NCBI GenBank assembly: GCA_937124965.1
Contig: CAKZLB010000016.1
Location: forward strand, 212,712-276,711
From: an uncultured Bacteroidota bacterium
GTDB taxonomy: Bacteria; Bacteroidota; Bacteroidia; NS11-12g; UBA9320
Reading direction: 5' to 3'
DNA: 64,000 bases
Part shown: piece after piece, positions 1 through 64,000 of the stretch
Layout of the letters: every line of letters starts with the position of its first letter
Numbering within the stretch: the stretch's first letter is position 1
Program-made: the position numbers and the translations under genes
The notes under the pieces: model-generated
Databases searched by the model: none
Told to the model about the DNA's origin: nothing
Seen by the model: the letters and a program-made list of their open reading frames with translations, nothing else

Positions 1-1
1 T

Positions 2-316
2 GTGTCAATAATTACTCCATTGCCAAAAAGAGAAATGTTTGATTACTACTTTGTTAAGGCAGATATTCCAGATGACGATATGGAGCGTGCACGAAAAAAC
101 TTAGAGCGAGAAAAACTCAAAGAGGAGAGTGAGACACTAAAGCCAGACGGAAGCGAAACGGGTAAATACTATTTGGCACAGCAAGCCAGAACATATTATT
201 CGGCGGGTCAAATTGCTCCTAATAATTTGTTAAATCCATTTGCATGGGCACAATTTTTCGAAGCATGGAAACGAGGAGACTTTAAGAAGAAAGAAAAGAA
301 AATTTCTGGAGAGTAG
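2..316 (+). CDS. C-terminal part of an unrecognised protein, cut by the window edge
   Basis: The reading frame is open from the first bases and ends at a TAG at 314-316, so the true start probably lies to the left. The visible 104 residues are highly charged, with a Lys/Glu-rich stretch at about residues 27-45, an aromatic patch (NPFAWAQFFEAWKRGDF) near the end and a Lys-rich tail. I see no signal peptide, membrane segment or known motif. The gene converges on kynA with one base between the stop codons. Function unknown. Confidence 0.6.
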   Translation: MSIITPLPKREMFDYYFVKADIPDDDMERARKNLEREKLKEESETLKPDGSETGKYYLAQQARTYYSAGQIAPNNLLNPFAWAQFFEAWKRGDFKKKEKKISGE

Positions 317-317
317 G

Positions 318-1271
318 CTATTTTACGTCGGATACGTGTTGCTTGACCCAAGATTTTCCCCATTCTTCGATTTCCTGATTATTCCATAATTCTGGATAAA
401 AAATTCTTTTTTGAAATCTTGGAGGTAAGTACTTCTGCCAGTTAGTTCCTCCTGTAGCTGCAATGTCAACAGGGTTTCTTTGCAAGTAAACCACTGCTGT
501 TTTGTAATGAGCAAGAGGCCAATTAACATTTACATTTAAATCTAAATTTTTCAATGCTTGGATTAATGATTCATCTTGCTGGTCTTCTTTTGGTAACTGC
601 TTATATCGTGACCAGATATTTGAGTTTTTATAATCTACAGCCATTTGAATTAGTTCAGCATTATACTTTAATTCAAACTGCTTAAGTGTTAAGGTTTTTT
701 CACCTGTGGCAAGAACAGTTGCTCCCGCTTGCCAATAAATAAAGCGATACATATCTTCAATGTCAGCGCTTCGGTCAAACTGATTTCGATGATCTTTGTC
801 TACAAGATTGATGAAATCTGTAGAAGCGATTTCGATCATACGATATTGTGCTGATTGAAACCCTGAAGCTGGCAGCAACGCCATTCTAAACTCAAGAAAC
901 TGTTTCTGGTTCATACCTTCACTCATTACTGTAAATGAGTCGGTTAAGATGATAAAGTACCGATTGATTCGTCTGATTTTTTCAAGCAAATAGGATTTAC
1001 TTATGCTTGTTTCCTCCGCCATCTGCTTCATTTCGTGAAGAATCATTTTAAAGTACAACTCGGTTATCTGGTGGTACATTATAAAGATGTTCTCGTCTGG
1101 AATGTCTGTTTTCGGTTTTTGAAGCGTTAGCAGAGTGTCGAGATGAACATAGTCCCAGTAGGGAACATAGTTTTCGTACAATCTGCCTTCAAGGTATGAG
1201 GCTAAATCTTGCCCCATTGATTTGTATTTAATCTCGAGTTTCTCGATTAATTTTTGAATCGTTGAATCCAT
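318..1271 (-). CDS. kynA: Tryptophan 2,3-dioxygenase
   Basis: This haem enzyme oxidises L-tryptophan to N-formylkynurenine, the first step of the kynurenine pathway. At 317 aa it has the usual length for bacterial TDO. The signature FIMYHQITELYFK (about residues 63-75) carries the active-site His67. LEFR at 127-130 supplies the substrate-carboxylate Arg, and PASGFQSAQYR follows. His255 in LAHYKT fits the proximal haem ligand, and the ATGG loop (272-275) is the mobile substrate-binding segment. It is the second gene after rfbC, three bases downstream, so probably co-transcribed with it. No other kynurenine-pathway gene is visible, so whether the product feeds NAD synthesis or catabolism cannot be told here. 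The family call is secure. Confidence 0.95.
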   Translation of the reverse strand: MDSTIQKLIEKLEIKYKSMGQDLASYLEGRLYENYVPYWDYVHLDTLLTLQKPKTDIPDENIFIMYHQITELYFKMILHEMKQMAEETSISKSYLLEKIRRINRYFIILTDSFTVMSEGMNQKQFLEFRMALLPASGFQSAQYRMIEIASTDFINLVDKDHRNQFDRSADIEDMYRFIYWQAGATVLATGEKTLTLKQFELKYNAELIQMAVDYKNSNIWSRYKQLPKEDQQDESLIQALKNLDLNVNVNWPLAHYKTAVVYLQRNPVDIAATGGTNWQKYLPPRFQKRIFYPELWNNQEIEEWGKSWVKQHVSDVK

Positions 1272-1274
1272 GCT

Positions 1275-1820
1275 TTATTTAAACGGTGTTTTAAATTCTA
1301 CGAATGGTACATATACCTTGTCTTTTTCTGATAGCAAAACATCATTCAATTCCCATTCAATATTTAATGCAGAATCGTTATACATAATTCCATCTTCAGA
1401 ACTAGGCAAATAAAAGTTTGTGCATTTGTAACTAAAAATTGTTTGATCTTCCAATGTGCAGAATCCATGAGCGAAGCCTGGTGGCACCCAAAACATTTTT
1501 TTATTTTCTGCAGATAGAATTATGCTATATGACAAACCATAGGTTGGGCTCGACTTTCGGATATCCACAATGACATCTTGCACACTCCCGCTAATAACAC
1601 GTACTAACTTACCTTGGTCGTGAGGAGGTTTTTGAAAATGCAATCCTCTTAAAACGCCTTTATTTGATAACGATTGATTATCTTGGACGAACGTAAGTTT
1701 TAATCCTGCTTCGATAAATTGCTTTTCGTTATAACTTTCAAAAAAGTATCCTCGGTGGTCTCCAAAAACATTGGGTTCAATAATTTTAGGGCCTTCTATG
1801 TTAATATCAGTAAATTTCAA
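1275..1820 (-). CDS. rfbC: dTDP-4-dehydrorhamnose 3,5-epimerase
   Basis: RfbC/RmlC epimerises dTDP-4-keto-6-deoxyglucose on the route to dTDP-L-rhamnose for surface polysaccharide. The 181-aa length is standard. LRGLHFQ at about residues 58-63 contains the catalytic His61, the KLVRVISG and DVIVDIR strands follow, and WVPPGFAHGF (111-120) is the cupin signature. The other rhamnose genes (rfbA, rfbB, rfbD) are not in the window. It heads a two-gene operon with kynA, which has no obvious metabolic link to it. The 103-bp upstream region is shared divergently with the helicase gene. Confidence 0.95.
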   Translation of the reverse strand: MKFTDINIEGPKIIEPNVFGDHRGYFFESYNEKQFIEAGLKLTFVQDNQSLSNKGVLRGLHFQKPPHDQGKLVRVISGSVQDVIVDIRKSSPTYGLSYSIILSAENKKMFWVPPGFAHGFCTLEDQTIFSYKCTNFYLPSSEDGIMYNDSALNIEWELNDVLLSEKDKVYVPFVEFKTPFK

Positions 1821-1911
1821 TGTATCTTTTGTTGCTGCAAATTTGTAAAACTTTTATTGATAATGTTGATAACAATGAAGGAAATTAACGAAATCAACTT
1901 TTAGCTAAAAG

Positions 1912-1919
1912 TACTTTTG
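1912..1919 (+). promoter_or_regulatory. Putative -7 box (TACTTTTG) of the helicase gene
   Basis: TACTTTTG matches the Bacteroidota -7 consensus TAnnTTTG. Only four bases separate it from the ATG at 1924, so transcription would start at about the start codon and the mRNA would be essentially leaderless. I found no convincing TTG -33 box at the usual distance. Confidence 0.45.
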
Positions 1920-1923
1920 AAAT

Positions 1924-4218
1924 ATGAATGATCTGTCAAATGCCGACTATTTGAAAGGGTTGAACGACCCTCAACGAGAAGCAGTAGTGCAAACGAAAGG
2001 CCCTGTGATGATTGTTGCCGGAGCGGGTTCAGGAAAAACTAGAGTGTTGACCTATAGAATTGCTCACATGATTGCTTCAGGCATAGACCCATTCAATATT
2101 CTCGCTTTGACTTTTACGAATAAAGCCGCAAAGGAAATGAGGAAGCGAATCGAGACTGTTGTTGGTGCTGAGGCTAAAAATATTTGGATGGGAACGTTTC
2201 ACTCAGTATTCGCCAAGATATTAAGATTTGAAGCCGAAAAGTTAGGATATCCTTCCAACTTCACTATATATGATTCAGATGATTCAAAAAGCCTGCTTAA
2301 AACGATCATCAAAGAGATGAAGTTGGATGACAAAGTATACAAGCCCAATGTGGTGCTGAATCGAATTAGTGCTGCTAAAAATAGTCTGATTACATATAAA
2401 ATGTATCAAAATGCAGATGAGTTGACTGCTTATGATTCAGTGAGCGGAAAACCAGAAATTGCTAAAATTTATCAGCTATATGCAAAGCGTTGTTTTATGG
2501 CTGGCGCAATGGACTTTGACGATTTATTGTTAAAAACATTCGAGCTGTTTACGAAACACATAGATGTGTTAAACAAATATCAGCACAAATTTAAATATGT
2601 GATGGTGGATGAGTATCAAGATACAAATCATTGTCAATACATGATTGTGAAGAAATTGGCAGCGGTAAACGAGAATATTTGTGTGGTTGGTGATGATGCT
2701 CAAAGTATTTATTCCTTTAGAGGGGCCACAATACGAAACATATTAAATTTTGAAAAAGATTATCCAGATCTAAAAGTGTTTAAGTTAGAGCAGAACTACA
2801 GATCTACTCAAACAATTGTAAATGCCGCTGGATCTATCATCGCTAATAACAAAGAGCAACTAGATAAGAATGTTTGGACGTCAAATCAGTTGGGCGAAAA
2901 AATAAAAGTAATTCGCGCTGTAACGGATAACGAAGAAGCGCGATTTATTGCTCAGGCAATTTTTGAGCAGAAAATGCAAGCTCAAGCAGCGCATGTGGAT
3001 TTTGCAATACTATATAGAACAAATGCTCAGTCACGTAGCCTGGAAGAAGCGTTGCGAAAGCATAACTTGCCGTATAAGATTTATGGTGGCTTATCATTTT
3101 ATCAAAGGAAAGAGATAAAAGACCTCATAGCTTACATGAGGCTTACCGTAAACCATAAGGACGAAGAGAGCTTAAAACGGATAATCAACTATCCTGCCCG
3201 AGGTATAGGTAAAACGACTTTGGATAAAGTTCAACTTCATGCATCGGAACAAGGGGTGTCCTGGTGGGACATAGTCTGTAATGCAGAGGTGTTTCCTAAT
3301 TTGTCAGGAGCCAAAACGAAGCTCGCCGATTTTGCTGTCAAAATTAAAAGTTTTGCTACGATGCTTGAATCGAAGGATGCATACGACTTGGCCATGCATA
3401 TAGCAAAATCAACTAACTTGTTAAAAAATCTTTACGAAGACAAGACTGTAGAAGGTATAAGTAGATACGAAAATGTTGTCGAACTGCTAAATGGTATTAA
3501 AGAGTTTGTTGAAGACGATACGAGTGAACTTGAGAAGAACCTTGGGGTGTATTTGCAAGATATTGCTTTGCTTACGGATTCAGACAAAGACGATGGCTCG
3601 GAGGATAAAATATCACTGATGACAATTCACGCAGCAAAAGGGTTGGAGTTTCCATACGTGTATATTTCTGGAATGGAAGAAAATCTATTTCCTAGTCAGA
3701 TGAGCTCGGGAAGCCGCAAAGAATTAGAGGAGGAGAGAAGATTGTTTTATGTGGGAATGACACGAGCGGAGCGTAAACTGACGTTATCCTACGCCAACTC
3801 ACGATTTAGATTTGGTCAATTGTTGCCTTGTGAACCTAGTCGATTCATATCAGAAATTGCAGAAGACTTCGTTGAGGTTGACAAAAAGTCTCTGTTAGCT
3901 AGAGACACGGATAAGCAAACAAGTCGCTTTGAGCGAAAAGGAAACACAGACGCGAAGCCCAGTTTTCAAAATAAGTACGGAAGAGCGAACCCAAAACGAA
4001 CTGCAAACAGCTTACCTCCACCGATTCAAAATTTTGTTCCAGACGATACAAAGAACTTAAAAGTTGATGATGTGGTCGAACATCAACGTTTTGGTAAAGG
4101 TGTTGTTGTTATTGTAGATGGTGATTTTGGTAATAAAAAAGCCACCATCGAATTTGAGCAGTATGGCAAAAAGCAATTGGTGCTGAAGTTTGCTAAACTT
4201 CGGTTTGTAGTTGACTAA
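1924..4218 (+). CDS. pcrA: UvrD/PcrA-type superfamily 1 DNA helicase
   Basis: A 3'-5' ATP-dependent DNA helicase of the UvrD/PcrA/Rep group, acting in repair and in removing proteins from DNA. Motifs in order: Q-motif region LNDPQREAV, Walker A GAGSGKT (33-39), LTFTNKAAKEM (motif Ia), VDEYQDTN (Walker B), GDDAQSIYSFRGA (motif III), QNYRST (motif IV), MTIHAAKGLEF (motif V) and VGMTRAERKL (motif VI). The C-terminal ~60 residues after a basic linker (VVEHQRFGKGVV and following) fit the Tudor-like tail of PcrA. At 764 aa it is full length. The gene ends tail-to-tail with the receiver gene, overlapping it by 4 bp. UvrD and PcrA cannot be told apart from sequence alone. Confidence 0.93.
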   Translation: MNDLSNADYLKGLNDPQREAVVQTKGPVMIVAGAGSGKTRVLTYRIAHMIASGIDPFNILALTFTNKAAKEMRKRIETVVGAEAKNIWMGTFHSVFAKILRFEAEKLGYPSNFTIYDSDDSKSLLKTIIKEMKLDDKVYKPNVVLNRISAAKNSLITYKMYQNADELTAYDSVSGKPEIAKIYQLYAKRCFMAGAMDFDDLLLKTFELFTKHIDVLNKYQHKFKYVMVDEYQDTNHCQYMIVKKLAAVNENICVVGDDAQSIYSFRGATIRNILNFEKDYPDLKVFKLEQNYRSTQTIVNAAGSIIANNKEQLDKNVWTSNQLGEKIKVIRAVTDNEEARFIAQAIFEQKMQAQAAHVDFAILYRTNAQSRSLEEALRKHNLPYKIYGGLSFYQRKEIKDLIAYMRLTVNHKDEESLKRIINYPARGIGKTTLDKVQLHASEQGVSWWDIVCNAEVFPNLSGAKTKLADFAVKIKSFATMLESKDAYDLAMHIAKSTNLLKNLYEDKTVEGISRYENVVELLNGIKEFVEDDTSELEKNLGVYLQDIALLTDSDKDDGSEDKISLMTIHAAKGLEFPYVYISGMEENLFPSQMSSGSRKELEEERRLFYVGMTRAERKLTLSYANSRFRFGQLLPCEPSRFISEIAEDFVEVDKKSLLARDTDKQTSRFERKGNTDAKPSFQNKYGRANPKRTANSLPPPIQNFVPDDTKNLKVDDVVEHQRFGKGVVVIVDGDFGNKKATIEFEQYGKKQLVLKFAKLRFVVD

Positions 4219-4586
4219 GCTGAAGCTCTAAATCGATCTACTATACCCCAAAGTTGTTCCATTCCATTTGGTTTTAGAATGTAGTCATTCATGCCGTAAT
4301 CAATAGCCTTAGGTAACACTTCCTCCTCAGGTAAGCTGGTAAAAGCAATGATTGGGACCTTTAAGTTGAATTTACGTACTGACTTGGCAACGTCAAATCC
4401 GTCGTTGTTAGGCATTTGAATGTCCATAAGAACTACGGTGTAGTCATTTTTGGAGATAAGTTCTAATGCTTGCTTTTTGTTCGTTGCAATGTCGAAAGAG
4501 ATACCCAGCTTATTAAACATAAAGCCGATGTACAAACTGTTAATCTCGTGATCGTCGATTAAAAGTAATTTGATGTTAGAATTCAT
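4215..4586 (-). CDS. Stand-alone response-regulator receiver domain protein
   Basis: A 123-aa single CheY-like receiver with no output domain. Visible residues are the acidic pair in LLLIDDHE, the phospho-acceptor Asp in VVLMDIQMP, the switch Thr in IAFTS and the conserved Lys in DYILKP. I chose the ATG at 4586, which directly precedes the first receiver strand; the frame is open up to 4724, but that extension shows no receiver features. It should pass phosphate in a relay or act through protein contact. No histidine kinase is nearby, so the partner is unknown. It may be transcribed with the gene starting at 5157, 145 bp upstream on the same strand. Confidence 0.85.
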   Translation of the reverse strand: MNSNIKLLLIDDHEINSLYIGFMFNKLGISFDIATNKKQALELISKNDYTVVLMDIQMPNNDGFDVAKSVRKFNLKVPIIAFTSLPEEEVLPKAIDYGMNDYILKPNGMEQLWGIVDRFRASA

Positions 4587-4731
4587 AAGTCGTAGTAATC
4601 TGTCTGCTTTGTTAATGACAATTGAGGTGCCAAAGCAACAGAAAATATATAAGTAGTTTAAAATAAGTAGTTTACGTATTTGTCGATATTGAGAAATATT
4701 CCCAAAAATGGAATAAACTCTCAAAAGGGTT

Positions 4732-5157
4732 TTAAATTTTCATATTTTTTAGATTGTTCCAAAGTTTAACTTTCAAAGATTTGTCGTTTTGGATATTCGT
4801 AAGACTGTCGAAGTAAAACATCATACGTTGACCTATATTGTGTGGTTCGTAGTAAGCTTTGTCGTTAATAAAACTAGAATCAAATATTAATATATTGACA
4901 AGTGTTGGCTCCCAGTGTTTGTCTATTGGCTGGCTAGCTTCAATTTTGCAGTCCTTGATACTTACCTGTTTTGCCGCTAAGATTTTAGAAAGAAAGTCTT
5001 CGTCTTTTTTAGATAATGGGGTGGATGGTATTCCAATAATTAGCTTGTAGTTGCTGTTAATTGGTTGAGTGTCCACCACTGCTTCTTGGTCTAAGTCGTA
5101 ATAATTGTCAAACAGTACATTTAGGTCTTCACCATCAATTATCCACGTTTCTTGCAT
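4732..5157 (-). CDS. Uncharacterised protein, possibly related to DNA polymerase III psi
   Basis: A 141-aa soluble acidic protein without signal peptide or membrane segment. Its centre reads as a beta-strand (YKLIIGIP), then LSKKDEDFLSKILAA, then a second strand (VNILIFDSS). This resembles the 'L...E..LL.KIL.A' arrangement in Bacteroidota proteins annotated as psi-like clamp-loader subunits, but that is recall of a pattern, not an alignment, and the rest does not match anything I know. A TATTTTTG -7 box on the minus strand (5169-5162) lies four bases before the ATG, supporting the start and suggesting a nearly leaderless message. A search with a psi (HolD) profile would settle it. Confidence 0.5.
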   Translation of the reverse strand: MQETWIIDGEDLNVLFDNYYDLDQEAVVDTQPINSNYKLIIGIPSTPLSKKDEDFLSKILAAKQVSIKDCKIEASQPIDKHWEPTLVNILIFDSSFINDKAYYEPHNIGQRMMFYFDSLTNIQNDKSLKVKLWNNLKNMKI

Positions 5158-5238
5158 AAATCAAAAATAATTCATTTTTGGGAGCAAAAAGAGAATAAAA
5201 CCGTAAATAATGTCATTTTTGATTATTGTCATGTCAAA

Positions 5239-5342
5239 ATGGGAATAAATTTAATCCTTAAAGTATAGCAAATTCAGTAATTCGTCATAAAAAAACTTAA
5301 AAAATTCAAAATGGGAACAAAAAATCTAAATATGGGAACAAA
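5239..5342 (+). repeat. Three copies of an ATGGGAA(C/T)AAA motif
   Basis: ATGGGAATAAA occurs at 5239-5249, and ATGGGAACAAA at 5311-5321 and 5332-5342. The last two are 21 bp apart, i.e. on the same face of the helix. Such spacing is common for binding sites of a dimeric or cooperative regulator. Related but weaker sequences occur at 5174-5190 and near 4690. The regulated gene could be the OmpA gene (plus) or the 5157 gene (minus). Confidence 0.4.
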
Positions 5343-5380
5343 TTTGACAGGGTGAAATCGTAAGGCATTGATAATCAGTA

Positions 5381-5520
5381 CTTATGATAATGGCATATGC
5401 TTCGCTTAAACCATCATGTAACTTTCGAGAGAAAGAGCACATGGTTAATAATTTTCATCATAAGTAGTAGTTTAGTATTTTATCTTTGATTTTAAGCCCT
5501 GACCTATATGGTCGGGGCTT
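5381..5520 (+). ncRNA. Candidate structured non-coding RNA or mRNA leader
   Basis: Nested complementary segments are visible: CTTATGAT (5381-5388) with ATCATAAG (5457-5464); AACC-ATC-ATGT (5409-5419) with ACATGGTT (5439-5446), leaving ATC bulged; and CTTTC-GAGA-GAAAG (5422-5435) as a tip hairpin. Downstream, AAGCCCTGACC pairs with GGTCGGGGCTT (5494-5520) through a TATAT loop, with one G-U pair that is only allowed on the plus strand. No T-run follows, so it is a poor intrinsic terminator. A TATCTTTG box at 5481-5488 could instead start a leader beginning with this hairpin. No plus-strand gene lies between 4218 and here to need a terminator. Confidence 0.4.
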
Positions 5521-5582
5521 GTCATTTGTACCAATTCACAAAACTACTCCATTGGGAGTTATTATCGAAAAATAAAGAACTG

Positions 5583-5590
5583 TAACTTTG
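5583..5590 (+). promoter_or_regulatory. Putative -7 box (TAACTTTG) of the OmpA gene
   Basis: TAACTTTG fits TAnnTTTG and lies 14 bp before the first ATG at 5605. The nearest upstream TTG (5552-5554) is 28 bp away, longer than the usual ~20, so the -33 element is unclear. Confidence 0.45.
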
Positions 5591-5604
5591 CGTTAGTTAA
5601 TATA

Positions 5605-6738
5605 ATGATTCACCGATGCTGCATATCTATTGCTGACTATCCGTTAAGAGGGATGTGCCTGTTCTTCTTTTGGTTTGTTGCATCCATGCTGAATTCTCAA
5701 GTTGCTTTATCTCAATCGTATGAGCAAAAAACAATAAGCGTTTATTTTCCGTCAGATGGAGACAAGATTACACCAGAGTCAAAAACTAAGATTAGACAAG
5801 CTTTCTTGGAGATTCATCCGCGTATCATACGAGAAGTATATATAGAAGGTCACACAGATAGCGATGCTTCTTTAAGTTATAATATATCACTGTCAAATCG
5901 AAGGGCAGACAATGCACGCATATATTTACTATCCCAAGGCGTTAGAGAGTCTATAATAAAATTAGGTGCTTTTGGTGAAAGTAAACCAGTTAGCAGAAAG
6001 AAGGCCATGAATCGTCGTGTGTTGATGACTTTTGTTTATGAAACTGAGGAGGAGCCTAAAGAGCGGTTTGAAATTACTACAGGAAACGCAAAGTTTATTG
6101 AAGTAGTCACATTCAACGCCCAAACTAAAGAAAAACTTCCTTGCGATTATGTGGTCGAAAATAATAACAGAAATAGCTTTGCGAGAACGGGAGGGGATGC
6201 AACGTGTCTTTTTGATCGATCCAGGTTTCCTAATCTACATGTGATTTTTTCTAAATCTGGGTTCTTGAACGAAGCTGTGGTAATTGACGAGACCAAAGCT
6301 CGAAATGCAGGAGATACATTAAGACTTAAGGTATATTTGAAACCAGTTGAAGTGGTTCAGAAACTTCGCTACGATCATATCTATTTCTATACGGACACCG
6401 ATGACTTCAAACCTGAAGCTAAGAGAGAGCTAGAGAAATTGGTGCAAATGCTTGACGGTGATCAAAATTTATATGTAGAGATTCAAGGTCACATGAATTT
6501 CTCGGAAACAAGACAAGCTAATATCTTGCAACGTATCTATAATCATGATTTGTCGCACAAAAGGGCCAAAGCTGTTTATCGCTATCTGATAACTAGAGGT
6601 ATTGATAAAGACAGACTGACGTATAAAGGTTTGAGTAACTTTAGAATGATTTACCCAAATCCAAAAAACGAATCAGAGGCAGATCAAAACAAACGGGTAG
6701 AGGTTTGGACATTGCAATTAGTCGAAAATTCAAACTAA
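5605..6738 (+). CDS. Periplasmic protein with two OmpA-like domains
   Basis: A 377-aa exported protein. The signal peptide core is MCLFFFWFVASMLNS, with cleavage likely near ALSQS; the ATG at 5653 is an alternative start. Residues ~45-145 form an OmpA-like peptidoglycan-binding domain with the meso-DAP-binding Asp in GHTDS and Arg in SNRRADN. A middle region (~160-240) looks like a carboxypeptidase-regulatory-type beta sandwich. A second OmpA-like domain (~255-370) ends NKRVEVW. In this copy GHTD has become GHMN, so the ligand Asp is lost, although the HKRAKAV Arg remains. It probably anchors the envelope to peptidoglycan through the first domain only. It stands alone, converging on the porin gene 5 bp away. 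Confidence 0.85.
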   Translation: MIHRCCISIADYPLRGMCLFFFWFVASMLNSQVALSQSYEQKTISVYFPSDGDKITPESKTKIRQAFLEIHPRIIREVYIEGHTDSDASLSYNISLSNRRADNARIYLLSQGVRESIIKLGAFGESKPVSRKKAMNRRVLMTFVYETEEEPKERFEITTGNAKFIEVVTFNAQTKEKLPCDYVVENNNRNSFARTGGDATCLFDRSRFPNLHVIFSKSGFLNEAVVIDETKARNAGDTLRLKVYLKPVEVVQKLRYDHIYFYTDTDDFKPEAKRELEKLVQMLDGDQNLYVEIQGHMNFSETRQANILQRIYNHDLSHKRAKAVYRYLITRGIDKDRLTYKGLSNFRMIYPNPKNESEADQNKRVEVWTLQLVENSN

Positions 6739-6742
6739 TTTA

Positions 6743-8620
6743 TTAGTCGAACAAACGCCAGTTAATCCCAAATTGAAATGTTCGATTGATTAAAGGGTAA
6801 AACGCAGCCGAGTACGAATCATTTATAAAATTTCCTTGGGTGACATGGTTTGTCGACACATATAAGTCCATAGTTCTAACTGAAGTGTTAAGAAATACGT
6901 CAACTACAGGATATCCTCCAACTTTCGAGTCGCTTAAAGTAAATTGGCGAACCACAGGATTGTAGGTCGTACCGCTAAATGCACTGAAATACGAGACTTC
7001 TACTCCAAAACGAGCCCACATATTATTTTTAAACAGATAACCTTCTTTGTATATACGTGTTCTGTACGTCACACTAGGTATCGGCATTTTTGTTGAACTA
7101 GCCCGCTGATACACTGCCCTGTTTTCCCAAGTATATGATGATAGAAAGTTTAATTTCCATAGAGCGTTCGCATTAATATATTGTAGGTTTTCAGACAACT
7201 GGCTTGGCGCTCCATTCAGGCCATAATAAACAAAATTGGATATTGTTCGACCCACTAACTCAATATTCAATTTGTCACTATTTAGGGAGTAATTCAACGA
7301 CGCATTTGATATTGTGGATGCATTTAACGATTGATTCCAATAGTAATAATTACTTCCAAAAAATTGATCATTGTAATCGGGTGTCCGACGATTTTGACTT
7401 ATGCTAAGAGATACGTCGCGTGTTTGATTTTTTTGATTTGCTTTTACAAATAATCCGTAATCGTTTCTGTTGTAACCCGTTGCTGAGTAATATGATTTTA
7501 AACCAAATTTGAAACTAGAAATATTTTTATTGCCTTCAAAACCTAGTCGCACATGTTGGTAATTGCTTGAGTGAAAGAGGTGTTGCCTGACTGCAATAAT
7601 TTCATTCAATAACCAATATTTTATAAAACTATTTGAATCTCCAGCACTATATCCAAATCTGTTTGAAACTATAGAATGATAAAACGAATCATTGGTTTCG
7701 AGGCTAACGAACCTTATAGGGTACAGATCTAAATTTGGTTCATCGTCGGTAAATTGGTTTATTGTTCGTGTATATGATAATTCATGAAACCACTGTTTAT
7801 GTATTGACGAGGTGGTGCTATCGTATGTTGTGGTTGAATCATTGACTTTAATCTCACGTAACCCAGGTCTAAAAAATTGTGTAGCACTCCAAGTGCGTTC
7901 CTTATGAATATTCGTTGCGTTTGTAAAGTTTGCAATTCCAGAATATGTCTTTGCTCTTCCAAACAGCGTATCAAACTGCTGTGAGTTTGCAAGTCCAAAT
8001 GACTCACGGGTAGTGCTCTTGTTGTCAGTAAAGGACGCAAATACTTCGTATTTACGATTCATAGAGTAGTAGTGAGAGAAAAACTGGGTTGAGAACAAAT
8101 TGGTCATTCGCTCTTGGTTGAACAAAGGCAGATTTGTGTAATACAAGTTGTTTGTTTTAATCCGCTGATAATTGACACCAAAGTTCCAATTTTTAGCAAT
8201 ATTTTGAGAGTGTTCTGCCCTCAGCAATAGCAAATCTCCGGTAGCTTGAGCATATCGTAAATCAGTTCTAGGTGTGGAGGAATTGTAATATTGGATGCTG
8301 TCCATGGTCATGAACCAGTTTTTAAAGGGGTTTGCTGCAATAGTGAAGCCAAATGAATTCGGGATTTGAGGCTCTAACAACATCTCTGGGCCACCTAGCC
8401 TACCTGTGTGAATCGTCAATGGCTGGCTGATTAATTCTTGTGAAATTTTATGACCAAACCGCAAACTTGTGTCTTCAAAGTGATTCGTAAAATTCAGATT
8501 TTCGGACTCTTGTGCTCTCATCGAAAACGACAAATCTTTCTTATATTCTGTTGTGTCAAACATTTGAGCACCTGCAGTTAAGTTATACAACGCAGCTAAA
8601 AATAGAATAAGTCGTTTCAA
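6743..8620 (-). CDS. Putative beta-barrel porin (Porin_10-like)
   Basis: A 625-aa protein with signal peptide MKRLILFLAALYNLTAGA. The mature part is rich in alternating aromatic/polar strands with many Asn, Ser, Tyr and Phe, and it ends in a strand with a terminal aromatic residue (FGINWRLFD), as outer-membrane barrels do. Length, the early LSFSMRAQES-like segment and the overall pattern match the Bacteroidota 'putative porin' family (Porin_10). The substrate is unknown. It is monocistronic; the 88-bp region before its ATG is shared divergently with the flavoprotein gene. Confidence 0.8.
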   Translation of the reverse strand: MKRLILFLAALYNLTAGAQMFDTTEYKKDLSFSMRAQESENLNFTNHFEDTSLRFGHKISQELISQPLTIHTGRLGGPEMLLEPQIPNSFGFTIAANPFKNWFMTMDSIQYYNSSTPRTDLRYAQATGDLLLLRAEHSQNIAKNWNFGVNYQRIKTNNLYYTNLPLFNQERMTNLFSTQFFSHYYSMNRKYEVFASFTDNKSTTRESFGLANSQQFDTLFGRAKTYSGIANFTNATNIHKERTWSATQFFRPGLREIKVNDSTTTYDSTTSSIHKQWFHELSYTRTINQFTDDEPNLDLYPIRFVSLETNDSFYHSIVSNRFGYSAGDSNSFIKYWLLNEIIAVRQHLFHSSNYQHVRLGFEGNKNISSFKFGLKSYYSATGYNRNDYGLFVKANQKNQTRDVSLSISQNRRTPDYNDQFFGSNYYYWNQSLNASTISNASLNYSLNSDKLNIELVGRTISNFVYYGLNGAPSQLSENLQYINANALWKLNFLSSYTWENRAVYQRASSTKMPIPSVTYRTRIYKEGYLFKNNMWARFGVEVSYFSAFSGTTYNPVVRQFTLSDSKVGGYPVVDVFLNTSVRTMDLYVSTNHVTQGNFINDSYSAAFYPLINRTFQFGINWRLFD

Positions 8621-8715
8621 TGTTCTCTAATATGGTGGCAAAAGTAAACACTATTAACCATTGGTAAAACCATTATAGATAGCTTCAACGGTTAATTCGG
8701 TTAATAAGTTGGAAG

Positions 8716-8723
8716 TATCTTTG
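8716..8723 (+). promoter_or_regulatory. Putative -7 box (TATCTTTG) of the flavoprotein gene
   Basis: TATCTTTG is a full TAnnTTTG match. It lies 12 bp before the ATG at 8736 and downstream of a possible TTG start at 8709, so it decides in favour of the ATG. Confidence 0.5.
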
Positions 8724-8735
8724 TCGCTATATAAT

Positions 8736-9776
8736 ATGATTCTGTACGATTACATCATTTTGGGTCAAGGAATTGCCGGTTCTGTGCTTTCACTTAAGTT
8801 ACGTCAACAAGGTTTTCACGTACTTGTAATCGATAGCCCAAACCCCAACACCTCGTCAGAAATTGCTGCTGGAATTATGAATCCAATTACTGGAAAGCGA
8901 ATGACACTGAGTTGGGATGCAAAAGAATTTTTTCCGTCAGCAATAACCTTTTATAAGGATTTGGAGCTGGAACTGAACTCCCAATTTTATTTTAATTATC
9001 CTGTCTATCGAATTTTTAGTTCTATAAGTGAGCAAAACGATTGGGCTGCGAAAGCCAACGACCAACGATTCGACTCGTTCGTCAATAAGTCTTCTTTAAC
9101 TAATTTGAAAAATGCGAATATTCACAATCCTTATGGTGCAATGAGAGTAGAAGGAGGTGGGCGTGTTGATGTATCTCTTTTTATTGCATCAACACAAAAC
9201 GTATTGGTTGCCGAAGGTTTGTTTAGGAAACAGCATATTGAACTCAACGAGATTATCAAAGAAGAAGAACATATTTCTGTTGGGAATTATAAAACCAAGA
9301 AACTTGTTTTTTGTACGGGCTATGACCCGATTTTTTGGGGATTCTTACCTTTTACGCCAATGAAAGGGGAAGTGTTAGAGGTAAATGTTGCCGGGATTGA
9401 CACGGATAAAACACTAGTAGGAGGTTGCTTTTTTAGCCCGATTCATGATGGCCGTTTTTACGCTGGAGCCACATACGACTGGAAGAATTTTGATTTAGAA
9501 CCGACACAAAAAGCAAAAGGTGAAATACTAGATAAAGTTTCACGTTTTATAAAAACGTCTATACAGGTTGATAAACATAAAGTTGGAATCCGTCCAGCGG
9601 TGAAAGATCGTAGGCCATTACTAGGTGAACATCCTGATAAACGAAATATTTATTTATTTAGTGGATTAGGTAGTAAAGGTGTATCCATGGCACCCTTACT
9701 TGCCGATCAGTTGATAGACTTTATGGAGCAAGGTGCTCCTCTAAAACAAGAGGTTAGCTTAAACCGATTTTTATGA
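8736..9776 (+). CDS. FAD-dependent oxidoreductase, DAO (glycine/D-amino-acid oxidase) fold
   Basis: A 346-aa flavoprotein. YIILGQGIAGSVLSLKLRQ at the N-terminus is the GxGxxG dinucleotide-binding fold, closed by an acidic residue after the second strand (VIDS). ASEIAAGIMNP-like and KGEVLEV segments and the C-terminal YLFSGLGSKGVSMAPLLAD are typical of the DAO family, where the last binds FAD. The substrate cannot be named. The stop codon overlaps the next start (ATGA, 4 bp), so it is translationally coupled to the LtaS-like gene, an unexpected partner. The start at 8736 is fixed by the -7 box at 8716. Confidence 0.85.
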   Translation: MILYDYIILGQGIAGSVLSLKLRQQGFHVLVIDSPNPNTSSEIAAGIMNPITGKRMTLSWDAKEFFPSAITFYKDLELELNSQFYFNYPVYRIFSSISEQNDWAAKANDQRFDSFVNKSSLTNLKNANIHNPYGAMRVEGGGRVDVSLFIASTQNVLVAEGLFRKQHIELNEIIKEEEHISVGNYKTKKLVFCTGYDPIFWGFLPFTPMKGEVLEVNVAGIDTDKTLVGGCFFSPIHDGRFYAGATYDWKNFDLEPTQKAKGEILDKVSRFIKTSIQVDKHKVGIRPAVKDRRPLLGEHPDKRNIYLFSGLGSKGVSMAPLLADQLIDFMEQGAPLKQEVSLNRFL

Positions 9777-11599
9777 GGCAGGTAAGTATAAATGTTTTAA
9801 AGTGGTTCGGGTTCTATGTCCTCTATTTTCAAGTATTTAGGGTTGTATTCTTTTTCTTAAATGGTATCGGCTCTCCTAATGTGACCTTGGCAAGTTTGAC
9901 CCAATCAGCCTATCACGGCTTGATTATGGACTTTTCGATTGCAGCGTATGTTACCATGGTCAATGTAATCTTGTATTTATTATTACTTGTCTCAAGACTT
10001 CAGGTTTTAGGTCGACTCATTACAGTTTTTAACAGAGTAATTATTCTAACTTTTGGCGTGTTTCTAGTAATAAATGCTCGACTTTTTAATTATTGGGGGT
10101 ATCATATTGACGCATCAATACTTAAATATTTAGCCACTCCAAAAGAGGCAATGGCTTCGGCAAGCTTCAAAGACTGGTTTATTGTAATAGCAATTTCTGT
10201 AATTCTAGTTGGGCTGTTTGAGTTGGTATATTCTTGGGCATGTCGAGTTAAAAAAAGTAGCCAATTTCCTACTCGCTGGGCCGCTTTGCTCTTGATTTTG
10301 TTTGCTGGAGTTTTGATTCTTCCGATACGTGGAGGAACTGGAGTTGCAGCCTTGAGTGTGAGCTCCGTGTATTTTTCAAAGAATAATTTTGAAAATCAAC
10401 TGGCGATTAACCCAGTATGGAATGCCGTTTTTTCGCTGACAGTAAAGAATCACAAGTTACAAGTATCGACCAAAGAAGAGGCTAATTCTGTTCAAAAGGA
10501 ATTGTCTGAAGAAAGCTTAAAGTATAAAAACTACAAAAAGCTTGGGGCCGAAACGAACGTGATCTTAATTGTTCTGGAGAGTTTTACGGCAAACGTGGTA
10601 TCGTCAATAGGTGGTTTCGACAGTATAACTCCCGAACTAAACAAATGGATGTCGAAAGGAATTTCGTTTCATAATTGCTATTCGAGTGGTGATAGATCAG
10701 ATAAGGGTTTAACAACCTTGTTTACAGGGTTTCCATCGTTGCCCAACGACAGACTGCTTTCTTATCCTAGAAAACTGCAAGCGGCACCAAACGTTTATCG
10801 AAATTTTAATAAAGAGGGATATTTTACGTCGTTTTATTATGGAGGGAATTTGGATTTTGCAAATATTGGTTTGATTTTTAATGCCGGAGAAGTGGATAAA
10901 CTTGTGACGGAGGACGATTTTAATACTTCCTTAAATAGCGGCAAATGGGGGGTTCGCGATGGTATTATGTTTAATCAGTTTACAAAAGACATAACCTCCC
11001 AAAAGCAACCATTTTTTTCAACCTTGTACACGTTGAGTAGCCACGAACCTTTTGATATACCTGCCGTTTCGTTTGAATCAGAGCATAGACTTGAACGCTT
11101 TTTTAAAGCTGTGTATTATACAGATAGTTGTTTAGGAGCATTCATGAATAAACTAGAAAGGTCGGAGATATGGTCAAACTCAGTTGTTATTATTACATCA
11201 GATCATGGAGTTAAAAATCCAGGAAATTTAGTAACATGTAGTCCTCGTAAGTTTCGTATACCTTTATTAATCACCGGTGGAGTTATTGACACTTCTTTGG
11301 AGTACAGTCATTTCGTGTCACATACAGATATCCCTTATACTGTTGAGCAAATGATTTTTGGCAGAAATAATTCTGAGTATCAATTTAGTAAGTCATTATT
11401 CGATTCTAGTCAATCATATGCTCATTACTATTATCAAACTGGTGCGGCTATGATAAACAATGATGGGTGCATCGTTTACGACATTCCGGGAGGTCAATAT
11501 ATAGTGAATCGGATTGAGGGTGATTCACTATTCAACAAGTATTCTCGACAACTTCTTGGGATAAGTCAGAAAGTGTCTGACGTCTTTAATTCGTATTAG
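9773..11599 (+). CDS. LtaS-like sulfatase-fold phosphoglycerol/phosphoethanolamine transferase
   Basis: A 608-aa inner-membrane enzyme. Residues ~10-190 hold about five transmembrane segments. The rest is an extracytoplasmic alkaline-phosphatase-superfamily domain. Metal and catalytic residues are visible: Glu269 in LIVLESF, the nucleophile region SSGDRSDKGL (304-313) and the ITSDHGVKNPG metal site near 475. In related proteins the nucleophile is normally Thr (NRT/KT); here the aligned residue is Ser309, which can still act as a nucleophile. Bacteroidota make no lipoteichoic acid, so a role in decorating envelope glycans or lipids is more likely, but the substrate is unknown. It overlaps the flavoprotein gene by 4 bp. 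Confidence 0.85.
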   Translation: MRQVSINVLKWFGFYVLYFQVFRVVFFFLNGIGSPNVTLASLTQSAYHGLIMDFSIAAYVTMVNVILYLLLLVSRLQVLGRLITVFNRVIILTFGVFLVINARLFNYWGYHIDASILKYLATPKEAMASASFKDWFIVIAISVILVGLFELVYSWACRVKKSSQFPTRWAALLLILFAGVLILPIRGGTGVAALSVSSVYFSKNNFENQLAINPVWNAVFSLTVKNHKLQVSTKEEANSVQKELSEESLKYKNYKKLGAETNVILIVLESFTANVVSSIGGFDSITPELNKWMSKGISFHNCYSSGDRSDKGLTTLFTGFPSLPNDRLLSYPRKLQAAPNVYRNFNKEGYFTSFYYGGNLDFANIGLIFNAGEVDKLVTEDDFNTSLNSGKWGVRDGIMFNQFTKDITSQKQPFFSTLYTLSSHEPFDIPAVSFESEHRLERFFKAVYYTDSCLGAFMNKLERSEIWSNSVVIITSDHGVKNPGNLVTCSPRKFRIPLLITGGVIDTSLEYSHFVSHTDIPYTVEQMIFGRNNSEYQFSKSLFDSSQSYAHYYYQTGAAMINNDGCIVYDIPGGQYIVNRIEGDSLFNKYSRQLLGISQKVSDVFNSY

Positions 11600-11605
11600 T
11601 TATAA

Positions 11606-11687
11606 AAAAAGAAGCCCCGCTCTATTGAGCAGGGCAAATAAACCAAACTAACCATGAAAAATGTCTCCTCTCGAAGACGATGCAAAG
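11606..11687 (-). repeat. Structured repeat element, copy 1 (contains a minus-strand terminator hairpin)
   Basis: Nearly identical to 11761-11843. Read on the minus strand, 11635-11614 forms GCCCTGCTC-AATA-GAGCGGGGC followed by CTTC-type sequence and T7, an intrinsic terminator; the single G-U pair is only tolerated on this strand. A second small hairpin (GTCT...AGAC) lies at the other end. Between them is ACCAAACTAACCATGAAAAA on the plus strand. The element closes the LtaS-like transcript from one side and the kdsC transcript from the other. Confidence 0.6.
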
Positions 11688-11760
11688 TTAAAGTATTTTG
11701 TACTATTAATACAAGGATTTTTAAATTTTTATAAAATTTCGAAAAAGAAAGTTTGTGGCA

Positions 11761-11843
11761 AAAAGAAGCCCCGCTCTATTGAGCAGGGCAAATAAACCAA
11801 ACTAACCATGAAAAAATGCCTCCTCTCGAAGGCATTGCAAAGG
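11761..11843 (-). repeat. Structured repeat element, copy 2 (minus-strand terminator for fdx-iscX-kdsC)
   Basis: This second copy starts 155 bp after the first. The hairpin 11790-11769 (GCCCTGCTC-AATA-GAGCGGGGC, then TTCTTTTT on the minus strand) is well placed to end the kdsC message. The outer hairpin is AATGCCT...AGGCATT, whereas copy 1 has GTCT...AGAC: a paired T-to-C and A-to-G change that keeps the stem. That compensatory change argues for a conserved RNA structure. Whether this is an RNA gene, a mobile terminator or a leader-peptide element is open. Confidence 0.6.
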
Positions 11844-11919
11844 AAATGTGTTTTTTGACAATTTCCTAATGTTTTTGTATTAAATAACTGTAATTAAATT
11901 TTTATTTTTAAGTGATTGT

Positions 11920-12420
11920 TTACCAGTTATTTGTGAGCCGTAATCGAGTTTCAATAATATGTCGAACACATTGTTTTCCTCCATCGTTTGGTGAAATATA
12001 GTCCACATTCTCACGAACTTTTTGCACTGCGTCTGCAGGACAACAAGAAAACCCTACCGCTTTTAGAACCGGACAGTCAGGTTCGTCGTCACCCATCATT
12101 AAACACTCTTCTAACGAATGATTGTGTTTTTGTAGCCAATCAGTAAGAACATCAATCTTTGTTTTTACACCAAGATAAACATCGTCAATGCCCAATTTGT
12201 TAAGTCGTAGCTTCACACCTTCAGCATTACCACCACTAATTACTACAATCTTGAAGCCAGCACGCAGTGCCTTCACAAGCGCATATCCATCCTTTACACT
12301 AGTTGAGCGTGTGTAAACTCCTTCATCAGAAACGTAAATATTTCCGTCCGTCAAGACACCGTCAATGTCAAAAACAAAAACATTGACTTTCTTAAGTTTT
12401 TTTAAATAAAGTTCCGACAA
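11920..12420 (-). CDS. kdsC: 3-deoxy-D-manno-octulosonate 8-phosphate phosphatase (KdsC-like)
   Basis: A 166-aa HAD phosphatase of the tetrameric KdsC class. It removes phosphate from KDO-8-phosphate, supplying KDO for lipopolysaccharide. Motif I is FVFDIDGVLTDG with both Asp residues, motif II is VVISGG, and motif III/IV is MMGDDEPDCPVL. Length and the absence of a cap domain fit KdsC. It is the last gene of an fdx-iscX-kdsC run, three bases after iscX, and probably shares its promoter. A YrbI-like phosphatase for another sugar phosphate is possible. Confidence 0.85.
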   Translation of the reverse strand: MSELYLKKLKKVNVFVFDIDGVLTDGNIYVSDEGVYTRSTSVKDGYALVKALRAGFKIVVISGGNAEGVKLRLNKLGIDDVYLGVKTKIDVLTDWLQKHNHSLEECLMMGDDEPDCPVLKAVGFSCCPADAVQKVRENVDYISPNDGGKQCVRHIIETRLRLTNNW

Positions 12421-12423
12421 AGT

Positions 12424-12660
12424 TTATTGATTATCTCTCCATTCGTAAACCCAGCTTGATTGAATCATTTCCAAATGTCCCTCGTTACAATCCTCTCTTT
12501 TACCAACAAAGGTTGGTATTTCAAGAACCCACTCGAGTAAATCGGTAAATCGTATTCGGTAGATTTTGCCTTCATTAAATTCGTCTCCAAACTTTTCGTA
12601 AAGAGCCATGGCAATGTCTTCATAATCTCGCCATTCTATAGGTAATTCAAATTTTTCCAT
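12424..12660 (-). CDS. iscX: IscX-like Fe-S cluster assembly protein
   Basis: A 78-aa acidic protein. It shows the IscX pattern: WRDYEDIAMALYEKF at residues 10-24, IRFTDLLEWVLEIPTF in the middle, then NEGHLEMIQSSWVYEW at the end. In Enterobacteria IscX binds IscS and iron and tunes cluster assembly. It sits one base downstream of the ferredoxin gene, the same gene order as in proteobacterial isc operons, yet no iscS, iscU, hscA or hscB is in the window. Confidence 0.85.
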   Translation of the reverse strand: MEKFELPIEWRDYEDIAMALYEKFGDEFNEGKIYRIRFTDLLEWVLEIPTFVGKREDCNEGHLEMIQSSWVYEWRDNQ

Positions 12661-12661
12661 C

Positions 12662-12988
12662 TTAATGTCCGTTAAACTGCGTTTGATCTGGGATTTTTAC
12701 AACTAGGTCAGATGATATTTTACACTGACAAGCAAGTCTTGAATTGATGCTAGGGTTTACAGCCCGGTCAATAAAGTCTTCTTCTTTGTCAGATATTTCA
12801 GGCAAATTATCCATGCCTTCCTCGACGTAAACGTGACAGGTACTACATGCACAGACCGCACCGCAATTGTGTTGAAGTTCAATGTCGTTGTCGTGAGCTA
12901 CATCCAGGATGGTATCTCCTGAAGCGCATTCAACTTCTTGGTCCTGAAGGGTCTTGTCCTCAAAAAGAAATCTTATTTTGTGTCCCAT
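12662..12988 (-). CDS. fdx: Adrenodoxin-type [2Fe-2S] ferredoxin
   Basis: A 108-aa ferredoxin with the C-x5-C-x2-C cluster loop (CGAVCACSTC) and the fourth ligand in LACQC, as in IscFdx/adrenodoxin. It probably donates electrons to Fe-S assembly. The frame is open to an upstream ATG at 13018, but a minus-strand -7 box (TAGTTTTG, 13004-12997) lies inside that extension. The ATG at 12988 (MGHKIRF) is therefore the better start, giving a leader of only a few bases. It is the first gene of the fdx-iscX-kdsC operon. Confidence 0.9.
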   Translation of the reverse strand: MGHKIRFLFEDKTLQDQEVECASGDTILDVAHDNDIELQHNCGAVCACSTCHVYVEEGMDNLPEISDKEEDFIDRAVNPSINSRLACQCKISSDLVVKIPDQTQFNGH

Positions 12989-12996
12989 AAAGCGTG

Positions 12997-13004
12997 CAAA
13001 ACTA
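12997..13004 (-). promoter_or_regulatory. Putative -7 box (TAGTTTTG) of the fdx operon
   Basis: On the minus strand TAGTTTTG ends eight bases before the ATG at 12988. It matches TAnnTTTG and fixes the ferredoxin start. Confidence 0.45.
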
Positions 13005-13085
13005 CTGTTTTTAAACATTCTAAATAAAAAAATGTTCGACTGATAATACTATTCTTTTTCAATAACGTTAATTTGTAAACAGAAC

Positions 13086-14237
13086 ATGATAAAACAGTTA
13101 TTTTCTATATTCTTAATCTCAGTACTTTCTCTTTTTTCAATAAATGCTAAGGCACAAGAAGAGGTTAGTCCATATTTGCTAATGTTGGGACAAATTGCTT
13201 CCTATCCGCCATTAATGACTCTCGTTTCAGAATTAGACAGTGGTCAGGTTCAAGAGACTTTCTCTAGGGTGTTGAATGAGTACGAGATAGTGTCGTATGA
13301 CGAAGGACTTAAACTAGTTTTTAATCAAAATTTCGTGCTGAAAGAAGTGCAATTTTACGATTCAGGATATTTGTTTAAAAAAGCTCAGCGAGAACTTCCT
13401 CTTGATTTAGACTTCTCTATGAAATTGAAAGATTTTGAAGCCTATAAGTATGTCAATTTTATGGTAGACTCCATGAATGCATTTGTTTATCATTACGATA
13501 CAGATATTGTACATGGCAAGCTGTATTTTAAGGGAGGCAATATTGAGTTGGTAAAGTTTACTGTAAAAGACTCCTTCTTAAATGCACAAAACTTGCTGTT
13601 ACAGAAGGAATGGGGAATGAGATTGTTACCAAACGGAATTTGTACTAAAGGTAACTGTTTCAATGAAGTGTCGCAAATGACATGGCCAATGACGGCTATG
13701 AAATACGAAGGAAGTTGGGAAAGTGGAATTCCACATCAAAAAGGTAGTTTCTCTGATACTACCGGCTTGAGTTATTCTGGCAATTTTAAATTAGGATTTT
13801 TATGGGGCGAAGGAGTCTTGAATGTTCCAAATTCGTATTTGTATGAGGGAGATTTTGTATTAGGAAAGAGAATGGGTACAGGCTATGCAAGATATTCAAA
13901 TGGAACTTGGTATGAAGGTGATTGGTATCGAGACTTGATGCATGGCTCAGGACATTTTTGGTTTTCAGAAACCTACCATTATCAAGGAGAATTTCGAAAC
14001 AATCAATTTAATGGTCAAGGTAAACTTACCAGTCCCAAAGGATACGTCGAAGGAAGTTTTAAAAATGGGAAACCTCATGGTTTTTGCCGACAAGTAGTAA
14101 ACGGGAGCCAAACCGAATTAAGTGGAACCTGGATCGACGGAAAGAAACAAGGGGAGTTTGAGCTATATAATCCACTTACTGGAACTACGAAAATGTATTT
14201 CGAAAATGATATTGAAATAGTTGATGGTAAACGGTAG
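13086..14237 (+). CDS. Exported MORN-repeat protein
   Basis: A 383-aa protein with a signal peptide (MIKQLFSIFLISVLSLFSINAKA). The N-terminal ~200 residues are not recognised. From about residue 205 there are six or more MORN repeats of the type Y.G.w..g..hG.G: YEGSWESGIPHQKG, YSGNFKLGFLWGEG, YEGDFVLGKRMGTG, YEGDWYRDLMHGSG, YQGEFRNNQFNGQG and others. MORN repeats form beta sheets that bind lipid or protein. It may be co-transcribed with the SIMPL gene 55 bp downstream. Exact role unknown. Confidence 0.85.
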   Translation: MIKQLFSIFLISVLSLFSINAKAQEEVSPYLLMLGQIASYPPLMTLVSELDSGQVQETFSRVLNEYEIVSYDEGLKLVFNQNFVLKEVQFYDSGYLFKKAQRELPLDLDFSMKLKDFEAYKYVNFMVDSMNAFVYHYDTDIVHGKLYFKGGNIELVKFTVKDSFLNAQNLLLQKEWGMRLLPNGICTKGNCFNEVSQMTWPMTAMKYEGSWESGIPHQKGSFSDTTGLSYSGNFKLGFLWGEGVLNVPNSYLYEGDFVLGKRMGTGYARYSNGTWYEGDWYRDLMHGSGHFWFSETYHYQGEFRNNQFNGQGKLTSPKGYVEGSFKNGKPHGFCRQVVNGSQTELSGTWIDGKKQGEFELYNPLTGTTKMYFENDIEIVDGKR

Positions 14238-14292
14238 ATGTCCATTGTCAATATTGAACAAATATTAAACACACTTTACGAAAACCATATTT

Positions 14293-14931
14293 ATGCTACG
14301 GCGGACAATTACTGTAACTGGCACCTCTGAAATTGAATTAAGTCCAGACATCATTGAGTTTACTATTTCAATGAAAGAATATTGGAAAGAGGAATTCGAA
14401 TCAGGTAAAAAGTACGAAGATTACATCACAAAAATACCCATGTCTGATATTGAACCAATTGTATTAAAACAATTGGAAAAAGCAGGAGTAAAGCAGGACC
14501 AAATCAAAGTAAGTGCAATTGGGAATTACCACCGTCAAACAGGTAAAGATTTTTTGGTATCAAAAACGATAGTTGTTACGGTGAGTAATTTTGAGATTAT
14601 TGATGAGATTACAAAGACTATTACGGATAAAGGAATCAACAATATGTCAATTAGTAATTTACAACACTCACAAATAGAAGACTATGAAAAGAATCTTCGG
14701 ATAACAGCACTCGAAAATGCTGAAGAAAAAGCAGGTTATTTGTTACATAGTTTAGCAGAAAAATGTGGTGAAGTAATATCGATATCGGAGACAAACGTTG
14801 CACAAGGTTCGCATGGTGTTGAAGTCGGTATGCTTCGAGCAAGTTCAGATCACAGGAATCCTTCTGCCACCGAATTACGAAAAATTACAAGGCGATATAC
14901 TATTAATGCAACTTTTGCTATTGCAAAATAA
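14293..14931 (+). CDS. SIMPL (DUF541) domain protein
   Basis: A 212-aa protein lacking a signal peptide. It begins with the SIMPL hallmark ITVTGTSEIELSPDIIEFTI and continues with LEKAGVKQDQIKVS, a central strand pair, then ALENAEEKAGYLLHSLAEKCGEV. This matches the DUF541 fold over its whole length. Family members are often periplasmic; the missing signal peptide suggests a cytoplasmic form. The 3' end overlaps the convergent lysC gene by 14 bp. Confidence 0.8.
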   Translation: MLRRTITVTGTSEIELSPDIIEFTISMKEYWKEEFESGKKYEDYITKIPMSDIEPIVLKQLEKAGVKQDQIKVSAIGNYHRQTGKDFLVSKTIVVTVSNFEIIDEITKTITDKGINNMSISNLQHSQIEDYEKNLRITALENAEEKAGYLLHSLAEKCGEVISISETNVAQGSHGVEVGMLRASSDHRNPSATELRKITRRYTINATFAIAK

Positions 14932-16180
14932 GTTGCAAAGCGTTGCTTGTTCTATGCTCTAATAGTTGGTTTTTTGTTCCAACAATTTTTGAAATTTGAT
15001 TTGAGTTTACAGGGTTAAAAATTGTCAACAATTGAAGGTCTTTTTGAATTTCAATAGAGTACTCCTCTCCAATAATTTCTAAAAACTTATTAATTCTTCG
15101 ATCATCAGCATTTACACATATTGCAAAAGATATTGCGGTGTTTTGCATGAGATTTACTTGTACACCAGTACTTGCCAACCCACTGAATATGTGACTTAAG
15201 TTGTCTTCAACAATGAAAGCAAAGTCTTTTGATGAAAGGGAAATCATCGCCTGATTGTCTTTAAATATATAACACGGAACGTTTACCACGCTATTTAGTC
15301 CATGATCTTGAACAATCGTTCCCTGAGCATTTTCATCTAGAAATGACCGTACATATAATGGTATGGCCTTCTGCATTAGCGGCTGAATGGTTTTAGGGTG
15401 GATTACAGACGCACCGTAGTACGCAAGTTCAATCGCTTCCTTAAAAGAAATGTCCGGCAATAGTTCTGTGATACTCATGCGTTTAGGATCTGCATTCATA
15501 ACGCCAGGAACATCTTTCCATATCGTGACAGATGAAGCCTCTAGACAATATGCAAAAATTGCAGCCGAGTAATCACTCCCTTCGCGACCAAGGGTTGAAG
15601 AATTGTTCTCAACGGTTCTACCGATAAACCCTTGAGTGATAGTCAATTGTTTTTCAATTAACTTTTTCGCTCGCTTACTTATTAGATTTTGGGTAACCTC
15701 CCAGTTTACTCGTCCACGTCTATGTTGGGAAGTTGTAACCACAAAATTTCGTGCATCAAGCCATCGATTAGTAACACCAATTTGGTTTAAAAAATGAGAA
15801 ATAATTCTCGTTGAAAGCAGTTCGCCATAAGGGACAATCTGATCGTATACAAAATCATAGCCTTGAGCAGCCATATCTGTATCTAACGTGCATTCTAACT
15901 CAATAAATAAGTTTTCAACCTCGTAAAACTGAGAAGAATTTGGTCCAATTAAATCTGTGATTATTGATCGATGAAACTGTTTTAATTCGTCCATAACTTC
16001 CGTAATTGACTGTTTGTTCATGTATTGATGAACTAACGATTCCATCAAGTTTGTTGTTTTCCCCATTGCTGAAACAACCACTAAAATTTGTTCATTTTTA
16101 TAGCGTTCGAGAATGTTTGCAACATTTTTAACCGCACTAGCATCTTTAACCGATGCACCTCCAAATTTGAATACTAACAT
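14918..16180 (-). CDS. lysC: Aspartate kinase
   Basis: A 420-aa monofunctional aspartokinase making aspartyl-phosphate, the first step to Lys, Thr, Met and diaminopimelate. VFKFGGASVKD at the N-terminus is the kinase signature, GREGSDYSAA binds ATP and aspartate, and IWKDVPGVMNADP is conserved. The last ~130 residues form the two ACT domains (an IFSGLASTGVQVNLMQ-like segment) that usually bind the feedback amino acid. The frame is open to 16249, but a minus-strand -7 box at 16232-16225 lies inside that extension, so the ATG at 16180 is the start. It is divergent from fbp. Confidence 0.93.
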   Translation of the reverse strand: MLVFKFGGASVKDASAVKNVANILERYKNEQILVVVSAMGKTTNLMESLVHQYMNKQSITEVMDELKQFHRSIITDLIGPNSSQFYEVENLFIELECTLDTDMAAQGYDFVYDQIVPYGELLSTRIISHFLNQIGVTNRWLDARNFVVTTSQHRRGRVNWEVTQNLISKRAKKLIEKQLTITQGFIGRTVENNSSTLGREGSDYSAAIFAYCLEASSVTIWKDVPGVMNADPKRMSITELLPDISFKEAIELAYYGASVIHPKTIQPLMQKAIPLYVRSFLDENAQGTIVQDHGLNSVVNVPCYIFKDNQAMISLSSKDFAFIVEDNLSHIFSGLASTGVQVNLMQNTAISFAICVNADDRRINKFLEIIGEEYSIEIQKDLQLLTIFNPVNSNQISKIVGTKNQLLEHRTSNALQLILQ

Positions 16181-16210
16181 TGTAGAAATGTTTATTGATT
16201 TTGATGGACT

Positions 16211-16232
16211 TATATTTGCCGCCACAAATTTA
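16211..16232. promoter_or_regulatory. Closely packed divergent -7 boxes for fbp and lysC
   Basis: TATATTTG on the plus strand (16211-16218) faces fbp, and TAAATTTG on the minus strand (16232-16225) faces lysC. Both match TAnnTTTG and only six bases separate them, so the two RNA polymerase footprints would collide. Confidence 0.5.
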
Positions 16233-16275
16233 AAGCATCTATACCACAACCTTATTCAAAACACGAATACCAAAA

Positions 16276-17250
16276 ATGAGAACTAGAAACAGTGTTACTA
16301 CCTTAAGTCAGTTTGTTGCAAACGAACAAGCGAAATATCCGACTGCTACAGGAAATTTATCTAAAATATTTAGAGATATAAAATTTGCGGCCAAACTGGT
16401 AAATCGCGACGTGAATAAGGCCGGATTGGTTGATATTATTGGTGAACATGGCTCCACAAACATTCAAGGTGAAGAGGTGAAAAAATTAGACGTAATTGCT
16501 AACAACGAGTTTATCTGGTCTCTTTCAGCCGGTGGTGACTGTTGCGCAATTATTAGTGAAGAAGAAGATTATGTTAGACATCTAAATCCAGACGCTAAGT
16601 ATGTTGTTGCAATGGATCCTTTAGATGGCTCATCGAATATTGATGTAAACGCTGCCATCGGAACCATTTTTTCTATCTACAAAAGGGTTACTCCAGTTGG
16701 AACACCTGCCACAGAAGAAGATTGTTTACAAACTGGTGAAAATCAGATTGCAGCAGGCTATGTAATTTACGGATCGAGTACCATGTTGGTTTACACAACG
16801 GGAAGTGGCGTTAATGGCTTTACGTTGGATATGTCTATTGGAGACTTTTGTTTAAGTCACCCAGATATGAAAACACCAGAACAAGGGAAAATTTACTCTA
16901 TTAATGAAGGCAACTTTAAGGAATTCTCATCTGGGATTCAGAAATATGTAGATTCGTGTAAGGAAAAGCGAATGTCAGCTCGATATATTGGTTCAATGGT
17001 AGCGGACTTTCATCGTAATTTAATCAAAGGTGGTATTTTTATGTATCCTGCAACACACTCGGCTCCTAAAGGGAAGCTTCGACTAATGTACGAATGCAAT
17101 CCAATGGCGTTTTTAACAGAACAAGCAGGAGGAAAAGCAACTACTGGAGATGTTCGAATTATGGAGGTGAAGCCAAATGAACTGCACGAGAGAGTTCCAG
17201 TAATTATGGGTTCTGCAGGGATGGTAGAAGAATGCCTTAGTTGCCTATAA
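16276..17250 (+). CDS. fbp: Class 1 fructose-1,6-bisphosphatase
   Basis: A 324-aa cytosolic enzyme hydrolysing fructose-1,6-bisphosphate in gluconeogenesis. The metal-binding [15 protein letters not shown] motif is intact. [40 protein letters not shown] and [15 protein letters not shown]-type segments follow in family order. The length is standard. The lipid kinase gene starts directly after its stop codon, so the two are probably one transcript. Confidence 0.95.
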
Positions 17251-18141
17251 TTGAAACGCGTATTAGTTGTTTGTAATCCCTATGCAGGTGGAGGACATGC
17301 CTTAGATGTACTTGCTAAGGTAAAGGAGTTTGCATTCAGTCAAACTGACTTACGGTTCGGTTTTTACGAAACAACTAAATCAAACGACACAGATGGCGTT
17401 CATCACGCTATCGTTCAAAATGATCCTGAAATAATTTCTATTGTTGGTGGTGATGGTACGATAAACGATGTGTTAAATGTTGATGAAGCAAGGATTCGGA
17501 ATATTCACCTAATTCCTGGCGGAAGTGGGAATGATTTTAGTCGTTTAATTCATGGAGATCTAACCTCAAGCGAAAGCATTTTAATGCTTCAGCATTTTGT
17601 AACGAAACCATTTGATGTTGGGATATGCAATAATCGCTTTTTCTTGAATGGGGTGGGAATTGGGTTTGATGGATCCGTTGCTAGAGAAACGGTAAAAATG
17701 AACATACCGTTTATTTCAACTAGCTGGAAGTATTGGCTGGCGATTTTGAAAAATGTTCTTTTTTATCGAAGCACAAAAATCACTATTGAAGTTGATGGTT
17801 TAAAAGAGACTAAGAAACGTTTCATGGTAGCGGTTGCCAATGGGACAGACTACGGAGGAGGTTTCAAGATTTCACCTTCGAGTATCGCAAATGATGGGTA
17901 TTTAAACTTAGTTTCTATTGGTGACATTGTCCCACTTTCAAGACTTTTTAAAATACCATTAGTCAAAAATGGGAAGCACTTAAATGAAGACTTTGTTGAA
18001 CACAGAACGATTAAACAGGTTGTAGTTTCTGCTGAAAATGAATTGCATGCACACTTAGATGGCGAACTGATGAGTAGTGTGCGATTTGAAATTGATATTC
18101 AACCAAAAGTGTCATTCATCATTGCTAAACCTTCGCTCTAG
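17251..18141 (+). CDS. Diacylglycerol/lipid kinase family protein (YegS/DagK-like)
   Basis: A 296-aa member of the DAG kinase catalytic superfamily. The signature is SIVGGDGTINDVLN, with IPGGSGNDFSR as the second conserved loop and NDGYLNLV near the end. N-terminal VVCNPYAGGG resembles the NP.sG start of the family. The start is TTG at 17251, immediately after the TAA of fbp; the encoded MKRVLVV is a natural N-terminus and no ATG exists before the first strand. Such kinases phosphorylate diacylglycerol, phosphatidylglycerol or sphingoid bases; the substrate is not predictable. Confidence 0.88.
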   Translation: MKRVLVVCNPYAGGGHALDVLAKVKEFAFSQTDLRFGFYETTKSNDTDGVHHAIVQNDPEIISIVGGDGTINDVLNVDEARIRNIHLIPGGSGNDFSRLIHGDLTSSESILMLQHFVTKPFDVGICNNRFFLNGVGIGFDGSVARETVKMNIPFISTSWKYWLAILKNVLFYRSTKITIEVDGLKETKKRFMVAVANGTDYGGGFKISPSSIANDGYLNLVSIGDIVPLSRLFKIPLVKNGKHLNEDFVEHRTIKQVVVSAENELHAHLDGELMSSVRFEIDIQPKVSFIIAKPSL

Positions 18142-18208
18142 AGACTAAAAAAGTTTCCTTCCAAAATATCTATGAAAGTGCTTAACTTGCGTTCGTAATT
18201 TTTAACAA

Positions 18209-18670
18209 ATGACTCTTACATTAATCCTATTTTTTATAATCATCGGATTGCTCTTTTTGATTGTAGAGATTTTGGTTACCCCAGGAATAGTTTTGGGTGT
18301 AATTGGACTTGGGCTAATTGCGTTTGGTGTTTTTCGAACGTATGAAGAATATGGGACAACGATAGGAAATTGGACCTTATTTGGTGTTGGGATATTTACA
18401 GTAGGTGCTGTACTTTTTGCATTAAAGACAGGAGTTTGGTCACGCATGGCTTCGACTGATTCGATTAGTTCGAAAGCCAAAGAAGACGCAGAAAGTATTG
18501 TCAAAATCGGAGATGTGGGCAAAGCGTTGTCGGCATTACGACCGTTAGGTACAGGTTTGTTTAATGGTAAAAAAGTAGAAATTAGTTCAGAAGGAGAAGC
18601 AATTGAGGTTGGAACATCCGTAGAAATTACACGAATAACACAGAATAAAATATTTATTAAAAAAGTATAA
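18209..18670 (+). CDS. NfeD-like membrane protein
   Basis: A 153-aa protein with two to three N-terminal membrane segments ([19 protein letters not shown], then [15 protein letters not shown], then [14 protein letters not shown]) and a C-terminal ~60-residue OB-fold domain ([22 protein letters not shown]). GTG/RPLG-like sequence is the NfeD hallmark. NfeD proteins are partners of flotillins, and the flotillin-like gene follows one base after the stop codon. A large antisense frame here is a shadow. Confidence 0.85.
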
Positions 18671-18671
18671 C

Positions 18672-19649
18672 ATGAACCCGTCTTTATTACTCGCCATTGG
18701 CGCAATTCTCGTCTTTCTATTTGTCTTCTTATACTTTGTGCCGATTGGCCTATGGTTTACAGCATTGGTCTCTGGAGCAAAAACGAGTATAATTCAATTG
18801 ATATTGATGAGAATTCGAAAAGTACCACCATCGCTCATAATTAACGCTCAGATTAATTCTGTTAAAGCGGGATTGAAAACAGGGGTTACCAATTTAGAGA
18901 CACACTTCATGGCAGGTGGCAATGTAAACAATGTCATTAAAGCCTTGATTAGCGCTGACAAAGCAAATATTCCGTTAGATTTTAACCTTGCAGCTGCGAT
19001 TGATCTAGCTGGAAGAGATGTATTTGACGCGGTTCAGTTGAGTGTAAATCCGCGAGTAATCAATACTCCTCCAGTGGCAGCTGTTGCCAAGGATGGGATT
19101 CAACTGATAGCAAAGGCGCGAGTTACCGTGCGTGCAAACATTCACCAACTCGTTGGAGGTGCTGGAGAAGAAACAATTTTAGCGAGAGTAGGTGAGGGTA
19201 TTGTAACAACCATTGGTTCTGCGATTAATCACAAGTCGGTACTTGAAAATCCAGATCAGATTTCAAAAACTGTGTTATCAAAAGGGTTGGACGCTGGAAC
19301 AGCATTCGAAATATTAAGTATTGATATTGCCGACATCGATATAGGAAAAAACATTGGTGCAGAACTACAAACAGATCAAGCAGAAGCTGATTTGAAGGTA
19401 GCAAATGCAAAAGCTGAAGAGCGCCGAGCTATGGCAGTAGCTAGTGAGCAAGAGATGAAAGCCGAATCACAGCGTGCTAGAGCTCAGGTAATTCTGGCTG
19501 AAGCTGAGATTCCAATGGCAATAGCAGAAGCTTTTAGATCAGGTAACTTAGGTGTAATGGATTATTACAAATTGAGAAATATTGAAGCCGATACGAGCAT
19601 GAGAGACTCAATTGCAAAACCAGGAACTAAGAAGAAAACAGATAAGTAA
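18672..19649 (+). CDS. floA: Flotillin-like protein FloA
   Basis: A 325-aa bacterial flotillin that organises membrane microdomains. It has an N-terminal hydrophobic hairpin ([21 protein letters not shown]), an SPFH region ([37 protein letters not shown]) and a C-terminal helical region rich in Ala/Glu ([19 protein letters not shown]). Length and sequence fit FloA (formerly UPF0365). It forms a tight nfeD-floA operon. Confidence 0.95.
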
Positions 19650-19662
19650 TCGATAAACACAG

Positions 19663-19693
19663 TTTGTTTTCTGCAATAAAAAAACGTACTTTG
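19663..19693 (+). promoter_or_regulatory. Putative promoter (TTTG-N20-TACTTTG)
   Basis: TTTG at 19663-19666 and TACTTTG at 19687-19693 are separated by 20 bp, the normal -33/-7 distance in Bacteroidota. The -7 box lacks one of the two free bases of TAnnTTTG. The ATG at 19716 is 22 bp downstream. Confidence 0.4.
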
Positions 19694-19715
19694 TTCGGAA
19701 ATAAATAATAGAACT

Positions 19716-20990
19716 ATGAGAAAAACACTTTCAATCCTTGCAATTGCATGTTCGTCAATTGCGGTACTTGCCCAAACCACCTATCCGTGTGTTGTGAGTG
19801 AAAACAATACCTGGAAAGTGTCAAGTTATGACGCAGAGGCGGGAGTTTTTAATGAAACATCTTTTGATTTAGGTTCACAATATACAAGAAACACTTTTGT
19901 AAAGTATGCTGGCCAAGATCAGTATGCTTATGCAACTTACGACGGAACGTCGTCTGTAGTTCATGTAAAGAATAATGTTGGTGGACATTTTAAAACTACT
20001 CGTTTATACGATCACGTTTTGTCACTGTCTTACTCTGAAAAGAAAAATAAGTTAGTTTATCTAGCAACTTCAAAAGTTCCTAATTACTACGATTTTTTAA
20101 CAGAAGATGTAAGTATGACAATTTTGGATTTGGATAACAACCGATCTGAAAAAATTAAAATTCCTACATTTTCGATATTTGTACCTACACTTCCGTACGT
20201 TGGAGCAAAATCAAAAGTTGATAATCGAGGGACTACACAATCGTTGTCGTACTCAATTAGCCTACCTACCTTAGATACAGACAAATCTGAATTTATGTTT
20301 GTAGCTAAAGATATTCCTGGATTTAATAGATTGGTGAAGATGAACCTAAACACCGAGAAGGTGCGCACAATATCTATTAAAGAAGACGTGTTGTCTCTTG
20401 TTTATGTTCCGAGCTTGAAGAAAGTAAAAGTCTTAACTTTTGAAGTTGATTCGAAAGCAACAACTAGTTACTTCGTTGGAGATTTAAATTCTGAAACTGG
20501 TGAAATTACAAATAAGGTATTGATGACAGCATTTGTGCAAGCAAACAGCGCTGAAACGGATGGCACAATTCAGTTTGATGAAGTTAGAGATGTGTTAATC
20601 GTATCGAAAAAAGTAGGAAAAGATCAAACGTTATTTGAAATAGACGGTGAGTCAAATGAGGTTAAGTCACAGCAGACTTTAGCTAAAAATTCAGACATAT
20701 TTATTCCACAAAGTGCAGGTCGAACAGGACAATACGCAATAGATTTTGCTTCTCTAGTTTCGGTTTATCCTAATCCAACAAACAGTGTAGTAAAGGTTGA
20801 GACAAAAGAAGGTGCTCTTGTGGATCATATGGTTTTAACGGATGCAACTGGAAAAGTGCTTAGAAATGTATCAGTTCAAAGTGGCCTGTCGGTTAACGAG
20901 ATTGACATTTCTAATGTATCTCAAGGTATTTATTACTTGAAGGTTTCTTCAGGTGAAGACATGCACGTAGAGAAAATCATTAAATATTAA
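19716..20990 (+). CDS. Secreted protein with T9SS type A sorting domain
   Basis: A 424-aa exported protein. It has a signal peptide (MRKTLSILAIACSSIAVLAQ), then about 320 residues of repeated beta structure that could be a degenerate propeller but without a motif I can name. The C-terminal ~75 residues are a type IX sorting domain: SVYPNPTNSVVKVE, ITD/LTDATGKVL-like strand, GIYYLKV and final VEKIIKY. It should be carried across the outer membrane and released or attached to the surface. An intrinsic terminator follows directly. Confidence 0.85.
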   Translation: MRKTLSILAIACSSIAVLAQTTYPCVVSENNTWKVSSYDAEAGVFNETSFDLGSQYTRNTFVKYAGQDQYAYATYDGTSSVVHVKNNVGGHFKTTRLYDHVLSLSYSEKKNKLVYLATSKVPNYYDFLTEDVSMTILDLDNNRSEKIKIPTFSIFVPTLPYVGAKSKVDNRGTTQSLSYSISLPTLDTDKSEFMFVAKDIPGFNRLVKMNLNTEKVRTISIKEDVLSLVYVPSLKKVKVLTFEVDSKATTSYFVGDLNSETGEITNKVLMTAFVQANSAETDGTIQFDEVRDVLIVSKKVGKDQTLFEIDGESNEVKSQQTLAKNSDIFIPQSAGRTGQYAIDFASLVSVYPNPTNSVVKVETKEGALVDHMVLTDATGKVLRNVSVQSGLSVNEIDISNVSQGIYYLKVSSGEDMHVEKIIKY

Positions 20991-21010
20991 TAAAAAAGTC
21001 TTTTATAGAA

Positions 21011-21041
21011 GCGACCTGATTTACATCTGGTCGCTTTTTTT
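21011..21041 (+). terminator. Intrinsic terminator
   Basis: GCGACC-T-GAT pairs with ATC-T-GGTCGC (21011-21034) around a short loop and is followed by T7. It lies 20 bp after the stop of the T9SS gene. Confidence 0.85.
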
Positions 21042-21048
21042 ATCCTAT

Positions 21049-21056
21049 TATTTTTG
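21049..21056 (+). promoter_or_regulatory. Putative -7 box (TATTTTTG) of the DinB gene
   Basis: TATTTTTG, 11 bp before the ATG at 21068, directly after the terminator of the previous gene. No clear -33 box. Confidence 0.4.
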
Positions 21057-21067
21057 AAATTTTAGAA

Positions 21068-21517
21068 ATGAGATCATTCGAGATTAATCGTCAGACTAGG
21101 CGAAATGTATTAATGGCTATTGGAGATTTGGAATTTAACAAGCTTATAAAAATCCCTAGTGGCTTTAACAACAATATACTATGGAATCTTGGCCATATTC
21201 TAGTTACACAGCAGGCATTAGTCTATCGTTTGAGCGGGAACCCGATGAATGTCGACAGTCAACTTGTTGACTTATTCAAAAAAGGATCTATACCTTTAAC
21301 GTATAATGAAGAGATTCTAGTTAAGATAAAAAATCAATTTATTGAGTTAATTGACCAAACTGAGAAAGATTATATCTCTGGTTTATTTAAAGAATTTACA
21401 GAATATCCAACCAGCTATGGATACACCCTTCGTTCCGTTGAAGAAGCAATAGAGTTTAATACAGCCCATGAGGCATTACATCTAGGATATGTAATGGCTT
21501 TAAAGCGAGCGGTTTAG
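21068..21517 (+). CDS. DinB superfamily protein
   Basis: A 149-aa four-helix-bundle protein. The putative metal triad of the DinB/YfiT family is visible: His in WNLGHILVTQQ (about residue 43), and two His in TAHEALHLGYV (near 134 and 138). Family members include thiol-dependent S-transferases, but most are uncharacterised. It is monocistronic between two terminators. Confidence 0.8.
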   Translation: MRSFEINRQTRRNVLMAIGDLEFNKLIKIPSGFNNNILWNLGHILVTQQALVYRLSGNPMNVDSQLVDLFKKGSIPLTYNEEILVKIKNQFIELIDQTEKDYISGLFKEFTEYPTSYGYTLRSVEEAIEFNTAHEALHLGYVMALKRAV

Positions 21518-21527
21518 ACATAAAAAA

Positions 21528-21549
21528 AGACCGGCGAACCGGTCTCTTT
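21528..21549. terminator. Bidirectional intrinsic terminator
   Basis: AGACCGG-CGAA-CCGGTCT (21528-21545), with A7 on the left and CTTTT on the right, so it can act on both strands. It starts 10 bp after the DinB stop. Confidence 0.85.
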
Positions 21550-21673
21550 TAAAAGTAAAGTTAAACCATAAATTCTAATTAATGAGTGTATTATGCTTTA
21601 TAAAAATTGAAAGTAGTCGAAGTTAGGATTAAAATATCAATTTATCAAGTCGTTTTTTTTTATTACTTGCGGC

Positions 21674-23293
21674 ATGATTCATTTTAAAGCAAGTTTCAAA
21701 ACCAAAACATTACGTCAAATTTTATTCTGCACACTTCTAATAGTGCTTTCATCGCTACAGGCAAGGTCAGAAAATCCATTAACCATTGCCAATGAGAGTC
21801 AAGAATATCCGACGATAGTATTCGGTGATGCACCCAAATACATTGATTTAAATGTAAGTAATCAATACATCATCGATTTTCCTTCTAAAATGGTGGGCAA
21901 TGGACAGTTTATTTTTATTCTAAATGAAGACACGTTATATGTCAATGGCCTGAAGCCGGTACTAGCAAAAGTGTCCGCAACAGGTGAAAACGCTTTCAAG
22001 CTCATCTCTCCAGATGGAAAAGTCTCGAAAATGAACGTTGATGTTATAAAGAAAGCACCACTCATTAAAAATGATGCCGTGGTTTTGGGAATTTTACTGC
22101 TGTGCTTAGCTTTTGTGTTTTTTACAAGTACCTCCAAAAACACTGCTTTAAAGAAGTTTTATACAGTAATTCCTGCACTTTTAATGTGTTACCTTTTGCC
22201 TTCAATTCTTTCAAGTTTAGGGTTGATACATAGTGTTGAGTCGTCTAGTATTTATTATGTGGCGACCAGATATCTACTCCCAACAGCATTAGTGTTAATG
22301 ACATTGAGCATCGATCTAAAAGGTATTATTAATCTTGGTCCAAAAAGTATTATTATGTTTCTCACAGGAACCTTAGGGATTATTATCGGTGGACCAATAG
22401 CCATATTACTCGTTTCTTCCTTTTCTCCAGAAACGGTTGGTGGTCAGGGCCCAGAAGCCGTATGGAGAGGGCTATCTACACTAGCAGGAAGCTGGATTGG
22501 TGGTGGAGCGAATCAAACAGCAATGCTTGAGATTTACGGATACTCACAGAGCAAATACGGAGGGATGGTGTTGGTTGATATTGTGGTTGCAAATATTTGG
22601 ATGGCAGCACTTCTTTATGGTGCTGGAAAAGCAGATAAAATTGACCGATGGTTAAAAGCCGATAGCTCAGCCATTAAAGAACTCCAAACAAAAATGGAAA
22701 ACTTCACGAACAGCATTAGTAAAAACCCAACCTTACGAGATATTTTAGTTGTGTTAGGTGTTGCATTTGGAGCAACTGCATTCTCCCACATGTCTTCTGG
22801 TTGGTTTACCGACTTCTTTGGTTCAATAGACGCATTGAAAGGCACTACGTTAACTAGTGGTTTCTTTTGGTTAGTGGTAATGGCAACCACTATCGGATTG
22901 GTTCTTAGCTTCACCAAAGCAAGGGGACTAGAAGCATATGGTGCGTCAAAAATTGGAAGTGTATTCATCTATATTTTGGTTGCGACGATAGGTATGAAAA
23001 TGGATCTCCGCCAAATTGTCGATAATCCACTATTAATTCTAGTCGGTTTGATTTGGATGGCATTCCATGCAGGTCTTTTGGTTTTGGTTGCTAAGTTGAT
23101 CAAAGCACCATTTTTCTTTTTAGCTGTTGGAAGCAAGGCGAATGTTGGGGGAGCTGCATCGGCTCCTGTTGTTGCCGCAGCTTTTCATCCTTCGTTAGCA
23201 CCAGTAGGGGTTTTATTAGCTGTTTTAGGATATGCCCTAGGCACGTATGGAGCTTGGTTGTGTGCGGTGCTGATGGAAGGTGTGGCACCCTAA
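21674..23293 (+). CDS. DUF819 family membrane protein with an added N-terminal exported domain
   Basis: A 539-aa protein. Residues ~135-539 are a polytopic membrane protein of the DUF819 (YjcL-like) family with about ten segments, including GSWIGGGANQTAM, GTIGMKMDLRQI-like and GSKANVGGAASAPVVAAAF, the last typical of the family. The first ~130 residues are extra compared with the usual ~400-aa family length: a signal-like segment (FCTLLIVLSSLQA) and an Ig-like beta domain (VSNQYIIDFPSKM, TLYVNGLKP). The domain is probably periplasmic. The function of DUF819 proteins is not known to me; an ion or solute transporter is likely. Confidence 0.8.
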   Translation: MIHFKASFKTKTLRQILFCTLLIVLSSLQARSENPLTIANESQEYPTIVFGDAPKYIDLNVSNQYIIDFPSKMVGNGQFIFILNEDTLYVNGLKPVLAKVSATGENAFKLISPDGKVSKMNVDVIKKAPLIKNDAVVLGILLLCLAFVFFTSTSKNTALKKFYTVIPALLMCYLLPSILSSLGLIHSVESSSIYYVATRYLLPTALVLMTLSIDLKGIINLGPKSIIMFLTGTLGIIIGGPIAILLVSSFSPETVGGQGPEAVWRGLSTLAGSWIGGGANQTAMLEIYGYSQSKYGGMVLVDIVVANIWMAALLYGAGKADKIDRWLKADSSAIKELQTKMENFTNSISKNPTLRDILVVLGVAFGATAFSHMSSGWFTDFFGSIDALKGTTLTSGFFWLVVMATTIGLVLSFTKARGLEAYGASKIGSVFIYILVATIGMKMDLRQIVDNPLLILVGLIWMAFHAGLLVLVAKLIKAPFFFLAVGSKANVGGAASAPVVAAAFHPSLAPVGVLLAVLGYALGTYGAWLCAVLMEGVAP

Positions 23294-23351
23294 GCGTATT
23301 TGACCCAAAATTTAGTAATCAGCGTAATTACAATGAAAGAGTATAATTAGT

Positions 23352-23359
23352 TATATTTG
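23352..23359 (+). promoter_or_regulatory. Putative -7 box (TATATTTG) of cassette 1
   Basis: TATATTTG, 23 bp before the ATG at 23383, a full TAnnTTTG match. No clear -33 TTG. Confidence 0.45.
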
Positions 23360-23382
23360 AGCATAACGACGTAACCGATTAG

Positions 23383-24600
23383 ATGCTTAGAACGAAATCA
23401 CAGGCAATTGTACTATTCATAATTTTATCCAGTTTTTTACTCTCTAACTGTAATGATAAAGATGGGGTAAAACCAGATTCTAATTCAAATATTATATTTT
23501 ACAACGAAACTGGAACTGAAGCAGTTCGTAAAGTGGTAAGCTTGAACGATGGTGGCTTTATATACGTAGGGCAAGCTAATAATAAAGCATTTGCTATGCG
23601 TATAAGTAGCAATGGCGACAGATTGTGGTATAAAAGCTTTGGAGGTGGAATTAATGCCGCCTTTAATGACGCACAAGAAAAACCAGATGGAGAAATTGTT
23701 TTAGTTGGTTACACTTCTTCGGCCGAAAATAGTATCGGAAGAAGAGCGGGCTTGGTTATAGCGGTAAATTCTACAGGGGAGGTGACTTGGCAAAAAACCT
23801 ATCCTGGAGCTACTATGCGTGAATTCTATACTTTAACTGTTAGCAATGATGCGTCGATAATTGTTGCAGGATATGTTGCAACATCTGATCTAGACTCATG
23901 GATAATGAGAATTAAATCTGGTGGGGATATTATTTGGTCACGTGTTCATGAAAACATAAGTGCTTGGCATGATGCAACTACGTCAATACTTCAAGGGGCT
24001 GATGGAAACTATGTGATTTCTGGTTACGCAAGTCCAGATGCTAGTTCTGTGAACAATTCTAAATTTCTGACTTACCTTCATGGAATAGATGCATCAAACG
24101 GTAGCCTAGCGTGGGGAGGTGTTTTTTATCAATATCCAAATAGGTATTATACCAAAGAGACAGAAGTGCCACAAGCAATCAACTATGAGGATGGATTCGT
24201 TTTCGGCACCTCACAATATGATTCAGATACTGTGTTGCATATTCAACTAGTTAAAACCAATAATTTCGGTAAAAATCTGCTTGGCAAAAAGTACTACGGT
24301 CTTGGAGAAGCAGTTTTTAGGAACATTCAGAAAACGAAGGATGGTGGATTATTGATAAGTGGTAGTACTAGAGAATTGACTGCACCTTTAGGCTCACGGC
24401 AAGGGTTTCTATTAAAAGTTAATAGTGCAGGAGAAGAGGATTGGAGTTCATTCACTGGTGGAATGTCTACTGAGGATTATGCAATGCAATCTCGATCGAC
24501 CTCTACTGGTTGGAATAATGCTGGATACTCAACGAACTCAAGAGGTGTTAATTCATTGATGTTTTACAAGACGAATAAAACAGGAGAAATAACCGATTAA
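23383..24600 (+). CDS. Lipoprotein A (cassette 1), beta-propeller-like
   Basis: A 405-aa exported protein with a signal peptide ending FLLSNC; the N at -1 makes a weak lipobox, but the paralogue at 32659 has a good one. The mature part is built from ~50-residue units of the form lnDGGf..vG.....f..r.s.nGd.lWyk.fgg, e.g. LNDGGFIYVGQ, ISSNGDRLWYKSF, VNSTGEVTWQKTY, IKSGGDIIWSRVH, KTKDGGLLISG. This pattern is typical of secreted beta-propellers. It is alignable end to end with 32659-33855, sharing FY.ETG, SLNDGGF, HIQLVKT/YIQLVKT and YYGLG. It is followed within about 30 bp by lipoprotein B. Role unknown. Confidence 0.8.
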   Translation: MLRTKSQAIVLFIILSSFLLSNCNDKDGVKPDSNSNIIFYNETGTEAVRKVVSLNDGGFIYVGQANNKAFAMRISSNGDRLWYKSFGGGINAAFNDAQEKPDGEIVLVGYTSSAENSIGRRAGLVIAVNSTGEVTWQKTYPGATMREFYTLTVSNDASIIVAGYVATSDLDSWIMRIKSGGDIIWSRVHENISAWHDATTSILQGADGNYVISGYASPDASSVNNSKFLTYLHGIDASNGSLAWGGVFYQYPNRYYTKETEVPQAINYEDGFVFGTSQYDSDTVLHIQLVKTNNFGKNLLGKKYYGLGEAVFRNIQKTKDGGLLISGSTRELTAPLGSRQGFLLKVNSAGEEDWSSFTGGMSTEDYAMQSRSTSTGWNNAGYSTNSRGVNSLMFYKTNKTGEITD

Positions 24601-24605
24601 CTTTG
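24598..24605 (+). promoter_or_regulatory. Putative -7 box (TAACTTTG) overlapping the stop of lipoprotein A
   Basis: TAACTTTG overlaps the TAA at 24598-24600 and would start a transcript near 24612, favouring the ATG at 24632 over the one at 24608 for lipoprotein B. Confidence 0.35.
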
Positions 24606-24631
24606 TTATGACTATTATATTCAAAATCAAT

Positions 24632-25861
24632 ATGTTTTCCAATTTCAAGGTTTTTAGCTTGGGATTTATATGTTTTTTGGTTTCATGTTCACCTTCCGTG
24701 GAAATTGAACCGAACGACTCAAAACCAACGTATTTTTATAAAACATATTCCAATAAAGCGTCTTCACTAGGGTTGTTTGTAGATGAACTGCCCAATGGTG
24801 ATATTATTGTTGCAGGCGCAGCAGTAGATGCAACTACTGATGAACCAGAAGGTTTTCAAATACGAAAACTAGATGCTTATGGGAACACTCTTTGGAATAA
24901 GGAAATCCCCACGAAAACATTGTTTTATTGTCACGGTACAGCGTTTTCAAATGGTGACTATGTGTTTTGTAGCATGGTAAGCTCTAGTGAAGTTATCAGG
25001 GTTGATTCAGATGGAAATATTGTTTTTCAAACAGAGTTTAATCCAGCCTTGCGTCAGAATAATATTATTGGTCTTCCAGTAGAAGGGGAAAATGGAACCG
25101 TTTTAATATCTCTCACGGATGGACTAGGAACTGGTAGCGCTTCGAGCAATTTTATTTATACACTTGACAAAGATGGGAAAGTTGTAAAAGTGGTAAAGAT
25201 GCAGGACGGACAGTTCGGAGGTAAGGTTCTTACGTATCAAATATTAAAAGAATTGGATGGTGAGTATTTGGTTTCAGGAACGTTATTTGAATACCCATGG
25301 ACAGGCTGGAGTGCACCGCCTAAAACATTTTTTGCTCGAGTAAAATCCAATTTTGGTGCAAAAATAATTGTTGAGAACTCTGGTAACGAGGTAGAGAGAA
25401 TACATCGTCAAGCATTAGGGACTAGAGATGGACATTATGTGTACACATCGAGTAAAACCCTTGGGTTTTTAGAAGACGGGATCCCTCAACCCCAGACATC
25501 TTTTGAGATTGTGAAAATAAACTCTAATGTTGAATCGCAATGGAAGACAAAAGTTACAATGGATGTATTAACTCTGGAAACATATTCATTGACAGAAAAT
25601 GAGAAAGGCGAGTATGTTGTTACAGGCGACTGTACTGTTGCAGGGTCAAATGGAAGGTTGCCGTTTGTTGTTAAAATTGGTCAAAATGGGGAAATACTTT
25701 TCACTAAAGTATTCAGACTCGCAGAATCAGTCACGTTTTCGTATGGTGTGCAAAATTCTAATGGATCATATTTATTTGCAGGTAATACTCGAGGATTTGG
25801 AAACTCAGCGGATAAAGATGATTTAGTGGTGATGAAAACCGATCAAAATGGTGATCGATAG
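24632..25861 (+). CDS. Lipoprotein B (cassette 1), beta-propeller-like
   Basis: A 409-aa lipoprotein from the ATG at 24632 (MFSNFKVFSLGFICFLVSC), lipobox LVSC; an ATG at 24608 would add eight residues. It has propeller-like units (LPNGDIIVAG, LDAYGNTLWNKEI, VDSDGNIVFQT, IGQNGEILFTKVF, NSNGSYLFAG) with the same logic as lipoprotein A but clearly a separate subfamily. Its full-length paralogue is 33892-35118; both share YF.K.Y, SNGDYVF, SSNFIYT.DKDG, TGW and end DQNGDR/DKNGNR. It converges on gene C 36 bp away. Confidence 0.8.
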   Translation: MFSNFKVFSLGFICFLVSCSPSVEIEPNDSKPTYFYKTYSNKASSLGLFVDELPNGDIIVAGAAVDATTDEPEGFQIRKLDAYGNTLWNKEIPTKTLFYCHGTAFSNGDYVFCSMVSSSEVIRVDSDGNIVFQTEFNPALRQNNIIGLPVEGENGTVLISLTDGLGTGSASSNFIYTLDKDGKVVKVVKMQDGQFGGKVLTYQILKELDGEYLVSGTLFEYPWTGWSAPPKTFFARVKSNFGAKIIVENSGNEVERIHRQALGTRDGHYVYTSSKTLGFLEDGIPQPQTSFEIVKINSNVESQWKTKVTMDVLTLETYSLTENEKGEYVVTGDCTVAGSNGRLPFVVKIGQNGEILFTKVFRLAESVTFSYGVQNSNGSYLFAGNTRGFGNSADKDDLVVMKTDQNGDR

Positions 25862-25897
25862 TTGAGTAGGACCACTCGGACTACAATTTTGTAAAGA

Positions 25898-26914
25898 CTA
25901 TTTGCTTATTTTATAAAACAACGGCATCGAAAATCCAATATTAAAGATCAATAGTCTTGGTACTATATCATCGTTAATATATTGAGTGCTGAATACAAAA
26001 TCCCTGTCTGATAATCGTTGAGACCCATCAATCGTTGTTGTAAAGTAGTTCGAATATCCAAGATCAAATGATACTGTAACGGCATCCAAGTCAATTGCCA
26101 TACCCATTTTAGCACCCACATTCAATAAAGATGTATTTCGTTCATCTATAACATCTTTGGTTTTTTGTTCAATAGTATTTAATACAAAGTTTTCGGTTTT
26201 TAAATTTATCGAAGCATTCCTTACCAATCCCACTCCCAAATCAAAACCAACATATCCTTTCATGGTTTTCGTTAAATCCCAGAACTGTTTTCCTCCTACA
26301 TTAATTTGAGCTGTGACCATTAACTCGTTATAATTTTTTGCCCATATTCCTTCTTGAACCAATTCATGGCGAATGCCCATTTGACGTATCGAAGCACCAA
26401 CAGTTGCGGAGGTGTTTTGACGGAGGAAGTAGTCAAATGTTATACCGGCTTGGAAGCCAAACGTTGATAGGTATTTTTGATTAACGGATAACGCAGCATA
26501 ACTTTCTTGTAATTTGGGCATATTCAAATTGGTGCCAAAGCTCAATCCAACTTGCATACCTGGTCTGATATCGTACTCATTTAAAGCATTTGTGATTTCT
26601 CGAGAATCGGTATTTGGTTTTTTATTGTAGTCTGGTTGATCTTTCAACATCAATAGAAGATACTCTTCGCGTTTATCCATGTTTTTAAGTTCGTTATAGG
26701 CAGCAGCCAGCAGTCTATAAGCTTCAAACCTTTCCTCGGAATTCATATTTTCGCCGACACAAGGTTCAAGTAGTGTTACGGCATCTTGAATTTTTCCACT
26801 TTCATATAATTTGTTCGCCTGATAAAGTGAATTGTCGCATTCTGTTTGTGCGTAAGAATAGCTTCCGATAAAAAGTATGCTAAATATGCCTATTAGGAGT
26901 TTTGTTATCTTCAT
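25898..26914 (-). CDS. Outer-membrane protein C (cassette 1): TPR plus beta-barrel
   Basis: A 338-aa exported protein with a signal peptide (LLIGIFSILFIGSYSYAQ). Residues ~22-110 are TPR-like helices (YQANKLYESGKIQDAVTLLEPC, RLLAAAYNELKN). The rest (~115-338) alternates like an outer-membrane barrel, ending FSMPLFYKISK. Two Cys flank the first helical hairpin (EC...EPC) and are also present in its paralogue 35132-36157. It is the third gene of the E-D-C operon; its ATG overlaps the stop codon of D by one base (TAATG). Probably a scaffold or sensor in the outer membrane. Confidence 0.8.
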   Translation of the reverse strand: MKITKLLIGIFSILFIGSYSYAQTECDNSLYQANKLYESGKIQDAVTLLEPCVGENMNSEERFEAYRLLAAAYNELKNMDKREEYLLLMLKDQPDYNKKPNTDSREITNALNEYDIRPGMQVGLSFGTNLNMPKLQESYAALSVNQKYLSTFGFQAGITFDYFLRQNTSATVGASIRQMGIRHELVQEGIWAKNYNELMVTAQINVGGKQFWDLTKTMKGYVGFDLGVGLVRNASINLKTENFVLNTIEQKTKDVIDERNTSLLNVGAKMGMAIDLDAVTVSFDLGYSNYFTTTIDGSQRLSDRDFVFSTQYINDDIVPRLLIFNIGFSMPLFYKISK

Positions 26915-27972
26915 TATTTAACCACTTTATAGTTTAAGTATAGACTGTAACCAATACTAGCTGAGTAATTATTCAAAACTATGTTATCGTCCAAGTAAAA
27001 GTATGAATAGAACAACTCATTGTATTGGTAACGCGTATCTTCATTTGTAATGTTTTGTGAGGATCTAAAATAGTTTACCTGGGCAAATAGGAGGCCATTT
27101 TTGGTTGTGTAATTAACACCAACACCACCGGTTAAACCAAAATCCATTTTATTTCTTCGATCAATAGAACTTACATTTTCTAACGAATATGATTCGTTGC
27201 TTGGATTGTTTTGTGCGAAAAAACTATTGTTACTAAATAAAAGTAAACCACCATAACCACCTAACTGAACAAATGGTTGAATACGGCTTTTGTGTGAAAA
27301 GGTGTACCGTGCACGTATAGGCACATGAAGGTAGGTCATGTTTTCTTCCATCCCAAGCGACCAGTCTCCGAAAGAGTGATCGAGTTCAAATGCTTTCCTA
27401 GAAACCACCAAAGAAGTTTGAACTGAGAATGCTGAATTTATTTGGTATAGGGAGGAAATTCCAATTTGAAACTTACTCGATCCAGTGTACTTTTTTCCTT
27501 GATCACTGACTGTAAAAACATCATTCACTGTAGGAGCAGTAACGTTAGTCCCAAGAGATAATCCAACTCCGATACTAAATTTTGGAATTACCACAACATC
27601 ATTGATTAATTGCACAAAATCGCTTGGCTCCTTTAAACTACTCGGTTTGTATTTTGGATTAATTTCCATCATTTTGATAGCAGTTAGTCGCGCTTCTTCA
27701 ACATCTTTGTTTGCTAATTGAGAAAGTGCAATTAAACGTAAACTCTTCCAACGAGTATCTCTATCTGCCGAATCGGCGCAATAACTTAGATTTTTAATCA
27801 CTTCGTTAAACTGTCCTAATTCATAAAGGCTTTTTGCTTCAATAATTTTTGAATCACAATCTTGGCTATAGACCGTCGCTGGGTAAAATGAGGCGAATGA
27901 TAGTAGGACCAGAGAGAAAGTTCTTAATAGCCAATGCAAATAGTTATTGTGTAATGAGTTCCTAATGTTCAT
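26914..27972 (-). CDS. Outer-membrane protein D (cassette 1): TPR plus beta-barrel
   Basis: A 352-aa protein with a signal peptide (LSFASFYPATVYSQ). It has an N-terminal TPR-like region (IIEAKSLYELGQFNEVIKNL, SLRLIALSQLANKDVEEA, then MEINPKYKPSSLKEP) and a C-terminal barrel of about 220 residues ending LYLNYKVVK, the same ending as the paralogue 36154-37221. As in C, two Cys (DC...YC) bracket the first helical hairpin. It is translationally coupled to E upstream (ATGA, 4-bp overlap) and to C downstream, so the three products are probably made in fixed proportion. Confidence 0.8.
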   Translation of the reverse strand: MNIRNSLHNNYLHWLLRTFSLVLLSFASFYPATVYSQDCDSKIIEAKSLYELGQFNEVIKNLSYCADSADRDTRWKSLRLIALSQLANKDVEEARLTAIKMMEINPKYKPSSLKEPSDFVQLINDVVVIPKFSIGVGLSLGTNVTAPTVNDVFTVSDQGKKYTGSSKFQIGISSLYQINSAFSVQTSLVVSRKAFELDHSFGDWSLGMEENMTYLHVPIRARYTFSHKSRIQPFVQLGGYGGLLLFSNNSFFAQNNPSNESYSLENVSSIDRRNKMDFGLTGGVGVNYTTKNGLLFAQVNYFRSSQNITNEDTRYQYNELFYSYFYLDDNIVLNNYSASIGYSLYLNYKVVK

Positions 27973-30900
27973 ATTGTTGGTACTGTTTTTCTGTAGGCTA
28001 TGTCATGACCTACATATATACTCCATTCTTCTTGCGATAAGTTTCTTGATAATTTACTTTCTAAATATGAAATTATATCAGCTTGGTCAATCGGGAATTT
28101 GCGGATTGATTTATCTCTTCCACCTGAGAGTATTTCTTTACCATTTGAACTGAATGCGATGTCTAGAACCCAATCGGTATTTTCATTATAAACCATAGGA
28201 GGCATATTCAAATCCGTAGTTTCATACAGCCGTACTTTTTTGTCAAGACATGCTGTTGCAAGTAGTGGTTTAGATGGGTGAAAACTTACTTGAGAAACTC
28301 CACTACCACGTGTATGACCAGAAATAGATTCTAAGCAATTGGGGTCGTCAACATGAACCATACCGCAATACCCATTTCTAGTACCAAATGCCACCAAGGT
28401 GCGTGCTTTATTGGTACTGATTGAAGTAATGTCGCCTTTCCCAGGATCCAAAAATTCTACTATCTCTCCATTGCTACTTAAATCTGCCTTATACACCTTT
28501 CCATCATTCCCCCCAATGAAAAGTATGTTTAGCTTGGTGAGGTAACACATACAAAGTGGTCTAAAGTTTAACTTAATTGTACGTACAATCTTACCAGTTT
28601 TTACATCAAGTATATTTACTGTACTATCTAGCGATCCAGATAAAATTTTACCATCTCCCCATTGCAAAGCAATAATCTCTTTACTGTGAACTTTGCTGAA
28701 TGTTTTTATTGGTTGAATAAGAGATGTTGAATTATATACCAACACGTCGTAGTTATAATTTGTAAATGCAAATTGATTCCCTTCATGATTGTAATAGACA
28801 TTATCTAGAATACTCGAAAGAGGGGGTGATTTTGAAAGACTCTCCAACTTGTTGTCGTCAGAAACGACTATATATCCATCGTTGCTAACACTTACCACCT
28901 GATTATTTTGATTGGTCGAAATGGCATTTACGTAATCTGTGTGGTGTTTCGTCATATATTCATTTGGGTCTTGATAGGCCCGTTTGGCAGCAACCAATGC
29001 TCCAAGCAACTCCATGTCGTTTGCTTTGCCGTTATACTCTCGATTCCATTTGTAACTCTGAATTGCAAGAAGAGCTTTTAGTTCCCGTTCGTCGCTGGAA
29101 GAAGCAGTCATTTTTGACTTGATCGCCAAGTTTTGAGCCAATGCAAGTAATCTCAACCTAGTGGCGTTTTGTTCAGAGGTTAGAGATATTTCCCGCAAAC
29201 TATCCGCAATAATCTTTTGGCGTTCAGCTATCTGTCTATCATATTCTGCCCTACTTTTGGCTTCAATTGCAATGGCAGACTCTTTGTCAGCTAATGTTTT
29301 CTGCTTTTTAGCTTCTATGGCGCTCATTAACGCAAGACGTTTTTGGTTTTCAGCTTCCTTTTGCTGCTGCTGTGCCATTGCTTCTTGCTTTTTGGCTATA
29401 GCATAATTCTCTTCAGCGATACGTTTGTGTTTGTCTGCAAGATTTCGCTCTTCAATGGCACTTTGGGCATACATGTCTGAACTATTTCGTTCTTGAATTG
29501 CCCAAATAGACAACGCACTTAGAACTAACAAGACCAAAACTACAGAGACGTTCCTGAATCTTCTTTTGCGCCTTTTGTCTGCATATATAAACTGCTTTTC
29601 CTGCTTACTTGCTTCAATAAAACGGATTGATGAATCAAATGAGTCGTTGTATTGCTCAGCCCATGCACTGTTTGGATTGTACTTTGAAATCCAATCAAGA
29701 GCTATTTGTAAATCAGGATCACGCCAAAGTCCAGCACGTTCCATTTCATATCCTTGAGCACTGTCGGTAATACGGGTATAAAGCACGGCCGACTCGGCTT
29801 CTTCGTCGACCCAATCACGCAGTCGATTCCATATTCGCATTAGACTCTCATGTGAAATGTCAAGTATGCTATCGGCATTGAGTGGAGTTGTCGGAGGGGG
29901 CATTAAGAAACCTCGATCTCCACGTCTAAATATTTCAGCGACTTCGATTATATCTTTTACAGGTTCACCACAAATTGCTGCAATTTTTTTTATTGATGTT
30001 GGTCTTCTTATGCCTCTATTGTCACTACTTTTAACGGTAACTGTTTGAAAAAGTATTTTAGCGATACGTCGTTGCTTGTCGTCTTTTAGCTCGCTATAAG
30101 CTTCCTCGGCATGATTTGACAGACCATTTTTCATTCCACCAGCCGAGTTGTAATGCGATATGTCTAATGGTAGTCCTGTTTTTTCCTCTTTTTCCCATAC
30201 CTCCCATGTTCTCATTAAAACATGTTGAAGAATAGGTAATTGATCAGGATCGTTTCCCACTTCGTTTAAAAGTTGCTGCGACAATCTTGGAGAAATTGCA
30301 GCATCAGCGTATTCTATGGGGCCTGTAAAACTTGACTTTAACTGTTCGCGGCCCATTCTTGGGACTAGAAACTGACCATCGTTTATGGCTTCTGGCAAAC
30401 CCATAAACTGGGCACAATCACCTAAAAAGTCAGATCTTAGGGTAATCATTACAAAAATCGGTACGTCCTCTTGTTCTGATGCAGCTAATAAAAGCTGAAC
30501 GAAATGGTTCGCACTTTCGTAAGATTTGTTATCTCCTTCGAGTTTGTGAAACCGAAATAACTCTTCAAATTGGTCGACTAATATTAAGAGTTGGTTTCCT
30601 TTTTTTAATTGGGTTCTCAGAATTTGAATTAGGCCTAATTTGCTTTTCACTAGTAAGGCCTTGATTGAGTCAATACCTAAAGGAGAGCCGTTGTTTCTGT
30701 TGGATTCAAGACTAGATAGGCTTTCTGCTAGTTGATCAATTGGAGAGTTACCAGGTCTTAACGTGCATATCTCCCAATTTCCATCAGAGTTGATTAAGTC
30801 AGGTAATACGCCAGCTTTAACAAGCGAAGACTTACCACTACCGGAATTTCCAACAATGGAAACAAATCGATAGGTTTCTAGTTTTCGTAAAATTTCTGAC

Positions 30901-30986
30901 GTGTGTGTTTCTCTTCCGAAAAATAGAGCGGACTCTTTTGCTTCAAATGGCCTAAGGCCTGGAAATGGATTATTGCGAGAACTCAC
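27969..30986 (-). CDS. nSTAND1 NTPase-transmembrane-coiled coil-WD40 protein (E)
   Basis: A 1005-aa protein. NPFPGLRPFEAKESALFFGRE opens the nSTAND1 NTPase; Walker A is GNSGSGKS (46-53), Walker B LLILVDQFEE (133-142), and ISHESLMRIWNRLRDWVDEE (~377-396) is the family's winged-helix hallmark. One transmembrane helix (~479-497) follows a strongly basic KRRKRRFRN, predicting a cytoplasmic NTPase and an extracytoplasmic C-terminus. Residues ~505-610 are an Ala/Glu/Lys/Gln coiled coil, and ~685-985 hold WD40 blades (SGSLDSTVNILD, ATACLDKKVRLYE, LSGGRDKSIRKF). The start is GTG at 30986, preceded in frame by a stop codon. First gene of the E-D-C operon, divergent from the cyclase 60 bp away. No effector domain is seen. 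Confidence 0.88.
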   Translation of the reverse strand: MSSRNNPFPGLRPFEAKESALFFGRETHTSEILRKLETYRFVSIVGNSGSGKSSLVKAGVLPDLINSDGNWEICTLRPGNSPIDQLAESLSSLESNRNNGSPLGIDSIKALLVKSKLGLIQILRTQLKKGNQLLILVDQFEELFRFHKLEGDNKSYESANHFVQLLLAASEQEDVPIFVMITLRSDFLGDCAQFMGLPEAINDGQFLVPRMGREQLKSSFTGPIEYADAAISPRLSQQLLNEVGNDPDQLPILQHVLMRTWEVWEKEEKTGLPLDISHYNSAGGMKNGLSNHAEEAYSELKDDKQRRIAKILFQTVTVKSSDNRGIRRPTSIKKIAAICGEPVKDIIEVAEIFRRGDRGFLMPPPTTPLNADSILDISHESLMRIWNRLRDWVDEEAESAVLYTRITDSAQGYEMERAGLWRDPDLQIALDWISKYNPNSAWAEQYNDSFDSSIRFIEASKQEKQFIYADKRRKRRFRNVSVVLVLLVLSALSIWAIQERNSSDMYAQSAIEERNLADKHKRIAEENYAIAKKQEAMAQQQQKEAENQKRLALMSAIEAKKQKTLADKESAIAIEAKSRAEYDRQIAERQKIIADSLREISLTSEQNATRLRLLALAQNLAIKSKMTASSSDERELKALLAIQSYKWNREYNGKANDMELLGALVAAKRAYQDPNEYMTKHHTDYVNAISTNQNNQVVSVSNDGYIVVSDDNKLESLSKSPPLSSILDNVYYNHEGNQFAFTNYNYDVLVYNSTSLIQPIKTFSKVHSKEIIALQWGDGKILSGSLDSTVNILDVKTGKIVRTIKLNFRPLCMCYLTKLNILFIGGNDGKVYKADLSSNGEIVEFLDPGKGDITSISTNKARTLVAFGTRNGYCGMVHVDDPNCLESISGHTRGSGVSQVSFHPSKPLLATACLDKKVRLYETTDLNMPPMVYNENTDWVLDIAFSSNGKEILSGGRDKSIRKFPIDQADIISYLESKLSRNLSQEEWSIYVGHDIAYRKTVPTI

Positions 30987-31046
30987 TTAACTAGTTATAG
31001 CTATAAATGGCTAATTTAGTGCAAATTTTTAGATTATTACAATAAT

Positions 31047-32522
31047 ATGAATATCTGGTTGTTGATTGCTTTAGGTGTTTCGCTTTTTGCGATAGTCGTA
31101 CTTGTACGATATTCCTTGTTAAATAAAAAAATCAAAGAAGTGCTTTCGAAAATAGTACTCGCCATGGATAGTCCTAGAGTGATGAAAGTTACATACACTG
31201 ACGGGGGAAATCTTGGCAAGGTTGTAGACCAATTTAACAAACTTTCAAAAAAGTGTTTAGAATTACTGGATAGCAATCAAACGTTAGAAGATCATAAAAA
31301 AGAATCTGAAAAATTAACTGAAAAAGTGGATGAGTTTGAGAAATCAATGAACCAAACAACGATGTTTACTGAGATTGGGAAAAAGATTACAGCTAACTTA
31401 AACATAAAAGAAATTATTAAAAATGTATATACCTACAGTAAATCCTCGATGAACGTTGATGAAATGCAAGTTATGTTTATGAAAGCTGGAGAACCTATCC
31501 TAATTCATATCGACCATAATAATTTGGAGACAGAGGAACTTAACGCAGAAGGAATAAAAAAGAACCACTTAATGGCCTGGGTATTGAAAAATAAAAAGGA
31601 GGTAATGTTACAGGATGCTCCTTCGGATTACGCCCAATATGTCGATAAACCAGTTGTTTCAAAATCGAATAACAAAATCGGTTCCGTTATGTGTGTACCT
31701 ATGAACATGCACAACGAAAGTATTGGGGCGATTGCAGTTTCAAGCACACAAACAGACGTTTACAACAAATATCATCTTGAATTTATTCGAACGTTAGGAT
31801 CGTATTTGACAGTAGCACTTGATAATGCAAGCATTCATGATCAGCTGAACAACACAAAGCAAATCATTGAAGAAGAAAAAGGGAAATCTGAAAAGTTGCT
31901 TTTAAATATCTTACCTGAAGAAATTGCAGATGAATTGAAATTAAAAGGAGAAGCAGAAGCTAGATCATTCGAAAATGCGTCCATTTTATTCACAGATTTT
32001 AGAGACTTTACAAATGCATCGGAGAAAATGAGCGCCAAAGAACTTATCTCCGAACTAAACGTATGTTTTATTGCTTTTGATGAGTTGTGCGAAAAGTATC
32101 AGGTAGAGAAAATCAAAACAATTGGAGATTCATTTATGGCGGCAGGAGGAATTCCAGTTGCATCCGAAGAGTCAACAAAGAATACAGTGTTACTCGCTTT
32201 AGATATGATTGCGTTTATTGACAAGAGAATTGCCGAACGAAAATCTGAAGGTAAAATACCTTTTCAAATGCGGGTCGGTATTAATACAGGTTCTGTTGTT
32301 GCAGGTATTGTTGGGAAAAAGAAATTCCAGTACGACATTTGGGGTGATGCTGTTAATGTTGCTTCTCGTATGGAGAGTCACGGCGAAGTGGGTAAAGTCA
32401 ATATTTCAAACCAAACGTATTCTGCGATTAAAGATGACACCGACTTTGTTTTTGAGCACCGTGGTAAAATAGCGGCAAAAGGAAAAGGTGAAATAGATAT
32501 GTATTTTGTGTCAAAAGTTTAA
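31047..32522 (+). CDS. Membrane-anchored GAF-class III adenylate cyclase (F)
   Basis: A 491-aa protein: one N-terminal membrane helix (~3-22), coiled coil (~60-105), GAF domain (~105-260), signalling helix (~262-300, ending LLLNILPEEIADELK), then a class III cyclase domain (~308-488). All catalytic residues are present: metal Asp317 (LFTDF) and Asp361 (TIGDSF), adenine-selecting Lys357 (KIKTIGD) and Asp430 (YDIWGD), Asn437 and Arg441 (AVNVASR). The Lys/Asp pair predicts ATP, so cAMP is the likely product. It is transcribed away from E and towards the second lipoprotein pair, placing it inside the duplicated region. Confidence 0.92.
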   Translation: MNIWLLIALGVSLFAIVVLVRYSLLNKKIKEVLSKIVLAMDSPRVMKVTYTDGGNLGKVVDQFNKLSKKCLELLDSNQTLEDHKKESEKLTEKVDEFEKSMNQTTMFTEIGKKITANLNIKEIIKNVYTYSKSSMNVDEMQVMFMKAGEPILIHIDHNNLETEELNAEGIKKNHLMAWVLKNKKEVMLQDAPSDYAQYVDKPVVSKSNNKIGSVMCVPMNMHNESIGAIAVSSTQTDVYNKYHLEFIRTLGSYLTVALDNASIHDQLNNTKQIIEEEKGKSEKLLLNILPEEIADELKLKGEAEARSFENASILFTDFRDFTNASEKMSAKELISELNVCFIAFDELCEKYQVEKIKTIGDSFMAAGGIPVASEESTKNTVLLALDMIAFIDKRIAERKSEGKIPFQMRVGINTGSVVAGIVGKKKFQYDIWGDAVNVASRMESHGEVGKVNISNQTYSAIKDDTDFVFEHRGKIAAKGKGEIDMYFVSKV

Positions 32523-32621
32523 GTGTTGACAGAACCGCTGACTATATTGAGAGGATGCGTAAAATGTGTTTGGATGTAAAGCAATAAGACTTGACAAAAA
32601 ATTAGTCAACAGGTTAAAATG

Positions 32622-32629
32622 TAATTTTG
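32622..32629 (+). promoter_or_regulatory. Putative -7 box (TAATTTTG) of cassette 2
   Basis: TAATTTTG ends 29 bp before the ATG at 32659. A TTG at 32591-32593 is 28 bp upstream, longer than usual. It lies downstream of the possible alternative start at 32566, supporting 32659. Confidence 0.4.
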
Positions 32630-32658
32630 AAATAAGTGGTTTTTTAGATAATAAACGA

Positions 32659-33855
32659 ATGAAGTTAAAATTTACGGTCATTGTTACCTTTTGTATATCC
32701 CTTCTCATGATTGGTTGTGGTGACGAAGTGACAATGAAGTCTAGGTCAAGCACTGTTTTTTACCACGAAACTGGTGGAGAGAAGCTTGAGAATGTAATAT
32801 CTCTTAACGACGGAGGTTTTCTTTATTTTGGGAGTTCACTTAATCGAGGGTTTGCTATGAGAGTAAGTGCTGATGGGACTAAGCTGTGGTACAAGATCGT
32901 TGAAGCAAGTGTTTCTGAAATATTTGAAGGAGCGGTTGAGCTACCTGGCGGCAAGTTTATTTTGGTAGGCACAACAGAGGCAGATAGTGAAAGTTTAGAT
33001 AAGGAGGCTGGCACGGTTGTTCAATTAAGTGGTTCAGGAGAAGTTGAATGGAATAAAGTGTATTCTGGCGATGATGATCAAAGTCTGAAAGCGGTTACAA
33101 TCACTCCCGAAAATCATATTGTTGCAACTGGTTATGTTATACCTTCAGATGCTGATACATGGATATTGAAACTCAATATGGATGGAGCCGTGATTTGGTC
33201 TAGAGACTATACGATGTTAAGTCCATGGCACGATGTTGGGACGTCAATAATTGTTACATCTAAGGGGAATTATGCGGTCTGTGGGATATCAAGTCCAAAT
33301 TCAACCGCAGTTGGAAATGGAAATATGGATACCTATTTGCTGGCCGTAGATCCAAATACTGCGGAAATTGCTTGGGGAAGACCTCATAGAAGTTTTCCAA
33401 ATAGTGATTACAATTGGAGATACCCCAAAGTGGTTGAGGTAAGTAATGGTTTTATGTGGGCTAACTCAATATATGATCAAGATTCAATACTTTACATTCA
33501 ACTGGTGAAAACGGATTTAGGTGGTGTTGCACAATTTGATAAGAGGTATTATGGACTTGGTTCCGCTGAGTTCGGAGGAATACAAAAAATCGGAAATGAT
33601 GAAATTATTATCAACGGGAATTCTAGAGAAATATCATCTGCAGTAAAGACTGGAAACTCAATGGTTTTACGTATTAATGCTGCTGGAGAGGAGTTGTGGA
33701 GTGCGTATCATGGAGAAAACTCAAATCTTGAAACGTGCAAAGGGACAAGAGCGACACCAACAGGGTTTGTACATGCAGGGAACTCGCTAGACTCTAAAGG
33801 TGTTAATACAATGATGCTATATAGAACCGATAAAAACGGAAATTTGTTAGAGTAA
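32659..33855 (+). CDS. Lipoprotein A' (cassette 2), beta-propeller-like
   Basis: A 398-aa lipoprotein: MKLKFTVIVTFCISLLMIGC with a good lipobox (MIGC). A longer frame from 32566 is open, but its N-terminus is not signal-like and lies before the -7 box. The repeat units correspond to those of 23383-24600: SLNDGGFLYFG, VSADGTKLWYK, LSGSGEVEWNKVY, LNMDGAVIWSRDY, NTMMLYRTDKNG. The two sequences have diverged widely but align throughout, so the duplication is old. It follows the cyclase gene by 136 bp and precedes B' by 36 bp. Confidence 0.8.
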   Translation: MKLKFTVIVTFCISLLMIGCGDEVTMKSRSSTVFYHETGGEKLENVISLNDGGFLYFGSSLNRGFAMRVSADGTKLWYKIVEASVSEIFEGAVELPGGKFILVGTTEADSESLDKEAGTVVQLSGSGEVEWNKVYSGDDDQSLKAVTITPENHIVATGYVIPSDADTWILKLNMDGAVIWSRDYTMLSPWHDVGTSIIVTSKGNYAVCGISSPNSTAVGNGNMDTYLLAVDPNTAEIAWGRPHRSFPNSDYNWRYPKVVEVSNGFMWANSIYDQDSILYIQLVKTDLGGVAQFDKRYYGLGSAEFGGIQKIGNDEIIINGNSREISSAVKTGNSMVLRINAAGEELWSAYHGENSNLETCKGTRATPTGFVHAGNSLDSKGVNTMMLYRTDKNGNLLE

Positions 33856-33891
33856 CAAATAAACCAGGATTGACGACATAATTAGGATATA

Positions 33892-35118
33892 ATGAATGCA
33901 TTAAACAAAGGAATATTTATTTCAATCCTTTTATTCGCAATGTCTTGCGAGGAGGTTACGGAAGTGAACAAGCACGACATAAAGCAAACTTATTTTTTTA
34001 AGTCGTATGGGAGTTCATATGAAAGTTTCGGTAGATATGTTGATGAAATAAACGGTGGAGACATTCTTATAGCGGGAGTTGGACGTAAAGGTACCGCTAC
34101 TGATAATAATACGCTAAGTATAAGGCGTGTCGATTCTCATGGTAATACGGTTTGGGAGAAAGACATCGAGACCAACGAATATTATTTCTGTAATGGCATG
34201 CGAATGTCTAATGGAGATTATGTATTTAATAGTGTATATGAATCATCTGAAATTATTAGAATTAGCCCTGATGGCGAAGTGATTTACCATAGACCTATGC
34301 TTCAATCTATGAACAATAATTTGGGTTATGGAATTCCAATAGAAAATGAAAATGGCAACTTGCTTGTTTCGTTTACAAACGGTTTTGGTTTAGGAGGGAA
34401 TTCATCAAATTTTATCTACACTATTGATAAAGATGGAGCAGTAATAGGTAGCACAAAATATAATGATGCTCAGTTTGGGGGCAAGATTACTGATTTTAAA
34501 GTGTTAGCTTTTAAAGAAAATGCCTATTGGCTAACTGGGACGCTATATGAGTCTCCATTCACTGGCTGGGGTAATCCTCAAAAAACGTTTGTGGCTAAGT
34601 TTGAACAGGGTGCTCCTCAAAAAGTCTTTATTAAAGACGCTGGTAATTCAAAAGAGCGGGTATGCCGTGTAGGAGTTTTTTCTTCTGATGATGGAGCTGT
34701 AGTTGTTTCAAGTAAAACTTCAGAGCTTCATGATGGCTATCCATTACCTCAAACCTTTTTTGAAGTAACGAAACTAGACGAGAATCTGGAATTATTATGG
34801 GAGAAAAAAATTGAATTGGGGGTTTTGTCCATTGAGCCATTATCAATGAATGAAAATAGTGCAGGGGAATATGTTATTTCTGGACATTGTGCACTAGGAA
34901 ACTCAAGTGGTCGTCAGGCTTTTGTTGTTAAACTAAATACTTCAGGTGAAATTACCTTTTCAAAAATATTTGACTTAGGGGAATCAATTGAAGTGCAATA
35001 TGGAATGCAGACTATTTCAGGAGATTATTTGTTTACAGGAGAGTCGCCAGGATTTGGCAACACAATTGAACAAACAAATATCGTTCTGCTTAAAACCGAT
35101 AAAAACGGGAACAGATAA
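33892..35118 (+). CDS. Lipoprotein B' (cassette 2), beta-propeller-like
   Basis: A 408-aa lipoprotein with signal MNALNKGIFISILLFAMSC (lipobox AMSC). Same plan as 24632-25861: INGGDILIAG, VDSHGNTVWEKDI, ISPDGEVIYH, SSNFIYTIDKDG, LNTSGEITFSKIF and the same DKNGNR end. It converges on C' with 13 bp between the stop codons, mirroring the B/C junction in cassette 1. Confidence 0.8.
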   Translation: MNALNKGIFISILLFAMSCEEVTEVNKHDIKQTYFFKSYGSSYESFGRYVDEINGGDILIAGVGRKGTATDNNTLSIRRVDSHGNTVWEKDIETNEYYFCNGMRMSNGDYVFNSVYESSEIIRISPDGEVIYHRPMLQSMNNNLGYGIPIENENGNLLVSFTNGFGLGGNSSNFIYTIDKDGAVIGSTKYNDAQFGGKITDFKVLAFKENAYWLTGTLYESPFTGWGNPQKTFVAKFEQGAPQKVFIKDAGNSKERVCRVGVFSSDDGAVVVSSKTSELHDGYPLPQTFFEVTKLDENLELLWEKKIELGVLSIEPLSMNENSAGEYVISGHCALGNSSGRQAFVVKLNTSGEITFSKIFDLGESIEVQYGMQTISGDYLFTGESPGFGNTIEQTNIVLLKTDKNGNR

Positions 35119-35131
35119 TTCTTGCTATCAG

Positions 35132-36157
35132 TTATTTACTGATTTTGTAAGCCACAGGTAAAGAGAAGGTTATGTTGAGTGTCATCAATTGTGGCTTAAT
35201 ATCATCGTTAATATATTTTGTTCGAAAGATAAATTCTGAATCAGTAACTCGTTTATCCTTTAGTACCGTTGTGTTTGTGTAGGCTGTGAATCCCCAGTCC
35301 AATTTTATTAGTGCACCACGGTCATTTACATTAAAAACTAGTCCCAGTTTTGCGCCTACGTTTGGCATCAATTTGTTACGTTCTAAAGTGGCGTCTTTAC
35401 TTTGTTGATCTATCGATTTCGGAGAAAGACGTTCTGTTTTAACATTGACCTTAGACATATTCAATATTCCGAGTCCAAAATCGATGCCACCGAAAGCACT
35501 CAAGTTTTTTTTGAGTGAGATATACCTCAATCCACCGAAAGCAACGTTATAAGTGTTCATTAATTCATTATAGTTTTTCTTCCAGTTTCCTTTGTCAATC
35601 ATTTCGTGTTTAATGCTTAGTCCTTGCACAGATAGGCCAAGGGTTAAGGAGGTCTTTTCAAACAGATTGTAATCTAAATTCAGACCGAATTGATACCCTA
35701 CAGCAGGTAAGTATTTTTGGGTAAAGTCGACTGGAGAATAACTCTCGCTAATAATTGGATTGTTAATGTTGCCGCCAATTTTAACACCAACTTGCAAAAG
35801 TGGTCTTATGGTGTATTGATTTATAGCACTAGTGATTTCTTTAGAATCGTTGTTTGGGGATTTTTGATAGTTAGGTGTTGTCTTTAACAACAACAATAAA
35901 TATTTGTCACGTTCTTCGTTCTTCTTTAGGTCTGAGAATGCCGAAGCAAGTAATTTATACGCCTCAGAAATTTCTTCCTTACTCATTTCGTCGCTAATGC
36001 ACGACTCAAGACGAGTGATTGCCTCCTGAATTTTACCAGTTTCGTATAGCTTGTTCGCTTGATATAGAGCATTTTTACAGTCGTTGTCACCATGTACGTT
36101 AAAAGCAAATGCAAAAAAACTAATACTGATGAGGATTATTTTTAGACGCTTCATCAT
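35132..36157 (-). CDS. Outer-membrane protein C' (cassette 2): TPR plus beta-barrel
   Basis: A 341-aa paralogue of 25898-26914, with signal peptide (IILISISFFAFAFNVHG), then ALYQANKLYETGKIQEAITRLESC, the same TPR hairpin with both Cys kept. The linker PNYQKSPNNDSKEIT and the barrel ending FSLPVAYKISK match C. It overlaps the end of D' by 4 bp (ATGA). Confidence 0.8.
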   Translation of the reverse strand: MMKRLKIILISISFFAFAFNVHGDNDCKNALYQANKLYETGKIQEAITRLESCISDEMSKEEISEAYKLLASAFSDLKKNEERDKYLLLLLKTTPNYQKSPNNDSKEITSAINQYTIRPLLQVGVKIGGNINNPIISESYSPVDFTQKYLPAVGYQFGLNLDYNLFEKTSLTLGLSVQGLSIKHEMIDKGNWKKNYNELMNTYNVAFGGLRYISLKKNLSAFGGIDFGLGILNMSKVNVKTERLSPKSIDQQSKDATLERNKLMPNVGAKLGLVFNVNDRGALIKLDWGFTAYTNTTVLKDKRVTDSEFIFRTKYINDDIKPQLMTLNITFSLPVAYKISK

Positions 36158-37221
36158 TTAACGACTTTATAATTTAAATAAAAACTGTAACCAATGTTGA
36201 ATGAATAGTTATGAAGTAGAATATTGTCATCTAAATAAAAATAAGAGTAAAACAACTGATTGTAGTTATATCGTTCTGATTCATTCGTGATGTTTTGAAA
36301 AGATCTAAAAAAGTTTCCCTCAAAAAATATTTGTCCTTTTTGCAATTTATAAACGATACCAGCGCCACCTGTTAATCCTAAATCAATTCTCTCCCTTCGG
36401 TCTAATGAGCTGACATTTTCAAGTGCGTATTCTTGATTACTTGGTGTGTGATTGGAAAAGAAGCTACTGTTTCCAAATATTAAATAACTGCCATAACCAC
36501 CAAACTGTACGTAAGGTTTGATTTTAGAGGTTAAATCAAAGGTGTACCTTCCGTTGATGGGCAGCGTTATATAGGTTAGTTCTTCAGTCATTGTTAAAGA
36601 CCAATTCGTAAACGAATGATCCAATTCTAATTCCTTTCTAAGCGCAATGATGGAAACGTTTAAACCAATATGACTATTGAATTGGTAGAGTCCTGATATT
36701 CCACCTTGCAAAGAACCTTTACCCATATATTTTTTTGATTGGTCGGTAACCGAAAATGCGTTAATAACTGATGGTGTAGTTTGATTGGTTCCCGCGGCAA
36801 AACCAAAACCTAAACTTAGTTTTGGTATAACCTTGATACTTTTCAATAACGTCACAAATTCCTTTGGGTCTTTTAGGGAGCTTGGCTTGTATCTCGGATT
36901 AATTTCCATAAACTTAATTGCCGTTTTTCGAGCTAACTCATTGTCTTTATTTGCCAACTGGGCAAGGGCGATTAGCCTAAGGCTTTTCCATCTTATTGTT
37001 TCGTTGTTTAACGAGTCAGAGCAAGTTTTAAGAAGTTGTATGACCTTGTTAAATTGCCCAACTTCATAAAGGCCAGATGCTTGAGCAATTTTGTCCTCGC
37101 AATTTTGAGCAGAAATGGTAGGTATTCCCAAGGATAATGCCAAAGCTGAACAAGCAATAAATCGTTTAAATATAGTTTTCAAATTGACGGAAACTTTTCT
37201 GTTATTTTTGAGCATTGTCAC
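36154..37221 (-). CDS. Outer-membrane protein D' (cassette 2): TPR plus beta-barrel
   Basis: A 355-aa paralogue of 26914-27972, with signal peptide (FIACSALALSLGIPTISAQ), then NC...TC around the first TPR-like hairpin, the block MEINPRYKPSSLKDPKEFV (nearly identical to D), and a barrel ending LYLNYKVVK. A second start codon lies two residues in. Unlike D it has no nSTAND gene upstream; the next 220 bp to dcd contain no gene. Confidence 0.8.
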   Translation of the reverse strand: MTMLKNNRKVSVNLKTIFKRFIACSALALSLGIPTISAQNCEDKIAQASGLYEVGQFNKVIQLLKTCSDSLNNETIRWKSLRLIALAQLANKDNELARKTAIKFMEINPRYKPSSLKDPKEFVTLLKSIKVIPKLSLGFGFAAGTNQTTPSVINAFSVTDQSKKYMGKGSLQGGISGLYQFNSHIGLNVSIIALRKELELDHSFTNWSLTMTEELTYITLPINGRYTFDLTSKIKPYVQFGGYGSYLIFGNSSFFSNHTPSNQEYALENVSSLDRRERIDLGLTGGAGIVYKLQKGQIFFEGNFFRSFQNITNESERYNYNQLFYSYFYLDDNILLHNYSFNIGYSFYLNYKVVK

Positions 37222-37441
37222 GGATAATTTAATCGGTCAAATAGAACTAAAAAGGCTTTTTATTAATACAATGATTCGTAAAGAGCCAGTAGTAAATTGA
37301 CACAGTTTCGATTAGCCGCCAGAGAACGACAAGATAAGAGTTAGAAGCCACTAGTTTTGAAAACTTAATATGGCCAATTTAGGTAAATTTTTCCGATTGT
37401 TACAAATCCTTGACAATGCAATAAGCACTCAAGGTCTGGAA

Positions 37442-37978
37442 CTAGAATGTGTTCTTCCACATCATACTTTCAACTGGCTTGATCGTTCGAGTGTTATACT
37501 TTGCATTCTTTTTCGTGTTGTACATAGTTGCAATTTCTCCCTCCACGTGGAAGTAAATCAGTTGACCAATAGGCATTCCTCTATAAATACGCACAGGTTG
37601 AGCGCATGAGATCTCTAACGTCCAGGTATTGCAAAATCCAACATCTCCTTTGCCAGCAGTCGCATGAATGTCAATCCCCAATCGTCCTGTACTCGATTTT
37701 CCTTCTAAGAATGGAACATGAGCGTGGGTTTCTGTGTATTCTTCAGTTACTCCTAAATAAAGAGTATTCGGTTGTAGAACAAAGCCCTCTTCTGGAATTT
37801 CAAAGTAACTGATTTTGTTGTGCTGCTTAGCATCCAAAACACGATTGTCGTAGGTGGCCAGCCATTTTCCCAAATGTACGTCATATGAATTGGTTCCCAA
37901 ACAATCTGGTCGATACGGCTCAATTAGAATAGTTCCTTTCTCGATTTCTTCTAGAATTCTTTTATCACTTAAAATCAT
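37442..37978 (-). CDS. dcd: dCTP deaminase
   Basis: A 178-aa trimeric enzyme converting dCTP to dUTP for dTMP synthesis. It starts MILSDKRILEEIEKG. The signature GKSSTGRLGI and the following HATAGKGDVGFCNTWTLEI hold the active-site region, including the catalytic Glu in TLEI, and PIGQLIYFHVEG closes the nucleotide-binding fold. The length is standard, and the start at 37978 has no close alternative. Confidence 0.93.
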   Translation of the reverse strand: MILSDKRILEEIEKGTILIEPYRPDCLGTNSYDVHLGKWLATYDNRVLDAKQHNKISYFEIPEEGFVLQPNTLYLGVTEEYTETHAHVPFLEGKSSTGRLGIDIHATAGKGDVGFCNTWTLEISCAQPVRIYRGMPIGQLIYFHVEGEIATMYNTKKNAKYNTRTIKPVESMMWKNTF

Positions 37979-38070
37979 GCTGTGCTACTTGAACTTAATG
38001 CTACGAATTAATAAGTTTTAAAAGTAAAAACACCTATAAAGGGCAGAACATGTGCAAAACAAAATGAAAC

Positions 38071-38102
38071 TTGTGACGGCAATCGTCTATGTAATATCTT
38101 TG
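38071..38102 (+). promoter_or_regulatory. Promoter of the phosphopantetheinyl transferase gene (TTG-N21-TATCTTTG)
   Basis: TTG at 38071-38073 and TATCTTTG at 38095-38102 have a 21-bp spacer, the best -33/-7 match in the window. The ATG at 38109 is six bases beyond the -7 box, so the mRNA should be almost leaderless, and the upstream in-frame ATGs at 38052 and 38064 lie before the promoter. Confidence 0.6.
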
Positions 38103-38108
38103 AAGCCG

Positions 38109-38720
38109 ATGCCAGTATTGAAGAAAATACAGACCAACGATTCTGAAGTGTGTGTTTGGAAGATAACCGAAGGACAAAGTGATTTTGAACTAAACCTTCA
38201 ACCATCGGAATCTACTCAGGCTCAGCGAAACATCCAATGGTTGGCTGGACGGGCGGCATTGAGTGCATTGCACGTAGATGTTTCAAGCATACAAAAAGAT
38301 GAATTTGGGAAACCACATTTAGGTTCCAATTCACATCAGATCTCTTTAAGTCATTGTAAAAAGTATGCCGCTGCAATAAAGAGCAACTTGTCGGTAGGTA
38401 TTGACATTGAAGAAATTACACCACGCATCGATCGAATTGCGAAGCGATTTGTCCATCCCAACGAATGGGCCTTTATCAATGAAAGTCAGCGACTGGAAAT
38501 GCTTTACTTGTTGTGGAGTGGAAAGGAAGCTCTGTATAAACTTTACGGGAAAAAAGCGGTCGATTTTCAAAATCATATGATCGCTCAACCGTTCGAACTG
38601 AGGAAAAGTGGAATTTTTACAATGAAGTTTTTGAAGGATGTAAACGAGTCATTCATAATTCAATACGAAATTTTCGACGGTCATACATTGGTGTGGGTGG
38701 AAGGGAAGGATGACGTTTGA
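38109..38720 (+). CDS. 4'-phosphopantetheinyl transferase superfamily protein (Sfp-type)
   Basis: A 203-aa enzyme that loads coenzyme A's phosphopantetheine arm onto carrier proteins. VGIDIEEITPR carries the Mg-binding Asp and Glu, and LLWSGKEALYKLYGKK is the WxxKEaxxK signature with the catalytic Glu and Lys. N-terminal MPVLKKIQ and VCVWKITE match Bacteroidota homologues and support the start at 38109, which also follows the promoter. Its TGA stop codon lies inside the first unit of a heptamer repeat array. Confidence 0.9.
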   Translation: MPVLKKIQTNDSEVCVWKITEGQSDFELNLQPSESTQAQRNIQWLAGRAALSALHVDVSSIQKDEFGKPHLGSNSHQISLSHCKKYAAAIKSNLSVGIDIEEITPRIDRIAKRFVHPNEWAFINESQRLEMLYLLWSGKEALYKLYGKKAVDFQNHMIAQPFELRKSGIFTMKFLKDVNESFIIQYEIFDGHTLVWVEGKDDV

Positions 38721-38799
38721 AGTCAGAAGTCAGAAGTTTGAAGTCAGAAGTCAGAAGTCAGAAGTTTGAAGTTTGAAGTCAGAAGTTGGAAGTCAGAAG
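38716..38799. repeat. Tandem heptamer array, 12 units of TCAGAAG/TTTGAAG
   Basis: Twelve uninterrupted 7-bp units: seven TCAGAAG, four TTTGAAG and one TTGGAAG. The first unit (38716-38722) contains the stop codon of the upstream gene (38718-38720), so the array begins in coding sequence. There is no palindrome or spacer, so this is not a CRISPR. Confidence 0.95.
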
Positions 38800-38833
38800 T
38801 TTTAATCCTGCCAAAAGGTCGGGAGATAAGTTG

Positions 38834-38946
38834 GATTTCAGATTTCAGATATCAGATTTCAGATTCCACCATTTCTGATTTCAGATATTTGATTTTGATT
38901 TCCGAATTAGGGTTTCAGATTTTGATTTAGGATTTTTTGATTTCAG
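38834..38946. repeat. Second heptamer array, TCAGATT units, degenerate
   Basis: Five tandem 7-bp units from 38834 to 38868 (GATTTCA x2, GATATCA, GATTTCA, GATTCCA), then GATTTCA-like units with insertions to 38946. In rotated frame the unit is TCAGATT, sharing its first five bases with TCAGAAG of the neighbouring array. Confidence 0.85.
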
Positions 38947-38960
38947 AACGTAGACTTCAT

Positions 38961-39018
38961 CAAAACGTCATTCAGAAAGAGTGACGACAGGAACGACTGA
39001 AGAATCTTTGACGTTTTG
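38961..39018. repeat. 58-bp palindromic dispersed-repeat-like element
   Basis: CAAAACGTCA (38961-38970) is perfectly complementary to TGACGTTTTG (39009-39018). Inside, TTCAG (38971-38975) pairs with CTGAA, and GAAGAATCT precedes the right arm. The core (GTCATTC...GAAGAATCT) looks like a short palindromic repeat family I recall from intergenic regions of Bacteroidota. It is too short to encode anything and has no transposase nearby. Confidence 0.7.
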
Positions 39019-39129
39019 TGCTTGACCTAATTTACAGAAATAAATCTTGCTAATGCTAGCACGTCATTTTAAAACTAGTTATACGTCTCTAACAAAAGAG
39101 ATGATTAGAAATAAATCTAGCAGAAGAAA

Positions 39130-41328
39130 CTACTTCGTCTCTTGCACGCGTTTTTCGTACTCTTTCACGCCCTTGCGTAAGAATGTAGTGTACTTTGCAA
39201 CATCAAGATTGTGTCCTCGCTTAGGTTGAAGCATATTCCCTTTATTATCTAATAGAACATAAAGTGGTTGGCTACTTTCGCCAAAAAAGCATGATTCAAT
39301 ATCTGCGTTCTTTTTATCCAAACGTTTTATTTGCTTACCAGTAGCTTTCGAATAATACCACTCATCCTCAGGGAGTCGAATCGTTTTATCATCAGTATAT
39401 AATGAAATCACGATGTAGTCGTCTTTTAACAATCGCAGTACACTATTGTCACTCCAAACTCTAGCTTCCATTTCGCGACAGTTGACACATCCCCATCCAG
39501 TAAAATCTAGGAAAACGGGCTTGCCGGAAATACGTGCAGCTTCCATTCCTTCTTCATAGTCAAAATAGGCTTCAATGCCGTGAGGGGCATGTAGTTTGTC
39601 GCCATACTTTACCGTAGATTCTTTTGGATGGGGATTTTTTATTGTTCCAATAAGGTCAAAATCGTGTGTGCTCATAGGTGGTAAATAACCTGCAAGTTGA
39701 TTTAATGGTGCTCCAACCAAACCAGGAATCAAGTACGCTACAAACGAAAATGTTAAAATAGCCATAAGTAGTTTCGGAACAGAAACAAACTTAGTTTCGC
39801 TATCGTGAGCAAATTTTATTTTACCGAGAAGGTAAATGCCCATAAGTGTGAAAATCACAATCCATAGAGCCAAGTATACTTCTCTATCTAGTATTCCCCA
39901 GTGGTATGTTTGGTCAGCAATGCTTAAGAACTTTAAACCAAACGCTAATTCTAAAAAGCCTAACACAACTTTTACTGTGTTTAACCAACCACCTGACTGA
40001 GGCAAATTGTTTAACCAATTAGGGAAAATTGCAAAAAGGCCAAATGGAATGGCAAAGGCCAGAGAATAACCAAGCATTCCAACCAATGGTTTAACAAATT
40101 GTCCTCCAGCTGATTCAACCAAAATACTTCCTACAATTGGACCAGTACACGAAAACGATACAAGTACAATGGTGAAAGCCATAAAGAAGATACCTGTCAG
40201 TCCACCTTTATCTGCTTGTTTGTCAACCTTGTTTACAAGGCTACTTGGTAACGTAAGCTCAAAAGCACCAAAAAAGGATGCAGCAAAAACGACAAATATT
40301 AAGAAAAAGAAAACGTTAGGAAGCCAATGAGTTGATAAAAAATGGGCTGCATCTTCACCAGCCGTTGCTGCTACCAAAGTACCGATAACAACATAAATGG
40401 CTACGATACTAAATGCATAAATTAATCCTGACCGAATTGCTTTTGCACGACTGCCATCTTTCATAAAAAATGAAACCGTCATAGGAATCATTGGGAAAAC
40501 GCATGGAGTTAATAATGCTAAAAGACCGGATAAGAAAGCTAAGATAAAAAACCCCCAATACGTGAAAGAGTCATCATCCGTTTGTCCTTCAAAAGTCTTT
40601 TCTACACAACCATCAGCGTCCGCTTCCGAGCGCTTTTGGTATGAAGAGTAGTCTACTTCATCAGCATTAACATATGCACCTTTATTGTCTAACTTTTCAT
40701 CACAATCCAAACAGTTCATTAGCTGTTCAATTGCTTTATTATCTATCGTAGAAGATTCCTTAACCTCAGGAATTTCAGAACCAGAAGCACCTGGGTCTGT
40801 TTCTGGAGCAACTTGTTTCTCAGTTTTGTCTGGAACAGGTTCAGTTTGCTTGATTGGTTTACCTGAAACAGTCAGTTTTGGTAATGTAAACGCATATCCA
40901 AAATCTTTACACCGAGCGTCCGAACACATTTGATACCAGAACTCTCCAGTTATTGCTGGGTTTGGGCCAGTAATTTTTAGCTTTTGTTTAAAATCTGCCT
41001 TGCCAGCAAAATCTGAAACCATGCAGTTAAACAGGTCATCTTCATAAACATGTGGCTTGATGCCATCGTATATTGATCCTACAAATTCACAGTCAGTTAG
41101 TGTCAATTCATCTTCAAACCATGGTTTCTTTGGTCCAACTTGACAATCCCCTTCTACGGCATAAATATGCAGTCCATCAGGTATTGATGTTGTAAAGCTC
41201 AAAACAATAGTTTCACCAACTGTAGCTTTGGTTTTTGAGACATATATGGAAAAGTTTGCCGCGTCAAAATCTTGTGCGTTTACAACCAAACTTACCAGTA
41301 ATAATGCAACCCCAACTATTTTTCTCAT
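39130..41328 (-). CDS. dsbD: DsbD-family thiol:disulfide interchange protein
   Basis: A 732-aa inner-membrane protein moving reducing power from the cytoplasm to the periplasm. Signal peptide MRKIVGVALLLVSLVVNAQ from the ATG at 41328; the upstream in-frame start is unlikely. Residues ~20-160 are the N-terminal beta-sandwich, followed by a Pro/Glu/Thr-rich linker with Cys pairs (NCLDCD). Eight or so membrane segments contain the two buried Cys in LTPCVFPMIPMTV and FSCTGPIVGS. The C-terminal thioredoxin domain has FTGWGCVNCREME (CVNC). It is full length and single in its transcription unit. Confidence 0.92.
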   Translation of the reverse strand: MRKIVGVALLLVSLVVNAQDFDAANFSIYVSKTKATVGETIVLSFTTSIPDGLHIYAVEGDCQVGPKKPWFEDELTLTDCEFVGSIYDGIKPHVYEDDLFNCMVSDFAGKADFKQKLKITGPNPAITGEFWYQMCSDARCKDFGYAFTLPKLTVSGKPIKQTEPVPDKTEKQVAPETDPGASGSEIPEVKESSTIDNKAIEQLMNCLDCDEKLDNKGAYVNADEVDYSSYQKRSEADADGCVEKTFEGQTDDDSFTYWGFFILAFLSGLLALLTPCVFPMIPMTVSFFMKDGSRAKAIRSGLIYAFSIVAIYVVIGTLVAATAGEDAAHFLSTHWLPNVFFFLIFVVFAASFFGAFELTLPSSLVNKVDKQADKGGLTGIFFMAFTIVLVSFSCTGPIVGSILVESAGGQFVKPLVGMLGYSLAFAIPFGLFAIFPNWLNNLPQSGGWLNTVKVVLGFLELAFGLKFLSIADQTYHWGILDREVYLALWIVIFTLMGIYLLGKIKFAHDSETKFVSVPKLLMAILTFSFVAYLIPGLVGAPLNQLAGYLPPMSTHDFDLIGTIKNPHPKESTVKYGDKLHAPHGIEAYFDYEEGMEAARISGKPVFLDFTGWGCVNCREMEARVWSDNSVLRLLKDDYIVISLYTDDKTIRLPEDEWYYSKATGKQIKRLDKKNADIESCFFGESSQPLYVLLDNKGNMLQPKRGHNLDVAKYTTFLRKGVKEYEKRVQETK

Positions 41329-41574
41329 ATTCTTTTTGTATGTGATTTTGTCAATACTTGACAACTAACCTATTGAACTCAATAAAACTTCCGCCAAAGA
41401 TGTGAAATTTATCTTAAATAAACAGACAGTTAACATATCAGACGAACAAATGATTGAATAAGTTGTCGTGGTATTTTGAATATTCTTACAAGGCGCTATA
41501 GAACAAACTACACTTTGGTTTACCAAATTGTGTAAAAGTGTATAAATCTAACGTTAACACCTACTACAACCGTT

Positions 41575-41582
41575 TAATTTTG
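41575..41582 (+). promoter_or_regulatory. Putative -7 box (TAATTTTG)
   Basis: TAATTTTG ends eight bases before the ATG at 41591; probable promoter of the hydrolase-symporter-LOG operon. Confidence 0.45.
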
Positions 41583-41590
41583 TTCAGATT

Positions 41591-42934
41591 ATGAAAAGTG
41601 TATTCAGTCTAGTTTTCCTTGTTGGCTTTCTCACCGTTTTTGGTCAAGAAAGAACAACCAGAGATCAATACATTAAACAATACCAGAATTTAGCGATCCG
41701 AGAAATGCATCGTGCCGGCGTACCTGCGAGTATTACCATGGCGCAAGGCATCCTCGAAAGTAGTGATGGCAACAGCCGTCTTGCACGTTTGGCAAACAAC
41801 CATTTCGGAATTAAATGTAAAAGTACATGGACTGGCAAAACCATTCAAGCAGACGACGATGCACCTGATGAGTGCTTTAGAGCCTATGAGACCGCCGACG
41901 ATTCGTACAAAGATCACTCAGATTTTTTACGTAACAATTGGAGATATCATGAACTGTTTGATTTAGATATTACCAACTATCGTGGCTGGGCTAAGGGTTT
42001 GCGCAAAGCAGGTTATGCAACCAATCAGAGCTACCATACGATTATTATTAATCTAATAGAAAAGCATGAGTTGTATAAACTGGACATCATGTCGCCAGAA
42101 CCATTAATGTCAAAACCAGTGGTGCTGCAAAATGAGGTACCAATTGTATACGCAGAAAAGGATGAAACTTTGGAAACCATCGCAACTGAAAATGAACTAT
42201 CCAATCGACAGATTTATAAATACAACGATTTGCCTGAGGGTGCTGAGATTTCTGAAGGAGATATTGTATACCTAAAACCAAAGCGAAGAAGAGGTTCGGA
42301 GAAGTATCACACCGTAAAGCCGAATGAGAACATGTATCAAATTTCGCAGCAGTACGGCATTAAACTAAAACATTTGTATCGTAGGAATAGATTGGAAATG
42401 GGAGAGGAGCCGCTTGAAGGAACACAATTGTATATGCGTGGGAAGAGAAGCAAACAAGATACGGTTCCAACAAAACCTACAGAACAAGTTGTTGCAGAAA
42501 AAACATTTGTAAATCCTCATTCGCAACCAATAGAAAAAGCTCCACCAATCGAAAAGGAAGATATCGTTTTACCACCGTATCATGTTGTGGAAAAAGGAGA
42601 TAACATTTATCGAATAGCAGAAAAATATCACGTTTTTGAGGAAGATATATTAAAGTGGAATAAAATAAATGCGTTGCAACTCACTCTCGGTCAGAAGATT
42701 TATTTGACCGAAGAAACCGCACAAAAAGCCTTAGGCAATAAAACCGTGAAACCTATTATAAAGGAAGTTGAAGAAACAAAAAGTTCACAACCGACCTACC
42801 ACATCGTTACTAAAGGTGAAACAGTATACCGAATTACGCAGAAATACGGAATAACTGCCGAACAACTTACCGAATGGAACAAGTTGGTTGGTAATCAAAT
42901 AAACATTGGACAAAAACTAAGGGTTTCTGAATGA
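41591..42934 (+). CDS. Exported N-acetylglucosaminidase with LysM repeats
   Basis: A 447-aa cell-wall hydrolase. Signal peptide MKSVFSLVFLVGFLTVFG. The GH73-type domain (~28-160) has the catalytic Glu in MAQGILESSDGNS and the conserved HFGIKCK, FRAYETADDSYKDHSDFL and YATNQSYH blocks. One degenerate and three clear LysM modules follow (YHTVKPNENMYQISQQYG, YHVVEKGDNIYRIAEKY, YHIVTKGETVYRITQKYG), which bind peptidoglycan. It overlaps the symporter gene by 4 bp. Confidence 0.92.
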   Translation: MKSVFSLVFLVGFLTVFGQERTTRDQYIKQYQNLAIREMHRAGVPASITMAQGILESSDGNSRLARLANNHFGIKCKSTWTGKTIQADDDAPDECFRAYETADDSYKDHSDFLRNNWRYHELFDLDITNYRGWAKGLRKAGYATNQSYHTIIINLIEKHELYKLDIMSPEPLMSKPVVLQNEVPIVYAEKDETLETIATENELSNRQIYKYNDLPEGAEISEGDIVYLKPKRRRGSEKYHTVKPNENMYQISQQYGIKLKHLYRRNRLEMGEEPLEGTQLYMRGKRSKQDTVPTKPTEQVVAEKTFVNPHSQPIEKAPPIEKEDIVLPPYHVVEKGDNIYRIAEKYHVFEEDILKWNKINALQLTLGQKIYLTEETAQKALGNKTVKPIIKEVEETKSSQPTYHIVTKGETVYRITQKYGITAEQLTEWNKLVGNQINIGQKLRVSE

Positions 42935-44409
42935 GCCCTATTACAAACCTTTTAGTCTTAATTGGATATTTTGGCATTTTGATGCTGATTTCTTATGTCT
43001 CTGGTAAAAACAGTGATCAAGCATCGTTTTATCATGGCAATAGAAAGTCACCGTGGTTTCTTGTAGCATTTGGAATGATAGGCGCCTCATTGTCTGGTGT
43101 AACATTCATCTCAATACCTGGCTGGGTGCAAAATACGCACTTTGGCTACATGCAAACGGTCTTTGGCTACATGGTTGGTTACCTAATCATTTCGCAAGTC
43201 TTACTGCCTTTGTATTACCGATTAAACTTAACATCAATTTATACATACTTAGAGACCAGATACGGTCAAAGCGGTTATAAAACAGGTGCAGCCTATTTTC
43301 TAATATCACGTATTGTTGGAGCTTCGTTTCGGTTGTTTTTAGTTGCAACGGTTTTACACATGGCGATTTTTGAGCCACTATTTACCTCGTTTGAGTTTCC
43401 TTATTGGGCAACTGTAGCCATAACGATATTGCTCATATTTACGTATACCACAAAGAGTGGGATTAAGACTGTGGTGTATACCGATGTTTTCCAGACTACA
43501 TTTTTAATTTTAGCGGTAGTTCTCACTATTGTATTTATTGCAAGTAGCATGAACCTTGGCTTTGGTGATTTACTTGATAACCTCGTTAACGATCCAAATA
43601 CTCAAATTTTTCATAATGATTGGAAGAGCAACAATTTCTTCTGGAAGCAATTTGTTGGTGGGGCATTTATAGCATTGGTTATGACTGGGCTCGATCAAGA
43701 TATGATGCAGAAGAACCTAAGTATTAAAGATATTAGCGGAGCACAAAAGAATATTTATGCTCAAATGGCGATGTTCCTTGTGGTCAATGTTGTGTTCTTG
43801 TCACTTGGAGCGTTGTTATATCAATATCAAGAATTTATTGGAATTGGAGCAGTTGAGAAATCAGATCAGCTTTTCCCAACAATAGCCTTAGAACATGCGA
43901 CACCATTTATTGGCTTGTTTTTTATTTTAGGCCTAGTTGCGGCAGCGTATTCTAGCGCGGATAGCGCACTTACAGCATTAACGACGAGTTTTTGTGTAGA
44001 CTTTCTTGGCTTTGAATCCAAACGCCCTACGGATGTTAAAATACGGCGGATGGTGCATTTAGGTTTTGCGTTTATACTGTTTATAACCATTTTAATATTT
44101 AATTTGATAAACAATGAAGCGGTAATCAAACAATTATTTACTGCGGCAGGTTTTACGTATGGCCCATTGTTAGGGTTGTTCTTTTTTGGGATATTAACTA
44201 AATGGAGGGTTTACGATAAAAGAATTCCGGCGATTACCATACTATCAATCGCTGTTACGTGGTTATACTATACCTTTTCGCCTGATTGGATTGAAGGGTA
44301 TAAACCAGGATTTGAATTAATAGTAATAAATGGAGGAATCACTTTTTTATTACTTGCATTGAATAAAAAACAGATAGAAGAAACAGAAATATTAGACAAC
44401 ACATTATGA
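42931..44409 (+). CDS. Sodium:solute symporter family protein
   Basis: A 492-aa membrane protein with about 13 hydrophobic segments. SFYHGNRKSPWFLVAFGMIGASLSGVTFIS-type start (residues ~30-60) and the later ILGLVAAAYSSADSALTALTTSF motif near residue 330 are diagnostic of the SSS family; the latter holds Na2-site residues. The substrate (sugar, amino acid or other) is not predictable. It is the middle gene of an operon, overlapping its neighbours by 4 bp on each side. Confidence 0.9.
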   Translation: MSPITNLLVLIGYFGILMLISYVSGKNSDQASFYHGNRKSPWFLVAFGMIGASLSGVTFISIPGWVQNTHFGYMQTVFGYMVGYLIISQVLLPLYYRLNLTSIYTYLETRYGQSGYKTGAAYFLISRIVGASFRLFLVATVLHMAIFEPLFTSFEFPYWATVAITILLIFTYTTKSGIKTVVYTDVFQTTFLILAVVLTIVFIASSMNLGFGDLLDNLVNDPNTQIFHNDWKSNNFFWKQFVGGAFIALVMTGLDQDMMQKNLSIKDISGAQKNIYAQMAMFLVVNVVFLSLGALLYQYQEFIGIGAVEKSDQLFPTIALEHATPFIGLFFILGLVAAAYSSADSALTALTTSFCVDFLGFESKRPTDVKIRRMVHLGFAFILFITILIFNLINNEAVIKQLFTAAGFTYGPLLGLFFFGILTKWRVYDKRIPAITILSIAVTWLYYTFSPDWIEGYKPGFELIVINGGITFLLLALNKKQIEETEILDNTL

Positions 44410-45110
44410 GTGAAGAAAGAATTAAAAAAGCGTTTGAAATAAAGCAATGGCCAGAAATCAAAAGTTCTGATAGCTGGAATATATTTAAGGTAATGGCCGA
44501 ATTCGTGGAAGGATACGATACGCTAGCTAAAATTGGACCTTGTGTGTCTGTTTTTGGTTCGGCGCGAACCAAGCCAGGAACTAAGTATTATGAAATGGCT
44601 ACCGAAATTGGGCAGAAGTTAGCATCAGTAGGTTTAGGAGTAATTACAGGAGGTGGTCCAGGAATTATGGAAGCTGGTAACCTTGGGGCAAGTAAAGAAA
44701 AAGGAGCTTCGGTAGGATTAAACATTGAACTACCATTTGAGCAGTCTGCAAACCCATATATCGATCAAGATAAGTTGATAAATTTTCACTTCTTCTTTGT
44801 GCGAAAAGTAATGTTTATGAAATACGCTCAAGGCTTTATTGTATTACCAGGCGGATTTGGAACATTAGACGAATTGTTTGAGGCATTAACGCTAGTGCAG
44901 ACACAAAAAACTGCGAAATTTCCAATAATTTTAGTGGGTACAGATTTTTGGAGCGGATTGTTGGATTGGATAAAAGATACGATGTTGGAAAAAGAAGCCA
45001 ATGTAAGTCCAGAGGATCTATACCTCTTTAAATTGGTCGACACTGCGGATGAAGCGGTAAATGAAATCATCGACTTCTACAGCAAATACAGTATGAGTTT
45101 GAACTTCTAA
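44406..45110 (+). CDS. LOG-family protein (TIGR00730-type Rossmann fold)
   Basis: A 234-aa protein with the two LOG motifs: GGGPGIMEAGNLGA (substrate Arg replaced by a Met/Glu context as usual for type II LOGs) and LPGGFGTLDELFEALT, the PGGxGTxxE signature. The family hydrolyses nucleoside-5'-monophosphates to ribose phosphate and free base, in some cases producing cytokinins. The last gene of the operon beginning with the glucosaminidase. Confidence 0.88.
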   Translation: MSEERIKKAFEIKQWPEIKSSDSWNIFKVMAEFVEGYDTLAKIGPCVSVFGSARTKPGTKYYEMATEIGQKLASVGLGVITGGGPGIMEAGNLGASKEKGASVGLNIELPFEQSANPYIDQDKLINFHFFFVRKVMFMKYAQGFIVLPGGFGTLDELFEALTLVQTQKTAKFPIILVGTDFWSGLLDWIKDTMLEKEANVSPEDLYLFKLVDTADEAVNEIIDFYSKYSMSLNF

Positions 45111-45133
45111 TCGAGAAGCGTATTGTACTTTTG
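45098..45133 (+). promoter_or_regulatory. Putative mnmE promoter (TTTG-N24-TACTTTTG)
   Basis: TACTTTTG at 45126-45133 matches TAnnTTTG, 11 bp before the ATG. TTTG at 45098-45101 is 24 bp upstream, slightly long. It suggests mnmE is not only read through from the LOG gene 34 bp upstream. Confidence 0.45.
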
Positions 45134-45144
45134 TACACTACCAT

Positions 45145-46491
45145 ATGCTCAATTTACATGACACCATAGTTGCACCAGCAACACCTGCTGGAGTTTCTGC
45201 GATATCTATAGTTCGACTTTCTGGGTTGGATTCAATTGCTATTATGGAAAGCTGCTTTTCTAAAAAGCTTTTCGATAAAGATGGGTACACTATTCATTAT
45301 GGATTTGTTAAGGATGGTGAGACAAAAATTGACGAAGTATTGGTTAGTTTATTTCGAAATCCAAACTCCTACACGGGAGAAGATTCTATAGAAATATCGT
45401 GTCATGGTTCACCGTACATTGTAAAACGTGTGATCGAAACACTTATCAAGAGTGGAGCGAGAATGGCGGACCCTGGAGAATTTACCTTACGTGCATTCTT
45501 AAATCAAAAATTAGATTTGGCCCAAGCGGAGGCAGTCGCGGACATGATACACTCCAATAGTGAAGCAAGTTTACAACTAGCGATTAGCCAGATTCGTGGA
45601 GGATTTAGCGATGATATTAAATACTTACGACAAGAATTAATAGACTTCGCCGCATTAATTGAATTAGAGAATGATTTCGGTGAGGAAGACGTTGAATTTG
45701 CGAATCGACTTCAATTACGTGAATTAATAGATAAACTATTAACCCAAATAGAAAAGTTGAGGACTTCTTTTATCTCTGGAAACGTATTGAAACACGGAAT
45801 TAATACCGTGATCGCTGGAAAGCCAAATGCAGGCAAAAGCACTTTACTCAATGCATTGTTAAACGAAGAGCGTGCAATTGTTTCTGATATTGCTGGAACA
45901 ACTCGAGACACTATTGAAGAACTCTTCACCTTAAAGGGGGTGCAGTTTCGATTAATTGACACAGCAGGGCTGCGTGAAAGTGAAGATGCGATTGAGCAGA
46001 TTGGAGTTGGCAAAGCAAAAACAGAAATGAACAAAGCCGAATTGTTGATTTACCTGTTTGATGTAAAAACCACCACTCCTCAGGAGTTAGAATTAGAACT
46101 TGAGTCGCTCCCAATCACTAAAAATCGTGTGATTGCAGCCAATAAAAGTGACGAAATTACCATTGACAGAAAGGACTGGCCGGAAGGAGTTCTGTTTATT
46201 TCAGCCAAGCAAAAGAACATAGACAGCTTAATAACCGCTTTAGAAAAACTCGTCGAAACCTATGAATTTGGCAACGAAACTATGGTTACCAATGCACGTC
46301 ATGCCGATGCATTAGCCAAGAGTTCAGAATCGTTACAAGCGGTCTTAGAAGGACTGGAGTTTGGCATCACCAGCGACTTAGTTGCGTTGGATATTCGCAC
46401 GTCTTTACACTATCTTGGTCTCATTACCGGGGAAGTTACCAACGACGAAGTACTGGATTCGATATTTGGGAGGTTTTGTATTGGGAAGTAG
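45145..46491 (+). CDS. mnmE: tRNA modification GTPase MnmE (TrmE)
   Basis: A 448-aa GTPase that with MnmG modifies wobble U34 of some tRNAs. N-terminal formyl-THF-binding domain (DTIVAPATPAGVSAISIVRLSG), then a helical domain interrupted by the G domain: G1 GKPNAGKS (225-232), G2 GTTRDT, G3 DTAGLR, G4 NKSD. It ends with the invariant FGRFCIGK, whose Cys445 is essential in E. coli. Full length. Confidence 0.97.
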   Translation: MLNLHDTIVAPATPAGVSAISIVRLSGLDSIAIMESCFSKKLFDKDGYTIHYGFVKDGETKIDEVLVSLFRNPNSYTGEDSIEISCHGSPYIVKRVIETLIKSGARMADPGEFTLRAFLNQKLDLAQAEAVADMIHSNSEASLQLAISQIRGGFSDDIKYLRQELIDFAALIELENDFGEEDVEFANRLQLRELIDKLLTQIEKLRTSFISGNVLKHGINTVIAGKPNAGKSTLLNALLNEERAIVSDIAGTTRDTIEELFTLKGVQFRLIDTAGLRESEDAIEQIGVGKAKTEMNKAELLIYLFDVKTTTPQELELELESLPITKNRVIAANKSDEITIDRKDWPEGVLFISAKQKNIDSLITALEKLVETYEFGNETMVTNARHADALAKSSESLQAVLEGLEFGITSDLVALDIRTSLHYLGLITGEVTNDEVLDSIFGRFCIGK

Positions 46492-46706
46492 TTAACTATT
46501 AAACACCCACTATAATTAAGCTAACAGGTGAGTTGCATTTTTTGGAAGAACTAAATCAAAAATTGGATAATACTGCACTACTAAATTATCACTGTATGCA
46601 TAATTTTGCTTGAGATTTTCCTAAATTTACCCCTCCATCGAGTTAATGCAACAGAAACATCCAAACAGCCATTCGACAGGTGGGAAGTAGTTTAACATCA
46701 TCGAAT

Positions 46707-49700
46707 ATGAGTTCTTACAGATATTCCACTAAATGGTTGAAAGTGTTTAGACGTTTCACCCAATTTGTCAATGAATTAGTTTTAGAAAAAATTCGGATAA
46801 TCATGCTTCTTTTGATGTCTGTCTCCACAACTATCACAAAGGCTCAAGTCGTTGAAAATGTAATCGCCACAGAACAGCCCATTTCCGAAGTTGTTTCGTA
46901 TGAAAACAATCTGATACTATGTGGTAGTTTTACTGAAATTGGTCGTCCTGGGCATGGGTTCTACAAGTTAACCAAAGATTCATTTTTGTGGATTGATGAT
47001 AAAGATTTTAATATTCATGGAACTGACGTTAAGGTTGTTAAAGACGGTGTAGGTGGTTTTTTTGCAATTGGAAATATTGAAACAATAAATGGTTATAACG
47101 TTAACGATATTTTAGTTCATGTTAATGTTGACGGTATTCCTGACCCAAAGTTTAATCATGAGTACGGTTATGAAGACAGGAGAGTTTCACCATTTGATTC
47201 AAGTGATGGTGTTTTTACCTCAATCAAACAATATGGTGACACGCTCTTCCTTGCTGGAAAAATATCTAATGTGGATAGTGTAAAGGTGTCAGGACTAATA
47301 GCATTTAGAATTTCCACTGGAGAACTCATAGACTGGAATCCAGAGTTTATTTATGATAACATCGATTTTGAATCTGCTGGCAACCTGTTAATATGCACAA
47401 GCTTTGCGAATGAATACCATGAGAATTTTCAAGAGAATATGTTCAATTTTGACATGAAGACATTGGAGTTCAGACGTGGTATTTCAACTAATGATTGGTT
47501 TTTTAATTCAGTTAAATTTGATTCTCAAGCCATGTATTTTGCAGGAGAACATCTTGAAATGCAAAGCCCTAATAAATATGGTTGGGTTGAACGTGGAATA
47601 TCAGTATTTAGCAAGTTTGATCATCAAATGCCTATTAGGTCACCAAAAACAAATGGGTTTGTAATTGATTTGGTGAGTGACAATACAGGAGGGTACTATG
47701 CTGCTGGGTCATTTACAAGAATTGATCAACATTATATTTCAAACTTGGCTAGGGTCGACTCAAGAGGATATGTAGACACTTCTTTTAACCTTCAAATCAT
47801 TGGTCAAGTTGAAAAGCTTTTAATTTTAAATAGCATTTTATATATCGGAGGAAGAATTTCCTCTGCAGGTGGAAAATCCGTTAAGGATATTTGCGCCTAC
47901 GATCTCAATACTAAATCATTTGTAGACCCAGGGTTCACTATGGAGGTCAGCAGAGGACTGAGTGATTTAGTTGAAATGATATCTTATGCGGACAGCTTTA
48001 TAATTATTTCAGGGTTGTCTAAATTTAATAAAGTAACCGTTGAAGAAGGTTGTGTTTTAATTAATACTATTTCTCGAAATCGAGTGTACTTTCCTCCAAA
48101 TGGAATATATTATATGAAACTTAATGGAGACGATCTATTGTTCGCTTCTGGTAAACCTCAAGGTAGTAATAGTAGTAGTCTTCATAGGAATTCAATTTAC
48201 AGATACAACTTAAAAAGTAGAACATTTGATACCACGGGTTGGGAAGGTTTAGGTGTCTCTTATGGTTTAATTACTGGTATTGAAATCACAGATTCGAACA
48301 TTTTTGTTGGAGGAAGTTTTTCAGTGGTAAAGAATGGAGTTACGTATTCAAATCTTATTAAATTCAATCGATATACTGAAGAACTAATGGACTGGAAACA
48401 CTATGATTTTAAACAAATTAGTTTAGAAAGAGTCAAGTGTTTTAAAGTGGTTAATGATTCTATATGGTTTGTTAGCCAAGACAACATAAAAGTAGTAGAC
48501 GTTAAAACAGGAGGGGTTTCTAAATCAACGCACAATTTTGACATTGGTTTAACAGGAATCACCTCATTTGGGAATAAAGTTTATTTGTTTGGAAGATTTC
48601 GTTTCTTGGATTTCACGGCTTCAACAGTAATTAGAACCAATTTGGATGGGACAAGTGTAAATAAAAAGTTTCATCACAGTGAAGGCATTTCCGATTTGGC
48701 GGTCACCGAAGATTACATCTATATTTTAGGTGAAAATACTAGAGAGCTATTAAAAGTCAGCCGCAAAGATTATACAACAACGTCATTGATTACATTTTTA
48801 GGTGCATCTTTCAAGGCTCAACAGATAATTATTCAGGACACGGTGGCATATATATCAGGTTATTTCAACACCTTACAAACACCCGATCGCACGCAACATA
48901 GTAGAGATGGATTGTTGGCATATGATATTAAAAATGAAAAGGTTTTACCCGCTGATGCCGCGATATTTAATCGCTTTTCGACCGTTGCAGTTGTTGCTGT
49001 CGACTCGGTGCTTACAGTACAAGGGGGAGAATTGGTTAATATGAATAAAACACCATATATGGCTTGGTACGATGAAAAAGCGGACTCATTTATTTCAAAC
49101 CCATTGGACCTACTTGGAACCGATGCTAAAGCACGCGTTTATGGTGATAGCTTGTATATTCTGAATGGGAATGTCTTAAATAAACAGGGTGAGCGGGAGC
49201 GTCAAATTGTAAGTATATATGATTTGAAACGAAAGCAACTCATGTCTCCTATTTTGACCCCCGACCCTTATCAGGTTAGGTTTTATGACATGCTTAAATG
49301 GGAAAATTATTTGATTATTTGTGGCGCCTTAGGACAAATGGAAAGTAATGTAATAATATATGATTTGACCAAAGGGAAGTTATTGACCAACGTGCCAGTT
49401 ATTAAGTATGCGCATTGTCTTTGGGTCAAGGATTCAATCCTATATGTTGGTGGCGAACTCATTAACGTTAACTCCAAAAACAATTCGGGACTAGTTAAAA
49501 TTAACCTTAGAACAATGGAACTGATACCTTTCCCAGCCTCATTTAAAGGACGTACATATATTACGCGTATTCGAGAAGTAGGTGATCGAATTTGTTTGAT
49601 GAGCTCCGAAGAAAAAGGGATTACTTACATGGGGTATAATTCAGTTCCCTATTTGTTCATTGACCATGAAACTGGTTTGGCTTATGACGAACCAACCCTT

Positions 49701-52043
49701 GTAGACAAACCTGTTAACGATATTTTTGTTCTGAATGATAAGATAGTTTTCTGCAATGACGAGCATTCAAAGGCTTTTGATTTTAACAACTATCTCCCAT
49801 GGACATCGTTTAACGAACTTCAAGTCAAATGCTCTGGAATGTATAAAAAGGGTGAAAAGGTATATGCATACGGTCAATCTAAATATACCACAGATCTAAG
49901 CTACGGCCATATTGCGGCGTTAACATTTGACTCCTCGTTTTGGACAACTCATGTAAGTAGCTTTTCACCTAAATCCATGAGCCAAACAGGAGAAGTCCAA
50001 ATGGTGATTAGAGGAAACGGCTTAGTATCGGGAACAACGGTCAAATTACTCCGTCAGTCAGATACTATTGTACCAATTTCTGGTTCATATGAATATACGA
50101 CTGGCGGTGATAAAATCAAGGTGGCCTTCAACAATATGAGCCAACAAGTAGGGAAGTACGACTTGCTTATTGACGTACCTAATGATACGGTAATTGCATT
50201 GGCTGACACCGTTAAAATTGATTCCTTTTACAATAATGGACTTAGTGTAAATTGGGTAGGATTCGATACTGTTAGACCATCAACTTGGTATTTCTCTAAA
50301 TTGTTAATTGCTAATAATTCAAATGCTGATCTAAAAAATGTCCCAGTAATGATCGTTGTACCAGAAAATGTTTCTTTTCGGTTGGTTGAAGGACTGGTGA
50401 TAAACAATGAGTTAGTATATTTTGACTCTTCTAAGAACCTTGCAATCGACAGCCTTTTTGGCAAGCCTTACAAAGGACGCGTTTTTAGTTACGTAGTTCC
50501 TAGGATCCCGGCAGAAGCCAATGCCAAAATTGCCATATCACTAAAATTCAAGGTGAGAACAAAGGTCGATTTACACGTCGTTGTGCAAAGCCCTTTGCTG
50601 GATTCTAGTGATATTGGTAATGCCTATGCAAGATTACATAATATCGTAGATACAAAATGTGTGAGAAGTATAATTAGGGATTTTAATACATCTGTGTTAA
50701 ACAGATCCGAGGTTACTAAGCAAGGAGGTTCTGCACTTTACAGCTTCCAAGATGTGCTAAAAAATATCAAAGAATTATGCTCGTCAAATGGTCAAAGCCC
50801 ATTGGTAGCTATGCATACATTGTTAAACAATGATACTCGTACACTTAATGGATATATTGGGTCTGCGCACAATATTGATGCCTATAGCCATCGTCAAGCT
50901 TTTAATTTTATTGAATCTAACCCAAGGCAAATCGTTGTAGTTGAGTCAATTGATCCGAATATCAAACTAGGATTAAGTGGTTATGGTAATAAAAACTATG
51001 TCAAAAGCATCCCCTCAGATTTGTATTATGAAGTACATTTTGAGAATGACTCATCAGCCACAGCTTCTGTTCAAAAATTAGTTATAACGGACTCTTTGGA
51101 TAAGAATAGTTTTGACCTTTCTAGTATTGAATTCAATAACTTTTCCCTTGGCGACTATTATTTTCAATTTGAGTCTGGACAAAAACAGATTAATCAAACC
51201 TTCGACTTAATTAAAGAATACAATGTTTTAATTTGGGTGCAAGCTTCTTTAAATGCAGTATCAGGAGTAGTTACATGGAAATTTCAAGCGTTGGATCCTA
51301 CGACGTTTAGTGTTGACCATCTAAATCCCACAAGTGGCTTTTTGCCACCAAATAGTGACCTAAACAATGGAAAAGGTTTTGTTGGTTTTACAGCAAAACG
51401 AAAACAATTTGCAGGATCTATTAAAAATAAGGCGTCAATTATTTTTGATAATAATGAAGCGATTGAGACACCGTTTTGGCATATAAATGAAGATGTCGAT
51501 AAACCGAGCAGTTTTGTGTTACCACTTCCCCTTGAATTTAAAGGGTACAATTTTAACGTTTCCTGGACCGGTTGGGATTCTACTTCGGCTGTTAGTTCTT
51601 ATGATATTTATTATTCCGTTGATAGCACATTATTTTTACCGTGGTTAATAAAAACAATGGATACCTCTCACGTTTTTAATGGACGTGATTTAACGCATTA
51701 CTACTTTTATAGTATTGCAACGGATGCGGTTGGAAATAAAGAGACAAAAGATACTTATCATGAGGCGAAGACATTTTTAGGATTGCCGAATACAAATGGT
51801 GTTAACAACGGACAAATTAAGTTATATCCCAATCCAAATGATGGTAAGTTCTTTTTAGAAACTAGTTTGATAAACCCTTATCGATTGATGATTATTAATT
51901 CGACAGGACAAATTGTAGGGAACTATGATGATGTGAATTCAGATAAATTGGTTCTAAATTTAACTGTTTCGGGATTGTATTACGTTGTTGTAGAGGACGT
52001 AAATGGTAATCGATATACATCTAAGTTAGTTGTTTCCAATTAG
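46707..52043 (+). CDS. Very large T9SS-secreted beta-rich protein
   Basis: A 1778-aa protein from the ATG at 46707 (a GTG at 46680 is less likely). The signal core IMLLLMSVSTTITKAQ follows a long basic n-region. Residues ~40-1090 are propeller-like repeats (ILCGSFTEIG, YYAAGSFTRID, LYIGGRISSAGG, IFVGGSFSVVKNG, AYISGYFNTLQ, LYVGGELINVN) typical of surface proteins with Delta-60-like blades. An IPT-like segment follows, then about 350 residues beginning near VESIDPNIKLGLSGYG that resemble a conserved block placed before T9SS domains in Bacteroidota. An FN3-like domain (WTGWDSTSAVSSYDIYYS) precedes the sorting domain (KLYPNPNDGKFFLE, GLYYVVV). Adhesin or surface-layer role is a guess. Confidence 0.85.
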   Translation: MSSYRYSTKWLKVFRRFTQFVNELVLEKIRIIMLLLMSVSTTITKAQVVENVIATEQPISEVVSYENNLILCGSFTEIGRPGHGFYKLTKDSFLWIDDKDFNIHGTDVKVVKDGVGGFFAIGNIETINGYNVNDILVHVNVDGIPDPKFNHEYGYEDRRVSPFDSSDGVFTSIKQYGDTLFLAGKISNVDSVKVSGLIAFRISTGELIDWNPEFIYDNIDFESAGNLLICTSFANEYHENFQENMFNFDMKTLEFRRGISTNDWFFNSVKFDSQAMYFAGEHLEMQSPNKYGWVERGISVFSKFDHQMPIRSPKTNGFVIDLVSDNTGGYYAAGSFTRIDQHYISNLARVDSRGYVDTSFNLQIIGQVEKLLILNSILYIGGRISSAGGKSVKDICAYDLNTKSFVDPGFTMEVSRGLSDLVEMISYADSFIIISGLSKFNKVTVEEGCVLINTISRNRVYFPPNGIYYMKLNGDDLLFASGKPQGSNSSSLHRNSIYRYNLKSRTFDTTGWEGLGVSYGLITGIEITDSNIFVGGSFSVVKNGVTYSNLIKFNRYTEELMDWKHYDFKQISLERVKCFKVVNDSIWFVSQDNIKVVDVKTGGVSKSTHNFDIGLTGITSFGNKVYLFGRFRFLDFTASTVIRTNLDGTSVNKKFHHSEGISDLAVTEDYIYILGENTRELLKVSRKDYTTTSLITFLGASFKAQQIIIQDTVAYISGYFNTLQTPDRTQHSRDGLLAYDIKNEKVLPADAAIFNRFSTVAVVAVDSVLTVQGGELVNMNKTPYMAWYDEKADSFISNPLDLLGTDAKARVYGDSLYILNGNVLNKQGERERQIVSIYDLKRKQLMSPILTPDPYQVRFYDMLKWENYLIICGALGQMESNVIIYDLTKGKLLTNVPVIKYAHCLWVKDSILYVGGELINVNSKNNSGLVKINLRTMELIPFPASFKGRTYITRIREVGDRICLMSSEEKGITYMGYNSVPYLFIDHETGLAYDEPTLVDKPVNDIFVLNDKIVFCNDEHSKAFDFNNYLPWTSFNELQVKCSGMYKKGEKVYAYGQSKYTTDLSYGHIAALTFDSSFWTTHVSSFSPKSMSQTGEVQMVIRGNGLVSGTTVKLLRQSDTIVPISGSYEYTTGGDKIKVAFNNMSQQVGKYDLLIDVPNDTVIALADTVKIDSFYNNGLSVNWVGFDTVRPSTWYFSKLLIANNSNADLKNVPVMIVVPENVSFRLVEGLVINNELVYFDSSKNLAIDSLFGKPYKGRVFSYVVPRIPAEANAKIAISLKFKVRTKVDLHVVVQSPLLDSSDIGNAYARLHNIVDTKCVRSIIRDFNTSVLNRSEVTKQGGSALYSFQDVLKNIKELCSSNGQSPLVAMHTLLNNDTRTLNGYIGSAHNIDAYSHRQAFNFIESNPRQIVVVESIDPNIKLGLSGYGNKNYVKSIPSDLYYEVHFENDSSATASVQKLVITDSLDKNSFDLSSIEFNNFSLGDYYFQFESGQKQINQTFDLIKEYNVLIWVQASLNAVSGVVTWKFQALDPTTFSVDHLNPTSGFLPPNSDLNNGKGFVGFTAKRKQFAGSIKNKASIIFDNNEAIETPFWHINEDVDKPSSFVLPLPLEFKGYNFNVSWTGWDSTSAVSSYDIYYSVDSTLFLPWLIKTMDTSHVFNGRDLTHYYFYSIATDAVGNKETKDTYHEAKTFLGLPNTNGVNNGQIKLYPNPNDGKFFLETSLINPYRLMIINSTGQIVGNYDDVNSDKLVLNLTVSGLYYVVVEDVNGNRYTSKLVVSN

Positions 52044-52256
52044 GGTAGTCAAGACTTGATGAATGCCGCATAGTGATTAGTGCTCAAGTTGTAATACATA
52101 CAAGAGCACTGCACGCGATATTAACTGCGCTAAAAATGATTCGTCAAATTTTTATTCATCAATCAAAAAAAGGGTTTAAAAAAGTGATTTTTAATATCTA
52201 AATCAACGAATTTAATTTTTTGGATACAGATAATCACATAACTCGTGACAGTTTTT

Positions 52257-52739
52257 CTAATAATCTTCCGAGTATTTGCCGATTTCTTTGTTGCTTCCCG
52301 TGCGTACTGTTTTGAGATAAAAGACCTTTGCATCATCTATCTTTTGACTATATAGCGTTGTGAACTGAGACCCTTTCATCGCTGCCCATTCCTCTGGGAA
52401 ATACGGCTGAAATATATTTCAGCTTACAGCTACTCTAGCATCTAAATTGATATATTTTGAGGGAATATCATCAAAAGATGTGACACCAATTTCGTCAACA
52501 ATTATTATCGAATAAGGAACATCGCTGACTTTAGAAGTTACTTGATTTTCCTCCTTTAATGGCGATTTATATGTTTCCGAATTATTGTCATCCGTATAAT
52601 CAGCACCAGTCGGGGCATAGATGAGTTGAGCATTTTCAATGCCTTTAATTGAATCGTAAGTATGCATAAATTCCTGTTGGATTTCGCCGCAAGAAGCTAG
52701 AAACATAGTTAATAGTAAAATTTGAAGTGTTTTAATCAT
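52257..52739 (-). pseudogene. Small lipoprotein gene with an in-frame stop
   Basis: The frame starts MIKTLQILLLTMFLASC (lipobox LASC) and reads 106 codons to a TGA at 52421-52419. Beyond it, the same frame continues for 53 codons without any shift to a TAG at 52259-52257, giving NIFQ-YFPEEWAAMKGSQF and ending GKYSEDY, just like the intact paralogue 55813-56295. Both genes have exactly 161 codons. At the TGA position the paralogue has CGG (Arg), so a CGA-to-TGA change explains it. Either a recent pseudogene, an error in the sequence, or a truncated but still exported 106-aa lipoprotein. Confidence 0.8.
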
Positions 52740-53186
52740 ATCCTTAAAATAGTGGTCTAAGTTATAGGTAAATACCGAATCACCTTTTGTTTAAGAAGAA
52801 GAGGTGACGCATAATGTCAAACCTTTTGATTGTGCTTCGGCAGTATTTTTACAAAAAAAAACAAGGACCTTCCCTCATTAACCTTCAGCAGCCACTTCGA
52901 AAAATCAAGAATCACACATTGTAGTTATATTATGTCTTAAACACAAAATCCAAAAATAGTCTAGAGAATATTTGCGTTTTATAAGGCTTATAATTTTCAT
53001 AATAGTTTTTAGAAGTATTGTACGAGGCAATAAATCAAAACTTTTTCATTCTATATCATTCGTTTTCTTTTTGTCCCCTAAATCTTCTTAGTTATTTCTT
53101 AGTTTGATGTTGAAACACCTGTAAACACTGGGATAATAGGTTCTGTATTGGAAAGTAAGCAACACGACCCATCCTTAATCAAATAG
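52740..53186. other. 447-bp stretch without recognisable content
   Basis: AT-rich, with no open frame of note on either strand and no clear hairpin or promoter box that I could support. It separates the lipoprotein pseudogene from the FG-GAP gene. Confidence 0.5.
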
Positions 53187-54542
53187 TCACTTAAGTATAG
53201 TAATTAATTTGGTTGTTACCAGATTATCATGAAGCACGGATAGTTTATAAATTCCAGAAGGCAAATGACTTACATATATTTTCGTTGTGTTTTTTGCTGC
53301 TTCCACATCAAATTTCATTTGCTGCCCTTGCATATTAAAGATTGCTATCTGTTCTCTGACCTCACGTCTGTCTACAAAGGCAACAGTTAAAACATCCTTG
53401 ACTGGATTTGGATAAACGCTTAGTCTATTTTGAGGTGTTAGAATAATTGCTCCAATTTCTGTTGTGTCGTTTTCATACCAAAAAACGTTCGCTCCATCAG
53501 ATATTGAGATGACGTCTATGTCTTGGTCACCATCTATATCGGTCGCATAAACGGCGGATGCTTCTTTTGCATTATTGTTGATTATCTTTTGTTCAGAAAA
53601 CAACTCGTTCCCTTTATTCTCATACCAAGCAACCTTATCATCAAACTTAGAAGCGGATAGTACATCAATGTCGCCGTCACCGTCTAAATCAGTGGCATAA
53701 ACGGAGTTGGGATGGTCTGCACTCGTTGTAATTAACATAGGAGGGGAGAAAATACCCGAGCCATTATTCTTGTACCACACAATAGAATCATCTTTACACG
53801 CCGTAAGTATGTCTAGCGCGCTATCTCCGTCTATGTCAATCATATGGATCGACGTTGTATGGGTTGCACTGTTATGAATTAAGTACGGTTCGGAAAAGCC
53901 ATCGTTACCCAAATTTTCATACCATCTGAGTTCGCCGCCCCACAAGGTAGCGGAGAGCACGTCTACGTCGCCATCACCGTCCAAATCTCCGGCTCGCACT
54001 AAAGGATAATCGTCATAACTTTTCCTCTGAAAAATCATTTTTCTAGTGGAGAAAGTGCCGCTACCGTTGTTTTCAAACCAAAAAATCTTTTGATCATTTT
54101 CTGCGGTTGCAAGCACGTCCATATCGCCATCACCATCTAAGTCTTGAGCATACACCGACCAAAACCAATCCCATTCGATTTCTATCATTACTTTCTCCGT
54201 AGAAAAGCCACCTTTTCCATCATTTTCACACCATACGACCCGGTAACTATGGCAAAGTATAACGTCCAAATCGTTGTCGCCATCTAAATCAGCCGCGAAC
54301 GCCGAAGCTTGTTTTTCAGATTGGTCGCCAATTGTATGTTTCTCAAAACGGCCACTACCTAAATTCTTATACCACCGGTTAGGTAATAGGATGTCCATGT
54401 CTTCATCTCCATCTAAATCAAATGCATTTACATTTTGTTCCTTTGAAAAATGGCTAGTTCCAATTGCTTTTTTATCCGAAAACTGCGCTTGGGATGTTAT
54501 CGCTGTTATAAGTATGGTTATGACTGTGATGCTTATTTTCAT
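53187..54542 (-). CDS. FG-GAP/VCBS-repeat T9SS-secreted protein
   Basis: A 451-aa secreted protein: signal peptide MKISITVITILITAITSQA, then about seven ~45-residue repeats each with a calcium loop of the form DLDGDgDmDvL (e.g. FDLDGDEDMDILL, ADLDGDNDLDVIL, DIDGDSALDIL) followed by WYeN.G.G.Fs, forming an FG-GAP-like beta-propeller. C-terminal sorting domain: LSVYPNPVKDVLTV, GIYKLSV, TTKLITILK. Probable Ca-binding surface protein; no enzymatic motif. Confidence 0.9.
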   Translation of the reverse strand: MKISITVITILITAITSQAQFSDKKAIGTSHFSKEQNVNAFDLDGDEDMDILLPNRWYKNLGSGRFEKHTIGDQSEKQASAFAADLDGDNDLDVILCHSYRVVWCENDGKGGFSTEKVMIEIEWDWFWSVYAQDLDGDGDMDVLATAENDQKIFWFENNGSGTFSTRKMIFQRKSYDDYPLVRAGDLDGDGDVDVLSATLWGGELRWYENLGNDGFSEPYLIHNSATHTTSIHMIDIDGDSALDILTACKDDSIVWYKNNGSGIFSPPMLITTSADHPNSVYATDLDGDGDIDVLSASKFDDKVAWYENKGNELFSEQKIINNNAKEASAVYATDIDGDQDIDVISISDGANVFWYENDTTEIGAIILTPQNRLSVYPNPVKDVLTVAFVDRREVREQIAIFNMQGQQMKFDVEAAKNTTKIYVSHLPSGIYKLSVLHDNLVTTKLITILK

Positions 54543-54996
54543 GTCGCTTTATCTTTTGAATGGAGCGTCGAGACGCGAAATTTAAACTTTTCAAATCAAA
54601 AAAAATGATCCGTGTCAAATTATGTTTCTGACCAAACGACCATTTTTGTTCAAGCACATTGTTTTTAACACCTGTTTGTATTTATCAAGACGTATACAAC
54701 TTATATGTTGCTAACAACGATACTTTTTCCAGAAAATGGCCAGAGTTTGGTATGACCAAATTTGCTGAAAAAATACGATTTGACATGTCTCACTATTTAT
54801 GAGTGTCCACAAATAAAGAGCCATATATATCAGACAAACCGATTGTTTTTAGATAAAGTCGTAAACGTAAGATTCCTAGTTTGGACGAAATAAGTGGAAT
54901 ACAACGTAGTCATGCAAATATTAAGGAGACAAATTCTTTATGGAATACGAAATCGCTTCTTTTTAGTCTAGTGTTAAACGTTAAGGCAAAACCCAA
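54543..54996. other. 454-bp stretch without recognisable content
   Basis: No gene is supported. Weak matches to the -7 consensus occur (TAAATTTC on the minus strand near 54580), too imperfect to call as the promoter of the FG-GAP gene. Confidence 0.5.
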
Positions 54997-55725
54997 TTAC
55001 TTAAAAGTTATCTTGTTATCGGAATCCCAAACAGCTTCAAGATTTTCCTCTTCTATTTGCCCTTCTTTACTAAAACTTCCTGAGCCGTCATTATTTATTT
55101 CAAAATTCCAAGAGAGATGCTGCGAAGACGATCCAAATCTAATGGACGAATCCGTTCTGTCCCAATACTCACCACCAGAACTAAAATCAAAGTCCAAAGA
55201 CCCCGAGGACTTATCTCGTAATTGAGAAACGGCATAATTAAATAATAAACCCTTCTTTTCTACAAAATCATACTCTTCATTACGGTAGTAAAAGATGGAG
55301 TCTGTATTTGTGCTATCTACATACGTTCCGATATAATGGTCATTTGAAATATTAATTCTTCTTCTGTAAGAGTTCCTACTGTAATCTGTGCTACTAGAAT
55401 CCCAAATTTTATTTACCTGCTGATACTGATCTGTAACCGCAAACAAACTATCAATATAAAATTCGAATGATTCTTTAGTTGAGTTAAAGTTGGCCTGCAA
55501 TGTTTTTACTTTATCATTATCTTGAGGGTCGTATTGGAAATCTGGTAAGACTAACGTCGAGGTGTTCCCAAATAATACAGGAAAATCAACCGGAAGTAAT
55601 TCGGGTACTTCCGTCTTTATTTCGGGCGTTGGTTCATCGTCTTTACAACCGAAAGTGCAAAGAATTATGCATAAAGCTAATACTTGAAAAATTGATTTTT
55701 TGGGGATTATTACTTGAAATGCCAT
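54997..55725 (-). CDS. Uncharacterised lipoprotein
   Basis: A 242-aa lipoprotein, signal MAFQVIIPKKSIFQVLALCIILCTFGC (positions 55725 downward), lipobox TFGC, followed by an acidic, Pro-rich tether (KDDEPTPEIKTEVPE). The mature part is rich in Ser, Asp and Tyr and predicted mostly beta, with repeated short Ser/Gly runs. I recognise no family. It lies between the FG-GAP gene and the intact small lipoprotein, all on the same strand. Confidence 0.7.
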   Translation of the reverse strand: MAFQVIIPKKSIFQVLALCIILCTFGCKDDEPTPEIKTEVPELLPVDFPVLFGNTSTLVLPDFQYDPQDNDKVKTLQANFNSTKESFEFYIDSLFAVTDQYQQVNKIWDSSSTDYSRNSYRRRINISNDHYIGTYVDSTNTDSIFYYRNEEYDFVEKKGLLFNYAVSQLRDKSSGSLDFDFSSGGEYWDRTDSSIRFGSSSQHLSWNFEINNDGSGSFSKEGQIEEENLEAVWDSDNKITFK

Positions 55726-55812
55726 ATCCAAATCTAAAAAAAAAACGTAAAGTGTAAAAAAAATGCATATTGTGTTGATAGTTTTAGACCAAAATAACTC
55801 GCTTGCACGACC

Positions 55813-56295
55813 CTAATAATCCTCCGAGTATTTGCCGATTTCTTTGTTGGTTCCAGTGTGAACTGTTTTGAGGTAAAATATCGCTGCATCATTATCATTT
55901 TGAATGTATAATGTGCTGAACTGAGAACCTTTCATAGCCGCCCATTCGTCTGGGAAATAGGACTGAAATATATTCCGACTTACTTCAATCGTCGCATCCA
56001 TATTGATGAATTTTGCTGGAATATCCTCAAACGATGTCATGCCAATTTCGTCAGAAAGTATTATGGAATGTAAAGCTTCACTAACTCTAGGTATTAATTT
56101 CTTGTCTTTCTGTAGTCTAAATTTTAACACTTCAAGATTTGAACCATCTTCGATATCGGCACCGGTCGGAGTATATATGAGTTGAGCGGTGTTAATGCCT
56201 TCTGTTGACGTATAAGTATGTATAAACTCTTCTTGAGTTTTAGCACAAGATGAAAAAATTGCGGTCAGTATTATTAGTTGGAAGATTTTGGCCAT
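55813..56295 (-). CDS. Small lipoprotein, intact paralogue of the 52257-52739 pseudogene
   Basis: A 160-aa lipoprotein from the ATG at 56295 (MAKIFQLIILTAIFSSC, lipobox FSSC); an upstream start at 56349 would add 18 residues that are not signal-like, and the paralogue fixes the shorter length. Conserved blocks between the two: EEF.HTY, AQLIY.PTGAD, EIG.TSF.DIP, N-(I/L)-DA, NIFQ-YFP-EWAAMKGSQF and NKEIGKYSEDY. Family and function unknown. Confidence 0.75.
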   Translation of the reverse strand: MAKIFQLIILTAIFSSCAKTQEEFIHTYTSTEGINTAQLIYTPTGADIEDGSNLEVLKFRLQKDKKLIPRVSEALHSIILSDEIGMTSFEDIPAKFINMDATIEVSRNIFQSYFPDEWAAMKGSQFSTLYIQNDNDAAIFYLKTVHTGTNKEIGKYSEDY

Positions 56296-56476
56296 TATAT
56301 AAATATTAGGTGACCAAGATATAGGTTTTGATTTGTTTTGTCTCTCCATAATTAAACATTAATTTGCATGGGGCTTGTGTGGTTAATAGGTGCAATCATG
56401 CTAAAGTAACCCTTAATCGGGTATCGATAAGTAGCTTAAACCCTACGTATTCGTTTTGTTAACTTAAAAATCAGTT

Positions 56477-57097
56477 ATGAAAAAGGTCATTTTTGTTACA
56501 CTCTTGGTAAGTTGTCTCTCGACACTATTTTCACAAACTATAAAGCCACAACCTTCTTTGAAAAAGGTGCGATTTGGGTTTGGAATAGGAGTAAACGTGT
56601 CCAATCTAGCCTATGATGAAAAACTGCCAGAATTTGCCACCATAGAGCAAGGAGCTGGATATAGAGTCAGTGGACTAGCGCATTATGAGGTGTCTAACTG
56701 GCTATCTTTATCGCCGAAGGCAGCCATTTCTTTCCACCATAGTAAGGTGATTTTTAGAGGTGCTAAACAGAACAAAATCGAATACCAGATAATGCCCGTT
56801 GCTTTTGAATTTATGTTTCATGCCGTTTTGAAAAAAGAAAGTCAAAAACTAAGTCCGTATTTAATAGTTGGACCAAACATACGAGTGCCATTAAGTCCAG
56901 AGCCAAGTGATACGATTAGTTATTCTACAAATTCGGACATAGCGATCGATGTTGGCATTGGGCTGGACAAGGCATTTGAGTATTTTTATTTTGCTCCTGA
57001 ACTCAGGTATTCCTATGGACTATTAAACTTAAGTCAAAATCCAGAAGTACCCAATTTACGTCTTCACAGTATTGCAGTTGTGTTTACCTTTAGATAG
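56477..57097 (+). CDS. PorT-like outer-membrane beta-barrel protein
   Basis: A 206-aa exported protein with signal peptide MKKVIFVTLLVSCLSTLFSQ. The mature part shows alternating strands typical of the small PorT-family/OMP_b-brl_2 barrels (FGFGIGVNVSNLAY, WLSLSPKAAISFHH, YLIVGPNIRVPL, FYFAPELRYSYGL) and ends in a C-terminal Phe-Arg after a strand. It is divergent from the small lipoprotein gene. Confidence 0.78.
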   Translation: MKKVIFVTLLVSCLSTLFSQTIKPQPSLKKVRFGFGIGVNVSNLAYDEKLPEFATIEQGAGYRVSGLAHYEVSNWLSLSPKAAISFHHSKVIFRGAKQNKIEYQIMPVAFEFMFHAVLKKESQKLSPYLIVGPNIRVPLSPEPSDTISYSTNSDIAIDVGIGLDKAFEYFYFAPELRYSYGLLNLSQNPEVPNLRLHSIAVVFTFR

Positions 57098-57293
57098 TTA
57101 ATTGGTATCGTTACCCGTTGTTAAGATAATCTTACCGGATATGCAAAACCGTACCAACAGCTATATCAACCTATAGACCAATGAGGTCAGGGCTATTTGT
57201 GTTTTTTTTGACATGAATTGTATAGTGGGGGGACAAGTATTGCAGAACAATAAAAATTACCGACTATTGAACCTCATATAAAAACAGAACTCA

Positions 57294-58646
57294 ATGTCGA
57301 ATAACTTAACAGTACACCCTAAGGGTCTCTACGTTCTCTTCTTTACCGAGATGTGGGAACGATTCTCGTATTACGGAATGCGAGCAATATTTGTCTTGTA
57401 TCTGGCGGCAAAGGCAACTGGAGTGAACCCTGGAGTTGGTTGGGAAAAAGCGGACGCATTAGCCCTGTATGGCTGGTACACCATGATGGTTTATGTACTT
57501 GCTGTTCCTGGTGGAATTATTGCTGATCGGTTGTTGGGCCAGAAGAAAACAGTGATGTTGGGTGGTATACTTTTATGTATCGGTCACTTTATACTCGCGT
57601 TAGACAGTTTGCAGGCATTTTATGTTGGATGTGTTTTTATTGTTTTAGGTGTTGGTGCTCTGAAACCAAATATTTCATCGATGGTTGGTTCATTGTATAA
57701 AAGGAATGATCCGAACAGAACAAAAGGGTTCACGTTGTTTTATATCGGGATAAACATTGGAGCATTTTCTGCACCTTTATTGGTTGGATATGTCGGAGAA
57801 ACAATTAATTGGCATTATGGTTTTGGACTTGCAGGAATTGGGATGCTTCTTGGCCAAGCGGTATATATTTGGGGCCAAAAATATTTGAAAGGTATTGGAG
57901 AATTTGTGCCGAAACAACTGGATGCTCAGTCTGGAAGAATAGCGAAAGTCCCGTTAACAAAGATTGAAAAAGATCGAATGATAGTTCTGGGACTCACGTT
58001 TTTAATCGCAATTGTCTTTTGGGGAGCCTATGAGCAAGCTGGCGGTTTAATGAATCTCTTTACCAAAGAGTCGATAAATAGGTCCGTAGGAAGTTTCACT
58101 GTCCCAACAAGTTGGTTTCAAGCGCTACATGCCTTTTACGTAATCTTAATTGGTGTACCAGTGGCTTTTATCTGGAATCAGTTACGTAAAAAAGGCAAGC
58201 CAAATTCTACAATTTTTAAAATGGGAGTAGGAACTATTGTCACAGGCTTAGGGTTTGTTTTCTTGGCAAAAGCTGCCTATGACGCATCGACGTTAACTTC
58301 GGGACAAGCATCAATGCTTTGGGTTCTTGCAGCATATCTGTTGCACGTAATTGGTGAATTAAGCATTTCTCCCGTTATCCTGAATTTTATAACAAAGTTG
58401 GCACCGATTAAATATGTATCTATGATGATGGGCTTGTATTTCTGCGCGAGTGGATTGGGCAACAAACTGGCTGGTGTACTCGGCGAAGCAGCATTTGAAG
58501 ACTCCAGTCCGTTTGCCATTTTTGTAGGAATTACAGTTTTTTGTGTTGTGTTCGGCACCCTCCTAATCGTGTTAGTGAAAAAACTCAATGCGCTTACACA
58601 CGGAGCAGATGTAGAGATTGAGTCTGATCCGGTTGAGGCTGCTTAA
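57294..58646 (+). CDS. POT-family proton-dependent oligopeptide transporter
   Basis: A 450-aa MFS transporter with about 12 membrane segments. FFTEMWERFSYYGMRAIFVLYL at residues ~16-37 is the ExxERFxYYG signature for proton-coupled peptide uptake, and GGIIADRLLGQKKTVMLGG is the MFS loop 2-3 motif. YIGINIGAFSAPLLVGYVGE and FWGAYEQAGG are also family blocks. It probably imports di- and tripeptides. Length slightly below 500, as in some Bacteroidota homologues. Confidence 0.9.
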   Translation: MSNNLTVHPKGLYVLFFTEMWERFSYYGMRAIFVLYLAAKATGVNPGVGWEKADALALYGWYTMMVYVLAVPGGIIADRLLGQKKTVMLGGILLCIGHFILALDSLQAFYVGCVFIVLGVGALKPNISSMVGSLYKRNDPNRTKGFTLFYIGINIGAFSAPLLVGYVGETINWHYGFGLAGIGMLLGQAVYIWGQKYLKGIGEFVPKQLDAQSGRIAKVPLTKIEKDRMIVLGLTFLIAIVFWGAYEQAGGLMNLFTKESINRSVGSFTVPTSWFQALHAFYVILIGVPVAFIWNQLRKKGKPNSTIFKMGVGTIVTGLGFVFLAKAAYDASTLTSGQASMLWVLAAYLLHVIGELSISPVILNFITKLAPIKYVSMMMGLYFCASGLGNKLAGVLGEAAFEDSSPFAIFVGITVFCVVFGTLLIVLVKKLNALTHGADVEIESDPVEAA

Positions 58647-59126
58647 GAAACAAACATTACTAGTGCAATTATTCATACAATACAAACTCGGACAAGTATG
58701 TTAGCGTTGTGAGAATTGTGGTCTTACATTACTAGTTGTTCTATTTGCCACGAGATACCACTTCATCTACTAATACTCCGGTATAATAAGTTGTTGTTTG
58801 TTTGGAAGTTAGTTATGTAAATGACCTCTTCGTTTTTCAATAGAGTCTGTTTAGACAATATTTTTTTCGCTTACTGGAATAGGTGACATTTATTTGAAAT
58901 GCAGCATTTGATGGTTGGTCAACACTAATCAGGGATATACAGCTTTGCACTATTGTTCCTGCAAAATAAACATAAGTAAAGAATGTGCAATACACTCTAT
59001 AGTGCTAGCAATATTACAACCCTGTAGTTGGTTCGGAACGACTAAATGAGCTATTTAATTTCTATGTTTTGAGGTATTTTATTGTATTATTGTTTGCACG
59101 AAAACAAACAGAAAACCACTTTGAAT
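58647..59126. other. 480-bp stretch without recognisable content
   Basis: No gene on either strand. TATTGTTTG near 59090 approximates a -7 box for the following gene but has one base too many between TA and TTTG. Confidence 0.5.
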
Positions 59127-61337
59127 ATGAAAAAACTAACTGCATTGAAATGGGCACTAACTCTCTTGGTTGTCTCAATATATAGCTTGGATACGTCTGC
59201 ACAATGGAAGGAGATTTCACATCCCTTCACATGGTCTGAATTTCTAGGGTTACAAACTTTTGGAGAGGATACAGTCATTGTATCAACTTTTGCAATTTCA
59301 ACATCTAAACAGTCGGTTTCAAAAACAGTTGACGGAGGAAACAATTGGTCAGAAATTGTTGATGGGGCTAGTGTTTTTAGTTTTTGTAATTCGAAAAGGG
59401 GAATCTATTTAAAATCAGATAAAGTTTTTCAAACAACAAATAGTGGGAATACATGGAAAGAAATGCGCGGTTTTGCGTCACTCCAAAATGGAATACAAAT
59501 AGATGACACTTCTGTCATTGTTCAATATAAGGACGGTGGGAAAGATCAGTTGATTTTGACAACCGATAATGGGGCTAAATGGACAAAACTAAATTTACCT
59601 TACGATAAAATAAACGGGGACAAGCCAATCATATATGATATCCAAGTAAAAAACATTAACGAAATTTATATAATTGGTGAAGACTCCAAGTCCAACTATA
59701 ATCATATTTATGCTACTAATGATAAGGGGAAGTCTTGGTCAGATAATAATACAAACAAGAAATACAACTTACAAAATGGTTTTGCACATATTAAAGTAGT
59801 TCAAGACTCAATTTATATGGTCACTGGACAAGGAGAAATAGAGATTTCAAAGGATTATGGCAAAACATGGAACAAAACAAGTTTCTTTTCTAAAGGTGGT
59901 TTTTATAGCGCAAACCTTTTAGATTATTACAATGATAAATTTATTATGGCAAGCTGTACTCTTTCCTGGGATTCAAGTAAAGTATTCGCTGTTACTAAAG
60001 ATTTAGGAAAGAACTGGGAATGGTTGTCAGTATCAAATAGTACATCACAATATGATTACGTTGAAAAAATTGCCATGTTTGATTCAACTGTCGGTTATGC
60101 TATTTCAGATATGGGTCTGTTTAAATTTAAGAAAACACCATGTTCGAATTCTATAATAAATTTCGAACTAGGGGTGGATACATTTGGGTGCTCAAAACTA
60201 GTACTTGATTTAGAGAACAATACGGAATTAATTGGCTATAAATGGAGTACCGGCGATACAACTCCGACGTTAAATATTGATAAATCCGGCTCATATTCCG
60301 TTGAGGTTTTTGACAAACAAATGTGTTCAGCAATAGACACTATTAGTGTCAATATCGTTGAATTGCCAGTAGTTACGCTAAATGATACAACGGTTTGTGG
60401 TGATTCAATAAACTTATTTCCAGGAGTTCACCATAGTTATTTATGGAGTGACGGTTCAATTGAAGAGCAATTACACGTTGATTCCTCTGGAGTTTTTTGG
60501 GTTGAGGTGGTCGATACATTTGGTTGTAGTTCTATGGATACGGTATCCGTTGAGATAATTAAACCAATGCACCTATCATTAGGAGAGGATAAAATATTAA
60601 ACAAACCATTTACGCTTAGTATTGAGGCAAAAGTTCAGGCGGATACATATAAATGGAATAACGGAGATACAACAAAATCCATAACTGTAACCGATTGGGG
60701 TAATTACAGTGTTGAGGTTAAAAATAAATGTGAAACTAAAAGCGATACAATTGCTATTGGTTATTGTGAAGCTGCTTACTACTTTTTTAAAGATACGAGT
60801 AGTTTATATAGTGTAACAATAGTCGATACAAGTAAAGGGGCAAATCTAAACTATATATGGTCTTTCGGTGATGGTGATACTTCACATAGTACTAACCCTT
60901 CTCATGATTATAAAAACTTTGGGAAATACGAAGTTTGTTTAAACGTGATGAATTCTAATTGCTCTGATATTATTTGTGACTCAATTGGTTTAGACTCAAC
61001 TGGAAAACTTTATAAAAAAACGGGATTTAGGATTAATGTGATTGATGAATCAAAACTTGGAATAACACCCTTTAGTTATAAGTTAAGTGACAATTTAAAG
61101 TACTATCCGAATCCAAATAATGGACATTTCTTTATTAGGTCGGATGATATTGTTTTTAACAAAGATATAAGACTTAAAATATTCAATACTTTGGGTGAGG
61201 TTATTCAACATGAACACAGTTTGGCCCATGAATCAACAATAGAGGTAAAAATGAAAACAGTAGTTCCAGGGATATATTTTATAGAAATTAGTCAACCTCA
61301 TTATAAGTCTCTAACCATGAAGCTTATAGTTGATTAA
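59127..61337 (+). CDS. T9SS-secreted protein with BNR-type propeller and PKD domain
   Basis: A 736-aa protein from the ATG at 59127 (MKKLTALKWALTLLVVSIYSLDTSAQ signal); the ATG-less frame upstream from 59082 is not needed. Residues ~25-340 form a sialidase/Ycf48-like propeller with BNR Asp boxes (SKTVDGGNNWSEI, FQTTNSGNTWKEM, LTTDNGAKWTKL, ATNDKGKSWSD, ISKDYGKTWNKT). Then come three Cys-containing beta repeats (YKWSTGDTTPTLNI, YLWSDGS, YKWNNGDTTKSITV) and a PKD domain (YIWSFGDGDTSHSTNPSHDY). The sorting domain has KYYPNPNNGHFFI. No glycosidase active site was identified, so a binding rather than hydrolytic role is likely. Confidence 0.85.
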   Translation: MKKLTALKWALTLLVVSIYSLDTSAQWKEISHPFTWSEFLGLQTFGEDTVIVSTFAISTSKQSVSKTVDGGNNWSEIVDGASVFSFCNSKRGIYLKSDKVFQTTNSGNTWKEMRGFASLQNGIQIDDTSVIVQYKDGGKDQLILTTDNGAKWTKLNLPYDKINGDKPIIYDIQVKNINEIYIIGEDSKSNYNHIYATNDKGKSWSDNNTNKKYNLQNGFAHIKVVQDSIYMVTGQGEIEISKDYGKTWNKTSFFSKGGFYSANLLDYYNDKFIMASCTLSWDSSKVFAVTKDLGKNWEWLSVSNSTSQYDYVEKIAMFDSTVGYAISDMGLFKFKKTPCSNSIINFELGVDTFGCSKLVLDLENNTELIGYKWSTGDTTPTLNIDKSGSYSVEVFDKQMCSAIDTISVNIVELPVVTLNDTTVCGDSINLFPGVHHSYLWSDGSIEEQLHVDSSGVFWVEVVDTFGCSSMDTVSVEIIKPMHLSLGEDKILNKPFTLSIEAKVQADTYKWNNGDTTKSITVTDWGNYSVEVKNKCETKSDTIAIGYCEAAYYFFKDTSSLYSVTIVDTSKGANLNYIWSFGDGDTSHSTNPSHDYKNFGKYEVCLNVMNSNCSDIICDSIGLDSTGKLYKKTGFRINVIDESKLGITPFSYKLSDNLKYYPNPNNGHFFIRSDDIVFNKDIRLKIFNTLGEVIQHEHSLAHESTIEVKMKTVVPGIYFIEISQPHYKSLTMKLIVD

Positions 61338-61555
61338 ACAAGTGCTTCTGAGAAATTAAGGGTTTATTTAGCGATCAAACTACTATCCGACAACATTAGA
61401 TATGAAATGTGAGGCAGTTACTTGCCAATCTATCGCATTAGTACTCGATTTAGCCTGGATTATGTAAGAATTTCTATTGCATGTTTCTGGTTTATAATTC
61501 AATTTAGTAGTTCATATAACTCATTGAATGTGTTTGACCGAAGCAAAAACGAGGT

Positions 61556-61581
61556 AAAAAAAAAGACCGCAAGTGCGGCCT
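61556..61581 (-). terminator. Intrinsic terminator of the TM2 gene
   Basis: On the minus strand AGGCCGC-ACTT-GCGGTCT (61581-61564, one G-U pair) is followed by T8-T9. It lies 22 bp after the stop of the TM2 gene. Confidence 0.85.
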
Positions 61582-61603
61582 TTTAAATTCTTTTAGGAGA
61601 CGA

Positions 61604-61975
61604 TTATAGAGTTGTATCGTATGGTCCATTTTTTGGTTCTAGGTCGCCAGTGATTATCATGATGAGATCAATCAATGACCAGATTCCTAATCCACCTAAT
61701 GTCAACAGTTGAATAATTCCAATTCCAGTGTACCCTAAATAAAATCTGTGGATACCTAAACCTCCAACAAACAACGCAAGCAACAGCGCAACTAACTGGC
61801 TTTTTTCTCCCGAAGTGGGTGTTGGTGCAGGTGTCGCAACTTCATCTAGAGTTTGTTCGATTTCAATGGTAGTTAGGTCACTTGATTTTTGTTTTACCGG
61901 AAAGGCTGCAAAGCTTTGTGAGGTAAGTAACACAAGTGTTAAAAGCAGTGTACCTAATTTTAAATTTAGTTTCAT
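61604..61975 (-). CDS. TM2 domain-containing membrane protein
   Basis: A 123-aa protein. It has a signal-like N-terminus (MKLNLKLGTLLLTLVLLTSQSFA), a Thr/Pro-rich spacer and a TM2 domain (KSQLVALLLALFVGGLGIHRFYLGY, then GLGIWSLIDLIMIITGD): two membrane helices joined by a short loop containing the DRF-like HRF. Function of bacterial TM2 proteins is not established. Confidence 0.88.
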   Translation of the reverse strand: MKLNLKLGTLLLTLVLLTSQSFAAFPVKQKSSDLTTIEIEQTLDEVATPAPTPTSGEKSQLVALLLALFVGGLGIHRFYLGYTGIGIIQLLTLGGLGIWSLIDLIMIITGDLEPKNGPYDTTL

Positions 61976-61981
61976 AATATT

Positions 61982-61997
61982 GTTCTAATTTTAGAAC
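61982..61997. promoter_or_regulatory. Perfect inverted repeat in a 35-bp divergent promoter region
   Basis: GTTCTAA-TT-TTAGAAC (7+2+7) sits between the divergent starts at 61975 and 62011. Its position suits an operator controlling both genes. On the plus strand it contains TAATTTTA, one base off the -7 consensus. Confidence 0.45.
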
Positions 61998-62010
61998 GCT
62001 AAGTTATCAA

Positions 62011-62877
62011 ATGAGACCTATCTATCCAATACTTATATTCAGTTTTATTTTTTTTTCAATAAATCTGCATGCCCAAACCATTGAGACATTCGATTTTATG
62101 GGGTCAATAAATGCTGGTGGTTCGGGGTCTTTTTCCTACAGGTTGCAGTTCGATATAAAAAATGGTCAAGTCACAGGATATTCTATAACAGACTATCTTG
62201 GTTCCGATGAAACAAAAACTTCTATAAAAGGTACCTATGACTACTCCTCTAAAGTGTTGAAATACTCCGAAGTAACTCTAGAGTATACGAAATCTACCTA
62301 CGAATCTGATTTGTGTTACATATTTGGGGAATGTACTTTAGGTTCCAAAGGGAAAACGGCAACATTAAATGGCTCGTTTGTCGGAAAATATGTAAACAAT
62401 GATACGTGTGCAAATGGCACGATGTCACTTATGAGTACTGATTATTTAATTAAAAAAGCGAAAAAAATACAGAAAGTTGTTTCCAAACTGGAAAAACAAA
62501 ACAAGGATACATTAACTGATTTTGAGACGATTAAGTATGAAAATACGACATTAAAAAGTGATGAGTCAATTACCTTTGATTGGAGTAGCAATGTGTTAAA
62601 ACTACATCTTTGGGATCAAGGACTCGAGGATGGAGATCAAATAAATGTTTTGGTTAATGGAAAGCTTGTATTGATTAACTACACCATTCGTAAAACAGAA
62701 AAAATTCTTCCAGTCACTCTTAAAGAAGGGGAGAATGTAATTGAAATTAAAGCATTGAATGAAGGAAAGACTTTCCCCAACACAGTTTCAGTTTCGCTTC
62801 AAGACGGTAACAAAAAATATAAACTTGTTACATATTTAGTCAAAAATTCTTCAGCTAAGATTGTGGTGAATCGGTGA
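62011..62877 (+). CDS. Exported protein of unknown function
   Basis: A 288-aa protein with signal peptide MRPIYPILIFSFIFFSINLHAQ. Residues ~22-140 look like a beta-rich domain (GTYDYSSKVLKYSEV, ATLNGSFVGKY). After a basic helix (KKAKKIQKVVSKLEKQ), the last ~100 residues carry LKLHLWDQGLEDGDQINVLVNGK and EGENVIEIKALNEG, a beta-sandwich I associate with many secreted Bacteroidota proteins. No catalytic motif. Divergent from the TM2 gene and possibly co-regulated with it. Confidence 0.72.
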   Translation: MRPIYPILIFSFIFFSINLHAQTIETFDFMGSINAGGSGSFSYRLQFDIKNGQVTGYSITDYLGSDETKTSIKGTYDYSSKVLKYSEVTLEYTKSTYESDLCYIFGECTLGSKGKTATLNGSFVGKYVNNDTCANGTMSLMSTDYLIKKAKKIQKVVSKLEKQNKDTLTDFETIKYENTTLKSDESITFDWSSNVLKLHLWDQGLEDGDQINVLVNGKLVLINYTIRKTEKILPVTLKEGENVIEIKALNEGKTFPNTVSVSLQDGNKKYKLVTYLVKNSSAKIVVNR

Positions 62878-63018
62878 CTTGTTCCTCCTTCAACTATGTA
62901 AGTTTACCCCTGTAAAGGGTAATATTTCTGCCTAAACTCACCGTAATCGTTCAAGTGTTGCATTTGGCCAACGTACCAGACTAACTTAGATTAACCGAAG
63001 AGAAGTATCACCATTATA

Positions 63019-63716
63019 TTACCCACTGTAAAATCCAAGGGCAAGGTAAAACCCAAATATATTATTGTTATTTTGGAATCGACTATCGCATTCTACTGGA
63101 TTCGATAAATTGACATCTCGTTCAATTTCATAAACGTTGGTCTTGAATAGACCAAAAGTATAGTAAAAGGTAAGTGTACCTAAGGCTCCATCACCATCAT
63201 CTAAGAATATTTTGAGTTCCGGCCCCGTGTTTACCAAAAATCTGAGGTCATATTTTTCCCAATCAGGCTTGTCGCCACCAGATGGGTATAGCCTAGTAAG
63301 AATTTATTGTCTACCAAATTCAGTTCTCAAACCGAATGCAACTCCACCACCATCTTCGACAAACATGCCTCCAATACCTAATGCTACTCCACCTTGTTTT
63401 AGTTTTACCTGACGAGTAACGTCTTAACCAAAAGCGTCGATACTGTTTGCAAACCTTTTTTGAGCCCTAATGCCATATTCAGTTTGAAACCATCCTCCTC
63501 CCAATCCTACGCCAAAAGTTACTGTTAAACCATCAACATATGAAAAGGATTTCATTTCCTTATTCAACCATGGTCGGGATGAGTTGTAATTATCAACAAA
63601 CTGATTTAATCCTTGAACTTTCGCAAAGTTTGAGCCTTAACAATAAGTAAAAAAAGCTTGCCCAAACTGAGAGTTTAAAACTGTGAGACCACTGTAAAAA
63701 TAAAGAACCACCTCAT
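63019..63716 (-). pseudogene. Decayed gene for an exported, probably outer-membrane protein
   Basis: Read on the minus strand from an ATG at 63716, a signal-like start (MRWFFIFTVVSQF) meets a TAA at 63677-63675 and continues to ...FLLIVKAQ. A shift of one base near 63628 then enters a frame with long coding character: VQGLNQFVDNYNSSRPWL, FGVGLGGGWFQTEYGIRAQ, GVALGIGGMFVEDGGGVAFG, LRFLVNTGPELKIFL. This is interrupted by TAA at 63426-63424 and 63306-63304, and ends at 63021-63019. Three stops and one frameshift make it non-functional. The Gly/aromatic strands suggest an outer-membrane barrel. Only the last 72 codons are open. Confidence 0.7.
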
Positions 63717-63841
63717 TGAGTTGTAATTTCTGATTTGATCAAATATCCACAAGTTTACTTTTGAAAGTAATTTGAATCCCGTGCAACTTTTCTTTAGGTT
63801 ATCTTGCTAATTATTAATTGCACAAATATTTGAAAAATTGC

Positions 63842-64000
63842 ATGATGAACAACGTTATCATTTACGGAGCATACGGTTACACAGGTAGATTAATTGTTGA
63901 ACGAGCAGTAGAATTGGGTTGGACACCAACATTGGCTGGACGAAATTTGTCGTTGGTCAAAACCTTAGCAGAAAAATACAATCTCCCATTTGTGAGTTTT
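63842..64000 (+). CDS. Saccharopine dehydrogenase-like NAD(P)-binding protein, 5' part
   Basis: The gene runs off the right edge; 53 residues are visible. VIIYGAYGYTGRLIVERAVELGW is a Rossmann GxxGxxG-type start, and TLAGRNLSLVKTLAEKYNL fits the second strand/helix of the saccharopine dehydrogenase-like (trans-acting enoyl reductase-like) family. The start is one of the two adjacent ATGs at 63842 and 63845. Confidence 0.75.
   Translation, partial: MMNNVIIYGAYGYTGRLIVERAVELGWTPTLAGRNLSLVKTLAEKYNLPFVSF

Follow-up and report, generated by a model that had tools for sequence, protein, structure and literature searches.

To our knowledge, few small RNAs (sRNAs) of Bacteroidota have a known target. 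A comparable circuit is described in Vibrio, where transcription of the Qrr sRNAs depends on sigma-54 and enhancer-binding activators, and where a sponge RNA, QrrX, base-pairs with Qrr and inactivates it (PMC10162802, PMC9732341). Within Bacteroidota, the only sigma-54-linked sRNA that we met in the literature is Rfp36 of Flavobacterium psychrophilum, a putative regulatory RNA with a sigma-54 (SM4) promoter whose promoter group also holds dnaK and lon; the passages that describe Rfp36 give no target or sponge for it (PMC9723704). Rfp18 of the same species is a structured sRNA conserved in Flavobacterium that affects metalloprotease mRNAs and has its predicted pairing region in the third stem-loop (PMC9723704). 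The FopS sRNAs of Bacteroides thetaiotaomicron act on SusC-like transporters, are antagonised by RbpB and repress the translation of mRNAs, indicating that Bacteroidota sRNAs are able to act at this level (PMC11697453).

We analysed a 64,000-nucleotide stretch of DNA from an uncultured Bacteroidota bacterium (the window), which lies on contig C16 of a draft genome of 79 contigs (G000). Positions 5417-5527 of the plus strand are best read as a small RNA gene that stands on its own and spans about 110 nt; we call it sRNA-1 (Table 1). The gene is almost certainly real and represents a new sRNA family. For the scheme as a whole, we consider it likely that sRNA-1 is a sigma-54-driven, trans-acting RNA that silences a response regulator and is itself sequestered by a sponge. 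Like Qrr and QrrX, this system combines a short RNA with a sigma-54-type promoter and a second RNA complementary to it, recognised here from sequence alone. Unlike QrrX, which has a LysR-type activator, the putative sponge has a sigma-54-type promoter, as does sRNA-1 (PMC10162802, PMC9732341). The system also belongs to a different phylum, and an Rfam scan of the window returned no match at the gathering score, Qrr included; at E 10 nothing was convincing, the top sub-threshold match being rnk_leader with 22.6 against 50 bits. Because of this lack of an Rfam match, and because QrrX is driven by a LysR-type regulator, we did not file sRNA-1 as a Qrr member. A tRNA search of the window found none. 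Compared by description, sRNA-1 resembles Rfp36 as a putative regulatory RNA of Bacteroidota with a sigma-54 promoter and Rfp18 as a conserved structured sRNA (PMC9723704), and it resembles FopS as a Bacteroidota sRNA proposed to repress translation (PMC11697453); it differs from Rfp18 and FopS in the respects given above.

Table 1. Features of the sRNA-1 locus and its neighbours, in window coordinates.
Feature	Position	Strand	Basis or remark
sRNA-1 gene	5417..5527	+	start estimated from promoter, end from terminator; covariance-model match 5422-5527
5' hairpin CTTTC-GAGA-GAAAG	5422..5435	+	changes on both sides in 5/5 pairs
Unpaired conserved core	5439..5489	+	complementary to response-regulator leader and to putative sponge
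Intrinsic terminator hairpin AAGCCCTGACC-TATAT-GGTCGGGGCTT	5494..5520	+	changes on both sides in 5/11 pairs
Sigma-54 -24/-12 promoter ATGGCATATGCTTCGC (GG-N10-GC)	5390..5405	+	position before hairpin, shuffles
Tandem activator (bEBP) half-sites TGGGAAC	5312-5318, 5333-5339 (5312..5339)	+	21 bp apart
Double-OmpA protein gene	5605..6738	+	downstream neighbour in 15/16 sRNA genomes
TAACTTTG box, likely separate promoter of OmpA-like gene	5583..5590	+	read from sequence
Neighbouring single-domain response regulator, not predicted target	4215..4586	-	PF00072; core pairing not above shuffles
Sigma-54-like promoter TTGGCACCTCAATTGTCA of gene 4215-4586	4616..4633	-	TTGGCAT-N5-TTG, same place in G001, G002, G004
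Activator-like dyad TTCCATTTTTGGGAA of gene 4215-4586	4699..4713	-	read from sequence

The initial annotation had described a single structured element over 5381-5520, built of three nested complementary segments followed by an 11-bp hairpin with a G-U pair. Its helices are indeed in the sequence: an outer helix of 8 bp (5381-5388 with 5457-5464), a bulged middle helix and an inner stem of 5 bp with a GAGA loop (5422-5435), all three present in the minimum-free-energy fold, as well as the 11-bp hairpin at 5494-5520. This stretch folds well on the plus strand (-38.7 kcal/mol, z -3.8, with 0 of 200 shuffles equally stable). The minus strand also folds well (z -5.4), so the strand is not given by folding energy alone.

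Comparison with relatives confirmed the inner hairpin and the 11-bp hairpin by covariation. In an alignment of sRNA-1 with 15 distinct rows, which was fitted to the covariance model and so favours the structure, and in which rows L018 and L013 are loosely fitted, 96.2% of cells were paired, compared with 33-52% in slid controls, and the covariation score was 0.55, compared with 0.27 after shuffling (0 of 500 shuffles reached 0.55). Variants of the 5' hairpin can be read straight from the sequences: CTTTC-GAGA-GAAAG, GTACC-GCAA-GGTAC, GTATT-TTCG-AATAC, CTCTC-GTGA-GAGAG and CCTTT-GTGA-AAAGG. A T-run stands behind the 3' hairpin in 13 of the 17 copies, whereas the window and its three nearest relatives have a weak one, with TTGTCATTT instead. 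Between the hairpins, the core is nearly invariant outside the genus g3. Two hallmarks of a trans-acting sRNA, its own promoter and a Rho-independent terminator, were found at the sequence level, the T-run of the window being weak.

The outer helix fared differently. Its 5' arm falls ahead of the estimated RNA start, next to the upstream side of the -24 element. At the equivalent place, which was set by the -24 box and could not be assigned in 3 of the 17 copies, the complement to ATCATAAG amounts to 8 of 8 letters in the window, 7 in L078, 6 in L009-L011 and 3-4 in nine further copies; when the whole 55 nt upstream are considered, the best complement is no more than 6 of 8 in 12 of the 17 copies and 7-8 in the window and four others. 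These counts indicate that the outer helix is not a shared feature, with possibly a weak trace of it in close relatives. Thus, pairing is conserved for both hairpins and largely not for the outer helix. What stands is a structured RNA conserved on the plus strand, as seen from covariation and from conservation far above that of the neighbouring protein. The locus fits a trans-acting sRNA gene, equipped with a sigma-54 promoter and a terminator of its own, better than it fits a nested structure over 5381-5520. The annotated TATCTTTG box is present at 5481-5488 (replaced by TATCTCAG in L018 and L019) but lies inside the RNA and is not its promoter. As had been noted, no plus-strand gene lies just upstream, 4215-4586 and 4732-5157 both being on the minus strand.

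sRNA-1 has so far been found in a single family of uncultured Bacteroidota. A DNA search of 39 genomes gave strong matches in the same genus and family, and in one relative (G009) the stretch 5418-5520 is 97% identical, as opposed to 49% for the OmpA-like protein. Searching 38 genomes of the family with a covariance model built from 7 copies returned 17 copies in 16 genomes at E below 1e-4, 10 of them outside the model-building set. Among public contig records, a 20-nt stretch of the core, TAAGTAGTAGTTTAGTATTT, had 15 exact matches, and the element is present in 14 of these; the records of element-bearing relatives are mostly from uncultured Bacteroidia or Bacteroidetes, and a Bacilli record (L073) was dropped because the rest of the element is absent. 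Viral contigs gave no matches. Within the order, 108 genomes were scanned for the core pattern, 38 from this family and 70 from family f2, for which this was the sole search. No convincing copy emerged in f2, where matches with two mismatches (G030, G096) came without the rest of the element. Two genomes hold more than one copy. G008 has two tandem intact copies (L014, about 1159-1261 and 1488-1590). In G011, a divergent copy on contig G011:C9 (L127, core near 2798 on the reverse strand), which came up as a weak model match, joins the first; it has core, terminator and, further upstream, its own GG-N10-GC promoter, TGGCACGTTACATGC.

Taken alone, the 3' hairpin resembles an ordinary terminator, and the 14 weak model matches that we inspected in the 38 family genomes (L113-L126, E 0.002 to 1) were mostly terminators of other genes, none with the core. 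It is nevertheless extremely improbable that sRNA-1 too is a mere terminator, or palindromic DNA, and does not act as a regulatory RNA, given the near-invariant 50-nt core, the covarying 5' hairpin, and the promoter and dyads at a fixed distance.

sRNA-1 is very probably under sigma-54 control. The promoter ATGGCATATGCTTCGC places the predicted RNA start near 5417. The GG-N10-GC pattern occurs 12-16 nt before the hairpin in 10 of the 15 copies outside g3, the window included (mean 0.2 and maximum 2 of 15 in 300 shuffles), and 14 of the 15 have TGG[CT]A at the -24 place (mean 0.3 and maximum 2 after shuffling); in 5 of the 15 the -12 GC is imperfect (relaxed). The two g3 copies (G006, G013) carry a TAnnTTTG box, the sigma-A -7 box (PMC9723704), where the others have the sigma-54 promoter. 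As rpoN is present in 37 of the 39 genomes searched, including the window's own, the presence of sigma-54 does not discriminate between them.

Further upstream, where the window has mainly right half-sites, the relatives have full dyads of the form TTCYM-N5-KRGAA. Averaged over the 15 copies, the dyad score peaks at 7.8 and 6.9 at two positions separated by 21 bp (all positions: 3.7 +/- 0.7), a profile that is partly circular because the motif was read from the same sequences. The first, unrefined motif occurred with <=2 mismatches in 8 of the 15 upstream regions (mean 0.9 and maximum 4 in 100 shuffles). In the eight genomes searched, the exact dyad TTCCC-N5-GGGAA appears once or never per genome and is so rare that no regulon can be defined from it. 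A conserved element around TGATAATCA (window 5369-5377 and relatives) lies between the dyads and the promoter, about 13 nt before the -24 box.

Across six genomes, the strict sigma-54 pattern showed no overall enrichment, with 22 matches and 26 for the reversed control. Individual strict matches in the family lie ahead of protein quality-control and T9SS motor genes: shortly before dnaK in G000 and, by the same protein start, in G004 and G002 (L197, L198, L214), before ftsH (L194) and lon (L211) in G008, and before gldL (L202) in G000. The sigma-54 group of F. psychrophilum includes dnaK and lon along with the putative RNA Rfp36 (PMC9723704).

In 15 of 16 genomes, the element immediately precedes ompA and shares its strand; in some of them the ompA start seems to be no more than a few nucleotides away. 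Because of this position, the strongest rival reading is that of a cis-acting leader or attenuator, in which the hairpins form the 5' part of the ompA mRNA and OmpA expression is governed by how often the terminator is read through. Several observations argue against this, at least as the sole role. The two tandem copies in G008 have no ompA within the 12-kb stretch read, and ompA in the window has its own TAACTTTG box at 5583-5590, likely a separate promoter, TAnnTTTG being the sigma-A -7 box (PMC9723704). Moreover, an attenuator needs no invariant unpaired core, which the response-regulator leader described below does explain, and the core pairs with the ompA start no better than expected by chance (92 of 300 shuffles equally strong). 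We consider a leader role unlikely and favour a free-standing sRNA.

The neighbours of sRNA-1 did not emerge as targets. Pairing with the OmpA gene, the gene at 4732-5157 and the neighbouring response regulator was at chance (z -1.4 to 0.6), as was pairing with a minus-strand stretch at 4630-4693 that appeared complementary by eye (61 of 300). The sigma-54-type promoter and activator-like dyad of that response-regulator gene recur in G001, G002 and G004 (window 4215-4713, minus strand).

The mRNA of another, conserved response regulator is most probably the target of sRNA-1. Although genome-wide matches to core complements were not above a reversed-pattern control, the core-complement search singled out, in G003 and G007, the leaders of one and the same response-regulator gene. 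In the window's genome, this gene (G000:C55:30210) encodes a single-domain response regulator of about 155 amino acids, a lone receiver domain (PF00072); it is followed by a gene that we take to be pdxA-like, and a receiver-kinase and a 7TMR-DISM kinase are encoded about 5.5 kb away. At E 1e-25, 14 of 38 genomes yielded an ortholog, that of G042 being a fragment and left out of the pairing test. The arms of the core are CAUGGUUAAUAAUUUU and (CAUCAU)AAGUAGUAGUUUAGUA.

In all nine orthologs examined outside g3, the core and the leader form a predicted duplex across the start codon, with energies of -21.0 to -33.7 kcal/mol. Shuffling rarely gave a duplex as strong (0 to 13 times in 1000 for leaders, 0 to 10 times in 1000 for cores), and of 40 window ORF starts, none was as strong for eight of the nine orthologs and one for G008. 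In the G000 leader, the paired stretch runs from -43 to the ATG. By contrast, none of the four g3 orthologs (G006, G013, G015, G019) pairs above chance, with 305 to 847 of 1000 shuffled leaders as strong. In this core-only test, G003, G015 and G019, in which no sRNA was found, were given the window's core and G006 and G013 their own shorter cores; the pairing windows and the restriction to the core were chosen after the full-length result. With full-length RNAs the signal is weaker: six of the nine stay at 0-2 of 200 shuffles as strong, and G008, G043 and G011 rise to 8, 11 and 34 of 200. As the target was found through a complement search, G003 and G007 are not independent evidence; the other seven orthologs are.

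The arm and its site are also absent together. In G006 and G013, the sRNA is without the start-codon arm CAUGGUUAAUAAUUUU and the leader is without its complement. Elsewhere, five of the 16 sRNA genomes (G002, G005, G014, G041, G048) yielded no response regulator at E 1e-25, a sixth (G042) has the fragment, and G003 (84% complete) has the target site with no sRNA found.

Pairing with the response-regulator leader would explain why the core is nearly invariant. The same letters also read as a short frame (ATGGTTAATAATTTTCATCATAAGTAG, MVNNFHHK), open in 14 of the 17 copies and with one residue changed or missing in L015 and L017, as if the element were a short mRNA for a conserved peptide. However, the frame is shifted in L016, the ATG arm is missing from L018 and L019, and silent changes are absent wherever the frame is intact, even though hairpins and flanks vary. 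Since these letters are the complement of the response-regulator start region, we regard a peptide as very improbable and retain the pairing core as the explanation of their conservation.

Other candidate mRNAs were less convincing. Those in G008 (L267) and G009 (L269) were modest, with 3 and 10 of 300 shuffles as strong, and those in G001 (L254), G043 (L263) and G008 (L256) were not above shuffles (34, 71 and 153 of 300). A leader in G012 reached -33.0 kcal/mol with 0 of 300 shuffles as strong, yet no sRNA was found in that genome. This leader (L268, about 3974-4023, plus strand) belongs to a 49-aa ORF and has a near full-length core complement, with activator-like dyads upstream.

A second intergenic RNA contains a complement of the core, and we are moderately confident in naming it a putative sponge of sRNA-1. 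It lies beside icmF in G000, G001, G002 and G004, in two tandem copies each; in G009 it adjoins a gene that reads as the same icmF, and a sixth example lies elsewhere in G011. Sigma-54-like promoters precede it in five of these six genomes, G011 being without a clear one. In the complement-bearing sense, the icmF-side copies have, by eye, TGGCA[CT]-N5-TTG ahead, dyad-like sequences further up and a terminator behind. We folded eight copies from five genomes against the core (the G002 copies were seen and left out), and the best site of each gave -25.6 to -29.2 kcal/mol, a strength equalled by 0-2 of 300 shuffles. The one or two additional sites in each copy gave -12.9 to -25.2 kcal/mol and for the most part did not exceed shuffles of the whole RNA (means -17 to -21), which slightly lowered our confidence in a sponge. 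In the other 10 sRNA genomes, the patterns used did not show this RNA, a result that does not prove its absence. In the open-access papers searched, as covered by titles and abstract openings, we found neither sRNA-1 nor any RNA sponge in Bacteroidota.

Pairing energies are symmetric and both RNAs have sigma-54-type promoters, so the roles might be reversed, with the RNA upstream of icmF as the regulator and sRNA-1 as its decoy. However, sRNA-1 was found in 16 genomes compared with 6 for the second RNA, for which the search was less thorough. The core of sRNA-1 also hardly varies and independently matches an mRNA across its start codon, whereas the second RNA is variable. We therefore think the reversed arrangement quite improbable and continue to treat sRNA-1 as the regulator.

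In the mechanism that we propose, an activator on the tandem upstream dyads would allow sigma-54 RNA polymerase to make the sRNA-1 transcript of about 110 nt, consisting of the 5' hairpin, an open core of about 50 nt and the terminator. The two arms of the core would pair with the response-regulator leader and cover the start codon, which would block translation. The RNA made upstream of icmF from sigma-54-type promoters, with one strong core complement and weaker repeats, may in turn sequester sRNA-1. Because the target is a lone receiver encoded near kinases, a block of its translation would be expected to switch a phosphorelay. We are evenly divided on the fuller proposal of a self-contained circuit, independent of Qrr and QrrX, in which sigma-54 and one activator would induce both the silencing sRNA and its titrating sponge, with the target in a multi-kinase phosphorelay, and from which g3 would depart with its TAnnTTTG box and its missing start-codon arm and complement.

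The analysis offers explicit predictions: a defined sRNA, a start-codon target site that accompanies it from genus to genus, a probable binding site for the activator, and a probable sponge. One genus provides an example of the RNA and its target without the same pairing arm. With these predictions, a post-transcriptional phosphorelay switch would become testable outside Proteobacteria.
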